Shown here: in pieces, positions 1 through 64,000 of the stretch
Position numbering within the stretch: the first letter of the stretch is position 1
Layout of the letters: each line of letters starts with the position of its first letter
NCBI GenBank assembly: GCA_025210265.1
Contig: JAOASD010000004.1
Span: 372,001 to 436,000 of the forward strand
Reading direction: 5' to 3'
Source of the DNA: Pelagimonas sp.
Lineage (GTDB): Bacteria > Pseudomonadota > Alphaproteobacteria > Rhodobacterales > Rhodobacteraceae
DNA length: 64,000 nt
The notes under the pieces: model-generated
Database searches by the model: none
What the model saw: the letters and a program-made list of their open reading frames with translations, nothing else
Told to the model about the DNA's origin: nothing
Position numbers and translations under genes: made by a program

Positions 1-1544
1 ATAGGCCTTGATCGGCGCGTCATGCGGGACGGGCACACGTGCCTGATCTTGCAGCGTTATTGTGATGCGCACACGCCGCATGCCCTGATAGGGCCCGTCT
101 TTCGCCACGAAATTGCGTAGCGCGGTCTCATAGTCTTTGCCCGTTTTGTTTTTAGTGTCGACAAAAAGGGCGTTGCGCAGGTAGGGATCGCGGACTTGCC
201 CGCTTTTTCCCGCCTTTTCCATGAGCTGTGCAGGCTTGACGCTCAGCAAGTCCGTTCGCGCAGCAACCTGAGTGTCATTGACGATGGAGTAGACTGTCGC
301 CTGATGCAGCTGCCCAGCCGTACTGTCGCGTCCCGTTTTGCGACCCTCGACGTCAATGCGACCGTGATCGGCGCGATGGCTGACAATGATCTTATCGAGT
401 TGCGCGGCGATATCGGTGCGGAAATGTTCCCATGGTTCAGGTGTGTCGCGGGCGATCAATTCGGCGGATTGGCCCGCGTGTTCGCCTAGGCCCGCTGCGC
501 GGCTGATTTTCTGCACAAGCCCATAATCCGTTGCCGCGACCACGGCTGCATCAATTGCATGATGGCGATGGTCGGTGCGGTTCTTGGCCTTTACAGCTCC
601 GCGAGCTTTGTCACTGAGCAGCGAATTCAACCCCCAATGGCGCCGAAGCATTTCCGTCATTCGCCCGGGCACGACCCAGACATGCCCACCTCTGGTAAAA
701 AGCGTATCGAGATACATACGGGAAATCTTGGCCAGATATTGTGTGTCGACCAACGCACGATCGAGGAAATCATTGTCGCCCTCGAATCTTGCCATTGCAT
801 CGGGACCGAAACGCCAACGCTTGTTTTCTGGCAGGTTCTTGAGGTTCGCTTCGATAGCGTCCCAATCCAGGACGCCCTTTTGGGCAGCTTCATGCGGGGC
901 GTCATTGCTTTTGGCCCTGTTGGCCTCTTTCAAGCACAGGGTGCGGTTGGCGAAACTGTCGTCTAACGTGCGCGAGTAGGCGCGTGCGAACGGTGGGCAC
1001 ATGGCGCGGGTCGCTTGCGCGCTGGCGGCGCATATGCAGAAACTCGCCATAGGTTCGCGCGCCATTGGTCATCATTTCCAGATCGAGCCGCGCAGTCGCA
1101 TCCTTGATTTTGCCGTGTTCGTTGTCGCCTCGGTCCGTCTTGCGATTGGATTTGAAGCCACGCCGTTGATTGAGATGAAAAAGAGCGCGCCCGAAATGAG
1201 CGAGCGGCAGGGCGCCCTCCAGGCATTGTGTTCGGAGCTCATATGGATCGAGAAGCTCCAACTTTTTTGCCTCTGTGGGGTCGGTAGGCATTAGGCCCGT
1301 GCGCGCCAATAGCTTCATCAGGGTGGCGCGGCGGCGCAAATAGTGATCACGACGGCGACGCATCGCCCGGGCAGCGCGGCGGTCAACCGCAAGAGAGGCT
1401 TGCGACTTTGGATCGCGCCCGTCAGAGAAAATCCGCCCCCCCCCCGTCAATCACCCGGACTATCCTCGCAGATGATCCTTCGCCATCCGTCTCGTAAAGC
1501 CACCAGCCAATGGAATTCGTCCCGATATCTAAACCAAGTCTCAC
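1..1544 (-). pseudogene. cas9: Type II-C Cas9 remnant: frameshifted, internally deleted, cut by the window edge
   Basis: Cas9 is the RNA-guided nuclease of type II CRISPR systems. The minus strand opens with a GTG at 1544 preceded by a GAGG ribosome site, then RuvC-I (LGLDIGTNSIGWW). A run of ten G (minus strand, 1436-1445) shifts the frame. The next frame has the arginine-rich bridge helix (AARAMRRRRDHYLRRR) and the recognition-lobe start (HLNQRRGFKSNRKTDRG). Near 978-981 it jumps to the end of the HNH region (YSRTLDDSFANRTL), so RuvC-II, most of the recognition lobe and the HNH catalytic histidine are missing, about 400 residues by comparison with intact II-C proteins. From there to position 1 the frame stays open for about 325 codons and includes RuvC-III (HHAIDAAVVA). 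The PAM-interacting end, and any cas1, cas2 or array, would lie to the left of the window. Called a pseudogene because two of three catalytic parts are gone and the frame is broken twice. Confidence 0.9.
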
Positions 1545-1686
1545 AATACGCCTCGTCGAAATTTGGGTTAAGCTTTCATGAACTTCTGAAAACTTACAAC
1601 TTGAAATTATGCGATGACGCTGCCAATATGAGCTTAGTTCAGAATTCGCGGTCGAGCCGTTAACAAGCTCGAAGTAGCACCACATT

Positions 1687-1714
1687 AAAACGCGTCTTAC
1701 GGGGCGCGTTTTTT
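1687..1714. terminator. Bidirectional hairpin terminator upstream of the cas9 remnant
   Basis: AAAACGCG and CGCGTTTT pair around a ten-base loop, with a T run on the plus strand and four T on the minus strand. The rest of 1545-1860 has no convincing gene. In type II-C loci the tracrRNA commonly lies just upstream of cas9, so this hairpin could be the 3' end of a decayed tracrRNA read on the minus strand; no anti-repeat could be confirmed. Confidence 0.5.
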
Positions 1715-1859
1715 CTCTTGCACAGGTCTAATGCTATATTGCGTAGAAAGTTCCTATCACGCTCTATGGAGCGGACTCGGCTCGCCACAAGCGCATTATA
1801 AGACGGGACCCCGAGCTGAGGTGGCCAAGCTCTAAGGCGTTGATGTGTAGAAAGGGGCA

Positions 1860-2192
1860 TCAACATGATAGTAGTCTAGGGTAGCCTCGACCGCCTTTGC
1901 CTCGTTCAAAGCGCAGGCCACGCCAGGTGCGCGACAATAGGTCTGCGGCCTTTTCGGCTGTTACATCGGCCACGCAAATGCGCTCTCTGATCGGCGCAGT
2001 GCCCGCGTCAGCATCGTCTGGCTTTGAGGGGGCCGTGCCACCCTCTGCCATCGCGGCTTTGGCGTCAGCCTTCCATTGCGCCAGCGAGATTGCGGCCAGC
2101 TCGCTTTCGGCCTCCCACTCTTCACGCTTGCGGCGGTATGCGTCGGACAGGTCGCGCTCAATCTCTTTCACCGGATCAAGCACCGCATCCAA
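1860..2192 (-). pseudogene. DUF3987 (YfjI-type) protein fragment
   Basis: A 110-codon open frame matches, from memory, the internal part of DUF3987/YfjI proteins, which are primase-like proteins common on phages and integrative elements. The recognisable part is a charged helix (KEIERDLSDAYRRKREEWEA) followed by RICVADVTAEKAADLLSRTW, where the family continues into a conserved RDEL(A/S)GWL stretch. Here the family match ends abruptly after WRGL and both ends are missing, since intact members are several hundred residues longer. It lies directly upstream of the cas9 remnant. I read it as the leftover of a mobile element. Confidence 0.6.
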
Positions 2193-2251
2193 GGCCGGGG
2201 ATTATCGGAGCATTCATTGATCGCCGCAGCGAGCCCTTAAAACACAAATAG

Positions 2252-2711
2252 CGAAAGCGGCTCGAAGGGGGGGCAGGGTCAGTTTCGTGTGATTTTAACA
2301 ATTCCTATCAAATGCAAGACCTTGTATTCAGTATTGGCAACACGACAATAAGTGGTACGTTCGCTGGGTATGGCACAGAGCAAAATGGCATATTTAGTAC
2401 CGAAGGGAGTTTGGTAATTTACTTGGATGATGAATTTTCTGATCCCTTGGGACATTGGCGAGTTTCAGCGCAGTCCAGGCGATGAAGATGCGGGAAATGT
2501 TGAAGCTGATGACTATCGACCCGGAAGCATTCTGTACGACAATATTCACAAGCCATTGGATGACTGCTTGCGCGGACGGGGCGATCTACCGTCCAATGGC
2601 ACGAAACGCTTAGGCGTTCGCGAGGGTAGACCCTACTCGATCACTGGGCAATGGGCGGGCAGTTTGGAAGGGCGCGTATATGCCAATGCTTCACGAGGCA
2701 GATACATATGA
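2252..2711 (+). pseudogene. Frameshifted hypothetical protein
   Basis: Two overlapping frames join into one plausible product. The first runs from about 2252, has an ATG at 2312 (MQDLVFSIGNTTISGTF) and reaches SDPLGH. Near 2440 the coding sense moves by one frame to DIGEFQRSPGDEDAG and runs on to a TGA at 2709-2711. The start of the original gene is not clear and no family was recognised. The stop overlaps the ATG of the next gene, which suggests the two were translationally coupled before the frame broke. The region is AT-richer than the housekeeping genes around it. Confidence 0.45.
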
Positions 2712-3220
2712 TAAAGCGGATGTTCGGGATTGTTTCAGCTATTGGCTTGATGCTCTGCGTCTTCGTCGGGTTACCCGTATTGGCAGTTGTAGGGCTATAT
2801 TCATTGAAATTCAGTGATTGCATTCGGCTTCCTAATGGCAGTGAAATCGGATACGAAGCTTATGTTGACCTCAGTCGTCCATATCTAATTCCTGAAGTTG
2901 TCTTAAGGGAGGAAAATGGCAATGTGATCGCAAAAGAGATTTGGCCAATTCATGCAACGGATGCTGCAACCTTGGGGACCGCTTGGTCTGATGAAGATAG
3001 CTCTAGATCAAATTTTACATTCATCTGGATGCCAGAATCGGGCGTGGTCAAGGAAACTGAAAATCCAATCCTGTATCATAGTCTGTTGCAAGGTCTAGGA
3101 GAAACCTACTTTGGGGCCTCAAAAGATATGAACGTCAATACTCTTTGGCTTTTCAAGAAACTAAAAAAGCAAGGCCGATTTAACAGCAATCATTGCAATA
3201 CAAATTTTCTAACCTGGTAA
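2708..3220 (+). CDS. Small membrane-anchored hypothetical protein
   Basis: A 170-residue product beginning MIKRMFGIVSAIGLMLC, with one N-terminal membrane segment at about residues 5-30 and the remainder predicted outside the cytoplasm. Three cysteines near the ends (about residues 17, 37 and 164) and an acidic middle are visible, but no known domain was recognised. The ATG at 2708 overlaps the stop of the broken upstream gene as ATGA, which is why this start was preferred to the earlier ATG at 2651. The pair could be an exported effector and partner or a lipoprotein-like unit, but nothing in the sequence proves that. Confidence 0.6.
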   Translation: MIKRMFGIVSAIGLMLCVFVGLPVLAVVGLYSLKFSDCIRLPNGSEIGYEAYVDLSRPYLIPEVVLREENGNVIAKEIWPIHATDAATLGTAWSDEDSSRSNFTFIWMPESGVVKETENPILYHSLLQGLGETYFGASKDMNVNTLWLFKKLKKQGRFNSNHCNTNFLTW

Positions 3221-3406
3221 ATTGCTCGCCTTGTGGATCTGGATGGCTCGCTTGTTGAGGCCACGGGCGAGGTGACCGCCTACTCTGATGAAACTGCGCA
3301 TTTGTTCGAACAATCCGCGACCAAGACTATTGCGTTTGAGGGGAGCAGAGTTCTCAAACAGGATGTGGAGCAAGGCTGGCAGACCTATAACTTTGAAGTT
3401 CGGTAA
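3221..3406 (+). pseudogene. C-terminal remnant of an unknown gene
   Basis: A frame without its own start runs from just after the previous stop to TAA at 3404-3406. It encodes 61 residues of ordinary composition (ending EQGWQTYNFEVR). It reads like the last part of a larger protein and lies in a stretch of other gene fragments. No family was recognised. Confidence 0.3.
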
Positions 3407-3611
3407 TATCACAATTACCTCTTGGCAACCTGAAATATGAGAGAAGCCAAGGTTGTATCCCATTTGTCTTGCGTCACGCGTTGTGTGAATAAGGTCTAAA
3501 ATCGCTGCCGATTTCGAGCATCAATACCCTATTTTACCTGAAACAAGCCCTTAAACCCCGACCTTTCGACTGAAAGTCATGTCCCCCTCTTTAACAGAAG
3601 GGAAGTGACCT

Positions 3612-3929
3612 GTGAAAACGTTGTTGAGTATCCTGTGTTTCATTGTGCTAGCGGCCTGTGGATCGACGCCCGTAAATGACCCGATCTATTTGGCGTTAAA
3701 GGCCAACCCACCTACGTCGATACCTGATCAACACCTTGAAAAGTTGCGTAGCGGCAGAGTTTCCTGTGATCGTTTCGATGAAGGTCAGGCCAACGGCTAC
3801 ATGACCTGCTGGTGGCCGTCGGGGAAACCAGTTCAAACTGTTGGCCTGCATTACTATCCGGGGGGTTTACAAGGTGGAATATACCCTTGCAATAGATATA
3901 TCACCATTTTCAAGATGAAAGACCTCTAA
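3612..3929 (+). CDS. Small lipoprotein
   Basis: A 105-residue protein with a GTG start at 3612, behind the purine-rich sequence AGAAGGGAAG. It has a short hydrophobic signal and a lipobox (LAAC, Cys16), so it should be lipid-anchored in the envelope. The mature part holds three further cysteines and the motif MTCWWPSGKP. The family was not recognised. It is one of the few undamaged frames in this accessory stretch. Confidence 0.6.
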   Translation: MKTLLSILCFIVLAACGSTPVNDPIYLALKANPPTSIPDQHLEKLRSGRVSCDRFDEGQANGYMTCWWPSGKPVQTVGLHYYPGGLQGGIYPCNRYITIFKMKDL

Positions 3930-3961
3930 AACAATACCTGTGACAAATTCCATTCTGCTCA

Positions 3962-4084
3962 ATGCGTGTGCGGCAATTTCTCAAAAAAACGTATCTCGAT
4001 CCAGATCCTAAAACAGGTGTAGATCCGGGTTCAGATGCCGTCTCTGGAGAGAATAGCTCGTCTTACGTTGAGATTTTGGAGTAA
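3962..4084 (+). pseudogene. Short ORF, probable gene fragment
   Basis: ATG at 3962 opens a 40-residue frame (MRVRQFLKKTYLDPDPK... ending SYVEILE) with no good ribosome site. It lies directly before the lipase-like fragment and may be part of the same degraded gene in another frame. Confidence 0.2.
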
Positions 4085-4088
4085 ATAG

Positions 4089-4448
4089 ACGGGCCTCTTT
4101 TTTCAGGCGCGTGCGTTTTTCAATTCCACTAACAATGAATTGGCGATTGTGCTCACAGGCGTGGAGGTATTCTCGGACTTCAACGTGTAAGAACTTACCC
4201 CGGATTCCATTGCTGACGTCGGCTTGACTTTGGCAGATCATTCAACACAAGACGCAGCCGCTCAACTCTTTATCACCCAAGCGGCTTTGACAGCGCACCA
4301 AAAGGTTGGGGTCTTTGGATCCTTCAACGCCACCTATGTTGGCCATTCACTTGGCGGGTTTTTAGCACAAACTGCCAGTGCGCATGGTCCAGAAGGCGAT
4401 GTTGTGGTGTTCAATGCGCCGGGCGTTGGTGGTTTTGTCAACCTTTGA
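4089..4448 (+). pseudogene. Lipase / alpha-beta hydrolase fragment with in-frame stop
   Basis: The frame from 4089 reads FFNSTNNELAIVLTGVEVF, a class-3-lipase-like strand. It meets TAA at 4188-4190, continues in the same frame through ELTPDSIADVG and reaches the nucleophile elbow YVGHSLGGFLA (about 4337-4369). It stops at 4448 soon after NAPGVGG. The Ser nucleophile motif GHSLGG is intact but the acid and histidine of the triad are missing. It is therefore a dead fragment of a secreted-type lipase or phospholipase. Confidence 0.55.
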
Positions 4449-4544
4449 TCAAAATCACCCGTTTTCCGAGGAAAACTTCACTTACGTTTATTCTGAGCCC
4501 TCAGAATGGGGATTGGTAGGTGGCGCAGCCCCCTGTCTGGCGAC

Positions 4545-4793
4545 CTAGGCCACGTGATTGCCCGGCCAGCTTTCGCCCTGCAGCCAGACCGCTGTGGGCA
4601 GGAAATTACCCGGCTGCGCCGCCAGCGCCGCGGCGATATTGGTACGCGCCAGGCCAAGATAGCTCTGATCCGGGAAGCGGTAGTTCCAGTGGCTGGTGAA
4701 ATTCGGCCCCGTCACTGCGGCCTGGACAAAATAGGGCGCAAAACCCTTATATTTTAGCGGCCAGGTGTCGCACAAGAATTCCGCCTCATGCAT
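4545..4793 (-). CDS. Unrecognised short ORF
   Basis: An 82-residue frame rich in aromatic residues (e.g. WPLKYKGFAPYFVQAAV, SHWNYRFPDQSYLG) has protein-like composition and ends before the fragment region. There is no strong ribosome site at the ATG and the frame may be the tail of a longer gene. It marks the boundary between the AT-rich fragment zone and the ordinary chromosome. Function unknown. Confidence 0.35.
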   Translation of the reverse strand: MHEAEFLCDTWPLKYKGFAPYFVQAAVTGPNFTSHWNYRFPDQSYLGLARTNIAAALAAQPGNFLPTAVWLQGESWPGNHVA

Positions 4794-4927
4794 GGGCCAA
4801 CATGCAGGCGGCCCTGGCCTAGGTTCGGCCCCGGAGGTTTCGTTTGTGTGGGGGATGTGATTTCTTTCTTACCCCCTTGTTGCGGTGCTTTTGATTGGCC
4901 AAATTGCCCTAAAAGGGAGGGGCTAGG

Positions 4928-5437
4928 ATGCAGTTTGCCTATGTGATGGCCGAAGGGCGCGGCGACATGGATGCGCTGTTGCAAAAGGTTGCTCAGATTT
5001 TGATGGATGAGGGGGCGCGTCCTGCGGGGACGGTTCAGGTGAACACGGAAATCAGCCAAACGGATCTGTGCGATATGGATGTGCGGATATTGCCGGCGGG
5101 TCCGGTGATCCGCATTTCGCAAAGTTTAGGTGCGAATTCAAAAGGCTGCCGTCTGGACCCTGATGCGCTTGAGCAGGCTGTAGCGCAGACCCGCGCGGTG
5201 TTGGAGCGCGGGGCGGATTGTCTGATTGTGAACAAATTTGGCAAGCACGAAGCGGATGGCCGAGGGTTCCGGGATGTGATTGCAGCGGCGTTAGAGCAAG
5301 GGCTTCCGGTGCTGACAGGGCTGAATAAGCATAACATTGCTGCATTCGAAGCGTTCACAGGCGGCGCGGCCGTTGCATTGCCGCCTGATGCAGAGAAATT
5401 GGTGCAGTGGATGCGCGACGCACTTCAGGTGCAATAG
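4928..5437 (+). CDS. DUF2478 protein, putative P-loop-like NTPase
   Basis: This 169-residue protein matches DUF2478, a small alphaproteobacterial family. It begins MQFAYVMAEGRGDMDALLQ and carries the conserved centre CLIVNKFGKHEADGRG at about residues 97-112, followed by VLTGLNKHN. It is cytoplasmic, with no signal. The start follows AGGGAGGGGCTAGG. Members I recall are found near molybdenum genes, and here cofactor-maturation genes follow within 3-12 kb, but a role is not established. It converges on the chemoreceptor gene across 55 bases. Confidence 0.75.
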   Translation: MQFAYVMAEGRGDMDALLQKVAQILMDEGARPAGTVQVNTEISQTDLCDMDVRILPAGPVIRISQSLGANSKGCRLDPDALEQAVAQTRAVLERGADCLIVNKFGKHEADGRGFRDVIAAALEQGLPVLTGLNKHNIAAFEAFTGGAAVALPPDAEKLVQWMRDALQVQ

Positions 5438-5492
5438 CTGTAGCGAGCTTACGAGAGGCCGGTACCGGGCACCCATCGGGCGCTTTGTACCC

Positions 5493-7577
5493 CTATGCGA
5501 TCTTGACCTGAGTGTCTTCCGATGCGGTTTCTGCTGACTCGCAGCGGAAACGTTCGACCATCATCAGCAGCCTCTGACCTTGCTCTCGCAATGCGCCATT
5601 CGCGTGATTTGTCTCCTGAAACATGGCTGCGTTTTGTTGCGTCGTGCGATCCAGCTCGCCGACAGACACATTGATTTCAGAGAGGCTTTGCCGTTGCTCT
5701 TCGGCCAACTCTGCGATTTGGCCGATTTGCGCGGTGACCTCTTCGACCGCCTGCACAATTTCGTCCAGGGCCGTGCCCGTGCGGTTCACCAGAACCACGC
5801 CCTGTTTCACCAATGCGCCGGAATTGCTGATGAGCGCGCCAATTTGGCCAGCTGCGTCGCCCGTGCGCCGCGCCAGTGCCTGCACCTCTGAGGCGACGAC
5901 GGCAAAGCCGCTTCCGGCCTCGCCGGCGCGTGCGGCTTCGACCCCTGCATTGAGCGCCAAGAGGTTGGTTTGGAATGCGATTTCGTCGATCAGGCCAGTG
6001 ATGCGCGCGATCTCTTCAGCGGCATCATCAATGTCAGAGATCGCTTTGACGGTTTCGGCAACCACCTCCACACCAGAGCGCGCTTTGTCGATGGCGCTGC
6101 TGCCCGCATTATTGGCCCCCTGTGCGCTGTCAGAGGTCGTGCGGACATTGCCGGTCACCTGTTCCAGTGCCGCAGCGGTTTGTTCCAGTGTGGCTGCAGA
6201 GGTTTCGGTGCGCCGAGCCAGATTATCTGCCGAATGTGAGAGTTCTTCGACGCTGCCGGAAATTGTGCCAGACACACCTGCAATGGCCGAAATGACATCT
6301 GACAGATCACTGACCGCGCCATTGAAATCGGCGACCAGCTGTTTGTATTCGTCGCTGAAAGATCCGCTGATCCGGGTGTCCAGGCGCCCTTCGGCAAGGT
6401 CGCGCAGGGCGGTTTCAAGTTTGGCGAATAATTTGGCCTGTTCTTCTTGCTGTTGTTTTTGCTGTGCTTTCAGGCTTTCCGAGGCGCGCAATTCGTCCCG
6501 GAAGCGTTCAAGCCCATCAAGCATCTGACCGATTTCCCCCTTGCGCGGAAGATCCTCAAGAGGGGTGTTGGTATCGCCAGCGGCGACCTTTTGAAACCGT
6601 TCAAGAAATTGCCCCATGGCGCGGGTCAGGCGGCTTCCGTAGCCCCAGGAAATCAGAGCAGACAGGACCAGAGCGAGACTGGCCGCGCCGATGGCCTGCA
6701 ATGTCTTTTCGCGTGAAATGGCAACAAAACCAGCGCGGGGCACCAGGAGATGCGCCAGCGCAACCGGCGCACCGGAAAAGTCCCGGATGATCAGGCCGGT
6801 ACTGGCATAGGCTGTTTCGTTCAGCTGTAGCTGCCCGTCCTCAAACGTGCCGTTGAGTGCGTCGCGCACGGCTTGATCGGTGAGCAGGGCCGGGCCGTCA
6901 TATCCGGCGGTGATACGTGTGATTTCTGAACTTGCCTCGACTGTGGTGTCTTCGAACCCATCAATGCCGTTGCTGGGCAGAACATATACCTCCATCCGGG
7001 TGTCGCTGCCGTCCAGGATTGTATTGAGCAGATCTGCGTCAAAGCGCAGTCCGATTTCGACTGTGCCCAGATGTTCGTCATCGTCGCGCACCGGGGCAAT
7101 ACCCCGGATTCCCAACCCCGCGCGGCCATATTCCAGACCTGCCAGTGCAACGCTGTCCCGATTGGCCTGCACAACCATGTCGCGGAACCCGGACAGGTCA
7201 TCGCCGTATTTTTCTGGCTTGTGGACCCTGAGGATCGAGATCGCCTCTGGCGTGTGGAACTGGAATTGTGCGATTCCGGTTTCGGCGGCCAACAGATCAA
7301 ATTCTTTGACAAAAAGGCGATGCAGCCCCTTGGTATCGGATTTGTCCACGGCCCGCTGTACGCGGGGAATGCCCGCTACCATGCGCGCCAGTGCCAGGGC
7401 CGAGTCGACCCGCCCCTCGATCCCGCCAGCGACGCGGTTTTTGGTTTGTTCCAGTTCGCGTGCGCTGCCTTCTGCGATCAGTTTCTGCGCGCCCAGATAC
7501 AAAGGTGTCGCCACAAGGGCGATGGATAGAAATGCACAGCCCAGCATGGCAAAAATGATCTTGTAACGCAGCGACAT
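5493..7577 (-). CDS. Methyl-accepting chemotaxis protein with double-Cache sensor
   Basis: A 694-residue membrane chemoreceptor. TM1 lies at about residues 8-28. The periplasmic sensor (30-285) carries the [19 protein letters not shown] signature I associate with dCache_3. TM2 is near 290-310 and is followed by a HAMP domain ([13 protein letters not shown]) and a second HAMP-like linker ([13 protein letters not shown]). The cytoplasmic signalling hairpin includes the highly conserved tip [20 protein letters not shown] at about 530-550. It should pass a periplasmic ligand signal to CheA/CheW. No ligand can be named. No che genes are nearby, so it works in trans. The C-terminus lacks an obvious CheR-tethering pentapeptide. 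Confidence 0.93.
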
Positions 7578-7682
7578 GAAACCCTCCGACAGGCACGATT
7601 TCGGTCAGCGTCGGTCAAAACACTTGCGCAACCGTGAATGCCGGTGGTGCTTCCTGCGGAAAAATCCGTAAAATCGCGCAGA

Positions 7683-8864
7683 TCAGCCGAGCTGCTTCAT
7701 GCCGCGATCAATGCCGTCCAGTGTCATCGGGACCATGCGATCCTCGAAAATCTCGCGGATCATGCCGATGGAATGGGTATAGCTCCAGTGTTGTTCCGGC
7801 ACCGGATTGATCCAGAGATGATCCGGCCATTGCTGGCGCGCGCGCTGCAGCCAGGTCTGACCGGCCTCGGCGTTCCAATGTTCATTCGCCCCGCCGGGAT
7901 AGGCAATTTCATAGGGGGACATGCTGGCGTCGCCAACAAAAATGCATTTGTAATCAGACCCATAGGTGTGCAGCACATCCATGGTTGCGGTTTGCGCGTC
8001 CCAGCGGCGGCGGTTGTCGCGCCAGACACCTTCATACAGGCAGTTATGGAAATAGTAATGTTCCAGATGCTTAAATTCTGCCTTTGCGGCCGAGAACAGC
8101 TCTTCGACCACTTTGATGTGATCATCCATAGAGCCGCCCACATCCAGAAACAGCAGCACCTTGACCGCGTTGCGCCGCTCGGGGCGGGTTTTGACATCCA
8201 GATACCCGTTTTCCGCAGTGGCCCGGATGGTGCCGTCCAGGTCCAGTTCGTCATCTGCGCCATCGCGCGCCCAGCGACGCAGGCGTTTCAGGGCGACCTT
8301 GATGTTGCGCGTGCCCAGTTCGACGGAATCATCCAGATTGCGAAATTCGCGTTTGTCCCAGACCTTGACCGCCCGGCGGTGGCGGCTTTTGTCCTGACCG
8401 ATGCGTACGCCTTCGGGGTTATACCCATAAGCCCCAAATGGCGATGTGCCCGCCGTGCCGATCCATTTATTGCCCCCCTGATGGCGGCCCTGCTGTTCTT
8501 TCAGCCGCTCTTTCAGGGTTTCCATCAACTTATCAAAGCCACCAAGCGCCTCTATCTCGGCTTTTTCTTCGGGGCTCAGATGCTTTTCGGCCATTTTTTC
8601 CAGCCATTCGCGGGGCAGGTCCACGGCCTCCATCACCTGGTCGAAACTGATGTCCTCCAGGCCTTTGAATGTGGCGGCAAAGGCCTGATCAAAGCGGTCC
8701 AGATGGCGTTCATCCTTGACCATGGCGCTGCGGGACAGGAAATAAAATTCCTCCACCTGATATAGCGCAAGCCCCTTGGCCATGGCCTCGAGGAAGGTCA
8801 GATATTCGCGCAGGCTGACCGGCAGACCGGCTTTGCGCAGGTTTTCAAAGAAGGGCACAAACAT
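7683..8864 (-). CDS. VWA domain protein, CoxE-like
   Basis: A 393-residue cytoplasmic protein with a C-terminal von Willebrand A domain. The MIDAS motif reads LLFLDVGGSMDD at about residues 235-246, so the DxSxS pattern is kept as DxGGS. The N-terminal half begins MFVPFFENLRKAGLPVSLRE, typical of CoxE-like partners of MoxR ATPases. In carbon-monoxide dehydrogenase clusters CoxD (MoxR) and CoxE act together in late metal-site maturation. The MoxR partner is 2.5 kb upstream on the same strand. ATG 8864 was chosen over 8900 because an AAGG site precedes it and the family starts there. Confidence 0.85.
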   Translation of the reverse strand: MFVPFFENLRKAGLPVSLREYLTFLEAMAKGLALYQVEEFYFLSRSAMVKDERHLDRFDQAFAATFKGLEDISFDQVMEAVDLPREWLEKMAEKHLSPEEKAEIEALGGFDKLMETLKERLKEQQGRHQGGNKWIGTAGTSPFGAYGYNPEGVRIGQDKSRHRRAVKVWDKREFRNLDDSVELGTRNIKVALKRLRRWARDGADDELDLDGTIRATAENGYLDVKTRPERRNAVKVLLFLDVGGSMDDHIKVVEELFSAAKAEFKHLEHYYFHNCLYEGVWRDNRRRWDAQTATMDVLHTYGSDYKCIFVGDASMSPYEIAYPGGANEHWNAEAGQTWLQRARQQWPDHLWINPVPEQHWSYTHSIGMIREIFEDRMVPMTLDGIDRGMKQLG

Positions 8865-8957
8865 GCGCCCAGCCTTAGGCCATGCAAGCGCGCAGGGCAA
8901 GAAACCCCAGGCGCGCAGGCTGGTTCCGTCACGTAGGATTTGGGCGCTGAGGCCGGT

Positions 8958-9125
8958 TTAGAAAACCAGCTTTTCCACCGCGATGGTCACAAGGAACCCA
9001 AGCAACCCAAACAGGATCGCATAAACGGTGCCATATTGCAGGATGTCCGCCAGATTGCCCTTGCGGCGCTTGGCGGTCAGCCCGCCCAGAATGGCCCCGA
9101 ACAGGGCGCCCAGAACAGCGATCAT
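8958..9125 (-). CDS. Two-helix small membrane protein
   Basis: A 55-residue protein starting MIAVLGALFGAILGGLTAK, with hydrophobic helices at about residues 2-18 and 33-51 separated by a basic loop (KRRKGN). Its ATG overlaps the TGA of the upstream lipoprotein gene (ATGA), so it is the last gene of the acetyltransferase-DUF2927 operon. The topology is probably a hairpin in the inner membrane. No functional family was recognised. Confidence 0.7.
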   Translation of the reverse strand: MIAVLGALFGAILGGLTAKRRKGNLADILQYGTVYAILFGLLGFLVTIAVEKLVF

Positions 9126-10522
9126 AGCGCGTTATCTCTCCGAATGATCGGGCTTAGCGCGCTGATCTCTCGCAGCTTGGCGCGCACGGCCCAGTCCGAG
9201 CCAAACCCGTATCGCGCCCAGCCCAGACTGTCCAGCCGGACCTCGCGCGCCTCAGTGACGCGGCCCGCCAGATCCAAAGCCTCGGCCCGCAGCATCATCA
9301 GCGTCGCCAGCAGGGCGGCGTTTTCATGGCGCGCGGCAGTGTCCAGATGAGGGGTGACGAGATACAGCGCGTCATTGGCGCGGCCCTCGGCAATCGCATA
9401 GGCGGCCAGCTGGCTGGACACATAGGCGCGGTGCAGCGCAGTGTCCGGCGCTTGGCCGAAATACCGCTGTGCGAGCACAAAATGGTCCTGTGCGGCCCCC
9501 GGATCCATGGATTGCAGCAGGCGACCCATGGCATAATGCGAAAATCCGCGACGGTGGTCGCTCCACCCCATTGCGGTGGCGACCTGCAGGGCCTCGGTCG
9601 CGGCTTTGCGCCGCTCAGAGGATCCTGCGCCGGGGCCAAGCGCGGTTTGCACGGCGTCAATCCAGACGCGCGGCGTGCGCGACAGGCGGCGTGGGCCGAT
9701 GCCCTGACCGCGCGGATTGATGCGCGCCAGAATCGCGGGCAGGCGATTTGCCACCTCGGTCCGGCTCATCCCGTTGCGCAGGCTCGGATCGTAATAGGCG
9801 CGCAGGATGGTCATGTCATGGCCGGTCAGAACCGTATGCACATTGTCGTCATTGAACACGCTGTCGGGCAGGCGATAGAGGTCATTCAACGGGCCGATGG
9901 CCTGTGCCAGCTCTTCATGCAGGCAATCACGGGATTCCTGGGGGCTGGCGTCATTGGGCAGGAAGATCGCCAGACGTTCACGCCGCTCCAGCCGGGACCA
10001 GCTGACCCGAGCCGAGCGCCGGTTGGCGGCATATTCCTGCAGGCTGCTGACATTTGGCACCACGAAACAGGCGGCCTGCGGCAGGTATTTGCGAATTTCA
10101 GCGCGGGTGACGGCCTGAATGGTGATCTGCGCGCTGGTGGCACCGGGTGCGACCATGGCAATGTCAATTCCGGCCTCTGTGCGCAGCCGGTGCAGCAGGC
10201 GGTTCAGATCTGACCCCAGCGTCGGCGGCGGAGCCCCGGTAACACCGACGCGGATCGGACCTTCGAACCGGGTGAAACGCTGTAGACCACGACCCGATTC
10301 CAACGAAAAGGCGAGATCCAGAAAATCGCGCGCCATATCTGAATTTGACGCCACCGGAGCCTGCGGGCGCGGCACCGTAAAGGCGCGCATCGGCGGCAGG
10401 GTGCTGTCCGTCAGCGCAGCTGAGGCCGCCGCGCGGGTCGGGGTGTCATTCGGGGCGACCGGCATACAGGCGCCCAGCATCAGATAGAAGGGGATCAGGA
10501 ACCGACGGGCTGCGCGCATCAC
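9122..10522 (-). CDS. DUF2927 lipoprotein
   Basis: A 466-residue envelope lipoprotein with signal peptide and lipobox LGAC (Cys19). The middle has the DUF2927 signature CLHEELAQAIGPLNDLYRLP with SVFNDDN, which resembles a metallopeptidase-like fold in having a conserved HEE triplet. The C-terminal third is helical and TPR-like. Family members in Rhodobacterales have no assigned activity that I know of. The ATG overlaps the stop of the acetyltransferase upstream by four bases, and its own stop overlaps the next start, giving a tightly coupled three-gene operon. Confidence 0.8.
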   Translation of the reverse strand: MMRAARRFLIPFYLMLGACMPVAPNDTPTRAAASAALTDSTLPPMRAFTVPRPQAPVASNSDMARDFLDLAFSLESGRGLQRFTRFEGPIRVGVTGAPPPTLGSDLNRLLHRLRTEAGIDIAMVAPGATSAQITIQAVTRAEIRKYLPQAACFVVPNVSSLQEYAANRRSARVSWSRLERRERLAIFLPNDASPQESRDCLHEELAQAIGPLNDLYRLPDSVFNDDNVHTVLTGHDMTILRAYYDPSLRNGMSRTEVANRLPAILARINPRGQGIGPRRLSRTPRVWIDAVQTALGPGAGSSERRKAATEALQVATAMGWSDHRRGFSHYAMGRLLQSMDPGAAQDHFVLAQRYFGQAPDTALHRAYVSSQLAAYAIAEGRANDALYLVTPHLDTAARHENAALLATLMMLRAEALDLAGRVTEAREVRLDSLGWARYGFGSDWAVRAKLREISALSPIIRRDNAL

Positions 10523-10974
10523 GACCTCTGATACTTGATGAAGGGGGTGGCGCTGCCGATACGGTCATACAGCTGGCGGGCGGTGTGGTTGAAATCCTGT
10601 GTCAGCCAGTACACCGAGGGCGCGCCATAGGCGTCCGCAGCGGCATAAACTGCCTCGATCAAGGCGCGGCCAACACCGGCCCCGCGCGCCTCAGGCGCGG
10701 TGTATAGATCCTGCAGATAGCAGACCTCTTCGATTTTCCAGCCATGGCGATGGAACAGGTAATGGGTCAGGCCCACGGGTTGACCGTCCCGTTCCGCAAT
10801 CAAGCCATTGAAATCGCGTTCATCTTTGCCCAGCAGGCGGGCAAAGGTCGAGGCGTAGACCGCTTCGGGCACAGAAGTTTCATAGAAATCCAGATAGGAT
10901 TTCCACAGATCGCGCCACATCACTTCGTCCTCGGCACGCAGGGCGCGCACGATGACCGTATTCTTTGGGGACAC
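10519..10974 (-). CDS. GNAT family N-acetyltransferase
   Basis: A 151-residue single-domain GNAT enzyme that would transfer an acetyl group from acetyl-CoA to an amine. The acetyl-CoA pyrophosphate motif reads APEARGAGVGRALIEAVY at about residues 93-110, and the C-terminal DFNHTARQLYDRIG matches the motif B region. The only start in frame near the N-terminus is a GTG at 10974 with a weak ribosome site. It is the first gene of the operon with the DUF2927 lipoprotein. The substrate cannot be read from the sequence. Confidence 0.85.
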   Translation of the reverse strand: MSPKNTVIVRALRAEDEVMWRDLWKSYLDFYETSVPEAVYASTFARLLGKDERDFNGLIAERDGQPVGLTHYLFHRHGWKIEEVCYLQDLYTAPEARGAGVGRALIEAVYAAADAYGAPSVYWLTQDFNHTARQLYDRIGSATPFIKYQRS

Positions 10975-11321
10975 TTTAGAAGCCTGCCTGCTTGTTGTTA
11001 CGGACTTTTTTAGATGTCCGATGTTTTTCTGTCCTCTGTGCGGTCACTATAGGGCAAAAGCGGGATTTGTGGACAGGAACCTGCCCCCAAAGCGAAAAAA
11101 TCTGTGCCCAGATCAGGGTGCAGCTAAAAAGTTAATATTTTCGGTATTTTATATGATGCAAGGCGGCAACAGCCCCGACAGGCGGTGCCGGGTTGTTTAT
11201 GGCAGGAATGGGGCAGAGCAGGGGCGCAAACGCAAAGCGCGGCCCGTGCTCTGGGCCGCGCTTGTGGCAATGTGCTAAGATTTGGATGTTCAGATTTGGA
11301 TGTTCAGATTGGGCGGGGGGC
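10975..11321. other. Intergenic region with promoter-like AT run, hairpin and short tandem repeat
   Basis: No gene is seen. An AT-rich run at about 11105-11160 is a plausible promoter area for the acetyltransferase operon. A perfect 11-bp inverted repeat (AAGCGCGGCCC, 11235-11263, seven-base loop) lies downstream of the MoxR gene and may end its transcript, although it lacks a T run. Between the hairpin and the MoxR stop is a 14-bp unit, AGATTTGGATGTTC, repeated exactly twice (11278-11305). Confidence 0.5.
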
Positions 11322-12164
11322 TTAGCGTTGGCCGCGCCGCGCCATAAAGGCGAGCCGTTCGAACAGATGCACATCCTGTTCGTTTTTCAAAAGGGCACCG
11401 TGCAATTTGGGCAGGGCATCGGCACCGTCGCGTTTCAGATCGTCTGCGGTCAGATCCTCGGCCAGCAGCAGCTTCAGCCAGTCCAGCACTTCGGAGGTCG
11501 AGGGTTTCTTTTTCAGGCCAGGCTGTTCGCGCAGCTCGTAGAACTGAGTCAGCGCGGTGGTCAGCAGGCTTTCCTTGATGCCGGGATGGTGCACTTCGAC
11601 GATGCGGCGCAGGGTCTCGGGCTCGGGGAATTTGATGTAGTGAAAGAAGCAGCGGCGCAAAAACGCGTCGGGCAGTTCTTTTTCATTGTTAGAGGTGATG
11701 ATGACGATGGGGCGGTTCACCGCGCGGATCGTTTCACCGGTCTCGTAGACGTGAAACTCCATCTTATCAAGTTCTTGCAGCAGGTCGTTGGGAAATTCGA
11801 TATCGGCCTTGTCGACCTCGTCGATCAGCAGGACCACCTTTTCCCCGGCCTCGAATGCCTGCCAGAGCTTGCCCTTGCGGATATAGTTTTTCACGTCATT
11901 GACGCGTTCGTCCCCCAGCTGGCTGTCGCGCAGGCGGGACACGGCATCATATTCATACAGGCCCTGCTGTGCCTTGGTCGTGGATTTCACGTTCCATTCG
12001 ATCATCGGCAGGCCGAGGCTAGAGGCAACCTGACGCGCCAGTTCGGTTTTGCCTGTGCCGGGCTCGCCTTTGACCAGCAGCGGGCGTTCCAGCGTGATGG
12101 CGGCGTTGACCGCGACGGTCAGGTCATCGGTGGCGACATAGCTTTCGGTGCCATCAAAACGCAT
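11322..12164 (-). CDS. MoxR-family AAA+ ATPase, CoxD-like
   Basis: A 280-residue AAA+ ATPase. Walker A is GEPGTGKTE at about residues 32-40, Walker B VVLLIDEVDKAD near 108-119, and sensor 1 ITSNNEKELP follows. It belongs to the MoxR class that pairs with VWA proteins such as the one at 7683-8864 to remodel or load metal sites of partner enzymes. ATG 12164 (MRFDGTESY) was chosen because AGAGGAT precedes it and the longer upstream frame has non-protein-like composition. The closest relatives by memory are CoxD proteins of molybdenum CO dehydrogenase clusters. Confidence 0.88.
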   Translation of the reverse strand: MRFDGTESYVATDDLTVAVNAAITLERPLLVKGEPGTGKTELARQVASSLGLPMIEWNVKSTTKAQQGLYEYDAVSRLRDSQLGDERVNDVKNYIRKGKLWQAFEAGEKVVLLIDEVDKADIEFPNDLLQELDKMEFHVYETGETIRAVNRPIVIITSNNEKELPDAFLRRCFFHYIKFPEPETLRRIVEVHHPGIKESLLTTALTQFYELREQPGLKKKPSTSEVLDWLKLLLAEDLTADDLKRDGADALPKLHGALLKNEQDVHLFERLAFMARRGQR

Positions 12165-12339
12165 GGGCGGGATCCTCTGAAACTGGGCGGCCCGGACTGG
12201 GCGGCAGGGTCGCAGGATGGGTAAAGGTGTGCCACATGTTTTGCAAGACAACGGCCGCGTGCGGCCGCAGGGACGTCGCGGCGTGGGGCACTGGGGGCGG
12301 GGTTTTCCGCATGAGACCCCGATGCCAGACGCCTTGAGC

Positions 12340-13188
12340 CTAGCGAATTTCGTGGCGCGAGCGGCCATAGGGCAGGGTGATGACCCCACCGCGGCACTGC
12401 CGGGCGTCGTCTTTTGCCAGGAACAGATGGCCGGCATTGGCTGTCAGCTCGGCCTCTCCTCCCGGTGGCAGTGCCAGCATTTCCTGCGGATGGCCCGCAC
12501 CGTCCAGCCAGAACAGCGTCACTGCCTGCCCCGACAGGTTCACAAAGCTGGCCTCGCCCCAATCGGTGCTGTGTGGTGAGGCCATAGCGCCCAGCACAGG
12601 GCAGGCGCGCCCCATATGCAGGCGGGCCTCCTGCGTCAGCAGCGGGGCTTGTCCGGCAGGTGAGGGCGCTGGCGGCGCTGCGGTCGTGCTGCGGGGGGCG
12701 GATCTGTGTGTTTGTCCCTGAGCATCATCGCATTGGGTGACTTTTTGGATCGCGGCGGCGCTGCCCTGCAGCCCGTGTTGGCTGTGCAGAGTGCCCAGTT
12801 GCAGCTGCATATCCTGCCCCTGTGCCAGAGCCTGAACAACGGAATGGGCGAGCGGCAGCTGTGCCTCGCCTGCGCGAATCTGGCCACGCAGATCGGCGCT
12901 GCCCGTGTCCACGCGCAGTACCAGATGAATGGGGGTGCCATCTGCACCGGCGGCACCGATCAGCAAGGCCCAGCTGCCATGCTGACGCGCCAGGCCAAAA
13001 TCGCGGGCGGCCCCGGCCCGCCGCATCACGCACCCTTTGTGGTCCCCGGCGCTGCGCAGGGCGTGAACCTCCCAGCCCTGAATGCGGGCATAGGCGTGCC
13101 TCTCCAGCGCCCAAAGGGGGCTGGCAAACAGCCCTGTCAGCAGCATCAGCACGGACAGAGCGCAGCGAATCCAGTGGGGCAGGGGCAT
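12340..13188 (-). CDS. Exported protein with VHL-like beta domain
   Basis: A 282-residue protein with a signal peptide (about residues 1-27, ending SPLWA). The middle domain looks like a bacterial periplasmic beta-rich module with two cysteines, followed by a Pro/Ala-rich linker (about 160-180). The last 70 residues match the beta domain of the von Hippel-Lindau protein: EASFVNLSGQAVTLFWLDG, then LPPGGEAELTANAGHLFL, including the W-L-D, L-PPG and GH positions of human pVHL. Here the domain would act as a small beta-sandwich in the periplasm, possibly binding hydroxylated or proline-containing ligands, but this is inference. It is transcribed towards MoxR from its own upstream region. Confidence 0.7.
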   Translation of the reverse strand: MPLPHWIRCALSVLMLLTGLFASPLWALERHAYARIQGWEVHALRSAGDHKGCVMRRAGAARDFGLARQHGSWALLIGAAGADGTPIHLVLRVDTGSADLRGQIRAGEAQLPLAHSVVQALAQGQDMQLQLGTLHSQHGLQGSAAAIQKVTQCDDAQGQTHRSAPRSTTAAPPAPSPAGQAPLLTQEARLHMGRACPVLGAMASPHSTDWGEASFVNLSGQAVTLFWLDGAGHPQEMLALPPGGEAELTANAGHLFLAKDDARQCRGGVITLPYGRSRHEIR

Positions 13189-13468
13189 GGCAGGTCTTTC
13201 ACAAACAGCGGAGCGCGAGGTCGTTTTGCGGGATCAAAGCGCAAAAACCTCAAGAAACTGCTTCCAATTTGGGCAATTCGGCGTGTTTTTCGCACTCACT
13301 TACGTAAGGTCAACTTGATGTGGCCCCCAGCCCCCCGCCGAATAGGCTGTCGCAGCCGGGGATATCTGCGTGACAACCTCTTTGGGTTGCGGTAAGCCCT
13401 GCGCCAGAGGTGCCTGATATCTGGGGAAATTTGTTATGGCGGATATTGGCAATGACGAGGGAGCGAAG

Positions 13469-13891
13469 ATGAAAGCGGAAAGTTTTCTTCCCGATGACTA
13501 TCGTCCGGCCGAAGATGAACCATTCATGAATGATCGCCAGCTGGAATATTTCCGGCGCAAACTGCTGAACTGGAAGCAAGAGCTTCTGGCGGATAGCAGG
13601 GACACGATCGAAACCTTGCAGGAAGGCACGCGGAACATTCCCGATGTGGCCGACCGTGCCAGCGAAGAAACCGACCGTGCGCTGGAACTGCGCACACGGG
13701 ATCGCCAGCGCAAGCTCGTGTCCAAGATCGACTCGGCCCTGCGCCGCATCGACGAAGGCGAATATGGGTATTGTGACGTGACCGGCGAGCCGATCAGCCT
13801 GAAACGGCTGGATGCCCGCCCGATCGCCACCATGAGCCTGGAAGCACAAGAGCGCCACGAGCGCCGCGAAAAGGTGCATCGGGACGATTGA
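13469..13891 (+). CDS. dksA: DksA/TraR-family RNA polymerase-binding regulator, single-cysteine type
   Basis: A 140-residue protein of the DksA class, which binds the RNA polymerase secondary channel with ppGpp. It has the N-terminal segment YRPAEDEPFMNDRQLEYFR, the coiled coil with the acidic tip NIPDVADRASEETDRA, and a C-terminal zinc-finger remnant. Only one of the four zinc cysteines survives (YGYCDVTGEPISLKRLDARP), as in zinc-independent DksA variants and in the Rhodobacter protein as I recall it. The start at 13469 follows GAGGGAG and matches the family; a longer start at 13436 is possible. Confidence 0.88.
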   Translation: MKAESFLPDDYRPAEDEPFMNDRQLEYFRRKLLNWKQELLADSRDTIETLQEGTRNIPDVADRASEETDRALELRTRDRQRKLVSKIDSALRRIDEGEYGYCDVTGEPISLKRLDARPIATMSLEAQERHERREKVHRDD

Positions 13892-13937
13892 CCCATTTCT
13901 GCCGGGATCTGACCCCGGCGGACCATGATGAAACAAG

Positions 13938-13968
13938 ATGCGCCGGGGCTTTGGTTCCGGCGCATTTC
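13938..13968 (+). terminator. Terminator after dksA
   Basis: ATGCGCCGG pairs with CCGGCGCAT around a ten-base loop and is followed by a short T stretch, 46 bases after the dksA stop. Confidence 0.65.
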
Positions 13969-14046
13969 TGTTCAGGACAGACGGTGGGGCAGACGGCCGG
14001 GCAAAGCCTGCGCATCTGACCATTCACAGCGGAGAACGGCACCAAA

Positions 14047-15231
14047 ATGAGCCTGCAGGGCAAAGGCATCACCATTCTGGGCGGCGGCATTGGCGGGCTT
14101 GCCGCGGCGCTGGCATTGCGCGCGCGCGGGGCCAGTGTCCGGGTTCTGGAACAGGCCGAAGCGATCCGCGAGGTCGGTGCCGGCATTCAGATCAGCCCCA
14201 ACGGGCTGCGCGTGATCGAAGCCCTGGGACTGGGGGCAGAGTTCCGCGCCCTGTCGGTGGCCGGTCAGGCGGTCAGCCTGCGCGATTACGCCCGTGGGCG
14301 CGAAGTGCTGCGGCTGGATCTGACGCGGCTGGCCTCGGGACAGGAATATCGCTTTGTGCATCGGGCGGATCTGATTGATCTGCTGGCCGGGGCCGCGCGC
14401 GCCGCCGGGGTGCGGATCCGCCTGCTGCAAAAGGCGCAGAGCGTCACCCCGGCCAGTGCCTCGCAGCCGGAGGCGGAAATCCAGCTGGCCAATGGCGATC
14501 TGGTCCGCGACGCTCTGGTGATCGGTGCGGATGGGCTGCATTCCGTATTGCGCCCGGTCCTGAATGCTGCGCGCCCCCCGTTTTTCACCGGGCAGGTGGC
14601 CTGGCGTGCGGTGGTGCCCAATACGGTCGGCCACCCGGATGCGGCCCATGTGCATATGGGGCCGGGCTGCCATCTGGTCAGCTATCCTTTGCGGGGCGGG
14701 GCTTTTGTCAATCTGGTCGCTGTGCAGGAACGCTCTGACTGGGCCGTGGAAGGCTGGAGCCACAGCGACGCGCCGGACAATCTGCGTGCGGCGTTTGCAG
14801 GCTTTGGTGGTTCTGTGCCCGAGATGCTGAACGCGGTTCAGGCGCCGGGGCTGTGGGGGTTGTTCCGGCATGAGGTCGCGCAGCACTGGCATGGGCCGGG
14901 TGTCGCGCTGCTGGGGGATGCGGCCCATCCCACCCTGCCATTTCTGGCGCAGGGGGCCAATATGGCCCTGGAAGACGCCTGGGTTCTGGCCGCTGAACTG
15001 GACAAGACCCCGGATCAGGATCAGGCGCTGACCGCCTATCAGGCTCGTCGCCGCCCGCGTGTCAGCCGCGCCATTGCCACCGCCAATGGCAATGCCTGGA
15101 AATACCATCTGCGCAATCCGCTGATCCGGGGTGTGGCCCATACGGGTCTGTCTTTGGTTGGCCGCTTTGCGCCAGACCGGATGCTGCACCAGTTCGACTG
15201 GCTCTATGATCACGATGTGACCCAGGGCTGA
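14047..15231 (+). CDS. FAD-dependent monooxygenase, salicylate hydroxylase-like
   Basis: A 394-residue class A flavoprotein hydroxylase. It has the N-terminal dinucleotide motif GGGIGG (residues 12-17), the DG motif ALVIGADGLHSVLR near 155-168, and the GD motif LLGDAAHPTLPFLAQG near 288-303. Such enzymes use NAD(P)H and oxygen to hydroxylate aromatic acids such as salicylate or 3-hydroxybenzoate; the exact substrate is not readable. A GGAGA site precedes the ATG. No ring-cleavage genes lie beside it, so it may serve another ring substrate. It precedes xdhC on the same strand with a 93-base gap. Confidence 0.85.
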   Translation: MSLQGKGITILGGGIGGLAAALALRARGASVRVLEQAEAIREVGAGIQISPNGLRVIEALGLGAEFRALSVAGQAVSLRDYARGREVLRLDLTRLASGQEYRFVHRADLIDLLAGAARAAGVRIRLLQKAQSVTPASASQPEAEIQLANGDLVRDALVIGADGLHSVLRPVLNAARPPFFTGQVAWRAVVPNTVGHPDAAHVHMGPGCHLVSYPLRGGAFVNLVAVQERSDWAVEGWSHSDAPDNLRAAFAGFGGSVPEMLNAVQAPGLWGLFRHEVAQHWHGPGVALLGDAAHPTLPFLAQGANMALEDAWVLAAELDKTPDQDQALTAYQARRRPRVSRAIATANGNAWKYHLRNPLIRGVAHTGLSLVGRFAPDRMLHQFDWLYDHDVTQG

Positions 15232-15324
15232 GCGATCCCCGCTGACACACACGACTTTGGCAGGGGGAGACAGCGGCGCGGGGCGTGCTACTCTGGCCCC
15301 ATCCCGCTGCAAAAGGAGCGCCCG

Positions 15325-16290
15325 ATGGACCCGATGAATGCGATTCCCGAAACCGCGCTGGCCTGGCATCGTGCCGGGCGCGGGGCGGCTTTGGCCACGG
15401 TGACGGGCACATGGGGATCGGCACCGCGCCGGGTGGGCAGCCAGCTGGCCATTTCCGGCGATGGCGACATCATGGGGTCGGTCTCGGGCGGCTGTGTCGA
15501 AGGCGCAGTGATCACCGAGGCGCTGGAGGCATTGGAAGACGGCCAGCCCCGGCAGCTGGAATTTGGCGTGTCCGATGATGATGCCTTTGCCGTGGGTCTG
15601 GCCTGTGGCGGCACCATCACCGTGCTGGTCGAACCTATTGGCCCGGTGCTGACCGAAACCTTGCTGGATCAGCTGTGCACCGCCCGCGCGGCGCGCCAGC
15701 CTGTTGCCTATGTCGCTGATTTGAATAACCATTCCAGGCAGGTTGTTGCGGATGGATTTGCGGATCGGTTCCGCATGGATCGTTCGGGGTTTGAAGAGGA
15801 CGGGCGCTTTGTTGCCATTCACAACCCGCCTTTGCGGCTGTTGGTTGTGGGGGCGGTGCATATTGCGCAGGCGCTGCTGCCCATGGCGCGGATTGCGGGG
15901 TATGATCCTGTGGTGATCGACCCGCGTGAAGCCTTTGCCTCGCACGTGCGCTTCCCGGATACTGCGCTGTCCCATGACTGGCCGGATGAGGCGGTCACGG
16001 CGCTGGGGCTCGACAGTCGCACGGCATTGGTGCTGCTGACCCATGACCCGAAACTGGATGATCCCGCGCTGGAACAGGCGCTGCGCTCAGAGTGTTTTTA
16101 CATCGGCGCGCTGGGATCGACCCGGACCCATACCAAGCGGGTTGAGCGCCTGACACAGGCCGGGTTCACCAAAGACGAGATTGCCCGGATCCACGGCCCG
16201 ATCGGGTTGGATATCGGCGCGGCGGGACCGTCGGAAATCGCCGTGTCGATCATCGCGGAAATGACCCGCGTGCTGAGGACAGGCGCATGA
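15325..16290 (+). CDS. XdhC/CoxF-family molybdenum cofactor maturation protein
   Basis: A 321-residue XdhC-type protein. XdhC binds molybdenum cofactor, protects it and supports its sulfuration and insertion into xanthine-dehydrogenase-family enzymes. The N-terminal XdhC/CoxI motif is GSVSGGCVEG (about residues 51-60) with a nearby LACGGTITVLVEP. The C-terminal Rossmann domain begins LRLLVVGAVHIAQALLPMA, and SECFYIGALGSTRTH is present. AAGGAG precedes the ATG. The stop overlaps the start of the next gene as ATGA, so the two are co-translated. Confidence 0.88.
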   Translation: MDPMNAIPETALAWHRAGRGAALATVTGTWGSAPRRVGSQLAISGDGDIMGSVSGGCVEGAVITEALEALEDGQPRQLEFGVSDDDAFAVGLACGGTITVLVEPIGPVLTETLLDQLCTARAARQPVAYVADLNNHSRQVVADGFADRFRMDRSGFEEDGRFVAIHNPPLRLLVVGAVHIAQALLPMARIAGYDPVVIDPREAFASHVRFPDTALSHDWPDEAVTALGLDSRTALVLLTHDPKLDDPALEQALRSECFYIGALGSTRTHTKRVERLTQAGFTKDEIARIHGPIGLDIGAAGPSEIAVSIIAEMTRVLRTGA

Positions 16291-17282
16291 GGTTCGGCCC
16301 AGTCCCGCTGGATCAGGCCGAAGGGCATATTCTGGCCCATTCCATTGCCCTTCCCAAAGGCCGCCTGCGCAAAGGCATGGTGCTGGATGCCCCGGCGCTG
16401 GCTGCGCTGCGCACTGCCGGACAGGATCAGGTCGTTGTGGCGCAGATTGACCCTGACGATCTGCACGAAGACCAGGCCGCCGCGCGCCTTGCCCGTGCGC
16501 TGGTGCCAGATCCTGAACGCGCCGGGCTGGTTCTGGGGCCGGAAACAACCGGGCGTGTGAATATCCACGCGGCCGCTCCTGGTGTGCTGGAAGTTCTGGC
16601 GGACCGCATTCACGCGCTGAACGCCCTGCACCCGATGATCACCGTTGCGACCCTGCCTGAATGGCAACGCTGTGCGGCGCAAAGCCTTGTCGCTACGGTG
16701 AAAATCATTTCTTACGCGGTGCCCGAAGCGGCGCTGGAAACCGCCTGTCTGGCGGGGCAGGCGGCGCTGCGTCTGCGCAAGGTCACGCGCTCCAGTGCCG
16801 ATCTGATCCAGACCCGTGTGGGCGATGGGGAAAAACTGGCTGAAAAAGGTCAACAGGTCACGCAGGCGCGGCTGGACCGGCTGGGCGTTGCCCTTGGCCC
16901 GCCGGTCTTGGTGGATCACGCGGTTGCGCCTCTCGCCGCTGCGATCCGCAGCAGCCAGGCCGAGGCCGTGCTGATTCTCACGGGGTCGGCCACCTCTGAT
17001 ATGGCCGATGTCGCCCCCGAAGCCCTGCGCGCCGCCGGAGGCCGCGTCACCCATTTCGGGATGCCTGTCGACCCCGGTAACCTGTTGTTTTTTGGCGAAC
17101 ATGCAGGCCGCCCGGTGATCGGCCTGCCAGGCTGTGCCCGTGCCCCTGCGCTGAATGGGGCTGATTGGGTTCTGGAACGCCTGCTATGCGATGTGCCTGT
17201 AAGCCCTGCCGATATTGCCGGGATGGGTGTGGGCGGTCTGCTGAAGGAAATCAGCGCCCGAGGTCGCCCGCGCGAGGCCTGA
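16287..17282 (+). CDS. Molybdopterin-binding (MoeA/MoaB-fold) protein
   Basis: A 331-residue protein whose C-terminal half has the MoCF molybdopterin-binding fold: TRSSADLIQTRVGDGEK, then AVLILTGSATSDMADVAPEA and HFGMPVDPGNLLFFGE, ending with VIGLPGCARAPALNGADWVL. In many relatives this region is fused to a MobA/MocA-like nucleotidyltransferase, which is absent here since the protein ends about 40 residues after the molybdopterin domain. It likely works with the XdhC protein to form or hand over the cytidylated cofactor, with the transferase supplied elsewhere. It converges on the methyltransferase gene with an 11-base gap. Confidence 0.8.
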   Translation: MRFGPVPLDQAEGHILAHSIALPKGRLRKGMVLDAPALAALRTAGQDQVVVAQIDPDDLHEDQAAARLARALVPDPERAGLVLGPETTGRVNIHAAAPGVLEVLADRIHALNALHPMITVATLPEWQRCAAQSLVATVKIISYAVPEAALETACLAGQAALRLRKVTRSSADLIQTRVGDGEKLAEKGQQVTQARLDRLGVALGPPVLVDHAVAPLAAAIRSSQAEAVLILTGSATSDMADVAPEALRAAGGRVTHFGMPVDPGNLLFFGEHAGRPVIGLPGCARAPALNGADWVLERLLCDVPVSPADIAGMGVGGLLKEISARGRPREA

Positions 17283-17293
17283 CATCGCAGCCC

Positions 17294-17908
17294 CTAGGCC
17301 GGTTTGTCCGCGATCAGATCAATCAGGGCCGAGCGGCCATGATGACCATCGCCTTCGGACAGGTCTTTTTCATAGGTCGCCAGACGCAGGATCGTCAGAT
17401 CGTCAAACGCATCGCGCAGCAGTTCCGTTGAATAAAGCAGCGCAGGGTTGCCCGGACCGCCGGTTCTGTATGTCAGTTGCTCAGCGGTGTAGCCCGTCAA
17501 CATCAGGCGGCCTCCGGGGGCGAGGGCTTGCTTCATGCCTGCAAAAATCGCATCGCGCAGAGGCGGGGCGGCGAATTGAATGAAACAGGCCACCACCAGA
17601 TCATATTGCTGGGCGCGCCAATCCCAGTTTGCAATGTCGGCCTGTTGCAAATCCACGGTGACACCGGCCTGTTTGGCCAGACGGGCGGCTTTGGCCAGCG
17701 CCTTGGCCGAGCCATCCATCCCGGTCACGGCGCAGCCGCGCGCCTGCGCCATCCAAACGGCGTTGCGGCCTTCGCCTTCGGCAATGGACAGAACCTGCGC
17801 GCCCCGCGGGATCATCCCGGCATTGTCGGTCAGAAAGGCCGTGGGCGTGGTGCCATAGAAAAAATCGTCCCCGTCAAAGCGGGCATCCCAGTCAGCGATT
17901 CCAGACAT
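17294..17908 (-). CDS. Class I SAM-dependent methyltransferase
   Basis: A 204-residue methyltransferase of the Methyltransf_25/TehB-like type. The SAM-binding motif I reads VLSIAEGEGRNAVWMA at about residues 37-52, and motif II acid is in GCAVTGMDGSAKALAKA. The conserved YDLVVACFIQF and LAPGGRLMLTGY segments follow. ATG 17908 follows AAGGAG at ideal spacing, so the longer frame to 18067 is not used. The EGEGRNA form is common in TehB/tellurite-resistance-like proteins, but the substrate is unknown. Confidence 0.82.
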   Translation of the reverse strand: MSGIADWDARFDGDDFFYGTTPTAFLTDNAGMIPRGAQVLSIAEGEGRNAVWMAQARGCAVTGMDGSAKALAKAARLAKQAGVTVDLQQADIANWDWRAQQYDLVVACFIQFAAPPLRDAIFAGMKQALAPGGRLMLTGYTAEQLTYRTGGPGNPALLYSTELLRDAFDDLTILRLATYEKDLSEGDGHHGRSALIDLIADKPA

Positions 17909-18015
17909 GCGCGTACTCCTTTTCGAAATGTCATCACAGCTTGCGCAAAAAGGGCGCTGGCACTGTTTATAGATGGGCGCAGGGGCAGCCTTGGCAAGGG
18001 CCGTTGGCGGCAAAG

Positions 18016-18050
18016 AAAAACCCCGCCGCGCAGCCTGCGGGCGGGGTTTT
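18016..18050 (-). terminator. Rho-independent terminator of infC
   Basis: AAAACCCCGCC and GGCGGGGTTTT pair around a short loop, with a T run on the minus strand 26 bases after the infC stop. Confidence 0.85.
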
Positions 18051-18075
18051 GACATCGGTTGAGACAAGCGGGCGC

Positions 18076-18621
18076 TTATTTGGCAGCGGGCCCGATCATC
18101 ATGACCATCTGGCGGCCTTCCATTTTCGGCATGTTTTCAACCTTGCCGATTTCCTTGACGTCCTCAGCCACCCGTTCCAGCAGCTCGCGGCCCAGGTTCT
18201 GGTGCGCCATTTCCCGGCCACGGAACCGCAGGGTGACTTTCACCTTGTCGCCGTTTTCCAGGAATTTGAACACGTTACGCATTTTGACGCTATAGTCATG
18301 CGTGTCGGTGTTGGGGCGGAACTTGACCTCTTTGACCTCGATGGTCTTTTGCTTTTTGCGGGCCTCGGATTCGCGCTTTTGTTGTTCGTATTTGAACTTG
18401 CCGTAATCCATGATCTTGCAGACCGGCGGATTTGCGTTGGGCGAAATTTCGACCAGGTCCAGCCCGGCCTCTTCGGCCATGGCAAGGGCGCGCGAGGGGG
18501 TGACAACCCCGACATTCTCCCCTTCGGCGCCAATCAGGCGGATTTCGGGGGCACGGATGCGGTCATTGACGCGGGGGCCAGTATCACGTTGCGGCGGCGC
18601 GTTATGCGGTCTGCGGGCTAT
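18076..18621 (-). CDS. infC: Translation initiation factor IF-3 with probable AUA start
   Basis: IF-3 binds the 30S subunit and checks the start codon and initiator tRNA. The 181-residue product has both classical domains joined by a lysine-rich linker: N-domain [19 protein letters not shown], the signature [20 protein letters not shown], and C-domain [19 protein letters not shown]. No ATG, GTG or TTG lies at the expected start. AGGAG ends seven bases before an ATA at 18619-18621 ([10 protein letters not shown]), which fits the known habit of infC genes to use rare AUU/AUA/AUC starts for self-repression. The true start could be tested by protein N-terminal data. Confidence 0.9.
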
Positions 18622-18820
18622 GGGATCGCTCCTGAATTTCCATTGATAACAGGGCGGCAAGGTAAACTTGGCGCTCGGGTGATTCAAGGTGCAATTGCGC
18701 GGATCTGCGCCGATCCTGTGGGCTTTCCCCCTTGTTGTTCCCGCTCTGTGGCGGCACATCCACAGGCAGAGGCGCTTTTGACGCGCATGTCAGGCGCTAT
18801 TGGAAGAAAAGGAAAGAATC

Positions 18821-19747
18821 ATGCGGAATCTCCTCCTCCTTGTGATCGCAGGTGCAGCAGCCATTGGCGGTTATGTCTGGTATAGCGGGCAGACCCCGAC
18901 CGAAGCCCTGGACACGGCCGAAGAGGTCATGGAAAGCCGGGTGGCACAGGACACAGTCGCCGAAGAGGCTATGGAAGCCGTCGAAGAAACCGTGACCGAG
19001 GCGGTTGAAGAAGCCAGCGAAGCGGCGCAAAGCGCGGGTGACGCGGTGGCCGATGCGATTGAAACCGTGACCGACGCGGCAGAAACCGCCGTCGAAGAGG
19101 GCGTCGCTGCCGCACAAGAAGCCGTGGAAACCGCAGCCGAGGCCGCGACGGATGCCGTGGCCGACGCGGTTTCCGATGTGGTCGAAGGTGCTGATGGTGT
19201 CGCAGGCGCGATCGCTGAAACCGCAGGTGAGGCTGTGCAGGCTGCTGTTGAGGGCGTGGTCGAAAACGCCAGCGGCGCAGCGGATGCGGCGGTTGAATCC
19301 GTGGCCGAAGGCGTGTCTGACGCGATGACTGCCGTGACCGGCGCAGGCGAAGAGGCCGCCGAGGCCGCGTCTGACGTTGCCAGCGACACGATGGAAAAGG
19401 TTGCGGAACCCGCAGCCGAGGCTGTTGAAGCCGCCGAAGAGGCCGCCGACGCTGCTGCTGACACTGCTGCCGAAGCGGTCGAAACCGTAGTGGAAGAAAC
19501 CACAGAAGCTGCCGAAGAGGCGGCTGTCGAGGCCGCAACTGACGCTGCCGAAGATGCGGGTCTGGGCATCACCGATCTGCTGACCGTCGAAGGGTTCAAT
19601 TATGACAAGGTCGCCGAGTATATCGACGGCTCGGACCTGAACCTGGTGGCCAAAACCGGCGCCAAAGCCCTGCTGGATCAAGCCAAATCCAACCCCGATG
19701 GCCTGCAGGGCATCCTGGATCAGCTGAAAGGCGCCCTGGGCCTGTAA
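18821..19747 (+). CDS. Ala/Glu-rich repeat protein with N-terminal anchor
   Basis: A 308-residue protein with an N-terminal hydrophobic segment (RNLLLLVIAGAAAIGGYVWY), probably a membrane anchor or uncleaved signal. From about 30 to 250 it consists almost only of Ala, Glu, Val, Asp and Thr in imperfect 11- to 15-residue amphipathic repeats such as AEEAAEAASDVASD, which would form long helices like those of LEA or apolipoprotein-type proteins. The last 55 residues form a distinct tail (TVEGFNYDKVAEYIDGSDLN) that is probably globular. The ATG at 18821 follows AAGGAAAG. Its repeats leave several other frames open; those are shadows. Likely located in the periplasm; function unknown. Confidence 0.75.
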   Translation: MRNLLLLVIAGAAAIGGYVWYSGQTPTEALDTAEEVMESRVAQDTVAEEAMEAVEETVTEAVEEASEAAQSAGDAVADAIETVTDAAETAVEEGVAAAQEAVETAAEAATDAVADAVSDVVEGADGVAGAIAETAGEAVQAAVEGVVENASGAADAAVESVAEGVSDAMTAVTGAGEEAAEAASDVASDTMEKVAEPAAEAVEAAEEAADAAADTAAEAVETVVEETTEAAEEAAVEAATDAAEDAGLGITDLLTVEGFNYDKVAEYIDGSDLNLVAKTGAKALLDQAKSNPDGLQGILDQLKGALGL

Positions 19748-19772
19748 CCCAACGCCAATTCTAAGACACCCA

Positions 19773-19802
19773 GAAAAGGGGCCGCTTTTGCGGCCCTTTT
19801 TT
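19773..19802 (+). terminator. Terminator after the Ala/Glu-rich gene
   Basis: AAAAGGGGCCGC pairs with GCGGCCCTTTT around TTTT and ends in six T, 26 bases after the stop. Confidence 0.9.
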
Positions 19803-19921
19803 ATTGGGTCAGCGCCATTGGGAGTGTGAGGGCCAATTCATGGTCGCCTTGCTGGGGAAACAATGATTTATCGGGTACGCACCCCAAGCGGGCAGTGTGT
19901 TCTGAGAAAAGGAGATTTTAA

Positions 19922-20446
19922 ATGAAGCGTTTCAGCCTGTTTTCGCTACTCGCGGTTTCATTGCTTTGGGGATGCGGCGTTGGGGACACCCGGACGGTGG
20001 TCAATGTTGGAGGGGAGGAGGTTCAGTACCGGCCCATTTCTGTGGACCAGGGCACCTCTTCCGATGGTCTTACAACGCTGCTCTTTACCTTTGGTGCCAT
20101 TGACCCGACTGCAAATTACAACGGTGTGACCGACGCAGACTATGAGAGAGAGGCCAAACGCCTTGGGTTCACCGTACAATTTCTGAAGCACTATCATTAC
20201 GGTGGAAATCCCTATCTTGGACCCAAAGGGGATTTGCGTACGTGCACGATTCTTGCGCAGCGGAAGGGGCTGTGTCGTGGTCCAAATAAGGTCAAATCTC
20301 TGAACGACCGTATCGCGCTTGCCAAACAAGCGTTGGAGCAGGACGACAAATGCCGTTGGACAGGGTTTAACCCGAGTTTCCACCACGTGATGGCCTATCG
20401 TGCGGGCGCTGAGGAGCATACGCTTTGGGTCAAGGCGGATTGCTAG
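19922..20446 (+). CDS. Hypothetical lipoprotein
   Basis: A 174-residue protein with a signal peptide and lipobox (LLWGC, Cys18). The mature part has no recognised domain, but carries two pairs of spaced cysteines (CTILAQRKGLC and C at 149/174) that could form disulfides, and a HYHYGGNPYLGPKG patch. AAGGAG lies before the ATG. The stop TAG coincides with the left edge of the MITE-like element at 20446, so the native end of the protein may have been altered by that insertion. Confidence 0.65.
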   Translation: MKRFSLFSLLAVSLLWGCGVGDTRTVVNVGGEEVQYRPISVDQGTSSDGLTTLLFTFGAIDPTANYNGVTDADYEREAKRLGFTVQFLKHYHYGGNPYLGPKGDLRTCTILAQRKGLCRGPNKVKSLNDRIALAKQALEQDDKCRWTGFNPSFHHVMAYRAGAEEHTLWVKADC

Positions 20447-20793
20447 GCTCAGGACCCATTAATTTACAACGCTCAGTTCGCCAGATTTTGTTCCAGGCTA
20501 GGCATATGCCCGCAGGAATAGTTTTCCATTTCAAGGGTATATAACGCAGGCTGGGACAAAATCCGGCGAACCCGTCATGCCAAAGGTATGCCATTTTGTT
20601 GGCACCCCTCCGGGGTGACGGGCATGGAGAAATGCACGCCCTCGTCCTTCGGACCGTGGCTTCCTTGCAAAGGCAACCAGCCTTTTCTGCGGAATCCAAA
20701 CCACTGATACCGCGCGTCCGATGTGTGCTCTAACCAATGGCGCAACACATCGAACTTCCATGTTGAGCGCCGTAAATTAATGGGTCCTGAGCC
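20446..20793. mobile_element. MITE-like element, copy 1 (348 bp)
   Basis: The ends are near-perfect inverted repeats starting GGCTCAGGACCCATT, matching over at least 20 bases, flanked on both sides by TA as expected for a TA target duplication. No transposase is encoded. The interior is about 85-90% alike by eye to copy 2 at 41183-41488, but in the opposite orientation. Copy 1 carries an extra segment at 20571-20622 that itself ends in CCCGTCA and TGACGGG. The left end supplies or overlaps the TAG stop of the lipoprotein gene. Confidence 0.75.
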
Positions 20794-20872
20794 TAAACCG
20801 GGATGCGGGTTGAATTGGCCTTGCGCATTGGGATCACAATGCTGGGCCTGCTGCGTTTTTGCCATTCAAAAC

Positions 20873-20902
20873 AAAAAGGCCGGGTCAGTGCCCGGCCTTT
20901 TC
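20873..20902. terminator. Terminator between the MITE and fpr, bidirectional
   Basis: AAAAAGGCCGGG pairs with CCCGGCCTTTT around TCAGTG, with T runs on both strands, 20 bases after the fpr stop. Confidence 0.85.
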
Positions 20903-20921
20903 TCATTCACTTAGCGATCCC

Positions 20922-21782
20922 TTAATCAAGGAACGCTTTTTCCACCACGTAATGCGCGGGTTTGGAATTGGCGCCTTCTTCCAACCCGTATTCCTCGAAC
21001 ATCTCTTTCAGTTCCAGGTTAAAGGCCAGGTTGCCGCAGATCATGGCGCGGTCGGTTTCCGCGTTCAGCGGCGGCACACCTAGCTCGGCAAAGGCTTCGC
21101 CCGATTTCATCAGGTCGGTGATGCGGCCCATTTTCGGGCTCTCTTCGCGGGTGGTGGTGGGGTAATATTTGATCTTCTTCCAGAAGCCCTCGCCGATCAC
21201 TTCGTTCAGCAGCTCGTCTTCCTTGAGGCTTTCGATCAGGTCACGGCCATAGGTCAGCTCGCCCACTTCGCGGCAGGTATGGGTGATGATCACCTCGTCG
21301 TAATCCTGATAGGTCTGCGGTTCGCGCAGCAGCGACGCAAAGGGCGCAAAGCCGGTGCCGGTGGCAAAGAACCAGATCCGTTTGCCGGGCAGCAGCGCGT
21401 CATGCACCAGCGTGCCAACCGGTTTGGGACGCAGGATGATTTCATCGCCGGGCTGGATGTGCTGCAGGCGCGAGGTCAGCGGGCCGTCCTCGACCTTGAT
21501 GGAATAGAATTCCATTTCCTCGTCCCAGCTGGGCGAGGCGATGGAATAGGCGCGCAGCAGGGGTTTTTCCTTGCCGGTCTTTTCGTTCATCGCCATCAGG
21601 CCGATCATTACAAACTCGCCCGAGCGGAACCGCAGGCTGGCCGGGCGCGTGCAGCGGAAGGAAAACAGACGGTCGGTGTAATGTTTCACTTCGGTCACGG
21701 TCTGCGCATCTGGCAGGGCGGGTTTCTTGGGCTCGGGGGCCTTGGTCGCGGTCACATCGGTCACGGGGGTCAACTCGGTCAT
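20922..21782 (-). CDS. fpr: Ferredoxin-NADP reductase
   Basis: A 286-residue FAD enzyme that moves electrons between NADPH and ferredoxin or flavodoxin. The FAD motif is RAYSIASPSW (about residues 77-86) and the NADP domain motif is FFATGTGFAPFASLL (about 139-153), followed by THTCREVGELTYG. The C-terminal KPAHYVVEKAFLD matches bacterial subclass I Fpr. The first 20 residues are a Pro/Thr-rich extension. Two tandem hairpins separate it from the sulfite-assimilation genes upstream, so it has its own promoter, but it could supply reducing power for the ferredoxin-type sulfite reductase beside it. Confidence 0.92.
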   Translation of the reverse strand: MTELTPVTDVTATKAPEPKKPALPDAQTVTEVKHYTDRLFSFRCTRPASLRFRSGEFVMIGLMAMNEKTGKEKPLLRAYSIASPSWDEEMEFYSIKVEDGPLTSRLQHIQPGDEIILRPKPVGTLVHDALLPGKRIWFFATGTGFAPFASLLREPQTYQDYDEVIITHTCREVGELTYGRDLIESLKEDELLNEVIGEGFWKKIKYYPTTTREESPKMGRITDLMKSGEAFAELGVPPLNAETDRAMICGNLAFNLELKEMFEEYGLEEGANSKPAHYVVEKAFLD

Positions 21783-21865
21783 TGTCTCTCTTGCCGGTCT
21801 GAATAACCGACACCTCAGATTTAGCTTTGATCTAGGTCAGGTGAAAGGCGGTTTGCTGCCGCGTC

Positions 21866-21908
21866 AAATTCCCCCGCAGGGGAATTTGCAAAAACCTGTC
21901 AGGTTTTT
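21866..21908 (-). terminator. Two tandem hairpins ending the cysG-DUF934 operon
   Basis: AAATTCCCC/GGGGAATTT (21866-21887) and AAAAACCTG/CAGGTTTTT (21890-21908) lie just after the DUF934 stop on the minus strand. The second hairpin ends in T5 and is only four bases from the gene. Confidence 0.7.
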
Positions 21909-21912
21909 GGCG

Positions 21913-22281
21913 TCAGGCCTGGCCGCGCAGTCGGTTTTGATAGTCATGGGCCTGCCAGTCGGCACGGAACATCCAGTCGCTTTCGGGCTGCCGCGCGGCC
22001 AGCGCGTCGTCGATTTCCACCTCGTCAAAGCCCGCGCGCCGCGCCATGGCATATTGATCGGAAATCACGTGGCCACGGGCGCGCAGAATGCCCTGATACC
22101 CGCGCAGCCGCAGCAGCCTCGCCAGGGTAAAGCCCCGCCCATCGGCGAAGCTGGGGAAATCAATGCGGATCATTTCGACATTCTGCAGCGAGAGCGTCGC
22201 GGGATCGGTGTCAGAGGCCAGATCAAGGATCTCGCCGGTAAAGCTGTCCGCGGCAAAGCCGCTATCGGTGACGATGGGCAT
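21913..22281 (-). CDS. DUF934 protein of the sulfite assimilation operon
   Basis: A 122-residue cytoplasmic protein of the DUF934 family, recognised by VEMIRIDFPSFADGRGFTLA and RLRGYQGILRARGHVISDQY. It is almost always encoded next to cysH and sulfite reductase in proteobacteria and is thought to be an accessory factor in assimilatory sulfate reduction, with no proven activity that I know of. It follows cysH by five bases and is the last gene of the operon. Confidence 0.85.
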   Translation of the reverse strand: MPIVTDSGFAADSFTGEILDLASDTDPATLSLQNVEMIRIDFPSFADGRGFTLARLLRLRGYQGILRARGHVISDQYAMARRAGFDEVEIDDALAARQPESDWMFRADWQAHDYQNRLRGQA

Positions 22282-22286
22282 GTTGT

Positions 22287-23099
22287 TTATCCTACGGTAA
22301 TCGCAGAGGTTTCGCCCGCTGCGCTGGTCTGTCTGACGGGTTTTCCATTCACAAAATGGATCCCGCATTCGGTTTTGTCCTGTCCACGCCAGCGGCCCGC
22401 ACGCGGGTCTTCGCCCGGCTTGACCTTGGACGTGCAGGGCGCGCAGCCGATCGAGGGGTAGCCCTGCGCCACCAGCGGGTGCTTGGGTAGGCGGTTTTCG
22501 ATCATGTAATTGCGCACATCCTCTGGCCCCCAATGGGCCAGCGGGTTGACTTTGATCCGGCCGGTCGCCTCTTCGAGTTCAAAGAACTCCATATTGGCAC
22601 GGGTCGCGCTTTGATAGCGTTTGCGCCCGGTGATCCAGCCATCAAACCCGTCCAGCGCGCGTTCCAGCGGCTGGGTCTTGCGCAGATCACAGCAGCGGTC
22701 CTGATCCGACAGGCGCAGCGCACCATAAGGGTCATGCTGGTCCAGATCCGCCTGCGAGGCGCGGATGATGCGCAGATCCTGCAGGTTCAGGCGTTCGGCG
22801 ATCTCTTGCTGATAGGTCAGGGTCTCGGCAAACAACAACTGCGTGTCGATGAACAACACCGGCGTTTTGCGATCCACCATGGCGACAAGGTGCAAAAGCG
22901 CCACGGATTCCGCTCCAAAGGACGACACCATGGCGATTTTGCCCGCCTCGGGATCGCGCAGCGCACCTTCCAGCACCGCTGTCGCACTGTGATGGCGATA
23001 GCGGGCGTTCAGGGCATCCACGCGGGCCTGCAAATCGACCAGATTGTCAGGCACGGCACCTGTATTGCGACCGGGAAACCCGGCAGAGATGTTGTCCAT
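22287..23099 (-). CDS. cysH: APS-type reductase (phospho)adenylylsulfate reductase
   Basis: A 270-residue enzyme that reduces activated sulfate to sulfite. The Fe-S cysteines expected of APS-using enzymes are present: CC in DQDRCCDLRKTQPLERAL (about 136-137) and CAPC in SIGCAPCTSKVKPGED (about 218-221). The catalytic cysteine lies in KTECGIHF near the C-terminus. PAPS-specific enzymes lack the CC/CxxC set, so APS is the likely substrate. ATG at 23099 is three bases after the cysI stop. It is co-transcribed with cysI, DUF2849 and cysG. Confidence 0.9.
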   Translation of the reverse strand: MDNISAGFPGRNTGAVPDNLVDLQARVDALNARYRHHSATAVLEGALRDPEAGKIAMVSSFGAESVALLHLVAMVDRKTPVLFIDTQLLFAETLTYQQEIAERLNLQDLRIIRASQADLDQHDPYGALRLSDQDRCCDLRKTQPLERALDGFDGWITGRKRYQSATRANMEFFELEEATGRIKVNPLAHWGPEDVRNYMIENRLPKHPLVAQGYPSIGCAPCTSKVKPGEDPRAGRWRGQDKTECGIHFVNGKPVRQTSAAGETSAITVG

Positions 23100-23102
23100 G
23101 GC

Positions 23103-24776
23103 TCAGGCCGCCTTTGACCGGTTTGCGGCCTCACCATAAAGCGCCTCTTTGAACGGGCCCATGCCGGTGCGGCGATAAGTTTGCAGGAAGGTTTCCTCGG
23201 GCGTTTCGCGCTGGTCCAGATAGGCCGCGACCAGACGTTCGATGGCCGGCACGATTTCATCATAGCCAAAGCCCGGCCCGGTGCGGTCGCCCACAGCGGC
23301 GGTTTCAGTGTGATCGCCGCCCAGCGTGATCTGATAGGTTTCCACGCCTGCGCGATCCAGCCCCAGAATGCCGATATGGCCCACATGGTGATGGCCGCAG
23401 GCATTGATGCAGCCCGAGATCTTCAGCTTCAGCTCGCCAATCTCATGCTCCAGCTTCAGCTCGTCAAAGCGGGTGGCGATTTTCTGCGCCACAGGGATCG
23501 AGCGCGCGGTGGCCAGCGCGCAATAATCCATGCCGGGGCAGGCGATGATGTCGGACACCAGCCCGATATTGGCGGTGGCCAGACCATGCGCCTTGAGGAT
23601 CAGGTGCAGCTCCGGCAGGTCGGCTTTGTGCACATGGGGCAGGATCACGTTCTGTTCATGGCTGATGCGGATGTCATCATGGCCAAAGCGTTCCGCCAGA
23701 TCCGCAATCACGCGCATCTGTTCCGAGGTCGCATCGCCCGGCGTCTGCCCATGCGCCTTGATCGAGATCTGCGCAATCGCATAGCCCGGCGCCTTGTGAT
23801 CCGACAGGTTGGTATCGGCCCAGCTGCGGAACACGGGATCGTTTTCATAAGCGCGATCAAAGGCATCGGTGTCGTCGCTGCGGAAGGCAGGGGCGGCGAA
23901 ATGCGCTTCGATCTCGCGCAGCATCTCCTGATCGACGCCGCCAAAGCGGGGTTTGATCTCGGCGAAACGCTCTTCGACGCGGCGCTGGATTTCCTCGATG
24001 CCATGCTCGTGCACGGTGATCTTGATCCGGGCTTTGTATTTGTTGTCGCGACGGCCCAGCAGGTTCCAGACGGAGACAACCGCCTCGGAATAAGGCAGCA
24101 GGTCTTCTTGGGGCAGGAAGGCACGCAGCACTTTGCCGACCATCGGCGTACGGCCCAGACCGCCGCCCACGATGACCTCGTAGCCCGGCTCGCCCGCCTC
24201 GTTGCGGATCATGCGGAAGGCAAGGTCATGGGCCTTGGTCACGGCGCGGTCATTGGGAGACCCGGTCACAGCGATCTTGAACTTGCGCGGCAGGAACTGA
24301 AATTCCGGGTGGTCGGTGGACCACTGGCGCAGCAATTCGGCCACAGGGCGCGGATCGGCGATTTCATCGGCAGCGGCACCGGCGAAATGATCGGCTGTCA
24401 CGTTGCGGATCGTGTTGCCCGAGGTCTGGATGGCGTGCATTTCCACCTCGGCCAGCGCGTCCAGCATATCCGGCACATCCGACAGTTTCGGCCAGTTATA
24501 CTGGATGTTCTGACGGGTGGTGAAATGGCCATAGCCCTTGTCCCAGCGATCCGCGATATCGGCCAGCTTGTGCATCCGGGCGCTGTTCAGCGTGCCATAG
24601 GGGATCGCGACGCGCAGCATATAGGCGTGCAGCTGCAGATACAGACCGTTCATCAGGCGCAGGGGCTTGAATTCATCCTCGGTCAGGGCGCCGCTGATGC
24701 GACGCTCTACCTGGGCACGGAACTGGCGGTTGCGTTCGGCGACGAATGCCGCGTCAAAGTCGTTGTAGCGATACAT
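23103..24776 (-). CDS. cysI: Sulfite reductase, ferredoxin/siroheme type
   Basis: A 557-residue siroheme and 4Fe-4S reductase that converts sulfite to sulfide. The cluster and siroheme cysteines are in ACPGMDYCALA (about 410-418) and SGCINACGHHH (about 449-459). Both ferredoxin-like half domains (FTTRQNIQYNWPKL and RISHEQNVILPHV) are present. The family also includes nitrite reductases, but the cysH, DUF934 and cysG neighbours favour sulfite. ATG 24776 overlaps the stop of the DUF2849 gene, so the upstream longer frame is not used. Confidence 0.9.
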   Translation of the reverse strand: MYRYNDFDAAFVAERNRQFRAQVERRISGALTEDEFKPLRLMNGLYLQLHAYMLRVAIPYGTLNSARMHKLADIADRWDKGYGHFTTRQNIQYNWPKLSDVPDMLDALAEVEMHAIQTSGNTIRNVTADHFAGAAADEIADPRPVAELLRQWSTDHPEFQFLPRKFKIAVTGSPNDRAVTKAHDLAFRMIRNEAGEPGYEVIVGGGLGRTPMVGKVLRAFLPQEDLLPYSEAVVSVWNLLGRRDNKYKARIKITVHEHGIEEIQRRVEERFAEIKPRFGGVDQEMLREIEAHFAAPAFRSDDTDAFDRAYENDPVFRSWADTNLSDHKAPGYAIAQISIKAHGQTPGDATSEQMRVIADLAERFGHDDIRISHEQNVILPHVHKADLPELHLILKAHGLATANIGLVSDIIACPGMDYCALATARSIPVAQKIATRFDELKLEHEIGELKLKISGCINACGHHHVGHIGILGLDRAGVETYQITLGGDHTETAAVGDRTGPGFGYDEIVPAIERLVAAYLDQRETPEETFLQTYRRTGMGPFKEALYGEAANRSKAA

Positions 24777-25078
24777 CAGCTCAGCTCCACTTGCTTGCCA
24801 TGGGCGTAGTTCGAGGGGCCGGTGCGGCGGAAATCCTCGCGGAAATGGGTTGGTTCGGGGCCTGCATCCGCAGGGGCCATATCGGCCAGATAGATCCCGA
24901 CGGCTTCGTGTTGGCGGGCGCTGGCCTCGACCAGGCGCAGCTGGGCATGGGCCTCGTCTTCCAGCAGTTCGGCCTCGCGCAGATCGCGGGTCCACTGGTC
25001 AGCAGAGGTCAGATAGATCACGTCGCCCTCGATCAGGGCATTGGCGGTGATCACCTTGGGCGTGAACGGTTTCGGCAT
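24776..25078 (-). CDS. DUF2849 protein
   Basis: A 100-residue cytoplasmic protein of the DUF2849 family, beginning MPKPFTPKVITANALIEGDV and ending with FREDFRRTGPSNYAHGKQVE. Members are encoded between cysG and the sulfite reductase gene in many alphaproteobacteria, so a helper role in sulfite reductase assembly or electron delivery is likely but unproven. Its TGA overlaps the cysI ATG, and a GGAGG site precedes its own start. Confidence 0.85.
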   Translation of the reverse strand: MPKPFTPKVITANALIEGDVIYLTSADQWTRDLREAELLEDEAHAQLRLVEASARQHEAVGIYLADMAPADAGPEPTHFREDFRRTGPSNYAHGKQVELS

Positions 25079-25090
25079 CAGGAGACCTCC

Positions 25091-26506
25091 TTATTCGGCG
25101 GCAATTTCAAAGAGTTCGTGAGTGGTGTGTTCGGGGGCGGGCAGATCCTGCGGCAGAGTGCGCGGGGTCAGACCCAAAAGCGTGATGGCCGGGCCGCTCA
25201 GCGCGGCATCGTCCAGATCAGAGGCCATATTGGCCAGGGTGCTGGCGACAATGGTCTGATCCGGGCGGCCCGCATTGGCGACAAAGGTGACGGGCGTGTC
25301 CACCGCACCGCCATGCATCAACAGACGGCCTTGCAGGAAGCGCGCGGCCTTCTTGCCCATATAGATCGCAGCGACCTGACCGGGGCGGGTCAGTGCGCGC
25401 CAATCCTGTTCGGCAAAGCCCGCCACGTCGTGGCCGGTCAGCAGGCGCAGTTCCGAGTTCCGTCCGCGCCGGGTCAGCGATTTGCCAATGGCAGCCGCAG
25501 CGGCAGAGGCAGCCGTGATGCCCGGCACCACGGCATAGTCGATGCCTGCAGCGTCCAGTACCTCGGCCTCTTCGTCGAGACGGGCAAAGACCACGGAATC
25601 GCCGCCTTTGATGCGTACAACTTGCGCGCCGGTCTGGGCGTGTTCAACCAGCAGTGCGTTGATGTCATCCTGACGGGTCGAGGGGGCAAAGCCGCGCTTG
25701 CCCACATCCACCAGCAGCGCCTCGCGCCGGGCCAGTTCCAGGATCTGTTGGGGCACCAGTGCGTCATGGATCACAACATCGGCCTCATGCAGCAGCTTGC
25801 GCGCTTTCAGGGTCAGCAATTCGGGATCGCCGGGACCAGCGCCAACAAAGGAGACAAAGCCGTCACGCTTTTCGCGGTTCAGATGCTGATCCAGCAGCCC
25901 GTCCAGCGTGTCGCGCAGGGCTGACTCGCCGCCATCCACCGCGCGGGGGGCGGCCTTGCCGTAATAGGCGGTCCAAAAATCGCGGCGCGGGCGGCCATGG
26001 GGCAGGGCCTCTGCCAGCTTGCGAAACCCTTTGGCCACGCGGGCCATCATGCCCAGCTGCGGATGCAGCCGCTCTTCGAGATCGGCCTTGATTTTGCGGG
26101 CCAGCACCGGGGCAGCGCCCTCGGTCCCGATCGCCACGGTCACCGGATCACGGTCGACAATGGCGGGGGTGATGAACTCACTGTCCTGCAGATTGTCCAC
26201 GATATTGAGCAGCGCCCCGGCCTGTTTCGCCAGCGCGGCGATGTCCGCATCGCGGGTTGCGTCTTCTTCGGCGGCATAGACCAGCGCGGCGCCTTGCAGA
26301 TCGGCCAGGGTCACGTCCCGCAGGGTCAGTGTCAGACGCCCCTCATCAGCCCATTTGACGATCTCGGACGCGGCCTCTTGCGCGATCACATGAATATCGG
26401 CCGTTGTCTTTAGGATCAGGCGCAGTTTGGCAATTGCGGCCTCATCACCGCCACAGACCACCACTTTCCGGTGCTCTAGCGCGAGGAAAATCGGGAAATG
26501 CTGCAT
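25091..26506 (-). CDS. cysG: Siroheme synthase, multifunctional
   Basis: A 471-residue fusion. The N-terminal dehydrogenase/ferrochelatase (about 1-150) oxidises precorrin-2 and inserts iron. Its NAD site (KVVVCGGDEAAIAKLRL) departs from the usual GGGxVA pattern. The C-terminal uroporphyrinogen-III methyltransferase (about 215-460) has FVSFVGAGPGDPELLTL, RIKGGDSVVFARLDEE and VVPGITAASAAAAAIG. It makes the siroheme needed by cysI. ATG 26506 follows AGAAAGG. It is the first gene of the operon and lies divergent to the Lrp-type regulator. Confidence 0.93.
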   Translation of the reverse strand: MQHFPIFLALEHRKVVVCGGDEAAIAKLRLILKTTADIHVIAQEAASEIVKWADEGRLTLTLRDVTLADLQGAALVYAAEEDATRDADIAALAKQAGALLNIVDNLQDSEFITPAIVDRDPVTVAIGTEGAAPVLARKIKADLEERLHPQLGMMARVAKGFRKLAEALPHGRPRRDFWTAYYGKAAPRAVDGGESALRDTLDGLLDQHLNREKRDGFVSFVGAGPGDPELLTLKARKLLHEADVVIHDALVPQQILELARREALLVDVGKRGFAPSTRQDDINALLVEHAQTGAQVVRIKGGDSVVFARLDEEAEVLDAAGIDYAVVPGITAASAAAAAIGKSLTRRGRNSELRLLTGHDVAGFAEQDWRALTRPGQVAAIYMGKKAARFLQGRLLMHGGAVDTPVTFVANAGRPDQTIVASTLANMASDLDDAALSGPAITLLGLTPRTLPQDLPAPEHTTHELFEIAAE

Positions 26507-26657
26507 CTGGCGGCCTTTCTGTTTCGGTTTGAGTTGGTGGGTATATAGGAAATTGTTCCGCATTTACGCTAGGCTCTTGCGAATATAAGGAAGAATGTTC
26601 TAAAAGTGGCCCGAAACAGGAGGTCGCTCCCTCATTCCCGCCGGGAAAGGAACAAAG
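26507..26657. promoter_or_regulatory. Divergent promoter region of cysG operon and Lrp gene with two similar dyads
   Basis: The region is AT-rich and contains GGAAATTGTTCC (26548-26559, perfect GGAA/TTCC dyad) and GGAAGAATGTTC (26589-26600), 41 bases apart centre to centre, about four helical turns. Paired sites of this kind suit an Lrp/AsnC octamer. They probably let the regulator control cysG and itself. Confidence 0.45.
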
Positions 26658-27113
26658 ATGAAGATCGACGAGACAGACCGGAAAATTCTCCGTGAATTGC
26701 AGCGCGATGCGAGCCAGAGTCTCGATGAAATCGCCCGGATCGTGGGGTCGTCCAAGACACCGGTCTGGAACCGAATCCGCAAAATGCGCGAAGGTGGCGT
26801 CATCGGGCAGCACACCGTTCTGCTGGATGCCGAGGCGCTGGGGTTTGAGGCCACGTTTTTTGTGCTGATCCGCACCTCGCAGCACGAGGCCGACTGGCAG
26901 CATAAGTTCCTGACCGCACTGCGAGAACGCCCCGAAGTGCAGGAGGCGCACAGGCTGGCAGGGGACATCGATTACATCCTCAAGGTTCGGGTGTCGAATG
27001 CGCGCGCTTATGACGTGTTCTATCAGGCTCTGATTTCCGAAGTGCGGGTGCATAACGTGACCGCGCTGCTGTCGATGGAGGAAATCAAGGCGACCACGGC
27101 GCTGCCGATCTGA
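26658..27113 (+). CDS. Lrp/AsnC-family transcriptional regulator
   Basis: A 151-residue regulator. The N-terminal helix-turn-helix is LDEIARIVGSSKTPVWNRIRKM style (residues about 22-43), and the C-terminal RAM ligand domain ends with HNVTALLSMEEIKATT. Such proteins form dimers to octamers and sense amino acids. The divergent position next to cysG and the sulfur operon suggests it responds to cysteine or a sulfur metabolite, which is inference. The ATG follows the purine-rich sequence GGGAAAGGAA. Confidence 0.9.
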   Translation: MKIDETDRKILRELQRDASQSLDEIARIVGSSKTPVWNRIRKMREGGVIGQHTVLLDAEALGFEATFFVLIRTSQHEADWQHKFLTALRERPEVQEAHRLAGDIDYILKVRVSNARAYDVFYQALISEVRVHNVTALLSMEEIKATTALPI

Positions 27114-27182
27114 TCCACCGGTTCAACGGACCGCGCGGGGAATCGGGTCGCGCCGCCGCGCGTCCTGTCCTACTCTGGCGCC

Positions 27183-28949
27183 ATGTTGGCTCGGTTCACG
27201 ATACGGCGCAGCGGCGTCGCGCTGTCCTCTCTGGCGGCCATGCTGCTGCTGGTCTGGGCGGTCTGGCAATATGGGTACAGTCAGGCGCTGGGGCAGGTTG
27301 CGGCGCGGGCCGAGGCCGATCTTGACCTTGCCGCCGATCGGCTTGTGACCGAGCTGAAACGCTATCGCACCGCCGCGGTGCTGAGCGCGGATCACCCGGA
27401 TCTGGCCGCGCTGCATGGTATCGATGGCGCCGAGGCCGCCCATGCGCGCCTGCTGCAGACCGTCGACAAGACCGGCGCGCTGACCGCGTTTTACGCAGAT
27501 CGACAGGGCCGGGTGCTGGCCCTTGCGCGTGGCTCTGCACCGCCGGATCTGCTGGGCACGGGCTATTTCAACCGGGCTTTGCAAGGGGCACTTGGCGTGG
27601 CCCATGGCGACGATCTGGGATTTGATGGCCGCGCCTATGTCTTTGCCGCGCCGGCCTTTGGCCCGGATGGGCGGGTGCGGGGCGTGTTGGTGGTGGTCGC
27701 CAATATCGACGCGCTCGAAGAGGAATGGCGCGGTTCGACCCCGGCGGTGTTTTTCCGCGACGCGGATGGCGAGGTGTTTGTCTCCAACCGGTCCGAGCTG
27801 CTGGGCTGGCGCATGACCCGGGCGGGCTTTGGTGCGCCGGATGGGCGGCAAGTGCCTGTGACGCGCAGCCTGCGGGCCGGGCATGAGCTGTGGCAGCAAA
27901 AGCTGAGCGCCTATGTTCCTGAAATGGCGTTACATTTGCGTCGCGACCTGCCGGTGATCGGGCTGACCGGGGATGCGCTGGTGGATGTCAGTGCGGCGCG
28001 GCGGCTGGCCTTGGTGCAGGCGGCGGCGGTGATGGCGCTGTGCCTGTTCTTTGGGGCGCTGCTGTTCCTGACAGCGGAACGGCGACGTGTTCTAAGCGCG
28101 GCAAATGCGCGTCTGGAAAGCCGCGTGCGCGCCCGCACCCGCGACCTCGAAGAGGTGAACAGCGCGTTGCGCCACGAGATCACCGAGCGCGAAGAGGCCG
28201 AGGCCGCGCTGCGGCGCGCACAGGCCGATCTGGTGCAGGCCGGCAAGCTGTCGGCTCTGGGGCAGATGTCCGCTGGGATCAGCCATGAGTTGAACCAGCC
28301 GCTGATGGCCATTCGCCAATTTGCCGAAAACGGTTCTGCCTTTCTGGACCGCGAAAGGCCGGAAAAGGCTGGGCAGAATCTGGCCCGCATCGCGGATCTG
28401 GCCACGCGCGCGGCCCGGATCATCAAGAATTTGCGCGCCTTTGCCCGCAATGAATCCGAACCTATGGGCAAGGTGGATCTGGGGGCGGTTGTTGAACAGG
28501 CGGTGGAGCTGACACAGTCCCGGTTGCGCGCCGACGGGGTGCAGCTCAGCTGGCAGCGCCCGGATCATCCGGTCTGGGTGTTGGGCGGAGAAGTCCGCCT
28601 TGCACAGGTTTTTGTAAATCTTATCAACAATGCAGCGGATGCGATGCTGGGGCAGGAGGCCCGTGATATCGGCCTGTCCCTGACCGAGGGGCAGCCGATC
28701 TCATTGCAGGTGCGCGACAGCGGGCCGGGCATCGCCGACCCGGAAAAAGTGTTCGAACCGTTCTATTCCACCAAACAGGTGGGCGAAGGTATGGGGCTGG
28801 GCCTGTCGATCAGCTACGGCCTTGTACAGAGTTTCGGCGGCAATATCCGTGGCAGCAACACGGCCCGAGGCGCGGTCTTTACTGTCGAGTTGGAACCGTG
28901 GCAGGAAGCGCCTCTGCAGGGGCAAAACAGCGAAGAGGCTGCGGAATGA
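27183..28949 (+). CDS. dctB: C4-dicarboxylate sensor histidine kinase DctB
   Basis: A 588-residue membrane kinase. TM1 is near residues 17-37, the periplasmic Cache sensor spans about 40-275, and TM2 is near 278-298. A coiled coil (SRVRARTRDLEEVNSALRHE) leads to the HisKA box GISHELNQPLMAIRQF with the phospho-histidine near 368. The ATPase domain has NLINNAADAM, DSGPGIADPEKVFEPF and GMGLGLSISYGLVQ. It should sense succinate-type dicarboxylates and phosphorylate DctD. The stop overlaps the dctD start by four bases. Confidence 0.9.
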   Translation: MLARFTIRRSGVALSSLAAMLLLVWAVWQYGYSQALGQVAARAEADLDLAADRLVTELKRYRTAAVLSADHPDLAALHGIDGAEAAHARLLQTVDKTGALTAFYADRQGRVLALARGSAPPDLLGTGYFNRALQGALGVAHGDDLGFDGRAYVFAAPAFGPDGRVRGVLVVVANIDALEEEWRGSTPAVFFRDADGEVFVSNRSELLGWRMTRAGFGAPDGRQVPVTRSLRAGHELWQQKLSAYVPEMALHLRRDLPVIGLTGDALVDVSAARRLALVQAAAVMALCLFFGALLFLTAERRRVLSAANARLESRVRARTRDLEEVNSALRHEITEREEAEAALRRAQADLVQAGKLSALGQMSAGISHELNQPLMAIRQFAENGSAFLDRERPEKAGQNLARIADLATRAARIIKNLRAFARNESEPMGKVDLGAVVEQAVELTQSRLRADGVQLSWQRPDHPVWVLGGEVRLAQVFVNLINNAADAMLGQEARDIGLSLTEGQPISLQVRDSGPGIADPEKVFEPFYSTKQVGEGMGLGLSISYGLVQSFGGNIRGSNTARGAVFTVELEPWQEAPLQGQNSEEAAE

Positions 28950-30199
28950 GTGTTGGAATTAATCGCGTTTTGGTTGTGGATGATGATTCCGCAGTGCGCG
29001 AGGCACTGGGGCAGACGCTGGAGTTGTCGGATTTTGATCCGATCACTGCGGGCAGCTTTGTCGAGGCCAAGGATTGGATCACCGCCGGGTTTGAGGGGGT
29101 GATCCTGTCTGACATTCGGATGCCTGGGCGCGATGGGTTTCACCTGTTGGAATATGCGGCGAGGCAGGACGCGGATCTGCCGGTGATCCTGCTGACCGGC
29201 GAGGGCGACATCCCCATGGCGGTGCGCGCCATGACATTGGGCGCGTTCAGTTTTTTGGAAAAACCCTGCAGCCCGGCGGATCTGATTGCCGTGGTCAACC
29301 GCGCGCTGAGCACCCGCGCGCTGGTGCTGGAAAACCGCCGTATGAAAGCGCAGCTGGAGGCAGGCGACCCCGCAGCGCGGCTGATTTTTGGGGTTTCGCC
29401 ACAATCTGATGCTTTGCGTGCTCAGGTGCGCACGGCCGCGCGCGCAGGCACAGGGATGTTGGTCAGCGGGGCACCTGGGTCGGGCGTGTCCAAGGTGGCC
29501 GAGGTCGTGCATCTGTGTTCGCCCCGCGCCAAAGGCCCGTTTCGCAAACGCGCCGCCAGCGGTCTCAGCCGCGCGGAGTTCGACACGCTGTGGGAGTCCT
29601 GCACCGGCGGGACGCTGTTTCTGGATCACATCGAAGCCCTCCCGGAAGACACGCAGATGGCCTGTCTGGATGCGCTGGAACAGGGCGGCGCGGCGCTGAT
29701 TGGCGGCAGCACCGAGGCGCTGGAACATGCGGTGCATGACGGGCGGCTGAGCGGGGATCTGTTTTGGCGCTTGGAGGTGTTTTCCATCCGCATCCCGTCG
29801 CTGGCCGAACGGCCAGAGGACATCCCGGTTCTGTTTCGCCATTACGTCGCCCAGGCCGCCGAGCAATCCGGGATCCAGCCACCGGAGATCTCTGAAAGCC
29901 ATCTGGCGGCGCTGATGGCGCAGGATTGGCCGGGCAATGCGCGCTCGCTGATGTCGGCGGCGATGCGCTTTGTTCTGGGGATGCCGCAGGGCATGGCGGA
30001 TCTGGCAGGCGGGCAGGGGGACGCGGGGCTGGGCCTTGCCGAGCAGATGGCTCAGGTGGAACGCGCCTTGCTGATTGCGGCGCTGGGGCGCCAGAATGGC
30101 CGGGCCTCTGAGGCGGCAAAGGTGCTGAAACTGCCGCGCAAGACATTTTACGACAAACTGGCCCGCTATGGCATTCGCCCCGAGGATTACAGGCGTTGA
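28946..30199 (+). CDS. dctD: DctD-like response regulator with degenerate AAA+ domain
   Basis: A 417-residue regulator. The receiver has the acidic pocket VVDDDS and the phospho-acceptor Asp56 in LSDIRMPG, with Lys in FLEKPC. The central domain resembles sigma-54 activators but is impaired: Walker A reads GAPGSGVSK instead of GExGTGKE, the GAFTGA loop is missing because only about 27 residues separate GPF from GGTLFLD, and Walker B is LFLDHI instead of LFLDEI. The Fis-type C-terminal helix-turn-helix is intact (NGRASEAAKVLKLPRKTFYD). It probably activates dctPQM, but not by the standard ATP-driven sigma-54 route. Confidence 0.87.
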   Translation: MSVGINRVLVVDDDSAVREALGQTLELSDFDPITAGSFVEAKDWITAGFEGVILSDIRMPGRDGFHLLEYAARQDADLPVILLTGEGDIPMAVRAMTLGAFSFLEKPCSPADLIAVVNRALSTRALVLENRRMKAQLEAGDPAARLIFGVSPQSDALRAQVRTAARAGTGMLVSGAPGSGVSKVAEVVHLCSPRAKGPFRKRAASGLSRAEFDTLWESCTGGTLFLDHIEALPEDTQMACLDALEQGGAALIGGSTEALEHAVHDGRLSGDLFWRLEVFSIRIPSLAERPEDIPVLFRHYVAQAAEQSGIQPPEISESHLAALMAQDWPGNARSLMSAAMRFVLGMPQGMADLAGGQGDAGLGLAEQMAQVERALLIAALGRQNGRASEAAKVLKLPRKTFYDKLARYGIRPEDYRR

Positions 30200-30512
30200 T
30201 TGCGGGTCGGACGGGCCGTGATTGAGGGGCAATTATGCGCTGCGCCGAAATTCTGTGCGCTGTGAAAACTGTGCGGATTTTCGCACAAAACTGGATCTTT
30301 GCTGTGTGGGATTTCGCACAGCTTTGCGCAGGCCGGGCCCTGATCCGTAGAAAATGCCCCCGGAACCCCTTGAAAAGACGGATGGAACGCCCAATACGCC
30401 GGGCTGGCTGCGCAAAGGGTTGATCGCTTTTGCGCGGCGCGCTCTGCTGGCTGTACCGGGCGCGACCAGGAGAGGCGCGCCCAGAAACAGTTTTGTATCT
30501 GGGAGGATACCC
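30200..30512 (+). promoter_or_regulatory. dctP upstream region with tandem DctD-type operators
   Basis: No gene is present. Two palindromes lie at 30270-30287 (TGTGCGGATTTTCGCACA, perfect) and 30303-30320 (TGTGTGGGATTTCGCACA), with centres 33 bases apart, three helical turns. They resemble the rhizobial DctD sites upstream of dctA as I remember them. A further half-site (TTCTGTGCG) precedes them. They lie about 190-240 bases before the dctP ATG. No GG-N10-GC sigma-54 promoter was found. TTGAAA-N17-AATACG near 30370-30398 is a possible sigma-70 promoter. Confidence 0.65.
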
Positions 30513-31517
30513 ATGAAGAAGTTTCTGCTGAGCGCCGTTGCTGCGGCCGCCCTGATGACCGGTGCCACCGCTGCACAGGCCGCCTGTGACGATGGCGAAA
30601 TCGTCATCAAATTCAGCCACGTCACCAATAGCGACAAGCACCCCAAGGGGATCGCCGCCTCGCTGCTTGAACAGCGCGTGAACGAGGAAATGAACGGCAA
30701 AGCCTGCCTCGAGGTGTTCCCGAACTCGACCCTGTACAATGACAATCAGGTGCTTGAGGCAATGCTGAACGGCGACGTGCAGCTGGCTGCGCCCTCGCTG
30801 TCGAAATTCGAGCAGTTCACCAAGAAATTCCGCATCTTCGACCTGCCCTTCATGTTCAAGAACATGGATGCCGTGAACGCGTTCCAGAAAAGCGAGACCG
30901 GTCAGGCGATGAAGGAAAGCATGACCCGCCGTGGTCTGCTGGGTCTTGCCTTCTGGCACAATGGCATGAAACAGATGTCGGCGAACAAGCCGCTGATGGA
31001 CCCGACCGATGCCGAGGGCCTGAAGTTCCGCGTGCAGAACTCAGAGGTGTTGAAAGCGCAGATGGCCGCTCTGGGTGGTTCGCCGCAGCCGATGGCTTTC
31101 TCTGAGGTCTATGGCGCGCTGCAGACCGGCGTTGTGGATGGGCAGGAAAACACCTGGTCCAACATCTACGGCAAGAAATTCTTTGAGGTGCAGGACGGGA
31201 TTACCGAAACCAACCATGGCATCATCGACTACCTGCTGGTGACTTCGACCGATTTCTGGGACAGCCTGCCTGACGATGTGCGTGACCAGCTGGCCACCAT
31301 CATTTCCGAAGTGACCGACACCCGCAACGGCGAGGCCTTTGCCGTGAACCAGGCAGCCAAGCAATCGGTGATCGAAGCCGGTGGCGAAGTGCGTCAGCTG
31401 AGCGCCGAACAGCGCGCGGCCTGGGTTGAGACCATGAAACCGGTCTGGAGCCAGTTCGAAGGCGACGTGGGTGCGGATAACATCGCCGCCGCCCAGAAGA
31501 TCAACGAAATGCACTAA
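30513..31517 (+). CDS. dctP: TRAP transporter solute-binding protein DctP
   Basis: A 334-residue periplasmic binding protein with a cleavable signal (MKKFLLSAVAAAALM, cut after AQA near residue 23). The mature protein has the DctP-family features HVTNSDKHPKGIAA, the conserved binding arginine in EGLKFRVQNSEVLK, and VDGQENTWSNIYGKKF. It captures C4-dicarboxylates for the DctQM permease. ATG 30513 follows GGGAGGATACCC. The next gene comes after a hairpin at 31536-31569, which would let DctP be made in excess of the membrane subunits. Confidence 0.93.
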   Translation: MKKFLLSAVAAAALMTGATAAQAACDDGEIVIKFSHVTNSDKHPKGIAASLLEQRVNEEMNGKACLEVFPNSTLYNDNQVLEAMLNGDVQLAAPSLSKFEQFTKKFRIFDLPFMFKNMDAVNAFQKSETGQAMKESMTRRGLLGLAFWHNGMKQMSANKPLMDPTDAEGLKFRVQNSEVLKAQMAALGGSPQPMAFSEVYGALQTGVVDGQENTWSNIYGKKFFEVQDGITETNHGIIDYLLVTSTDFWDSLPDDVRDQLATIISEVTDTRNGEAFAVNQAAKQSVIEAGGEVRQLSAEQRAAWVETMKPVWSQFEGDVGADNIAAAQKINEMH

Positions 31518-31535
31518 GCATTCCGACAGGATCTG

Positions 31536-31569
31536 AACCCGGCCCGCATCAAGCCTGGGCCGGGTTTTT
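31536..31569 (+). terminator. Intercistronic terminator/attenuator between dctP and dctQ
   Basis: AACCCGGCCC pairs with GGGCCGGGTT and is followed by T5. It sits inside the operon, so partial readthrough is expected. Confidence 0.8.
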
Positions 31570-31598
31570 CTTTACCTTCTCAAACCTTTGGGGGCAGG

Positions 31599-32327
31599 AT
31601 GTCACATCATCCCGAAGACCGTTCCGCCTTTGGCATCTTTGTCGATGAGCTGGAAGAAACCTTTATCGCGATCCTGCTGGGCGCGATGACCATCGTTACC
31701 TTTCTGAACGTGATCGTACGCTATGTGTTCAACTCTGACTGGTGGCGCAGCCTTGAAGGCGTGATCGGGATCGAAGCCCCGCGCTCGATGATCTGGGCGC
31801 TGGAAACCACCACATTTCTGTTTGCGTGGCTTGTGCTGTTCGGCATCAGCTATGCGGTGAAAAAGACCGCCAATCTGGGGGTCGATGTGGTGCTGAACAT
31901 GGTGTCGCCGGGCCTGCGCCGCGCGCTGGGGATCGCCGCCGCCGCGGTGTGCGTGATCTATGCGGCGCTGCTGCTGAAAGGCGCATGGGATTATTGGGCA
32001 CCGTTTGCGGGCTTTGATGCAACCTCGGGGCGCTGGTTCCCGACCGGTTTTGCCAATAGCCGCGATCAGGCCTGGTACGAGGTCGACGATATCCGCATGG
32101 CCGACTGGCTGCGGTTCATCGAACCGATCTTTAACCAGGGCGAGGCCTATGAAAAGATCCCGCGCTTTATCCCGTATTTCATCCTGCCTGTGGGCGCGGC
32201 GCTGCTGCTGTTCCGCTTTTGCCAGGCATTCTGGAAAATCTGGATCGGGCAATCCGAAAGCCTGATCGTCAGCCACGAAGCCGAAGATGCGGTTGATGAT
32301 GTGGCCCATCTGAACCGCGAGGACTGA
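31599..32327 (+). CDS. dctQ: TRAP transporter small permease DctQ
   Basis: A 242-residue membrane subunit with four predicted helices, starting with EETFIAILLGAMTIVTFLNV, then WALETTTFLFAWLVLFGISY, KTANLGVDVVLNMV and ALGIAAAAVCVIYAALLL. It is longer than many DctQ proteins because a loop of about 60 residues (GFDATSGRWFPTGFANSRDQ onward) precedes the last helix. It pairs with DctM to form the sodium-coupled C4-dicarboxylate permease. The dctM start follows within five bases of its stop. Confidence 0.9.
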   Translation: MSHHPEDRSAFGIFVDELEETFIAILLGAMTIVTFLNVIVRYVFNSDWWRSLEGVIGIEAPRSMIWALETTTFLFAWLVLFGISYAVKKTANLGVDVVLNMVSPGLRRALGIAAAAVCVIYAALLLKGAWDYWAPFAGFDATSGRWFPTGFANSRDQAWYEVDDIRMADWLRFIEPIFNQGEAYEKIPRFIPYFILPVGAALLLFRFCQAFWKIWIGQSESLIVSHEAEDAVDDVAHLNRED

Positions 32328-32331
32328 GCGC

Positions 32332-33708
32332 ATGGAAGTCGCAATTCTCTTTATCATGGTCATCGGCCTGATGTTGATCGGGGTGCCGATCGCGATCAGC
32401 CTGGGCTTTTCCTCGGTGATCTTCCTGCTGGTGCTGTCTGACACCTCGCTGGCCTCTGTCGCCCAAAGCTTTTTCCAGGCGATGGCGGGGCATTACACGC
32501 TGCTGGCGATCCCGTTCTTCATCCTGGCCTCCAGCTTTATGTCGACAGGCGGCGTGGCGCGGCGGATCATCCGGTTTTCCATCGCGATTGTGGGGCATTT
32601 CCACGGCGGTCTGGCGATTGCGGGCGTGTTCGCCTGTATGCTGTTCGCCGCGCTGTCCGGGTCGTCCCCAGCAACGGTTGTGGCGATCGGCTCGATTGTG
32701 ATCGCGGGCATGCGCCAGGTCGGCTATTCCAAGGATTTCGCCGCGGGCGTCATCGCCAATGCCGGCACGCTGGGCATCCTGATCCCGCCCTCCATCGTGA
32801 TGGTGGTCTATGCCTCGGCGGTTGAAGTTTCGGTCGGTCGGATGTTCCTGGCTGGCGTGATCCCGGGCCTGATGGCGGGCACCATGCTGATGATCACGAT
32901 CTATGTGATCGCCCGGATGCGCAACCTGCCCAAGGGGGAATGGAAAGGCTGGGGCGAGGTGTTCTCGGCCGGGCGCGACGCGGCCTGGGGGCTGTTCCTG
33001 ATCGTTATCATCCTTGGCGGGATCTATGGCGGGATCTTTACCCCGACCGAAGCCGCCGCGGTGGCAGCCGTCTATGCCTTCTTCATCGCGAATTTCATCT
33101 ATCGCGACATGGGGCCGCTGGCGACCGAAGGCGAGGACCGCAACCTGACGCTGATGCGCAAACCCATCGCGCTGATCACAGCCTTCTTTCACAAAGACAC
33201 CAAGAACACGCTGTTCGAGGCAGGCAAGCTGACCATCACCCTGATGTTCATCATCGCCAACGCCCTGATCCTGAAGCATGTTCTGACTGATGAGCAAATC
33301 CCACAGCAGATTGCTGGGGCGATGATCTCGGCCGGGTTTGGCGCTGTGATGTTCCTGGTGATCGTGAACGTGATCCTGCTGATCGGCGGTCAGTTCATGG
33401 AGCCCTCGGGCCTGATCGTGATCGTGGCGCCGCTGGTTTTCCCGATCGCGATCGAGCTGGGCATCGATCCGATCCATCTGGGGATCATCATGGTTGTGAA
33501 CATGGAAATCGGCATGATCACCCCGCCGGTTGGCCTGAACCTGTTCGTGACCTCCGGGGTCGCGGGGATGCCGATGATGCGCGTTGTGCGCGCGGCGCTG
33601 CCCTTCCTGGCCGTGCTCTTCGTCTTCCTGATCATGGTGACTTACATCCCGTGGCTGTCGACCTACTTGCCGACAACCTTCATGGGACCGGAAATCGTGA
33701 CCAAATAA
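32332..33708 (+). CDS. dctM: TRAP transporter large permease DctM
   Basis: A 458-residue polytopic inner membrane protein with about 12 helices. Typical family motifs are visible: AIPFFILASSFMSTGGVARR, GSSPATVVAIGSIVIAGM, GTLGILIPPSIVMVVYA and GIYGGIFTPTEAAAVAAVYA. It also has ITPPVGLNLFVTSG near the end. An inserted segment of about 60 residues (YRDMGPLATEGEDRNLTLM onward) before the C-terminal half is longer than in the shortest members. It carries the substrate and sodium sites. Confidence 0.93.
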   Translation: MEVAILFIMVIGLMLIGVPIAISLGFSSVIFLLVLSDTSLASVAQSFFQAMAGHYTLLAIPFFILASSFMSTGGVARRIIRFSIAIVGHFHGGLAIAGVFACMLFAALSGSSPATVVAIGSIVIAGMRQVGYSKDFAAGVIANAGTLGILIPPSIVMVVYASAVEVSVGRMFLAGVIPGLMAGTMLMITIYVIARMRNLPKGEWKGWGEVFSAGRDAAWGLFLIVIILGGIYGGIFTPTEAAAVAAVYAFFIANFIYRDMGPLATEGEDRNLTLMRKPIALITAFFHKDTKNTLFEAGKLTITLMFIIANALILKHVLTDEQIPQQIAGAMISAGFGAVMFLVIVNVILLIGGQFMEPSGLIVIVAPLVFPIAIELGIDPIHLGIIMVVNMEIGMITPPVGLNLFVTSGVAGMPMMRVVRAALPFLAVLFVFLIMVTYIPWLSTYLPTTFMGPEIVTK

Positions 33709-33711
33709 GGC

Positions 33712-33781
33712 AGGGTGGGTTGAAAACCCACCCTACCCAAACTGGAAAAGGCGGCGCCCATAACCGGCGTCGCCTTTTTTT
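33712..33781 (+). terminator. Double hairpin after dctM
   Basis: AGGGTGGGTT/AACCCACCCT (33712-33734) is a stable hairpin without a T run. It is followed by AAGGCGGCGCC/GGCGTCGCCTT with seven T (33748-33781), the actual terminator of the dctPQM operon. Confidence 0.85.
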
Positions 33782-33787
33782 GTTTGT

Positions 33788-33895
33788 TGTAGCGCAGGGG
33801 TATTTGAGAAAGCAGAGAAGCAGGGCGCGCGCCATTGGGTTTCTTTGCTTCGAAAATACTCCCGGGGAGCGCGAGGGGCAGAGCCCCTCGTTCCT
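33788..33895. repeat. Palindromic convergent-gene repeat, copy A
   Basis: The arms GGGGTATTTGAGAAAGCA and the rough reverse complement around TGCTTCGAAAATACTCCC face each other, followed by the GAGGGGCAGAGCCCCTC hairpin. It lies between the convergent dctM and tpiA genes and resembles copies at about 44230, 54100 and 59620. Confidence 0.7.
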
Positions 33896-33904
33896 GTCGC
33901 TGTC

Positions 33905-34648
33905 TTAGCCGCTGGCGTTCAGGGCCTCGATGATTGGGGTGAAATCCGCTGCTTTCAGCGAAGCGCCGCCCACCAGCGCGCCGTCCACATTGGGCACGGC
34001 AAAGATCTCGGCGGCGTTGCCGGGTTTGACCGAGCCTCCGTAAAGCAGGCGGATGGCATTGCCGATTTCAGCACCAAAGCGGGTGTTAAGCTCTGCACGC
34101 AGGAAATCATGCACTTCGCCGATTTGTTCGGTGGTCGGGATTTTGCCGGTGCCGATGGCCCAGATCGGCTCATAGGCGATGACTAGGGTTTCGCCGGTTG
34201 CGCCATCGGGGGTGGATTTGTTTAGCTGTGCGGCGATCACGTCCAGCGTTTCACCGTTTTCGCGCTGCTCCAGGCTTTCGCCCAGGCACAGCACCACGGT
34301 CAGGCCAGCCTGCCAGGCGGCAGCGGTTTTTTCGCGCACCAGCGCGTCGCTTTCCTCATGATCCTGGCGGCGTTCGGAATGACCCAGGATCACATGGGTT
34401 GCGCCTGCATCTGCCAGCATGGGGGCGGAAATATCCCCGGTATGCGCGCCCGAGGCATTGGCGTGGCAATCCTGCCCGCCGATGGCGATATTGGCATCGC
34501 GACCGGCGGCGCTGGCCAGCAGCGTGGCGGGAGGGCAGATCAGCACCTCGGCTGCGCCTTTGGCGGCGTCGGCCATTGCGGCGAGTTCGCTCAGCGCCTC
34601 TTGGGTGCCATTCATTTTCCAGTTGCCGGCGGCCAGTTTGCTACGCAT
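33905..34648 (-). CDS. tpiA: Triosephosphate isomerase
   Basis: A 247-residue TIM barrel that interconverts dihydroxyacetone phosphate and glyceraldehyde 3-phosphate. The catalytic residues are visible: lysine in AAGNWKMNG, histidine in VILGHSERR (about 96) and glutamate in [14 protein letters not shown] (about 165). The phosphate loop [10 protein letters not shown] follows. ATG 34648 (MRSKLAAGN) follows AAAGGGA; an upstream ATG at 34666 would add six residues. It is monocistronic, convergent to dctM. Confidence 0.95.
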
Positions 34649-34783
34649 GTGAATCCCTTTAGACATCGCTTTTATTGGCCCGGCATGGCCTGTTTTGGCG
34701 CGTTTGGTGCGGGCGTGTGTGATGGCTTCTTGCACGGGGCGGTCCAACATGACAAGCACGGGCAACTCAGGAGACAGCTTTCC

Positions 34784-35713
34784 ATGGCCCTTGATACTCA
34801 GATCCCGCGTTTGGACGCCAAATTGATCGCCGCGCGCGATCCCGCGACGTTGGAGGCGCTGCGGATCGGGGCAGAGCAGATCGGGTTTCTGACGGTGCAT
34901 AATACCGCGATCAGTGCTGCGCGGATGCGCTTTGTGCTGGCGGCCTACCGGGCGTTTTTTGATCTGCCCGAGGCGCAGAAAGCGCAGGTCGACATGGCGC
35001 GTACCGGGTCGAACCGGGGCTGGGGCGGGTCGCAAAGCGAGCAGGTTGATCCCGAGGCCAACCCCGATTACAAACAGGTCTTTGATTGCGGCTTTGAAAT
35101 CCCCGGCAGCGATCTGTCGGTTTATGCGCCCAATCTGTGGCCCGAACAGCCCGAAGGGTTCCGCACGGTGATCGAGGCCTATTACCGCGACGCGCGCGCG
35201 GTGGCGATGGATCTGCTGCGCGGGATCGCGGCGGGGATCGGCGAAGACCCGCATTTCTTTGACGACAAATTCGCGCAGCCCATGGCCTTGCTGCGGGGCA
35301 ATTATTACCCGCCGCGCCCTGATTGGGCGGGCGAGAAGGATTTTGGCATTGCCGCCCACACCGATTACGGCTGTCTGACCCTGCTGGGCACCGATGGCGT
35401 GCCGGGGCTGGAGGTGCTGACCCGCGAGGATCACTGGATCCCGGTGATGGCCAAGCCCGGAGAATTTGTGATCAATTTCGGTGAGATGCTGGAAATGTGG
35501 ACGGGTGGCCGGGTCAAGGCGACGCTGCATCGCGTGCGTGGATCGGCCGAGGAGCGGATCTCTGTGCCGCTGTTTTTTAATCCCGAATATGCGGCCAATG
35601 TGGCACCGGTCGGGTCGGGGCAGGTGATCCGCGCCGGAGAGCATCTGCAGAAGCGGTTCAACGAAACCTATGTGCATTTGCAGCAGGACAAGGCGGCAGA
35701 ACCCGCCGAGTAA
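34784..35713 (+). CDS. 2-oxoglutarate/Fe(II) oxygenase, isopenicillin N synthase-like
   Basis: A 309-residue non-heme iron oxygenase with the N-terminal DIOX_N region ([30 protein letters not shown]) and the C-terminal jelly-roll core. The iron triad is His192-x-Asp194 ([13 protein letters not shown]) and His249 (ATLHRVRG). The 2-oxoglutarate arginine is in ERISVPLFF. The metabolic role of these bacterial members is mostly unknown; substrates in the wider family include flavonoids, ethylene precursor and beta-lactam precursors. CAGGAGACAG precedes the ATG. Confidence 0.88.
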
Positions 35714-35736
35714 GCCGAACAGACCCCGCGCGGCGG

Positions 35737-36060
35737 TTACAGATGGCGCAGGGCGCGGCGGGCCAGATCACAGGCGGCTTCGGGATCGTCGAGCGCCTCG
35801 CCGGGCAGGGTCCAATAGGGCATGGCGGCGGATTTGCCGTCTTTGCGGGTATAGACCCAGCGTTCACAGCCCATCTGTTCCAGCTCGGCGATGAAGTCAC
35901 CCGCGCCTTTGATCCAGATGGACCCTTCGGCCAGGACAATCGCAAAAATCGTGCCGTCGAAATACAGGCACAGCCCGCCCATCATGCGTCGCGTCGTGGT
36001 CGGGCCAAGACCTGAAAACAGGTCTTTGGCAAAGGCGATCTCTTCGGCGCTGATGCCCAT
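35737..36060 (-). CDS. TfoX N-terminal domain protein
   Basis: A 107-residue protein matching the TfoX/Sxy N-terminal domain, with the motif [20 protein letters not shown] at about residues 21-40 and [13 protein letters not shown] at the end. Full-length TfoX regulates competence with CRP; here the C-terminal domain is absent, as is common in alphaproteobacteria, so a competence role is uncertain. It is seven bases downstream of the Fe-S assembly gene and probably co-transcribed with it. Confidence 0.85.
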
Positions 36061-36067
36061 AACAGGA

Positions 36068-36448
36068 TCAGCCGTTTTGCTGATCGGCGGTCAGTTCGTC
36101 AATGTCTTTGAATTTGATCGATTCGCCGCAGCCGCAGGCCTCGGTCACATTGGGATTGCGGAACTGAAAACTCGATTCGAGCAGCGAGGTTTCATAGTCG
36201 ATCTCCGTGCCGAACAGGAACATCTGCGCCATTGGCGCGATCAGCACGCGCGCGCCGTCCTGTTCCACGGTTTCATCATTCGCTTCGGGCGCGTCGACAT
36301 AATCCATGGTGTATTCCATGCCCGCACATCCGCCTTTCTTGATGCCGATGCGCAGGGCATAGCGGCCCTCGCGCTCCATCAATTTGCGAATCTGGGCGAC
36401 CGCCTTGGGGGTCATGGTGACGGCATTTTTGCCGGGGATGCTGAACAT
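36068..36448 (-). CDS. A-type Fe-S cluster carrier (IscA/SufA family)
   Basis: A 126-residue HesB/IscA protein that accepts Fe-S clusters from the scaffold and passes them to target enzymes. The three ligand cysteines are Cys41 in KKGGCAGMEY and Cys105, Cys107 in TEACGCGES. The protein is slightly longer than usual because of an extra stretch in the middle (DAPEANDETVEQDG). A terminator separates it from the DUF59 gene upstream, so the two are separate transcripts with a shared theme. Confidence 0.92.
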   Translation of the reverse strand: MFSIPGKNAVTMTPKAVAQIRKLMEREGRYALRIGIKKGGCAGMEYTMDYVDAPEANDETVEQDGARVLIAPMAQMFLFGTEIDYETSLLESSFQFRNPNVTEACGCGESIKFKDIDELTADQQNG

Positions 36449-36521
36449 GGGGGCCTCTTCGCGCTGCTGCGCATAATTTAGGGGCTGGGGGCGGTGATCT
36501 CAAGCCGGGCTGGGGTGAAAC

Positions 36522-36550
36522 AAAAAGGCAAGCCGCGGGGCCTGCCTTTG
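36522..36550 (-). terminator. Terminator after the DUF59 gene
   Basis: AAAGGCA pairs with TGCCTTT around a GC-rich loop and T's follow on the minus strand, 16 bases after the stop. Confidence 0.7.
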
Positions 36551-36565
36551 CTGTTTATTGACTGT

Positions 36566-36928
36566 TCACATGAACCCCAGTTCCAGCCGGGCCTCATCGG
36601 ACATCATGTCCATGCCCCAGGGCGGTTCCCAGACCAGTTCGACATCGACCTGTTTGACGCCGGGCAGGGGTTCGATGGCTTCGGCCACCCAGCCGGGCAT
36701 TTCACCGGCCACAGGGCAGCCCGGCGCGGTCAGGGTCATGATCACGCGGACCTCGTTCTGGTCGTTGATCTCGACCGTGTAGATCAGCCCCAGGTCATAG
36801 ATATTGACCGGGATTTCAGGGTCATAGACCGTGCGGCAGGCCTCGACCACATTATCATACAGCGCGTGTTCCGTGCTGGAGGGCGCAATCAGCGGTGCGC
36901 CTTCAAGCGGCTGGCTCTGGTCGGACAT
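36566..36928 (-). CDS. SufT-like Fe-S assembly protein (DUF59/MIP18 family)
   Basis: A 120-residue protein with the MIP18/DUF59 fold: CRTVYDPEIPVNIYDLGLIY followed by the active cysteine in LTAPGCPVAGEMP (Cys71) and VELVWEPPWGMDMM. SufT helps mature Fe-S proteins under high demand. The N-terminal 20 residues are a flexible extension. No suf operon is in the window, so it acts with genes located elsewhere. Start ATG 36928 follows GAAAGGGAACGC. Confidence 0.88.
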   Translation of the reverse strand: MSDQSQPLEGAPLIAPSSTEHALYDNVVEACRTVYDPEIPVNIYDLGLIYTVEINDQNEVRVIMTLTAPGCPVAGEMPGWVAEAIEPLPGVKQVDVELVWEPPWGMDMMSDEARLELGFM

Positions 36929-37013
36929 CTGCGTTCCCTTTCGAATTCCTGACCGTTTATATAGAAAACGTGGGTGTCAGGGTAAAGGGGCGCGATTGCA
37001 AAAGCAGGGCGGG

Positions 37014-37775
37014 TTATCCGGTGCTGGTGTTGCGGAATTTGCGGCTTTGCCACAGGGGCCAGCCCATCATCTGACTGACCGTGGCGAATTTCATCCCGCG
37101 CTGGCTGAGCCCGTCAAACGTGTTGGGCATGGCGCGCACTGTGCCGCTTTGAATATCGTGGCTGAGGATGATGGAGCCGGGGCGCGATCCGTTCAGAATG
37201 CGCCGGGCGACCACGCTGGCACCGGGGCGGCGCCAGTCCTGCGGGTCGACGGACCACAGAATCGTCGGCAGGTTGCGCTGTTCGTACAGCATCAGCCGCT
37301 GACGTTTGGTGAACGACCCGTAAGGCGGGCGGAAGGTCACGGGCGGACGGCCGGTGATTTTGAAAATCGCATCAGAGGTGCGGTCGATTTCCCTAAGCAC
37401 CGACGCATTCGAGCGTTTCGCCAGATTCGGGTGGCTCCAGCTGTGATTGCCGATCTCGTGGCCCTCATCTGCGATTCGACGCACGATGTCGGGCCAGGTG
37501 ACCACGCGATTCCCGATCAGGTAAAAGGTCGCCCGCAGCCCGCGCGCCTTGAGCATATCCAACAGTTTGGGCGTCAGGCTGGGATGAGGGCCGTCGTCAA
37601 AGGTCATGGCGACAACAGGCGATGGGGTGCGAATGGCCATAACCGTGGCTGCGTCGCGCCGCGAGGCATCGGCAGGCAGGGCAATCAGGGGCGCGGCACT
37701 GGCGGTTCCTGGGTGACTCAGCGCAAGGGCGGCGGCCCCGGTGCAGAGAAACTCTCTGCGGGAAAAATCAAACAT
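37014..37775 (-). CDS. Tat-exported polysaccharide deacetylase (NodB domain)
   Basis: A 253-residue exported enzyme. The N-terminus has a twin-arginine motif (SRREFLCTG) and a hydrophobic stretch, so it leaves the cell folded via Tat. The NodB metal site is intact: Asp60-Asp61 in AMTFDDGPHP and His111, His115 in HSWSHPN, with RPPYGS following. It would remove N-acetyl groups from peptidoglycan or another glycan. ATG 37775 follows GGGGGTGGACC; the longer frame to 37874 has no better ribosome site. It is transcribed away from the tRNA genes. Confidence 0.88.
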   Translation of the reverse strand: MFDFSRREFLCTGAAALALSHPGTASAAPLIALPADASRRDAATVMAIRTPSPVVAMTFDDGPHPSLTPKLLDMLKARGLRATFYLIGNRVVTWPDIVRRIADEGHEIGNHSWSHPNLAKRSNASVLREIDRTSDAIFKITGRPPVTFRPPYGSFTKRQRLMLYEQRNLPTILWSVDPQDWRRPGASVVARRILNGSRPGSIILSHDIQSGTVRAMPNTFDGLSQRGMKFATVSQMMGWPLWQSRKFRNTSTG

Positions 37776-38070
37776 GATGGTCCACCCCCCTTTGGCAGAC
37801 TGGAAAGACGGGCGCTGGCAGGCGCCTGGAATAGTGATTTGGTAAACAAAGCCTCTCAGCCGGTTGATGTGCAAGGTTTTTACGTCGGGATACTGCGTGG
37901 CCAGGGGGCGGCGTGTCCCTCAGGTCACGGCGAAAAACGCGGGCAAAGCCGCAAATTTTGAGGGATGAAAAAATAGATGCGATTTCCTGTCTGAAACCGC
38001 TTGACGGGGCTGGGGGCTATCCGTAAAAGCCCTCTCACACCAGCGCAGAGATGCACTGGAACAGCAGCGG

Positions 38071-38147
38071 GCGGTTGTAGCTCAGTTGGTTAGAGTACCG
38101 GCCTGTCACGCCGGGGGTCGCGGGTTCGAGCCCCGTCAACCGCGCCA
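38071..38147 (+). tRNA. tRNA-Asp (GUC)
   Basis: A complete cloverleaf: acceptor GCGGTTG pairs with CAACCGC, the D arm is GCTC...GAGT, anticodon GTC is at 38105-38107, and the T arm CGGGTTCGAGCCCCG follows. CCA is encoded. Identical in all 77 bases to the second copy at 38223. Confidence 0.97.
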
Positions 38148-38167
38148 CGCTGCAGACCCTGATCGAG

Positions 38168-38217
38168 GGTGCCGAAAGGCAAGAGATCACGCCGAAAGGC
38201 ACCATAGCCGAAAGGCC
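38168..38217 (+). repeat. Three GCC-GAAA-GGC mini-hairpins between the tRNA-Asp genes
   Basis: GCCGAAAGGC occurs at 38171-38180, 38191-38200 and 38207-38216. Each can fold as a three-base-pair stem capped by a GAAA tetraloop. They occupy the spacer transcript and could guide RNase processing of the tandem tRNA precursor. Confidence 0.5.
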
Positions 38218-38222
38218 CATGC

Positions 38223-38299
38223 GCGGTTGTAGCTCAGTTGGTTAGAGTACCGGCCTGTCACGCCGGGGGTCGCGGGTTCGAGCCCCGTCAACCGCGCCA
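38223..38299 (+). tRNA. tRNA-Asp (GUC), second copy
   Basis: The same 77 bases as the copy at 38071-38147, with anticodon GTC at 38257-38259 and encoded CCA. The two genes are 75 bases apart and probably one transcript. Confidence 0.97.
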
Positions 38300-38619
38300 C
38301 TTTCACAGCAAAATCAAAATGTTGCGAAACGCTTTTAAAGCGCCCCTTCGGGGGTGTTTTGCGTTTTTCTACGCGGTTTCTGTGCGCGGGGCTGGTCCGA
38401 TTCTGGCGGGGCGGTGATGGGGTGTTTTCGGACTGGGGGAATTCCAGACTGTGACGGGGTGGGGCGTTGCTTTATCCCCTTTCCAGTGCCGTTACGGTGC
38501 ATGTGTCACAGCGGAACTTGTCGCAGCAAAGTCGCAAAAGAAAAGAGCCCCGGCTGGGGCTCCTGTCAGTGTGTTTCGCTGTGGCGAAAGATCTAGTCGG
38601 GAAAGGCGGGGGATGCGCC
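38300..38619. other. Gene-free spacer with tRNA terminator and DUF882 terminator
   Basis: CGCCCC-TTCG-GGGGTG with T4 at 38341-38360 ends the tRNA transcript. GAGCCCC/GGGGCTC at 38545-38562 with a T-rich minus-strand tail ends the DUF882 gene. No gene and no integrase or attachment-like repeat of the tRNA end was seen between them. Confidence 0.6.
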
Positions 38620-39189
38620 TTAGCGCCCCCAGTTGCGGACGGGGCCGCAATCCATATGAACAAAATTGGATTTGGAATAGCTTCCCACGCCGCCGCCCTT
38701 GCAGGCCGTGGCTGCGCGCGCGATCTGGCCAACCGAACGGGAGGACAGGCGCAGGTCAGCGGCCTGGCCGCGCAGGTGGCGCGAGTTTTTGGCCACACCA
38801 GAGGAGCGCGAGCGCAGCATGTTGTTGGTTTTCGGGCTGCGATAGCCGGAAATCAGCATGTAGGGCTCGGTCGCGTCCATCAGGTTGTGGGCAGCGGCCA
38901 TGATGTCCAGTGTGCGGGTGTCGATCTTTTTGACGTCATTCGTGCGCCAGTCGCGCATGAAATAGTTCACTTCCTTGATCGCGTCGGCGATGTAATGCCC
39001 CTCGATCCAGTAGATCATGTCGATCCGTTCGCCGGTGCGGCCGGAATACATGCGAAGGCGGCGAATGTCGCCGGCACCTTTCAGAAAGCCAGCGGCGTTG
39101 CTGTAGGTCGGAGCGGCGGCGATGCTTGTCGCTGCGAATGCACCCAGAAGGGCACGGCGCGTCATGCCGCGTGAAGTCAGTTCTGCCAT
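38620..39189 (-). CDS. DUF882 / YcbK-like peptidase, exported
   Basis: A 189-residue protein of the DUF882 (peptidase M15, YcbK-like) family. It has a Tat-like signal (MTRRALLGAFAATSIAAAP) and the zinc-site motifs ISGYRSPKTNNMLR, SRHLRGQAADLRL and SNFVHMDCGP. These resemble D,D-carboxypeptidases acting on peptidoglycan stem peptides. It is divergent from an L,D-transpeptidase gene, an arrangement like ycbK-ycbB in E. coli. ATG 39189 (MAELTSRG) was chosen; translation could also begin seven residues later at MTRRALLG. Confidence 0.88.
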   Translation of the reverse strand: MAELTSRGMTRRALLGAFAATSIAAAPTYSNAAGFLKGAGDIRRLRMYSGRTGERIDMIYWIEGHYIADAIKEVNYFMRDWRTNDVKKIDTRTLDIMAAAHNLMDATEPYMLISGYRSPKTNNMLRSRSSGVAKNSRHLRGQAADLRLSSRSVGQIARAATACKGGGVGSYSKSNFVHMDCGPVRNWGR

Positions 39190-39536
39190 ATCAATAGCGC
39201 CTGTCCCGTGGTCGCTGTTACCTGTTGAATGGCGCAACGTTGTGCGCCCTGCCATCTCTCCCCAGATGCAAATCCCGTATGACACGAATCAGCGCGTACA
39301 GAAAGGGCGTTTTAAATCGAATTGGAAGGATCAAGGGGGAATTGGCAGATTCCTGCTCAATATTGATATAACTGTGGCGGGAATGTGCCTCTTGTCACTT
39401 CTGCAACGATTTGGGTCGATCATCCCCGCTTGGCGCAAATGTGAGTGGACAGGCGCAGGCCATTGTTTACACACTGTTTTGAAGTTTTGGGCAAGGCGCA
39501 AGCCGGTAAAAGACGGTGCCAGTAAGAGGATTTGAC
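39190..39536. promoter_or_regulatory. Divergent promoter region of DUF882 and L,D-transpeptidase genes
   Basis: No gene is seen. An AT-rich core around 39360-39380 (CAATATTGATATAACTGTGG) could hold promoters in either direction, but clear -35/-10 pairs were not identified. Confidence 0.4.
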
Positions 39537-41183
39537 ATGAAATTGAAAATGACACGCCCTGCGCCGCGCCCGATGCGTCAGCTGCTGGCCGCCGGTGTGA
39601 TTGCCGCAACCCTGCCGGTGCTGATGGCCTCTCAGTCCCACGCGCAGGAGGCGTTTTCTTTCAAAGTGACCGCCTACAAACAGGCGGTGGCCGAATCTGT
39701 GGGCGAGGATGCGGGCGCGGCCGCCTTCTATCGCGCGCGGGGATTCGCGCCGATCTGGACTGGTGCGACGGATGCGGATCGCGCGCGCCGCGCGGCGCTG
39801 TTTGATGCGTTCAAGGTGGCCGGTATCCACGGTCTTCCGACAGGGCGGTACAATACAGAGGCGCTGATGGCGCGGTTGGCCACGGCCACAACCGGGCGCG
39901 AGCGCGGACTGCTTGAGGTCGAAATGACCCAGACCTATCTGCAATTCGCCCATGATCTGCAATCCGGTGTGCTGGAACCGGGCAAGGTGGTTGGCGGCAT
40001 CAAGCGGAAGCCGCCGCGCCGCGATGCGCAGGCTCTGTTGGATGGGCTGCTTGCTGAGGATCCGCAGGCCCATTTCCGCAATCTCGCCCCGCGCACACCT
40101 GAATATACTCGCCTGCTGCGCAACAAGCTGCTGCTGGAACGTCAGATTGCGCGCGGCGGTTGGGGCGCGCGTGTCCCGGCGAGTAAACTGTCACCCGGCG
40201 ATCGCGGCAATGCGGTGGTTGCGCTGCGTGATCGTCTGACGGCCATGGGCTATCTTGCGCCGTCGCTCAGCCGCAGCTTTGACAGCCGGATGCAGGCTGC
40301 AGTGCAGGAATTTCAGGAGGATATGGGGCTGGAGGCCGATGGCGTCGCGGGCAGCAGCACGCTGAGCGCATTGAACACCGCCCCCGAAGAGCGCCTGAAA
40401 TCCATCCTTGTCGCCATGGAGCGTGAACGCTGGATGAACCTGCCTGAAGGGCGCGGCAAGCGTCACGTTCTGGTCAATCTGGTGGATTACCACGCGCAGG
40501 TGATCGACGATGAAAAGCTGACCTATGAAACGCGCTCGGTCATTGGCCATCAGGATCTGGACCGCCGCACACCGGAATTTTCCGATGTGATGGAGCATAT
40601 GGTCATCAACCCGTCCTGGTATGTGCCGCGCTCGATTATCGTGAATGAATATCTGCCCTTGCTGCGCAACAATCCCGGCGCTGTGGGCCATCTGCAGATC
40701 ACCGATGCGCGGGGGCGTGTTGTGGGGCGCGGGCAGAGCTTTGCCAAATATTCCGCGCGCACCTTCCCCTATAACATGCGCCAGCCTCCGGGCCCGCGCA
40801 ACGCGCTGGGGTCGGTGAAATTCATGTTCCCGAACAAGTATAACATCTATCTGCATGACACCCCGTCGCAGCACCTGTTTTCGCGCGAGGTCCGCACCTT
40901 CAGCCATGGCTGCATCCGCCTGGATGACCCGCATGATTTTGCCTATGCGCTGCTGGCCGTGCAGCAGGATGACCCGGTCAACTACTTCCAGCGGATCTAT
41001 AAATCCGGCCAGGAAACCAAGGTTGTGCTCGATCAGCCCGTGCCGGTGCATCTGATCTATCGCACCGCGTTCACCAGCGCCAAAGGCCAGATGAATTATC
41101 GCAATGATGTCTATCAGCGCGACCGCCGCATCTGGAATGCGCTGGCCAATGCAGGGGTGGCGCTGCGCGTAGGGGGCAGCTAG
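39537..41183 (+). CDS. L,D-transpeptidase, YcbB type
   Basis: A 548-residue exported enzyme that makes 3-3 cross-links or attaches proteins to peptidoglycan. It has a signal peptide (about 1-35, ending SHAQ), a peptidoglycan-binding region (SPGDRGNAVVALRDRLTAMG and VQEFQEDMGLEADGVAG) and a YkuD catalytic domain. The active site is FSHGCIRLDDP with catalytic Cys459, and HDTPSQHLF lies before it. AAGAGGATTTGAC precedes ATG 39537. The TAG stop coincides with the left end of MITE copy 2, so the last residues may have changed by the insertion. Confidence 0.9.
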   Translation: MKLKMTRPAPRPMRQLLAAGVIAATLPVLMASQSHAQEAFSFKVTAYKQAVAESVGEDAGAAAFYRARGFAPIWTGATDADRARRAALFDAFKVAGIHGLPTGRYNTEALMARLATATTGRERGLLEVEMTQTYLQFAHDLQSGVLEPGKVVGGIKRKPPRRDAQALLDGLLAEDPQAHFRNLAPRTPEYTRLLRNKLLLERQIARGGWGARVPASKLSPGDRGNAVVALRDRLTAMGYLAPSLSRSFDSRMQAAVQEFQEDMGLEADGVAGSSTLSALNTAPEERLKSILVAMERERWMNLPEGRGKRHVLVNLVDYHAQVIDDEKLTYETRSVIGHQDLDRRTPEFSDVMEHMVINPSWYVPRSIIVNEYLPLLRNNPGAVGHLQITDARGRVVGRGQSFAKYSARTFPYNMRQPPGPRNALGSVKFMFPNKYNIYLHDTPSQHLFSREVRTFSHGCIRLDDPHDFAYALLAVQQDDPVNYFQRIYKSGQETKVVLDQPVPVHLIYRTAFTSAKGQMNYRNDVYQRDRRIWNALANAGVALRVGGS

Positions 41184-41488
41184 GCTCAGGACCCATTCAT
41201 TTGGGGCACTCAGCAAGGAAGTTCGATGTGTTGCGCCATTGGTTCGAGCACGCATCGGACGCGCGGTATCAGTGGTTTGGATTTCGCAGAAAAGGCTTGC
41301 TGCCTTTGCAAGGAAGCCACGGTCCGAAGGACGAGAGCGTGCATTTCTCCATGCCGTTTAGGGTTCGCCGGATTTGGTCCCAGCCTGCGTTATATGCCCT
41401 GGAAATAGAAACCTATTCCTGCGGGCAGATGCCTGGCCTGGAACAAAATCTGGCGAACTGAGCGTTGCAAATGAATGGGACCTGAGCC
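41183..41488. mobile_element. MITE-like element, copy 2 (306 bp)
   Basis: It has the same ends as copy 1 (GGCTCAGGACCCATT against AATGGGACCTGAGCC, one mismatch) and TA on both flanks. The orientation is opposite to copy 1. It lacks the 42-base extra length found in copy 1. An 86-codon frame inside is shared with copy 1 but has no good start and looks non-coding. The element inserts between the L,D-transpeptidase gene and lpxD. Confidence 0.75.
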
Positions 41489-41540
41489 TAAACCTCACGG
41501 GCGCCTCTGATTTCGGCGCGGCGAAGCGTCAGGAGAGACC

Positions 41541-42632
41541 ATGCCCAGCACCATTTCCGAGATCGCCGCTGCCCTTGGCCTAAGTGCCGAGGGCGACGGA
41601 TCCATCGCCATATCTTCTGTGGCGGAACCGGCGTCTGCGGGGCCGGATCAGCTGGCACTGGCGATGAAACCGGAATTTGCGCAGACTCTGGGGCAGGGGC
41701 AGGCCCGTGCCGCGATGCTGTGGCAAGGGGCCGATTGGCAGGGCTATGGGCTGCAGGCCGCGATCCTTGCGCCGCGCCCGCGCTTTGCCATGTCGGGCCT
41801 GTCGGCGATGATGGATGCGGGGCAGGGATACGCGCCGGGGATCCATCCCAGCGCCGTGATCGACCCCAGCGCGCATCTTGGCGACGGTGTCAGCGTCGGC
41901 CCGCTTTCGGTGATCGGGCCAGAGGCGGTGATTGGCGCGGGCAGCGTGATTGGGCCCCAGGCGCAGATCGGTTGGCAGGTCTCTTTGGGTGAAAACAGCC
42001 TGATTCATGGGGGGGTGCGCATCGGCGCGCGGGTCCGCATCGGCGCGCGGTTCATTGCGCAACCCGGTGCTGTGATCGGCGCGGATGGGTTCTCATTCGT
42101 GACGCCGGAACCTTCGGGTGTGGAAAAAGCGCGCGCCTCGCTGGGTGCCGAAGGCACCGAAAAAACCCAAGTCTGGGCGCGCATCCATTCGCTGGGTGCG
42201 GTCAGCATCGGTGATGATGTGGAACTGGGGGCCAATAGCTGCATCGACCGGGGCACCGTGCGCGACACGCAAATCGGCAATGGGGTCAAATTCGATAACC
42301 TCGTGCAGATCGGCCATAATGTTGTGATCGAGGATCACGCGTTGATCTGCGCACAGGTCGGCATTGCCGGATCCTCGCGCATCGGCACGGGTGCTGTGAT
42401 TGGCGGCCAGTCCGGCGTCAGCGACAATATCACCGTGGGGGCTCGTGCAATCCTTGGCGGTGCCACTGTCGCCCTGTCCAATGTGCCCGCAGGCCGCGTC
42501 ATGCTGGGCTATCCGGCGATGAAAATGGACACCCATGTGGAAAGCTACAAAGGCCTGCGCCGCCTGCCGCGCCTGTTCCGTGAGGTCGCGGAGTTGAAGA
42601 AAGCGGTTTCCAAGCTGGGGACAAGCGACTAA
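41541..42632 (+). CDS. lpxD: UDP-3-O-acylglucosamine N-acyltransferase
   Basis: A 363-residue lipid A enzyme that adds the second hydroxyacyl chain to UDP-3-O-acyl-glucosamine. The N-terminal uridine-binding domain is followed by left-handed beta-helix hexapeptides ([31 protein letters not shown]). The catalytic histidine is in [13 protein letters not shown] and the tail [18 protein letters not shown] is typical. GGAGAGACC precedes ATG 41541. The following acyl carrier protein and ketoacyl synthase are probably in the same transcript. Confidence 0.93.
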
Positions 42633-42665
42633 ATCAACGCCAGAGTTTCAGACAGGATCGGACCC

Positions 42666-42923
42666 ATGAGCGTCAAGGATAAAGTCATTGAAATCATCGC
42701 CGAGCAGGCCATGCTCGAGCCGTCCGATGTCAGCATGGACAGCACCCCCGAAGATCTGGGCATCGACAGCCTGGGTCTGGTGGAAGCGATCTTTGCCATC
42801 GAAGAGAGCTTTGACATCTCGATCCCGTTCAACGCCAATGACCCCAGCGAAAGCGATTTCGACATCTCTTCGGTGGCGAACATCATCGCGGGCATTGACG
42901 CGCTGATCGCTGAAAAGGGCTGA
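42666..42923 (+). CDS. Acyl carrier protein, lpxD-linked
   Basis: An 85-residue acidic carrier with the phosphopantetheine serine Ser35 in LGIDSLGLVEAIF. It differs from housekeeping AcpP, which carries DSLDTVE, by having GLVE and a longer acidic C-terminus. It resembles the specialised carrier proteins used for lipid A acyl chains (AcpXL-like position), but the identity is not proven. It lies 33 bases after lpxD and four bases before the synthase gene. Confidence 0.85.
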   Translation: MSVKDKVIEIIAEQAMLEPSDVSMDSTPEDLGIDSLGLVEAIFAIEESFDISIPFNANDPSESDFDISSVANIIAGIDALIAEKG

Positions 42924-42926
42924 GCT

Positions 42927-44135
42927 ATGCACAGGGTTGTGATCACCGGCGCGGGGACGATCAACCCGCTGGGTCAGGATGTGCCCACCACATTTGACGC
43001 CATGCGCGAAGGGCGCTGTGGCATTGGTCCGCTGGAATTTCGCGATGTGGACCGGCTGGCGGTCAAGATCGGCGCGCAGGTCAAAGGCTATGATGCCGAA
43101 GCGGTGTTTAATCGCCAGCAGCTGGCACTGTATGATCGGTTCACCCAGTTTGCGCTGATCGCCGCGCGGCAGGCGCTGGTCCAGTCTGGGCTGACCTTTT
43201 CGGGCGATCTGGCGAATAAATCCGGCGTTGTGCTGGGCACGTCTGGCGGCGGTCTGACCACGCAGGACGACAATTACCGCGCGGTCTATGAGGAAGGGAA
43301 GAACCGGGTTCACCCCTTTGTCGTGCCCAAGCTGATGAACAACGCCGCGGCCAGCCATGTGAGCATGGAGTTCAACCTCAAAGGGCCCAGCTTTACGGTT
43401 GCGACCGCCTGTGCCAGCTCCAACCACGCCATGGGGCAGGCGTTCCAGATGATCCGCACGGGCCTGTGTACCGCGATGATCACCGGCGGCTCGGAATCCA
43501 TGCTGTGCTTTGGCGGGGTGAAGGCCTGGGAAGGGCTGCGCGTGATGTCCAAAGACGCTTGCCGCCCGTTCTCGGCCACCCGCAACGGCATGGTGCAGGG
43601 CGAAGGCGCCGGGGTGTTCGTGTTCGAGGAATATGAACATGCCAAGGCGCGCGGCGCCGAAATCCTGTGCGAAGTTCTGGGCTTTGCCATGACCTCGGAT
43701 GCGGCCGATATCGTGATGCCGTCCAAACAGGGCGCGGCGCGGGCCATTTCCGGCGCGCTGAGCGACGGTGGCATAGCCAAAGAGCGCGTGGGCTATATCA
43801 ACGCCCATGGCACCGGCACGGCGGCAAACGACAAAACCGAAAGCGCGGCTGTGGCGGATGTGTTCGGCACCCATGCGGATCAGCTGATGATTTCCTCGAC
43901 CAAGTCGATGCATGGCCACCTGATTGGCGGCACCGGCGCGGTAGAGCTTCTGGCCTGTATCATGGCGCTGCGCGAGGGCGTGATTGCCCCGACAATCGGC
44001 TATGAAGAGCCCGACCCGGAATGCGCGCTGGACGTGGTCCCGAACGAGGCGCGCGAGGCCGAGGTTGATGTGGTCCTGTCCAACGCCTTTGCCTTTGGTG
44101 GGCTGAATGCGGTTCTGGCACTGGGCCGCGCCTGA
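42927..44135 (+). CDS. Beta-ketoacyl-ACP synthase II-like
   Basis: A 402-residue condensing enzyme of the FabF class. The Cys-His-His triad is Cys162 in TVATACASSNHAMG, His294 in INAHGTGTAAND and His329 in TKSMHGHLIGGTG, with Lys326 also present. The context next to lpxD and a dedicated carrier suggests it extends acyl chains for lipid A rather than general phospholipids, which is inference. The ATG comes four bases after the carrier stop. Confidence 0.92.
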   Translation: MHRVVITGAGTINPLGQDVPTTFDAMREGRCGIGPLEFRDVDRLAVKIGAQVKGYDAEAVFNRQQLALYDRFTQFALIAARQALVQSGLTFSGDLANKSGVVLGTSGGGLTTQDDNYRAVYEEGKNRVHPFVVPKLMNNAAASHVSMEFNLKGPSFTVATACASSNHAMGQAFQMIRTGLCTAMITGGSESMLCFGGVKAWEGLRVMSKDACRPFSATRNGMVQGEGAGVFVFEEYEHAKARGAEILCEVLGFAMTSDAADIVMPSKQGAARAISGALSDGGIAKERVGYINAHGTGTAANDKTESAAVADVFGTHADQLMISSTKSMHGHLIGGTGAVELLACIMALREGVIAPTIGYEEPDPECALDVVPNEAREAEVDVVLSNAFAFGGLNAVLALGRA

Positions 44136-44204
44136 CATTTCTCGCGGCCCGTGACCTAAATGGGCGCTGCGCGCACAGGTTTACTCAGCCTGTCGGCTTC
44201 GCGG

Positions 44205-44338
44205 ATTGGGGGCGCTGCCCCCACGCCTGCGGCGTTCCCCCGGAGGTATTTTAACCAAGAAGAAAGGCGGAAGGGGTGCCTGGCTTCTTCTTGGTTAAAA
44301 TACCTCCTGGGAGCGCGAGGGGCAGAGCCCCTCGTTTT
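44205..44338. repeat. Palindromic convergent-gene repeat, copy B
   Basis: The best-preserved member of the repeat. Two 23-base arms that begin GGAGGTATTTTAACC face each other perfectly (44242-44264 and 44285-44307) across 20 bases. A GGGGGCGCTGCCCCC hairpin lies to the left and a GAGGGGCAGAGCCCCTC hairpin to the right. It sits between the convergent ketoacyl synthase gene and mnmA. Confidence 0.8.
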
Positions 44339-44360
44339 TGCATCCCTCGATTCCGGTGGG

Positions 44361-45503
44361 TCAGTAGCCGCGCCAGATCCAACCACCGCCAAAGATACGG
44401 CTGCTATCAGGATCGTAAAAGACACAGGCTTGTCCGGGGCTGACTCCTTCTTCGGGGGTCAGCAGTTCGACCTCTGCGGTTGTGTCGCTGAGCGGGCGAA
44501 TAATGGCCTCGCGCGGGGGGCGGGTGGAACGCACCTTGACCGACAGATGCCACTCTTTCTGAGACGTAAACGGTTCGTCGCCCAGCCAGTTGATTTCGCG
44601 CACGGGGATGGTGCGGGTGGCCAGCATCTCTTTGGGGCCGACCACGACCTGTTTGCTGTCCACGTCGAGGCGCACAACATAGAGCGGTTCTGACAGACCA
44701 CCGATTCCCAACCCCCGGCGCTGGCCGATCGTGTAGTGAATCACCCCTTTATGCGTGCCCAGAACGCGGCCATCCGCATGAACGATGTCACCTGGTTCGG
44801 CGGCTCCGGGGCGCAATTTTTCGATCACACCGGCGTAGTTTCCGTCCGGCACGAAACAAATATCCTGGCTGTCGGGCTTGTCCGCCACGGCCAGCCCGTA
44901 TTTTGCCGCCAGCTCGCGAGTCGCGTCTTTGGAGGGCAGATGCCCCAGAGGGAATCGCAGGAAATCGAGCTGTTCGGGGGTGGTTGAGAACAGGAAATAG
45001 CTTTGGTCGCGGGTCGAATCGGTGGCCGAATGCAGCTCGGCCCCGTTTATGCCGATCTTCCTCTGGATGTAATGGCCGGTCGCCATACAGTCGGCTTCAA
45101 GATCCTTGGCGGTCTCCAGCAGATCCTTGAATTTCACCCGTTCATTGCAGCGAATACAGGGGACAGGGGTGGCCCCGCCCAGGTAACTTTCGGCAAATTC
45201 CTCGATCACGGCTTCTTGGAAGATGTTTTCATAATCAAGCACATAGTGGGGGAAGTTCATTTCCTCAGCCACCCGGCGCGCGTCATGAATGTCGATGCCC
45301 GCACAGCAGGCGCCCTTTTTGGCCAGCGCGGCCCCATGATCATAAAGCTGCAGCGTCACGCCGATCACGTCATAGCCCTCTTCCTTTAGTTGCGCGGCCA
45401 CAACCGAACTGTCGACGCCGCCGGACATGGCAACGACAACGCGCGTTTCAGAAGGCGGTTTGGGCAGGCCCAGCGAATTTAGCGGGCTCTTATCAAGGGG
45501 CAT
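44361..45503 (-). CDS. mnmA: tRNA 2-thiouridylase
   Basis: A 380-residue enzyme that puts sulfur on U34 of tRNA for Glu, Gln and Lys. The PP-loop is [11 protein letters not shown] (about 25-35). The catalytic cysteines are in [13 protein letters not shown] (about 117-122) and [10 protein letters not shown] (about 213-217). The substrate-binding GHYIQRKIG and [16 protein letters not shown] are present. It receives sulfur from an IscS relay encoded elsewhere. It is divergent to sciP. Confidence 0.95.
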
Positions 45504-45628
45504 GGGTCAACTCCGTGGGGATTGAAGGGAAATATAGGAAAATCCGAACTACTCTCAAGAGGCGCTTTTAGCCGGCGTTAAACCCCTCATGGCTTGATAG
45601 CGGGCAACCGAATGAGGGGATGTTAGGC

Positions 45629-45907
45629 ATGTATCTCAAAAAGATCGACGGCCCACGGGCTGTCAAACTGCCCGATGGCACAATGATGACCCGCGCGGAT
45701 CTGCCGCCGCCTGAAACCCGGCGCTGGGTGGCGTCACGTAAGGCCGCGGTTGTAAAGGCGGTGGAATGCGGGCTAATCACCACAGATCAGGCTATGGATC
45801 GCTACGGCCTCAGTTCTGAGGAATTGATGGCCTGGGTGCGCGCTGCGTCCCGCCATGGGGAGGACGCGCTAAAGGTCACGCGGGTTCAGAAATACCGCCA
45901 GCCCTAA
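45629..45907 (+). CDS. sciP: CtrA inhibitor SciP (DUF1153)
   Basis: A 92-residue DUF1153 protein that in Caulobacter binds CtrA and blocks its transcription activity in G1 cells. It begins MYLKKIDGPRAVKLPDG, followed by the conserved ADLPPPETRRWVASRKAAVV and a helix-turn-helix region (LITTDQAMDRYGLSSEELMAW). GAGGGGA lies before ATG 45629; an ATG nine bases upstream is less well spaced. It lies next to ctrA on the same strand, so inhibitor and target are made side by side. Confidence 0.92.
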   Translation: MYLKKIDGPRAVKLPDGTMMTRADLPPPETRRWVASRKAAVVKAVECGLITTDQAMDRYGLSSEELMAWVRAASRHGEDALKVTRVQKYRQP

Positions 45908-45963
45908 AAAGTGCGGCAACCTTGGGTTGCAAATTGTGATTTGTACGAAAAGGGAAAATTATG

Positions 45964-45979
45964 GTAATCAGGCATTAAC
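45964..45979 (+). promoter_or_regulatory. Candidate CtrA box upstream of ctrA
   Basis: GTAA-N7-TTAAC (45964-45979) matches the CtrA box TTAA-N7-TTAAC with one mismatch and lies 50 bases before the ctrA ATG. It suggests autoregulation. Confidence 0.55.
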
Positions 45980-46028
45980 TATTATCCGACAGGGTATCGC
46001 CAGCCCTGAGTGAAATTTGGAGATACCG

Positions 46029-46745
46029 ATGCGCATTCTTTTGGTTGAAGACGATCCCACGACGTCGAAAAGCATCGAATTGATGCTGTCCCATGCCAAC
46101 CTGAATGTCTACGCGACCGATCTTGGCGAAGAGGGGATCGACCTTGCCAAGCTGTATGACTACGATCTGATCCTGCTGGATCTGAACCTGCCCGACATCA
46201 ACGGCCATGAGGTGCTGCGCCAATTGCGTGTGGCCCGTATCGAAACCCCGATCCTGATCCTGTCAGGCGAGGACGATACACAAAGCAAAATCAAGGGCTT
46301 CGGTTTCGGCGCAGATGATTACATGACCAAACCCTTCCACCGTGACGAACTGATCGCCCGGATTCATGCGATCATTCGGCGGTCCAAAGGGCACTCGCAA
46401 TCGGTGATCCGCACGGGTAAGATTTCGGTCAATCTGGATGCCAAAACTGTCGAAGTGGCAGGCAAGCCCGTGCACCTGACCGGCAAGGAATATCAGATGC
46501 TGGAACTTCTTTCTTTGCGTAAGGGGACGACCCTGACCAAAGAAATGTTCCTTAACCATCTCTATGGCGGAATGGATGAACCCGAGCTGAAAATCATCGA
46601 CGTGTTCATCTGTAAACTGCGTAAGAAACTGTCCGAAGCAACAGGCGATGACAATTACATCGAAACGGTCTGGGGCCGTGGATATGTGCTGCGCGACCCC
46701 GAACCCAGCCAGGATGAACCAAAGCGGCTTGCTGCAAACGGCTAA
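46029..46745 (+). CDS. ctrA: Cell-cycle response regulator CtrA
   Basis: A 238-residue OmpR-class regulator. The receiver has [13 protein letters not shown], phospho-acceptor Asp51 in [13 protein letters not shown], and [18 protein letters not shown]. The winged-helix DNA-binding domain contains [18 protein letters not shown] and [14 protein letters not shown], matching CtrA almost exactly as I recall it. In Rhodobacterales CtrA is not essential and controls motility, gene-transfer agent and cell-cycle genes. ATG 46029 follows GGAGATACC; a TTG at 46017 is an unlikely alternative. Confidence 0.96.
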
Positions 46746-46796
46746 GCTCTGGACCTTGCCCTGCTTTGACGCCTATCTCTGGGTATCAAAGACTAG

Positions 46797-51019
<4,223 letters not shown>

Positions 51020-51244
51020 TCATATCAACCATCTGATAACGTACGTTTTTATTGGTTGGCCGCGATGTATCGCGGGACACGACTGTGCCGCAAAAGAAAA
51101 CGCGCGCGCCGGGGAAGGGGCGCGCGCGTTCAGGGATGCGCAGGGGGAAGTCTGGCATCGCCACATTTGGAGCCATACCGGGGGGAAGACCGGCAAGACC
51201 CAATTGGAAAAAGGGAAGCCTGTGCGAGAGGCGTTTTCCAATTT

Positions 51245-51269
51245 GTTCTCAAATGTTCTCATAAAGTTC
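51245..51269 (+). promoter_or_regulatory. LexA (SOS) box cluster
   Basis: GTTC-N7-GTTC, the alphaproteobacterial LexA site, is exact at 51255-51269. A third GTTC at 51245-51248 lies six bases upstream of the first half-site, and a GAAC at 51293-51296 lies downstream. The box overlaps a possible -35 (TTTACA) and lies 62 bases before the start of the 40-residue protein. Confidence 0.8.
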
Positions 51270-51331
51270 TTTACATGCGGTTAATGGTGTGAGAACAAAT
51301 AAGCAACAAATTGAGGTAAGGGAGAGCAAAA

Positions 51332-51454
51332 ATGATCAGATCCGTTCAGACCGTCCTGACACGCAGAGATTCAGGTCTTTGGCAGGATGCGCTTGGCATG
51401 GTTGCGCTTTCGATCATTTTGTTCGGGGTTCTACACCTGCCCGGACCGTTCTAA
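51332..51454 (+). CDS. SOS-controlled 40-residue membrane protein
   Basis: ATG 51332 with GTAAGGGAGAGC before it encodes 40 residues, starting MIRSVQTVLTRRDSGLWQDA. The basic N-terminus is followed by one hydrophobic helix (LGMVALSIILFGVLHLPG, residues about 21-38) and a two-residue tail, so it should be a single-pass inner-membrane protein with the N-terminus inside. A terminator follows at 51614-51647. The upstream LexA box indicates DNA damage induction. Caulobacter SidA, a 29-residue SOS-induced membrane division inhibitor, is a precedent, not a clear homolog. Too short for normal ORF finders, so probably often missed. Confidence 0.7.
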   Translation: MIRSVQTVLTRRDSGLWQDALGMVALSIILFGVLHLPGPF

Positions 51455-51613
51455 GCCTTTTGTCGGGGGCTTGCCCCGAACATGATTTCTGCCTGCGTTT
51501 TCAAACCCGGATCTGTTGTCCTGTCTTCCTGTCCCGACAGGGCGCATTTATCCCCACCGGTCCCTCTGCCTGAGGCTGGTTTGATCCACTGGTTCCTGTG
51601 AACGCGTCACTTG

Positions 51614-51647
51614 CCGCCGCCTCATGTCCCGAGTGCGGCGGTTTTTT
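51614..51647 (+). terminator. Terminator after the SOS small protein
   Basis: CCGCCGC pairs with GCGGCGG, extended by CTC/GAG, around a short loop and ends in six T. It also lies just beyond the stop of the convergent chemoreceptor gene. Confidence 0.88.
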
Positions 51648-51664
51648 CTATCCGCATTTTGTGT

Positions 51665-53068
51665 TCAGAATTTATAGGCCAGACGCAATCCGCCCCAATG
51701 GCGGCCCTGTACCGTGATCGGGGCAGAGAGGTCTTTCATCATAACGAATGTGCCGCCGCCCATATCCCGACGATAGACCTGCAGCAGGAAAGGTTTTTGA
51801 TTGCGCCCGGATTTCAGGCCCACCCGGTCGTCGAAAATCCGACGATTGCGGCAGTTTCCCGCGTTCCAAACCGGATCATCGCTGAGCGGCTGCGAGAATT
51901 TCAGATTATGCGTGGGCAGATAGCCGTTGCGATCCACCGCTGCGCAGAACACGATCCGAGGGTCCATGTCCAGAACCGGTTCCTGAATCGGGGGCAAAAT
52001 CGCGTCTGTCAGGGTGGTAAACGCGGTCGTCACCTGTTCCGGTGCGCTGCCCGGTACGGGCTGATATTGGGTGTCAAACATCTGCTCCAGCGTGAGCGCC
52101 CGGCCCTGGATCGCGGTTTCAAAGGCCTGCATCACCTGTCCAGCCAGATCCTGAACCCATGTGATCATGCGCCCATCTTCGCCGCTGCCGCCCAGGGCGA
52201 CGGCGTTTTGTAAAATCGCCTCGGATGTATCGACGAGTTTGTCGCATCGCTGATGTGCCTCGTCGACACCGGCAGCAACATCATTGACAGAGCGCGTTAA
52301 CGTGCCGATGGCAGGGGCCACGGCCTCGACCGCGGTTTGCGCGCGGGTCGAGGCCTGGCTGAGGTCATGGGCGTTTTGGCCCAGGTTGGCGACGCGTTGT
52401 TCTATATCTTTCAGGGCCTCATCGGTGCGGGCGCTGTTGTTCAGAACCGTTTCGGCACTGCGTGCGTTGGCGTCTGCGCCCTGGTGCAGCGCCTGCATCC
52501 ATTCTGCCAGCTGTTTCACGGTGGCCGAAATGCGGTCGGCTGCGCCGGATGTCTTCTGGCTGAGTTCGTTGACCGCGTCCGCAACGATGGAAAACCCTTT
52601 CCCGGCCTGTCCGGCGCGGGCCGCTTCGATTTTGGCATTCACTGCCAACAGTTTGACCTGCCAGGAAATATCCGAAATCTGAGAGTTGGATTGCTGGACG
52701 GCGCGCAGCATCTCTTCGACCTCGGGGCCCTGGGCGTGGACTTTGTGCACCCAACTGGCCAGTCCCTGTGATTCCAGCCCGGAATCGGCAATGAACCCGG
52801 TAGAGGCCCGCACACGGTCCAGCGCGTGATCCGCGCATTGGGCAATGTCGGCCACCGCATCGCGCATTCGGGCACTGGCCTGGGACAGTTCCTCGGTATT
52901 TTGTTGGATATGCTGGAGATCCGCGCTTTGCTGCTGACAGCGCGCGTCGAGATCCTGAAGAAACCCGCCGATATCCACGGTTTCCCGCCCCAGCCCGGTG
53001 GCATCGCGAGTCAGCGCGGCAAGAGGGTCGTTATGATCGACGTGTTTCAGAGATGTGTCATGCTGCAT
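51665..53068 (-). CDS. Soluble methyl-accepting chemotaxis protein with C-terminal sensor
   Basis: A 467-residue chemoreceptor without membrane helices. The first 300 residues form the coiled-coil signalling region, with the tip-like KLLAVNAKIEAARAGQAG and KGFSIVADAVNELSQ. The last 120 residues form a separate sensory domain, recognisable by NCRNRRIFDDRVGL, PFLLQVYRRDMGGG and SAPITVQGRHWGGLRLAY. This tail is common in alphaproteobacterial soluble receptors, where I believe it senses a cytoplasmic ligand; the fold is PAS/Cache-like by appearance. The arrangement, sensor after the signalling domain, is inverted relative to membrane receptors. Confidence 0.85.
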   Translation of the reverse strand: MQHDTSLKHVDHNDPLAALTRDATGLGRETVDIGGFLQDLDARCQQQSADLQHIQQNTEELSQASARMRDAVADIAQCADHALDRVRASTGFIADSGLESQGLASWVHKVHAQGPEVEEMLRAVQQSNSQISDISWQVKLLAVNAKIEAARAGQAGKGFSIVADAVNELSQKTSGAADRISATVKQLAEWMQALHQGADANARSAETVLNNSARTDEALKDIEQRVANLGQNAHDLSQASTRAQTAVEAVAPAIGTLTRSVNDVAAGVDEAHQRCDKLVDTSEAILQNAVALGGSGEDGRMITWVQDLAGQVMQAFETAIQGRALTLEQMFDTQYQPVPGSAPEQVTTAFTTLTDAILPPIQEPVLDMDPRIVFCAAVDRNGYLPTHNLKFSQPLSDDPVWNAGNCRNRRIFDDRVGLKSGRNQKPFLLQVYRRDMGGGTFVMMKDLSAPITVQGRHWGGLRLAYKF

Positions 53069-53145
53069 ATCAGGCCCCGGATGATCAGACCGCAGCAGCC
53101 TAACACCTAGACCCCAACAGATGATTAAGCGCGAAACGCCTTATT

Positions 53146-53595
53146 TCAGGCGCTGTCGGCGGTCTCTAGCTGGTCCAGCGCCTCGCAGGCGGCCTCGATC
53201 GCCAGCAGGATCGAGGCATGGCGGTTTTTATAGGCGCTGGCGGGGCGCAGCACTTCGAACCCCTCAAACGGGGCCGGGGGTGTGGGGCCGTCCTCGCGCA
53301 GAAGCGCCCGCAGCCCATCGCGGCCCGCGCGGATTTGCGGGGCAGAGCATCCGATAATCGCGCCGCCCACAATGGACGCGGCGGCCTGTCCCAGCGCGCA
53401 GGCTTTGACATCCTGACCAAAGGCGCTGACCACGCCATTTTCCACTGCCAGATCCACGGTCACGGTTGACCCGCATAGGGGCGAGCGTTTCTTGACGCTG
53501 GCCTGTGGCGCCGGCAGCCGGGTATTGTTCGGAATGTCAGCGGCCAGTTCCAGAATGCGCCCGGAATACAGCTTGATCAGATCGGTTTCGGCCAT
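53146..53595 (-). CDS. NifU/IscU-like iron-sulfur cluster scaffold
   Basis: A 149-residue protein of the IscU/NifU N-terminal family. The likely ligand cysteines are Cys41 (SPLCGSTV), Cys66 (VKACALGQAAAS) and Cys83 (IIGCSAPQ), in a spacing only partly like IscU. It would assemble or carry Fe-S clusters. ATG 53595 (MAETDLIKLY) follows AAAGGGAAAGC; the upstream ATG at 53625 would add ten residues. It is divergent to hisI. Confidence 0.8.
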   Translation of the reverse strand: MAETDLIKLYSGRILELAADIPNNTRLPAPQASVKKRSPLCGSTVTVDLAVENGVVSAFGQDVKACALGQAAASIVGGAIIGCSAPQIRAGRDGLRALLREDGPTPPAPFEGFEVLRPASAYKNRHASILLAIEAACEALDQLETADSA

Positions 53596-53679
53596 GACCG
53601 CTTTCCCTTTGCTTTGGTCCGCCATAGATAGGCGCTGCGCGCAGACAATCAAATCGGTTTTTTCAGGAAGGATCCAGCC

Positions 53680-54066
53680 ATGACGTTCGACGCTTCGACC
53701 TTGGTCTATGACGCAAAGGGGCTGATCCCCTGTATCGCCCAGGCTGAGGGTACGGATGAGGTGTTGATGGTGGCCTGGATGAACCAGGAAGCGGTAGAGC
53801 GCACTTTACAGACCCGCCGCGTGACCTATTGGTCGCGCTCGCGCCAGAGCTTTTGGATCAAGGGGGAAAGTTCCGGCCATACGCAGGAACTGGTGGATCT
53901 GCGGGTGGACTGCGACCGCGACTGCCTGCTGGCTGTGGTGCGTCAGGAAGGCCCGGCCTGTCATACCAACCGGCGCAGTTGTTTTTACACCTCGGTGATG
54001 GATGGCGAGGAAAAGGAGCTGATGCAGCCCCTGAAACTGGCCAAGGCTTATAAGGCAGAACAGTAA
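53680..54066 (+). CDS. hisI: Phosphoribosyl-AMP cyclohydrolase
   Basis: A 128-residue metal enzyme of histidine synthesis that opens the purine ring of PR-AMP. The signature is VAWMNQEAVERTLQTRRVT then YWSRSRQSFWIKGESSGHTQ, and the zinc cysteines are in VDCDRDCLLAVV and PACHTNRRSCFY. It is the stand-alone HisI type without the HisE domain. AAGGA precedes the ATG. Other his genes are not nearby. Confidence 0.95.
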   Translation: MTFDASTLVYDAKGLIPCIAQAEGTDEVLMVAWMNQEAVERTLQTRRVTYWSRSRQSFWIKGESSGHTQELVDLRVDCDRDCLLAVVRQEGPACHTNRRSCFYTSVMDGEEKELMQPLKLAKAYKAEQ

Positions 54067-54185
54067 GGGGCGTTGCCCCTTCTTGGCCTTCGGCCAATTC
54101 ATCCCCAGGGTATTTTTAAAGCAAAGAAGCCCAAATCGCTCTGTGCGTCTTCCTCTGAAATACCTCAGCGGGGCTTTTGCGCGAG
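54067..54185. repeat. Palindromic convergent-gene repeat, copy C (degenerate)
   Basis: CAGGGTATTTTTAAAGCA faces TCTGAAATACCTCAG across about 30 bases, with GGGGCGTTGCCCC to the left. It lies between the convergent hisI and gluQ genes. Confidence 0.6.
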
Positions 54186-54220
54186 GGGGCCGCGCCTGCA
54201 TTGGGTGCGCGGCGTCCGAT

Positions 54221-55066
54221 CTATGCGATCGTTAGGCCGACCATGGTGCGAATATCTTGCGGTGACAGCCCGTCTTCGCGGTATTTGGCAATGGCGCGGG
54301 CGTCGTCGCGTTTGGCCAGGCGTTTTCCCTGATCATCGCGGATCAGGCGGTGGTGGTGATAGATGGGCGCGGGCAGGGACAGTTCTGCCAGCAGGAAACG
54401 CTGGATATAGGTTGCCTCAAACAGGTCGGCGCCGCGGATCACATGGGTCACGCCTGTTGCATGATCATCAAGGATGACGGCAAGGTGATAAGAGGCGGCC
54501 ATGCCGGGGCGGGCAATGACAGGGTCGCCCACGTGGGTTGTCATGAAGTCGCGCGTAACCTTATGTGATCCGGCATGGTCCGGGCCGGTTTCGACAAAGC
54601 TGGGGGTGCCCTGCGCTGTGGCCTTGCCCAGATCAAAGCGCAGCGCGTCGCTGGGCAGGCGTTCCTGCCATCTGCGCCCGCGACAGGTGCCGGGATAGAT
54701 CAGACCGTCGGGGCCAAAGCGGGGTACGCCCTCTTGCGGCGCGTCGGCGGCGGCCTCGATATCGCGGCGCTTGCAGCGGCAGGGATAGACCGCGCCGCTT
54801 TGCGCCAGTTGATCAATCACCGCGCGGTAGTCGTCGAAATGATCGGATTGGCGGCGCACAGGGCCGTCCCAGGTGATGCCTAGCCAGCTCAGATCCTCAT
54901 AAATCTGGTCTTCCCAATGGGGACGCGCGCGGGATTGGTCCAGATCGTCGATGCGCAGCAGGAATTGCCCACCGACCGCGCGGGCCATGTCATAGGCCAG
55001 CAGTGCCGAATAGGCGTGGCCCAGATGCAGCGGGCCCGTGGGCGAGGGGGCAAAGCGGGTGATCAC
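54221..55066 (-). CDS. gluQ: Glutamyl-Q tRNA(Asp) synthetase
   Basis: A 281-residue paralog of the GluRS catalytic core that attaches glutamate to queuosine in tRNA-Asp. The HIGH motif is PTGPLHLGHAYSALL, a zinc-type site is YPCRCKRRDIE and CRGRRW, and the KMSKS-like motif is GKRLAKRDDARA. The anticodon-binding half of GluRS is absent, as expected. The ATG overlaps the stop of the upstream methyltransferase by four bases. Two tRNA-Asp genes of its target type lie at 38071-38299. Confidence 0.93.
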   Translation of the reverse strand: MITRFAPSPTGPLHLGHAYSALLAYDMARAVGGQFLLRIDDLDQSRARPHWEDQIYEDLSWLGITWDGPVRRQSDHFDDYRAVIDQLAQSGAVYPCRCKRRDIEAAADAPQEGVPRFGPDGLIYPGTCRGRRWQERLPSDALRFDLGKATAQGTPSFVETGPDHAGSHKVTRDFMTTHVGDPVIARPGMAASYHLAVILDDHATGVTHVIRGADLFEATYIQRFLLAELSLPAPIYHHHRLIRDDQGKRLAKRDDARAIAKYREDGLSPQDIRTMVGLTIA

Positions 55067-55695
55067 AGGCGGCGCACCACCAGCACGTCAGATCCCATAT
55101 TCTCGGCCTCCAGATGCGGGCCATGTTCGCGAAAGATTACCTCGGCGCGTCCGGCCTGTAGATGGGTCTGCAGCTGAGCCTCATAGCTGCCTGCTGCAAG
55201 GGTGGGGTCGTTGAAGGACATGGCCAGCAGATCGCCGGCCCCCAGCGCATTGATCAGGATGTCCATAGTGTCGGGCGGCGCAGCGCCAAGGCTGATCACC
55301 CCGGCGGCGACAATGGCGCGGTATTGACCGGGTGTGGCCTGCACTGCGCCGGGGGAGCCGGGGAACAGCGCGTCATAGATGCCTTTGGCCTTTGCCTGTT
55401 CCAGCATAGCGGGGGTGATGTCCGTGCCATGCAGGGGGGCAATGCCCTCGGCCCGCAGAGCCAGCCCGGACATGCCCGTGCCACAGCCGAAATCCAGCAC
55501 CGGGGCGGCGCGCATTGGCAGCAGCGGGGCCAGAGCCTGCGCGATGCGGCGCGGGCTTTGATAGCCATGGGCGGTCAACTCGGCATCGTAACTGGCCGCC
55601 CAGTCGGTATAGAGCCTGCGCGTTTCTTCGACCGGGCGCGTGGTCCAGAGGTTAGGCGTGTCCAGCCCGTCGGCTTTCTTATCAGGGTCGCTCAT
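55063..55695 (-). CDS. Class I SAM-dependent methyltransferase
   Basis: A 210-residue methyltransferase with motif I VLDFGCGTGMSGLALRAEG (about residues 67-85) and the acidic loop GTDITPAMLEQAKAKGIYD. The N-terminus SRR-like region DTPNLWTTRPVEETRRLYTD is typical of a small family found near tRNA-modifying genes. The substrate is unknown. ATG 55695 is the first good start; the frame extends further but only overlaps trmFO. Its stop overlaps the gluQ start. Confidence 0.82.
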   Translation of the reverse strand: MSDPDKKADGLDTPNLWTTRPVEETRRLYTDWAASYDAELTAHGYQSPRRIAQALAPLLPMRAAPVLDFGCGTGMSGLALRAEGIAPLHGTDITPAMLEQAKAKGIYDALFPGSPGAVQATPGQYRAIVAAGVISLGAAPPDTMDILINALGAGDLLAMSFNDPTLAAGSYEAQLQTHLQAGRAEVIFREHGPHLEAENMGSDVLVVRRL

Positions 55696-55727
55696 GGGAT
55701 CAGACTGGCGCGCCGCACCTGCCCCGG

Positions 55728-57077
55728 TCAAGCGCCTGTTTGCGCGCGCAGCCAGTCGCCCCAGACCTGCTTGGCGCGGTCTGTGTAGGCTTTGTAGCGA
55801 TCCTTGCGCCCGCGTCGCCCGCCTTTCAGCCCGTCCACCGGGCGGAACAGGCCGAAATTCACGTTCATCGGCTGGAAGGTCTTGGCCTCGGCCCCGCCGG
55901 TGATGTGATGGATCAGCGCACCATGGGCGCTGTCCTGCGGCACGTCGGGCAGGGGCGCGCCAGTGATCTCGGCCGCGGCCATGCGCCCGGCCAACAGCCC
56001 CATGGCGGCGCTTTCCACATAGCCCTCAACCCCCGTCACCTGACCGGCAAAGCGGATATTGGGCCGCGCCCGCAGCCGCATCTGAGTGTCCAGCAGGGTC
56101 GGTGAATTCAGAAAGGTGTTGCGATGGATCCCGCCCAGCCGGGCAAAGCTGGCCTCTTGCAGGCCCGGAATCATGCGGAACACGTCGCTTTGTGCACCGT
56201 ATTTCATCTTGGTCTGGAACCCGACGATATTATAGAGCGTCCCCAGCGCATTGTCCCGGCGCAGCTGCACCACGGCCCAGGCCTTGGTTTCCGGGTCATG
56301 CGGGTTGGTCAGACCGACCGGCTTCATCGGGCCATGGCGCAGGGTTTCGCGCCCACGCTCGGCCATGACTTCGATCGGCAGGCAGCCGTCAAAATAGGTC
56401 GCGGTCTCGCCCTCGTGGAACTCGGTCTTATCCGCCGCCAGCAGCGCGTCGATAAACGCCTCGTACTGGTCCCTGGTCATGGGGCAGTTGATATAGGCTT
56501 TCTGCTCTTCCTCGCTCTCACCCTTGTCATAGCGCGACTGACGCCAGGCCAGATCCATGTCGATGCTGTCTGCATAGACAATCGGCGCGATGGCATCGAA
56601 AAAGGCCAGCCGGTCGCTGCCGGTGATGTCCTGAATGGCCTTGCCAAGCGCGGGGGAAGTCAGCGGCCCGGTGGCAAAAATCCACTGGCCCTGATCGGGC
56701 AGCTCAGTCACCTCTTCGAGCGAGAGGCTGATATTCGGGTGACTGGTCAGGCGCTGGGTGATGGCCTGGGAAAACGCCTCGCGGTCCACGGCCAGCGCAC
56801 CGCCCGCAGGCAGACGATGATCATAGGCGGTGGACATGATCAACCCGTTCGCCTGCAACATTTCCCAATGCAACAGCCCCACAGCATTCTGTTCGCTGTC
56901 GTCAGAGCGGAAAGAGTTGGAACACACCATTTCCCCCAGATCGCCGGTCTGATGAGCAAAGGTTTCCACCTTTGGACGCATTTCATGCAGCACAACTTTG
57001 ATGCCCGCATTGGCCGCCTGCCAGGCCGCCTCGGAGCCAGCCATGCCGCCCCCAACGATATGAAGATCCTGTGTCAT
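55728..57077 (-). CDS. trmFO: tRNA (m5U54) methyltransferase, folate-dependent
   Basis: A 449-residue FAD enzyme that makes ribothymidine at position 54 of tRNA with methylenetetrahydrofolate. The N-terminal FAD motif is [15 protein letters not shown], the cysteine motif is [12 protein letters not shown] (about 50-61), and the second cysteine is in [14 protein letters not shown]. The C-terminal [10 protein letters not shown] and [15 protein letters not shown] match the family. The gene heads a run trmFO, methyltransferase, gluQ, all tRNA related. Confidence 0.94.
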
Positions 57078-57180
57078 GGGGCGGATGTAGAGAAGGGGGG
57101 GGGAGGTGGCAAGGGGGGCAGTTGAGCTGGTGGCAGGTGTCGGTGTGATAAGCGGGGTGAACAGATTCTAAGGCGAAGGG

Positions 57181-57291
57181 ATGGAACGAGCCCGAAATGC
57201 AGAATTCTTCAAAGCGATCCAATGTGAGGAGCCAAGCCTTGGATATAACGCTCTAGTGAATGATCTGAAATTTGTCATTCAAACAACTTGA
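57181..57291 (+). CDS. Short ORF before the unknown pair
   Basis: ATG 57181 with AAGGCGAAGGG before it opens 36 codons, starting MERARNAEFFKAIQCEE and ending in DLKFVIQTT. It has no recognised family. The ribosome site is reasonable, but the frame could be chance. A perfect palindrome TAGTATACTA lies immediately after it, just before the next gene. Confidence 0.35.
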   Translation: MERARNAEFFKAIQCEEPSLGYNALVNDLKFVIQTT

Positions 57292-57344
57292 AAATAGTAT
57301 ACTAGTTACTAAGTATGGCGGAGGTGGAAATAAGGAGACGCAGA

Positions 57345-57692
57345 ATGGAAGTTTTGATGCTCAACACCAGCGATGATCCAAAGCATTTGCTCAAACAGGG
57401 GTACAGTGGCAGCTGGTCCTTGAAGGCCACGCGGGCAATTGCATGTGACTATGTCGTGATCTGCCAACTGGGAACCGGAAAAGCTGTATTGGTGGCCGAA
57501 TTGGGGGGGATCATGAAGGCCGGAAATCGAAGGTTTGATGTGCATTTTGGAGAGGCGGCATTGGTTGAGTACCAAGACATTTGGACGCGAAAGTCTAAGA
57601 ACCCGGTGGGCTATATCGATGTTTCCGAGCTGCCATTTGACCCAAGAAAAACCGAGTTTGGCAACAGGTCAGATCATCGCCCGCAGGTCTAA
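57345..57692 (+). CDS. Unknown small protein, gene 1 of a two-gene unit
   Basis: A 115-residue cytoplasmic protein starting MEVLMLNTSDDPKHLLK, with alternating strands (YVVICQLGTGKAVLVAEL) and a possible PUA/EVE-like look: GSWSLKATRAIACDY then NPVGYIDVSELPFD. AAGGAG lies eight bases before ATG 57345, so the earlier start at 57315 is unlikely. The GC content is below that of the neighbours and the gene lies in an AT-rich spot between trmFO and echA. The next gene follows after 35 bases. Function not known. Confidence 0.6.
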   Translation: MEVLMLNTSDDPKHLLKQGYSGSWSLKATRAIACDYVVICQLGTGKAVLVAELGGIMKAGNRRFDVHFGEAALVEYQDIWTRKSKNPVGYIDVSELPFDPRKTEFGNRSDHRPQV

Positions 57693-57727
57693 TTCCACCC
57701 CTGAAAGTAATTGAAAGGAGAATCTAA

Positions 57728-58078
57728 ATGGGAAAAGCACTACATGTAATTTGCCGAGCTCGAACCGGTGGCAAACGCGGTCGCGAAGGCGTTGAATTGT
57801 TGGATAACAAGCGGATGCTCTTCACAAGCGATGCTTGGGTGAAAAATGGCTGGACACCAGAGACAATCGTGGGCGCGATGCTCTATATGCACCAAGCCCA
57901 AAACACACCAAGCGAGTTTGGCGGTGAAATATTGGCGTGCGACCTGATTTCACCGAAGTCTTCAGGTCAACCAAATGATCGATATCGGTTTACATTCAAA
58001 TCAATGCACGAAGGCCGTGGTGTCGAGTGGCGCGGCAACATAGGGCCGACTGAACAGGGAGGGCTCGTCGAGGTTTGA
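57728..58078 (+). CDS. Unknown small protein, gene 2 of a two-gene unit
   Basis: A 116-residue cytoplasmic protein starting MGKALHVICRARTGGKR, with a central helix LYMHQAQNTPSEFGG, then a strand pair (DRYRFTFK) ending in RGVEWRGNIGP. AAAGGAGAA precedes the ATG. The charged beta-rich composition suggests a nucleic-acid or small-molecule binding fold, but no family was recognised. Its placement right after gene 1, with the same direction and codon style, suggests a joint function. It converges on echA. Confidence 0.6.
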   Translation: MGKALHVICRARTGGKRGREGVELLDNKRMLFTSDAWVKNGWTPETIVGAMLYMHQAQNTPSEFGGEILACDLISPKSSGQPNDRYRFTFKSMHEGRGVEWRGNIGPTEQGGLVEV

Positions 58079-58333
58079 GCCGACTGTTAAGACTGCGCCC
58101 ACATCCTTGGTATGGGGGCGCTCATTCAAATGACCATTTGGCTTTGATTTGCGAGGGCTGATCAAGGAGATCTAGGTCGTCTACGTTGCCGCCCCCGAAG
58201 CCAGACTTTAGAACTGCTGCAGCGAAAACCCGCTTCGTCCGCATATTGGACGGTAAGGAGTGGTCGCAGCAAAGGTCATTTTTCACAACGCCACTATACG
58301 CAACCCTCACATCCCGCTTCAGGACCCCGCCAA

Positions 58334-59116
58334 TCACCCCCAATCCGGCTTCCGCTTTTCCAGAAACGCCGTGATGCCTTCTTCGGTGTCGCGCCATAGC
58401 ATGTTCTGGGCCATGACCTCTCCGGTATAGGCATAGGCCTCGTCCAGACCCATTGTGATCTGTTCGTAAAACGCTTCTTTGCCGATTTTCACCGCAGCCC
58501 CCAGTTTGCCGGCCACGGTTCGGGCCAGCTCGCGGGTGGCGCTGTCCAGATCGTCATGGGGGACGGCGCGGTTGATCAGGCCCATGGCCTCGGCCTCATT
58601 CGTGCCGATAAAGCCGCCTGTGGTCAGCATCTCAAAGGCTTTCTTGCGCGGGATGTTGCGCGACAGGGCCACCATCGGGGTGGAGCAGAACAGGCCGATA
58701 TTCACCCCGTTCACGCCAAAGCGCGTGCCCTCGGCGGCCACGGCCATGTCACAGCTGGCCACCATCTGACAGCCCGCCGCCGTGGCGATGCCATGCACCT
58801 GCGCGATCACCGGCTGGGGCAGGCGGGTCAGCCCGGTCATGACCCCGGCGCAGCGGGCAAACAGATCCCGGAAATAGGCCGCGCCCTTGTCCTCGGACTG
58901 CCGCCCGGCCTGCATCTGTTTCAGATCATGCCCCGCGCAGAACGCCTTGCCCGCGCCGGACAGAATCACAACCCGTGTGTCTCGATCCTGCGACAGGGCA
59001 TCAATCTGGTCCTGCAGCGCGGCCAGCATTTCCTCGGACAGGGCGTTCAAGCGCTCCGGCGCGTTCATATGCAGATGCGCGATGCCATCTTTGTCGTGAC
59101 GTTCCAGAATTCCCAT
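58334..59116 (-). CDS. Enoyl-CoA hydratase/isomerase family protein
   Basis: A 260-residue crotonase-fold enzyme. The oxyanion-hole strands are VVILSGAGKAFCAGHDLKQM and HGIATAAGCQMVASCD. The usual second glutamate of true hydratases is not obvious (NIGLFCSTPMVALSR), so it may be a hydratase-like enzyme with changed activity (ECHDC3-like). The C-terminal ITAFLEKRKPDW is the common family ending. It is divergent to a hot-dog thioesterase, which suggests a joint acyl-CoA role. Confidence 0.88.
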   Translation of the reverse strand: MGILERHDKDGIAHLHMNAPERLNALSEEMLAALQDQIDALSQDRDTRVVILSGAGKAFCAGHDLKQMQAGRQSEDKGAAYFRDLFARCAGVMTGLTRLPQPVIAQVHGIATAAGCQMVASCDMAVAAEGTRFGVNGVNIGLFCSTPMVALSRNIPRKKAFEMLTTGGFIGTNEAEAMGLINRAVPHDDLDSATRELARTVAGKLGAAVKIGKEAFYEQITMGLDEAYAYTGEVMAQNMLWRDTEEGITAFLEKRKPDWG

Positions 59117-59172
59117 CTTGCCCTCCTCGTGATGCGGGGCCAGCCTAGCGAGGCGGCATCAGGGAGGAAAGC

Positions 59173-59592
59173 ATGCAAATCGTGATCGGTGCAGAGGAAA
59201 TGATGGGGTTCCTGTCAGAGGTGTTCCCGCAGGTGGACGGCATGTTCGGGATCGACCGTCTGGACGAAGAGGTGCTGGTGATGCGTCTCTATACCAATGA
59301 TCGCCACCTGCGCCCCGGAGGCACCGTGTCGGGGCCGGCCATGTTCTCGCTTGCCGATGTCGCAGCCTATGTCGCAACCATGAGCCGGATTGGCCGCGAG
59401 GCGCTGGCCGTGACCACCCATTGCAGCATCGACTTCATGCGCAAACCGGAGGCGGGCAAAGATGTGCTGGCCGAGGCGCGGGTGCTGAAAATGGGCAAGG
59501 CGCTGAGCGTGACCGACGTGCTGTTATACAGCGAAGGATCCCGCGATCCGGTCGCCCATGCCTCGCTGACCTATTCGATCCCGCCAAAATGA
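59173..59592 (+). CDS. Hot-dog fold thioesterase (PaaI-like)
   Basis: A 139-residue PaaI-type acyl-CoA thioesterase. The family signature is HLRPGGTVSGPAMFSLADVA at about residues 45-64, with the catalytic acid as Asp62 and a C-terminal strand VTDVLLYSEGSRDPVAHAS. It hydrolyses aryl- or acyl-CoA. ATG 59173 follows GGGAGGAAAGC. The gene is divergent to echA and convergent to speE across a copy of the palindromic repeat. Confidence 0.85.
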   Translation: MQIVIGAEEMMGFLSEVFPQVDGMFGIDRLDEEVLVMRLYTNDRHLRPGGTVSGPAMFSLADVAAYVATMSRIGREALAVTTHCSIDFMRKPEAGKDVLAEARVLKMGKALSVTDVLLYSEGSRDPVAHASLTYSIPPK

Positions 59593-59716
59593 TAAAAAGG
59601 GGGCGCTGCCCCCTCTGGCCTTTGGCCATTCACCCCCGGAGGTATTTGACCCAAGAAGAAACGAAGAGCGGCGGCCCTGTTTCTTCTTGGTCTAAATACT
59701 CAAATAACGGCGCAGC
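59593..59716. repeat. Palindromic convergent-gene repeat, copy D
   Basis: GGAGGTATTTGACCCAAG faces TTCTTGGTCTAAATACTC, an imperfect inverted repeat at about 59638-59701, with a GGGGGCGCTGCCCCC hairpin to the left. It fills the spacer between the convergent thioesterase and speE genes. Confidence 0.75.
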
Positions 59717-59719
59717 CGT

Positions 59720-60571
59720 TCAGGGCATCAGTTTCAGAACATAGCCCGGCAGAGCAAAGGCGCCTTTATGTACCTCGGGGGTGTAGTAATCCGGGGTCAA
59801 TTTGGCGGCGGCAAAGCGGGTTTGCAGCTCTTCGACTGTGACGTGGCGGGCATCGCCATCGGTGCCCCAGCCAAAGGCCATGGGGCCGCCCGCATAGGTC
59901 GGGATCGTCGCCATATAGCAGGTCGCATCCGCGAACAGCGCCTGAAAGGCCCGCATCGTGTTGGTCAGCTCATCCCCCTGCATGAAGGGCACGCCGTTCT
60001 GGGTGACCAGAATGCCGCCTTCGGTCAGGGCGCGTTTGGCGTGGCCGTAGAACGTGTCGGTGAACAGGACTTCGCCGGGGCCGATCGGATCCGTGCTGTC
60101 GACGATGATCACGTCGAACTTGTCGGCGGTCTCTTTCATAAAGAGCGCGCCGTCATTGATCACCAGGTTCAGGCGCGGATCGTCAAAGGCCCCTTGGGAC
60201 AGTTCGGGCAGGAATCCCTTGGAAAATTCCACCACGCCCGCGTCGATTTCGACCATGGTGACATGTTTGACGCTGGCATGTTTCAGCACTTCGCGCGCCA
60301 TGCCGCCATCACCGCCGCCGATGATCAGCACGCGTTCCGCCGCGCCATGGGCCAGGATCGGCACATGGGTCAGCATCTCGTGATAGATGAAATTGTCGCC
60401 CTCGGTGGTTTGCACCACGTCATCCAGCGTCAGGATGCGGCCGAACCGGTCATTGCGAATGACGCGCAGGCGCTGATGGTCGGTGTTGCTGTCATAGAGC
60501 ACCTCTTCGACCTTCAGGCTTTGGCCATAATCGGGGTGCAGGGGTTCGCGGACCCACTCGGAGGTGCTCAT
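59720..60571 (-). CDS. speE: Spermidine synthase
   Basis: A 283-residue aminopropyltransferase that makes spermidine from putrescine and decarboxylated SAM. Typical motifs are HEMLTHVPILAHG, VLIIGGGDGGMAREVLKH and VIIVDSTDPIGPGEVLF. The gene follows speD with a four-base ATGA overlap, so the decarboxylase and the transferase are made together. The downstream repeat copy D ends the pair. Confidence 0.94.
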   Translation of the reverse strand: MSTSEWVREPLHPDYGQSLKVEEVLYDSNTDHQRLRVIRNDRFGRILTLDDVVQTTEGDNFIYHEMLTHVPILAHGAAERVLIIGGGDGGMAREVLKHASVKHVTMVEIDAGVVEFSKGFLPELSQGAFDDPRLNLVINDGALFMKETADKFDVIIVDSTDPIGPGEVLFTDTFYGHAKRALTEGGILVTQNGVPFMQGDELTNTMRAFQALFADATCYMATIPTYAGGPMAFGWGTDGDARHVTVEELQTRFAAAKLTPDYYTPEVHKGAFALPGYVLKLMP

Positions 60572-61131
60572 GCGGCCACCTCTGCGGTGATCAGGCCTTC
60601 GCCGCGGCGCAGGGATTTGGTACGCACATCCTGTGTGCCAAAGGCCTCTTTCAGTACATCGACCGCCAGCCAGGGTTTAGCATCGCCGCACATGAACACG
60701 TCAAACGCGCCATAGCCGATTTCCGGCCAAGTATGGACCGAGATATGGCTTTCGCTGAGCACGGCCACGCCGCTCACGCCCTGGGGGCTGAACTTATGCG
60801 TGTGGATATGCAGCAGGGTTGCGCCGCAGACCTCGATGATCTTGCGAAACGCGGCCTGGATGCGGTTTTCATCATCCAGACCATGGCCGTTCACCACTTC
60901 GATGATGACATGATTGCCTGCATAGATGCTGTCGCCTTCGCGGATGAAATGATCGTGGCGATCATCGTCCAGCACTTCGGGTACATGTTGCAAGGCTGCC
61001 TCGGACAGGCCGCGATCGGCGACATGTGTCGGGCAAATAGGATCATTGGCGGGGGAAACCCCCTTGTTGTCTTCCTCTTGGGCGCCTGTCTCCAGACCGT
61101 ACCCCAGTTGGAAGAGGTTGGCGTCGCTCAT
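60568..61131 (-). CDS. speD: S-adenosylmethionine decarboxylase, prokaryotic type
   Basis: A 187-residue pyruvoyl-type enzyme that self-cleaves to create its pyruvoyl group. The cleavage serine is Ser128 in VLSESHISVHTWPEIGYG. It is about 60 residues longer at the N-terminus than the shortest SpeD1 proteins. ATG 61131 follows AAGGGGAGTGTC. The product feeds speE. Its upstream region (61132-61362) contains no confident gene and carries the promoter. Confidence 0.92.
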   Translation of the reverse strand: MSDANLFQLGYGLETGAQEEDNKGVSPANDPICPTHVADRGLSEAALQHVPEVLDDDRHDHFIREGDSIYAGNHVIIEVVNGHGLDDENRIQAAFRKIIEVCGATLLHIHTHKFSPQGVSGVAVLSESHISVHTWPEIGYGAFDVFMCGDAKPWLAVDVLKEAFGTQDVRTKSLRRGEGLITAEVAA

Positions 61132-61365
61132 GACACTCCCCTTCGTTACCAGCAGTTCGTTCCAGTCGGTCCCTTAGCGCCCCCCGAAAGACATCAGGTT
61201 GGGATCGGTCCCGAAAGTGAGGGCGCACCTAAGGCCCATGCGCGAGTCGATCAAGGGGTTTCTTTGCACATGCAGAAGAAAGTTTTCAGGCGTGGTGAAC
61301 AGGCTGTGCCAGTGGAAATAAAACGAGCGAAAATAGATCGGCGCAGAAATATACTTGCGCATAAC

Positions 61366-61392
61366 AAAAAGGGGCGCGGACAGGCCGCGCCC
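61366..61392 (-). terminator. Terminator after the DUF1127 gene
   Basis: GGGCGCGG pairs with CCGCGCCC around a short loop, followed by T5 on the minus strand, 30 bases after the stop. Confidence 0.85.
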
Positions 61393-61422
61393 AGTCAGAA
61401 GAGGTCTGGCAAGAAGCAGGGA

Positions 61423-61650
61423 TCACCCTTGCCAGAACTTCCGGCGTGCCTCCCGAAGGGCGACACCCCGTTCCAGCCCCACGTCCCTCAGCAGATGGTC
61501 ATCCAGCTGTGCCAGCGCGCGGCGGGTTCGGCGGCGCTGCGACCATTTTGCAGAGGTGACCGCAACACGCAGGGCAAATGTGGCCACCAGCGGAAGCGGG
61601 TTGGCCGTTTCGAGATAGGACAATGCGTCACGCGTTGCGATATGTGTCAT
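61423..61650 (-). CDS. DUF1127 small basic protein
   Basis: A 75-residue protein with the YjiS-like DUF1127 domain: ALAQLDDHLLRDVGLERGVA near the C-terminus, preceded by an arginine-rich segment (WSQRRRTRRALAQL). Related small DUF1127 proteins in alphaproteobacteria bind RNA and affect phosphate or stress responses. CAGGAGCTTCC precedes ATG 61650. The gene is divergent to the MocR regulator and could be under its control. Confidence 0.85.
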   Translation of the reverse strand: MTHIATRDALSYLETANPLPLVATFALRVAVTSAKWSQRRRTRRALAQLDDHLLRDVGLERGVALREARRKFWQG

Positions 61651-61745
61651 GGGGAAGCTCCTGTAATTGTATTGACACAAAGTTGGTTTGTTCGGTATAT
61701 GTTGCGTACAATATTGCGACATGAAAAGTCGAGGCAAACATTGTG
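61651..61745. promoter_or_regulatory. Divergent promoter region of DUF1127 and MocR genes
   Basis: TTGTATTGACACAA (about 61656-61669, TTGT/ACAA dyad) and TTGCGTACAATATTGCG (a TTGCG direct repeat at about 61703-61719) are clear repeats. ATTGTA and TACAAT form a larger inverted pair. These are good candidate MocR sites. Confidence 0.45.
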
Positions 61746-63146
61746 ATGGATACAATTTCACATCTTTATGGGGCGCAGCCCGCAGGGCCCAAATATCGTG
61801 CGGTGTCTGGTGCATTGCGGCAGGCGATTGAACAGGGTGTGTTGGCCGTGGGTGACAGGCTGCCTCCGGTGCGGGAACTGGCCTGGCAGTTGCAGATCAC
61901 ACCGGGGACGGTGGCGCGCGCCTATACAATCCTGACCGATGAGGGGGTGCTGCGCGCCGAGGTGGGGCGCGGCACGTTTGTTGCCCCCAAACCCCGCGTC
62001 GAGGATGATCGCGATATGCGATGGGCGCGGCACCATGTTGCAGAAGATACCGATCTTGTTAGCCTTTTCGCCCCAAAACTGCCCGATTGCGGGCAGGTTG
62101 ACATGATCCGGGACATCTTTGCCCAGATGGGGGATCGCCCTGCCAAAGAGCTGTTGAACTATCCCAATCGCAAGGGGTTTGCCCCGGCGCGCAAGGCCGC
62201 GCTGCGCTGGCTGTCAGGCACACGGCTGGGCCCGGTCAGCGAAGAGGATGCGGTGCTGACCCATGGCAGTCAGAACGGGGTCATGCTGATCCTGCAGACC
62301 GTGCTGCGGGGCGCGCGCCCTGTGGTGCTGGTCGAGGAACTGTCTTACCCCGGATTTCGCCGTGCGGCCCATTTGATGCGGGCGGAAATTGTGTCTGTTC
62401 CGATGGATTGTGGGGGAATCATCCCCGAGGCGCTGGACAAGATCACCGAAAAACACGGGGCACAGATCCTTTGTACCAGTCCCGAGGTGCACAATCCCAC
62501 CGGGATTGTGACAAGTGACGCCCGCAGGCGCGAGATCGCCGCGGTGGCGCAGGCGCGCGGGCTGCATGTTCTGGAGGATGATTGCTATCGGCTGGGCAAT
62601 ACGACTGGGCAGACCTACCGGGAATTGCTGCCGGATCTGGGGTGGCATGTGTCGTCCTTTTCCAAGGTGCTGACACCGGCCCTGCGCGTGGGCTTTGCCG
62701 TTGCGCCCAAACGCCATGCGCTGGCGTTGCGCCGGGCGGCGGAATACGGATTTTTTGGTCTGGCCCAACCGCTTGCCGTGATGATCGAGGAATTGATGGC
62801 GCGCCCGGAATGCTTCACGATCATGGATGCGGTGCGCGCGGAAATGGCGCGCTATGTGCGCGCGGCGGTCAATGCGCTGGGGGGGTTTGATCTGACCTGG
62901 CACGAAGAGGTGCCGTTCCTGTGGCTGCGACTGCCCGAGGGCTGGCGGGCCAGCGCCTTTGTTCAGGCGGCCGAGGCCGAAGGGGTACAATTGCGCGCGG
63001 CAGAGGAATTTGTACCCCGTGATGGCTTTGCCCCTCATGCGGTGCGGCTTGCGATCAATGCGCAGGTCAGCCTGCCCAGTTTCGAGGCCGCCATGGCGCG
63101 CCTGCGCGCTCTGCTGGACAGCCCACCCGAAGGTATCGCGGTCTGA
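61746..63146 (+). CDS. MocR/GabR-type PLP-dependent transcriptional regulator
   Basis: A 466-residue fusion. The N-terminal GntR-class winged helix (LRQAIEQGVLAVGDRLPPVR, LQITPGTVARAYTILTDEG) is joined to a class I aminotransferase-like domain with the PLP lysine in SSFSKVLTPALRVGF. NPTGIVTSDARR and EDDCYRLG are also present. Such regulators sense amines or vitamin B6 compounds by forming imines. ATG 61746 was preferred over the adjacent GTG. It faces the DUF1127 gene and precedes an acetyltransferase. Confidence 0.9.
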   Translation: MDTISHLYGAQPAGPKYRAVSGALRQAIEQGVLAVGDRLPPVRELAWQLQITPGTVARAYTILTDEGVLRAEVGRGTFVAPKPRVEDDRDMRWARHHVAEDTDLVSLFAPKLPDCGQVDMIRDIFAQMGDRPAKELLNYPNRKGFAPARKAALRWLSGTRLGPVSEEDAVLTHGSQNGVMLILQTVLRGARPVVLVEELSYPGFRRAAHLMRAEIVSVPMDCGGIIPEALDKITEKHGAQILCTSPEVHNPTGIVTSDARRREIAAVAQARGLHVLEDDCYRLGNTTGQTYRELLPDLGWHVSSFSKVLTPALRVGFAVAPKRHALALRRAAEYGFFGLAQPLAVMIEELMARPECFTIMDAVRAEMARYVRAAVNALGGFDLTWHEEVPFLWLRLPEGWRASAFVQAAEAEGVQLRAAEEFVPRDGFAPHAVRLAINAQVSLPSFEAAMARLRALLDSPPEGIAV

Positions 63147-63179
63147 CCGCTCTTGTTACGCTGTAGAATTGGAAATCCC

Positions 63180-63719
63180 ATGTTTCGTTATCCTGACCAA
63201 CTGCAGGGCCCGACCCTGACGCTGACCCCCTTACAAGAGGCAGACCGCGCAGGGTTGCGCGCCGCTGCTTCTGATCCGCAGATCTGGGCGGGGCACCCGG
63301 CCAAGACGCGCCACTTGCCCGAGGTCTTTGCCCCGTATTTCGACACGCTTCTGTCTGCGGGCGGCACTCTGATTGCGCGGAATCATGCAGGGGTGGCTGT
63401 TGGCTGCTCCCGGTTTTACCAGCCACCCCAGGCGCCAGACCAGATCGCCATCGGCTATACGTTTCTGGTGCGCGCCCTTTGGGGCGGTGCGGCGAATGCG
63501 GAAATGAAACAGCTGATGCTGAGCTGGGCCTTTGAACAGGTCGATCAGGTCTGGCTTCATATTGATCCCAGCAATCTGCGCTCGCAGCGGGCCACGGCCA
63601 AGATCGGGGCCGCCTTTGTCGAGGAGGGGCCTTTGGTCATGGCGGGCAAACATGGGGTCTGGCAATCCTGGTGCCTGACTCGGTCGCAGTGGGAAAATGG
63701 GCCCCTGAAAGTGGGGTAA
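63180..63719 (+). CDS. RimJ/RimL-type GNAT acetyltransferase
   Basis: A 179-residue GNAT enzyme of the RimL class. It begins MFRYPDQLQGPTLTLTPLQ, has the acetyl-CoA motif region FLVRALWGGAANAEMKQLML, and the C-terminal HIDPSNLRSQRATAKIG. It might modify ribosomal protein N-termini or a small amine. ATG 63180 is favoured by GGAAA upstream; the frame extends 27 bases earlier. It follows the MocR gene by 33 bases. Confidence 0.85.
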   Translation: MFRYPDQLQGPTLTLTPLQEADRAGLRAAASDPQIWAGHPAKTRHLPEVFAPYFDTLLSAGGTLIARNHAGVAVGCSRFYQPPQAPDQIAIGYTFLVRALWGGAANAEMKQLMLSWAFEQVDQVWLHIDPSNLRSQRATAKIGAAFVEEGPLVMAGKHGVWQSWCLTRSQWENGPLKVG

Positions 63720-63776
63720 ATTGATACCATAATTGTAAGATATTGAAATAATTAAGTTATTGTGATATTTATGCCG

Positions 63777-63804
63777 TTGACTGTGTTTTCTGTAGGTTTA
63801 TAAC
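63777..63804 (+). promoter_or_regulatory. Sigma-70 promoter of rplM
   Basis: TTGACT-N16-TATAAC, near consensus, lies below an AT-rich upstream run (63720-63776). It is followed by a leader with a hairpin (GCGCG-TTT-CGCGC within GAGG/CCTC, about 63820-63850). Confidence 0.75.
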
Positions 63805-63869
63805 CCCGCCATCGGATTTGAGGTCGCGCGTTTCGCGCTGCGGCCCCTCTCAATCGAACGGATATGAAA

Positions 63870-64000
63870 ATGAAAACCTTCTCTGCGACTCCGGCAGATA
63901 TCGAGAAGAAGTGGATCGTGGTCGACGCTGAGGGCGTTGTCCTGGGTCGTCTTGCCTCGATCATCGCCATGCGTCTGCGCGGCAAGCACAAGCCGTCCTT
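63870..64000 (+). CDS. rplM: 50S ribosomal protein L13, start only
   Basis: The N-terminal 43 codons of L13: [18 protein letters not shown] then [19 protein letters not shown]13 is an early-assembling large-subunit protein. The window ends inside the gene. An ATG at 63864 would add two residues. The leader hairpin between the promoter and the start could be an r-protein feedback target. rpsI usually follows. Confidence 0.95.

Follow-up and report, generated by a model that had tools for sequence, protein, structure and literature searches.

Our comparative analysis revealed a short gene that lies directly after recG, is near-universal in the Rhodobacteraceae and encodes a 40-residue membrane peptide. 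Comparison of its orthologues establishes the gene with its promoter and LexA boxes, coding selection on the peptide and a conserved RNA structure in the 3′ UTR, all at a single-copy locus kept across the family. We regard the locus as a strong candidate SOS division inhibitor of the Rhodobacteraceae, a family for which we found none described in the literature. SOS membrane microproteins are a known kind of molecule; this peptide family, its double LexA promoter and the attached structured RNA were not found described. A preliminary description of the window (the whole stretch of 64,000 nucleotides that was analysed) had assigned the SOS-regulated gene and its own terminator to 51245–51454. 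This interval is correct but too short, as the transcript probably extends from about 51305 to 51648 (roughly 340 nt). The gene does have a conserved terminator, at about 51612–51648, but the hairpin just 3′ of the stop codon (about 51463–51484) lacks a T-run. The structured 3′ RNA and the second LexA site had been missed. The features of the locus are as follows.

48929–51019, plus strand: recG (Pfam), the upstream neighbour on the same strand, preceded by ligA
51245–51248, plus strand: extra GTTC half-site upstream of LexA box 1 with N6 spacing, from the sequence and orthologue conservation
51255–51269, plus strand: LexA box 1, GTTCTCATAAAGTTC, a perfect GTTC-N7-GTTC that abuts the −35 element
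51270–51298, plus strand: putative promoter, from conserved blocks at near-fixed spacing
51270–51275, plus strand: putative −35 element TTTACA (TTGAC in several divergent members)
51293–51298, plus strand: putative −10 element GAACAA, separated from the −35 by a 17-bp spacer
51293–51307, minus strand: LexA box 2, GAAC-N7-CAAC, reverse-oriented over the −10 and +1, with GAAC and CAAC conserved
51320–51326, plus strand: ribosome-binding site GGGAGAG, from the sequence
51332–51454, plus strand: 40-residue single-helix membrane peptide, MIRSVQTVLTRRDSGLWQDALGMVALSIILFGVLHLPGPF, from the ATG frame, orthologues, dN/dS and predicted helix
51486–51648, plus strand: structured RNA of the 3′ UTR, from a covariance model, fold z and covariation
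51486–51495, plus strand: RNA leader UUUCUGCCUG, predicted to pair with CAGGCGGA over the ftsZ ribosome site
51612–51648 (about), plus strand: intrinsic terminator GCCGCCGCC..GGCGG-T6, kept in 91 of 107 loci
51665–53068, minus strand: convergent gene for a methyl-accepting chemotaxis protein of 467 residues (Pfam)

The case for box 1 rests on comparison. The box pattern by itself is weak and not significant, with three occurrences of GTTC-N7-GTTC in the window against 1.4 expected and 94 genome-wide against 50 for a reversed control. Box 1 becomes significant because it is conserved across orthologues: it is perfect in 106 of the 107 orthologues compared, which come from different genera, and stands at a fixed place relative to the −35. 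GTTC half-sites begin at 51245, 51255 and 51266, and the upstream one retains 1.5–2.0 bits per position (n = 106 orthologues). When the orthologues are aligned on the box, the conserved blocks are GTTC, GTTC, GTTC, TTTACA, GAACAAA and CAAC, and the offset of GAACA from the box is identical in 96 of 106. A scan of the locus with the sigma-70 consensus did not find the promoter; from the conserved blocks we infer that TTTACA is the −35 and GAACAA the −10, with a start site near 51305. LexA box 2 is a half-consensus site with one half-site changed, which is a perfect GAAC-N7-GAAC in two loci (L185 and L199) and is similar to GAACAAGAGGCGAAC, the box at recA in the same genomes. A perfect box was found at recA in nine of ten Rhodobacteraceae genomes and at lexA in nine of nine, and the promoter box of our locus is of the same type as these recA and lexA boxes, as expected for a member of the LexA regulon. 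This amounts to strong comparative evidence for LexA control of the locus. Since a single box is the rule at Caulobacter SOS promoters (about 97%; PMC12700426), the double LexA site suggests unusually tight control.

The peptide gene has the same length and place in most of the family. Exactly 40 amino acids are encoded in 94 of 107 unique orthologues (genus representatives), with an ATG start in all, and recG is the neighbour in nearly all orthologous loci, the gene lying directly 3′ of it; the chemotaxis gene adjoins the locus in part of the Rhodobacteraceae only. The preliminary description had claimed a perfect box with a third, overlapping GTTC (the N6-spaced half-site at 51245), a short gene with a ribosome site (here at 51320), a single membrane helix and a position after recG. 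All of these were confirmed, and both the frame and the box aligned across relatives as it had proposed. A strong GC-rich hairpin just 3′ of recG (51098–51131) has a T-rich tail only when read on the minus strand; it is terminator-like and faces recG.

A peptide profile built from 24 sequences and used at a loose cut-off (E ≤ 0.5) matches 319 of 346 Rhodobacteraceae genera and 283 of 303 in good genomes; a closer-subset scan of named genomes gave 57 named loci. Among 21 genomes with an absent or weak profile match, 13 carry a box and a single-helix frame of 36–43 residues after recG, one has a box at a contig end and seven have neither. The AT-rich, fast-evolving family members L198, L201, L203 and L204 have a box and a very divergent single-helix frame of 36–42 residues after recG, which indicates that the locus is older than the reach of the profile. 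Outside the family, none of 22 loci from other alphaproteobacterial families has a box and frame after recG, and the profile gave nothing convincing in a 289-genome sample of the class: the sole match there (E 0.0076) covers 18 residues within a frame of 290. The dN/dS of 0.10–0.12, or 0.15–0.17 without the codons used for finding the loci, argues that the peptide is under strong coding selection. Neither Pfam nor NCBIfam has a family that covers it (matches were at chance level only), and PHROG and PDB returned one chance-level match each. A plasmid or phage origin was rejected, as there was no plasmid or phage match; the gene is present once, at a single locus.

A survey of 59 genomes detected no LexA in five. 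The peptide is clearly missing from the recG locus in three of these five, a fourth is incomplete and has a divergent peptide, and the fifth could not be judged. Presence of the peptide is associated with presence of LexA (Fisher p 0.006). Genomes G008, G190, G218 and G029 have no detectable LexA, and in them the peptide is absent wherever the recG locus is readable.

The second part of the transcript is an RNA with an unpaired leader, a long closing stem (P1), three hairpins with UGCCU or CUGUCC loops, and the terminator. CTGCCTG occurs in 87 and CTGTCCC in 81 of 107 3′ UTRs, compared with about 4 in shuffles, and their reverse complements are nearly absent. The UGCCU and CUGUCC motifs sit in unpaired loops with several repeats per RNA, and conservation of the leader and loops falls in these unpaired regions. 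A P1 of at least 6 bp forms in 95% of 99 folded UTRs versus 29% of dinucleotide shuffles; its 5′ strand takes 93 different forms. Cognate P1 strands pair better than non-cognate ones (22.9 vs 19.2; 0 of 20000 permutations as high), in a test that is weakened by related sequences. In pair counts on A3, 89.2% are paired (84.4 shuffled), 16 pairs have changed on both sides (8.4 shuffled) and covariation is 0.148 against 0.097 shuffled; none of 500 shuffles was as high for any of the three measures, and slid controls pair at 37–50% and have lower covariation. A sequence-only alignment of all 3′ UTRs did not show the core structure, which was recovered with a closer UTR subset and a covariance model. 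This model, R1, was built mostly from Ruegeria, with the window copy outside its alignment. It matches the window copy at 51486–51648 (57.5 bits, E 6.7e-12) as the single match on the home genome, locates the element at the corresponding position in about 75 of 88 other loci, and gave no match on 42 control loci. The window RNA has a fold z of −4.95, and no Rfam family, DicF included, matches it. Overall, the comparative evidence for a conserved RNA structure is strong. We rejected cis control by pairing of the 3′ RNA with its own ribosome site, for which there was no cognate signal (p 0.31). The main text of a paper on Ruegeria pomeroyi sRNAs mentions neither recG nor LexA nor SOS.

The peptide is modelled as one helix from residue 2 to 35 (mean pLDDT 76). 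Conservation along the helix shows a periodicity that peaks at 100 degrees per residue (p 0.003, n = 94 sequences), and the conserved face comprises D19, G22, L26, L30, L34 and P37, of which D19, G22 and L34 are invariant or near-invariant. The net charge changes from +1 before residue 19 to −1 beyond it, which suggests an N-in, C-out topology. The conserved face is easier to reconcile with a specific partner in the membrane than with general damage to it. As a short SOS-type peptide with one predicted membrane helix, it resembles SidA of Caulobacter crescentus (29 aa), which is also alphaproteobacterial, LexA-repressed from a GTTC-N7-GTTC box, very short and anchored by one inner-membrane helix. 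The likeness is one of regulon, size class and helix; in sequence, the profile gave nothing convincing beyond the family in the class sample. In contrast to SidA, our locus is confined to the Rhodobacteraceae, lies at recG, encodes 40 residues with D19, G22 and L34, and bears, besides two LexA sites, a structured RNA in its 3′ UTR. By analogy, a SidA-equivalent way of working is plausible, whereas a soluble FtsZ inhibitor of the SulA fold does not agree with a 40-residue single helix that has no Pfam or NCBIfam match. FtsW is the known or predicted target of the SOS membrane peptides SidA, YneA, SosA and ChiZ (PMC4211646, PMC13396833). YneA, SosA and ChiZ are SOS membrane division inhibitors with shown or predicted FtsW binding (PMC13396833) and in this resemble the role proposed here, but they are larger, come from other phyla and, in the case of YneA and ChiZ, have a LysM domain that is absent from our peptide.

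In E. coli, DicB is soluble and DicF acts on ftsZ. The dicBF locus joins a small protein and the division-regulating RNA DicF (PMC10448788), and for this reason we tested ftsZ as the single candidate target of the structured RNA. Both loci yield a small protein and an RNA from one transcript, with a link to division that is proposed for ours; dicBF is prophage-borne and DicA-controlled, whereas our locus is LexA-controlled and part of the core genome. The leader could pair with ftsZ over 8 bp, including one G-U, and the predicted pairing overlaps an ordinary ribosome site. This site, ACAGGCGGA, is present within one mismatch in all 28 genera with the locus (L314–L341), and the start regions of lpxC (a small, imperfect set), recA, lexA and the peptide gene show no comparable block. 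Whatever the cause, something constrains the ftsZ ribosome site. The consensus leader UUUCUGCCUG can form at least 8 bp with the ftsZ site in 28 of 28. We ranked 1068 gene starts on 60 stretches of the home genome, about 1.2 Mb in total, with ftsZ scored separately: only six (0.56%) match the ftsZ score, which places ftsZ at about rank 7. The leader is not more complementary to gene starts overall than shuffled leaders are (11.58 and 11.43), and an equally good match to ftsZ is reached by 1.2% of shuffled leaders. When the leader of each individual genome is used, ftsZ is in the top 5% for 20 of 28; in several of the 28 genomes the pairing at the leader is down to 6 bp, and in G026 the best pairing lies elsewhere.

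The ftsZ site also follows the presence of the locus. Among divergent genomes with the peptide the full site occurs in five of seven (G004 is without it), compared with none of five Rhodobacteraceae genomes without the locus and none of 16 from other families. The ftsZ site of G190, which has neither locus nor LexA, is CAGGTGGA, one base off. Within the Rhodobacteraceae the association of site and locus is significant (Fisher 3e-5), in a presence/absence pattern that is confounded by ancestry. Complementarity to the ftsZ ribosome site is what a DicF-like RNA would display, with ancestry and the short pairing in several genomes as caveats. Targeting of ftsZ by the RNA is a supported hypothesis based on correlation, and we hold it as such because ancestry confounds the pattern and the site overlaps the normal ribosome site.

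We give about an even chance to a LexA-controlled division checkpoint that combines a SidA-like membrane peptide with an RNA that is probably DicF-like; expression after damage, the membrane target and division arrest are the parts that we infer. With LexA bound both at the −35 and over the −10 and +1, the transcript would be kept tightly off until DNA damage leads to LexA cleavage, which would free both sites and allow synthesis of the one RNA. The peptide would then enter the inner membrane with a short N-terminus inside, one helix and a short HLPG tail outside. Its conserved helix face may bind a protein of the septal synthesis complex (FtsW, FtsI or FtsN), as for SidA and YneA, and restrain this complex. 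The unpaired RNA leader could cover the ftsZ ribosome site and lower FtsZ synthesis in the manner of DicF. A possible ftsZ-pairing RNA on the same transcript would be an independent pointer to division control. The full version, in which a single LexA transcript hits division twice, through a peptide on the septal machinery and an RNA that blocks ftsZ translation, and in which RNA and target site have co-evolved, is a tentative proposal that we consider somewhat improbable.

Several other readings have to be weighed against this checkpoint. That a chance box and a spurious short frame happen to lie 3′ of recG has a negligible probability: the box pattern alone is common, but all the comparative evidence speaks against an artefact, and the conservation of box and frame rules it out. 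The peptide could instead be a depolarising toxin like TisB or DinQ that slows metabolism after DNA damage, with the folded 3′ UTR setting stability or translation. LexA control, a short hydrophobic peptide, the double LexA lock and a structured mRNA would all suit such a toxin, and DinQ and TisB are likewise SOS-induced single-helix peptides (PMC3567139). DinQ does not cause filamentation (PMC3567139), and an SOS single-helix peptide therefore need not do so, which counts against the division reading. TisB/IstR and DinQ/AgrB, which share RNA-level control with our locus, are type I toxin-antitoxin systems with an antisense RNA, whereas none is seen here: the intergenic conservation profile has no conserved antisense promoter or antitoxin block, and the promoter scan of the locus was empty on both strands, leaving room for a weak promoter. 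Moreover, the one-faced helix with invariant D19, G22 and L34 and no cationic face in its membrane span, the single copy without plasmid or phage relatives, and a 3′ RNA that does not pair with its own ribosome site (p 0.31) argue against a toxin, which we regard as rather unlikely.

The remaining alternatives concern the RNA. The 3′ structure might be an element of mRNA stability or termination only, its complementarity to ftsZ being incidental to the C/U-rich make-up of the RNA and the purine-rich one of the ribosome site. It does end in the transcript's own terminator, and complementarity to purine-rich sites is easily obtained. However, the rarity of the ftsZ score among gene starts and shuffled leaders, a leader that does no better than shuffles against gene starts overall, and the conservation of leader and loops in unpaired regions speak for more than this, and we judge a mere stability element unlikely, if a serious contender. 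Conversely, the RNA may be the main product or have targets other than ftsZ, with the peptide secondary or regulating transport, gene transfer agents or a protease at the membrane. The repeated UGCCU and CUGUCC loops would suit many targets, and several other gene starts of the home genome score as high as ftsZ. ChvR, an alphaproteobacterial sRNA of Caulobacter that is made after DNA damage, has one non-division target, chvT (PMC6237742); unlike our transcript it is non-coding and controlled by ChvI-ChvG. Strong coding selection on the peptide stands against the RNA as main product, and the ftsZ site comes and goes with the locus, so that this reading too has a low probability in our view.

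The Rhodobacteraceae are an abundant marine, phototrophic family, and the locus is present in nearly every genus sampled. If the proposed checkpoint is true, a whole bacterial family would carry a bipartite SOS checkpoint of peptide and RNA as a native part of its chromosome. Should the RNA target ftsZ, a single promoter would drive a peptide and an RNA that halt division at two separate points, a rare type of switch. The orthologues provide a large natural sequence set for work on FtsW-targeting microproteins, and tractable strains, Ruegeria pomeroyi for example, allow direct tests of the locus. Elsewhere in the window, two tandem tRNA-Asp (GTC) genes lie on the plus strand at 38071–38147 and 38223–38299, with equal Rfam scores.
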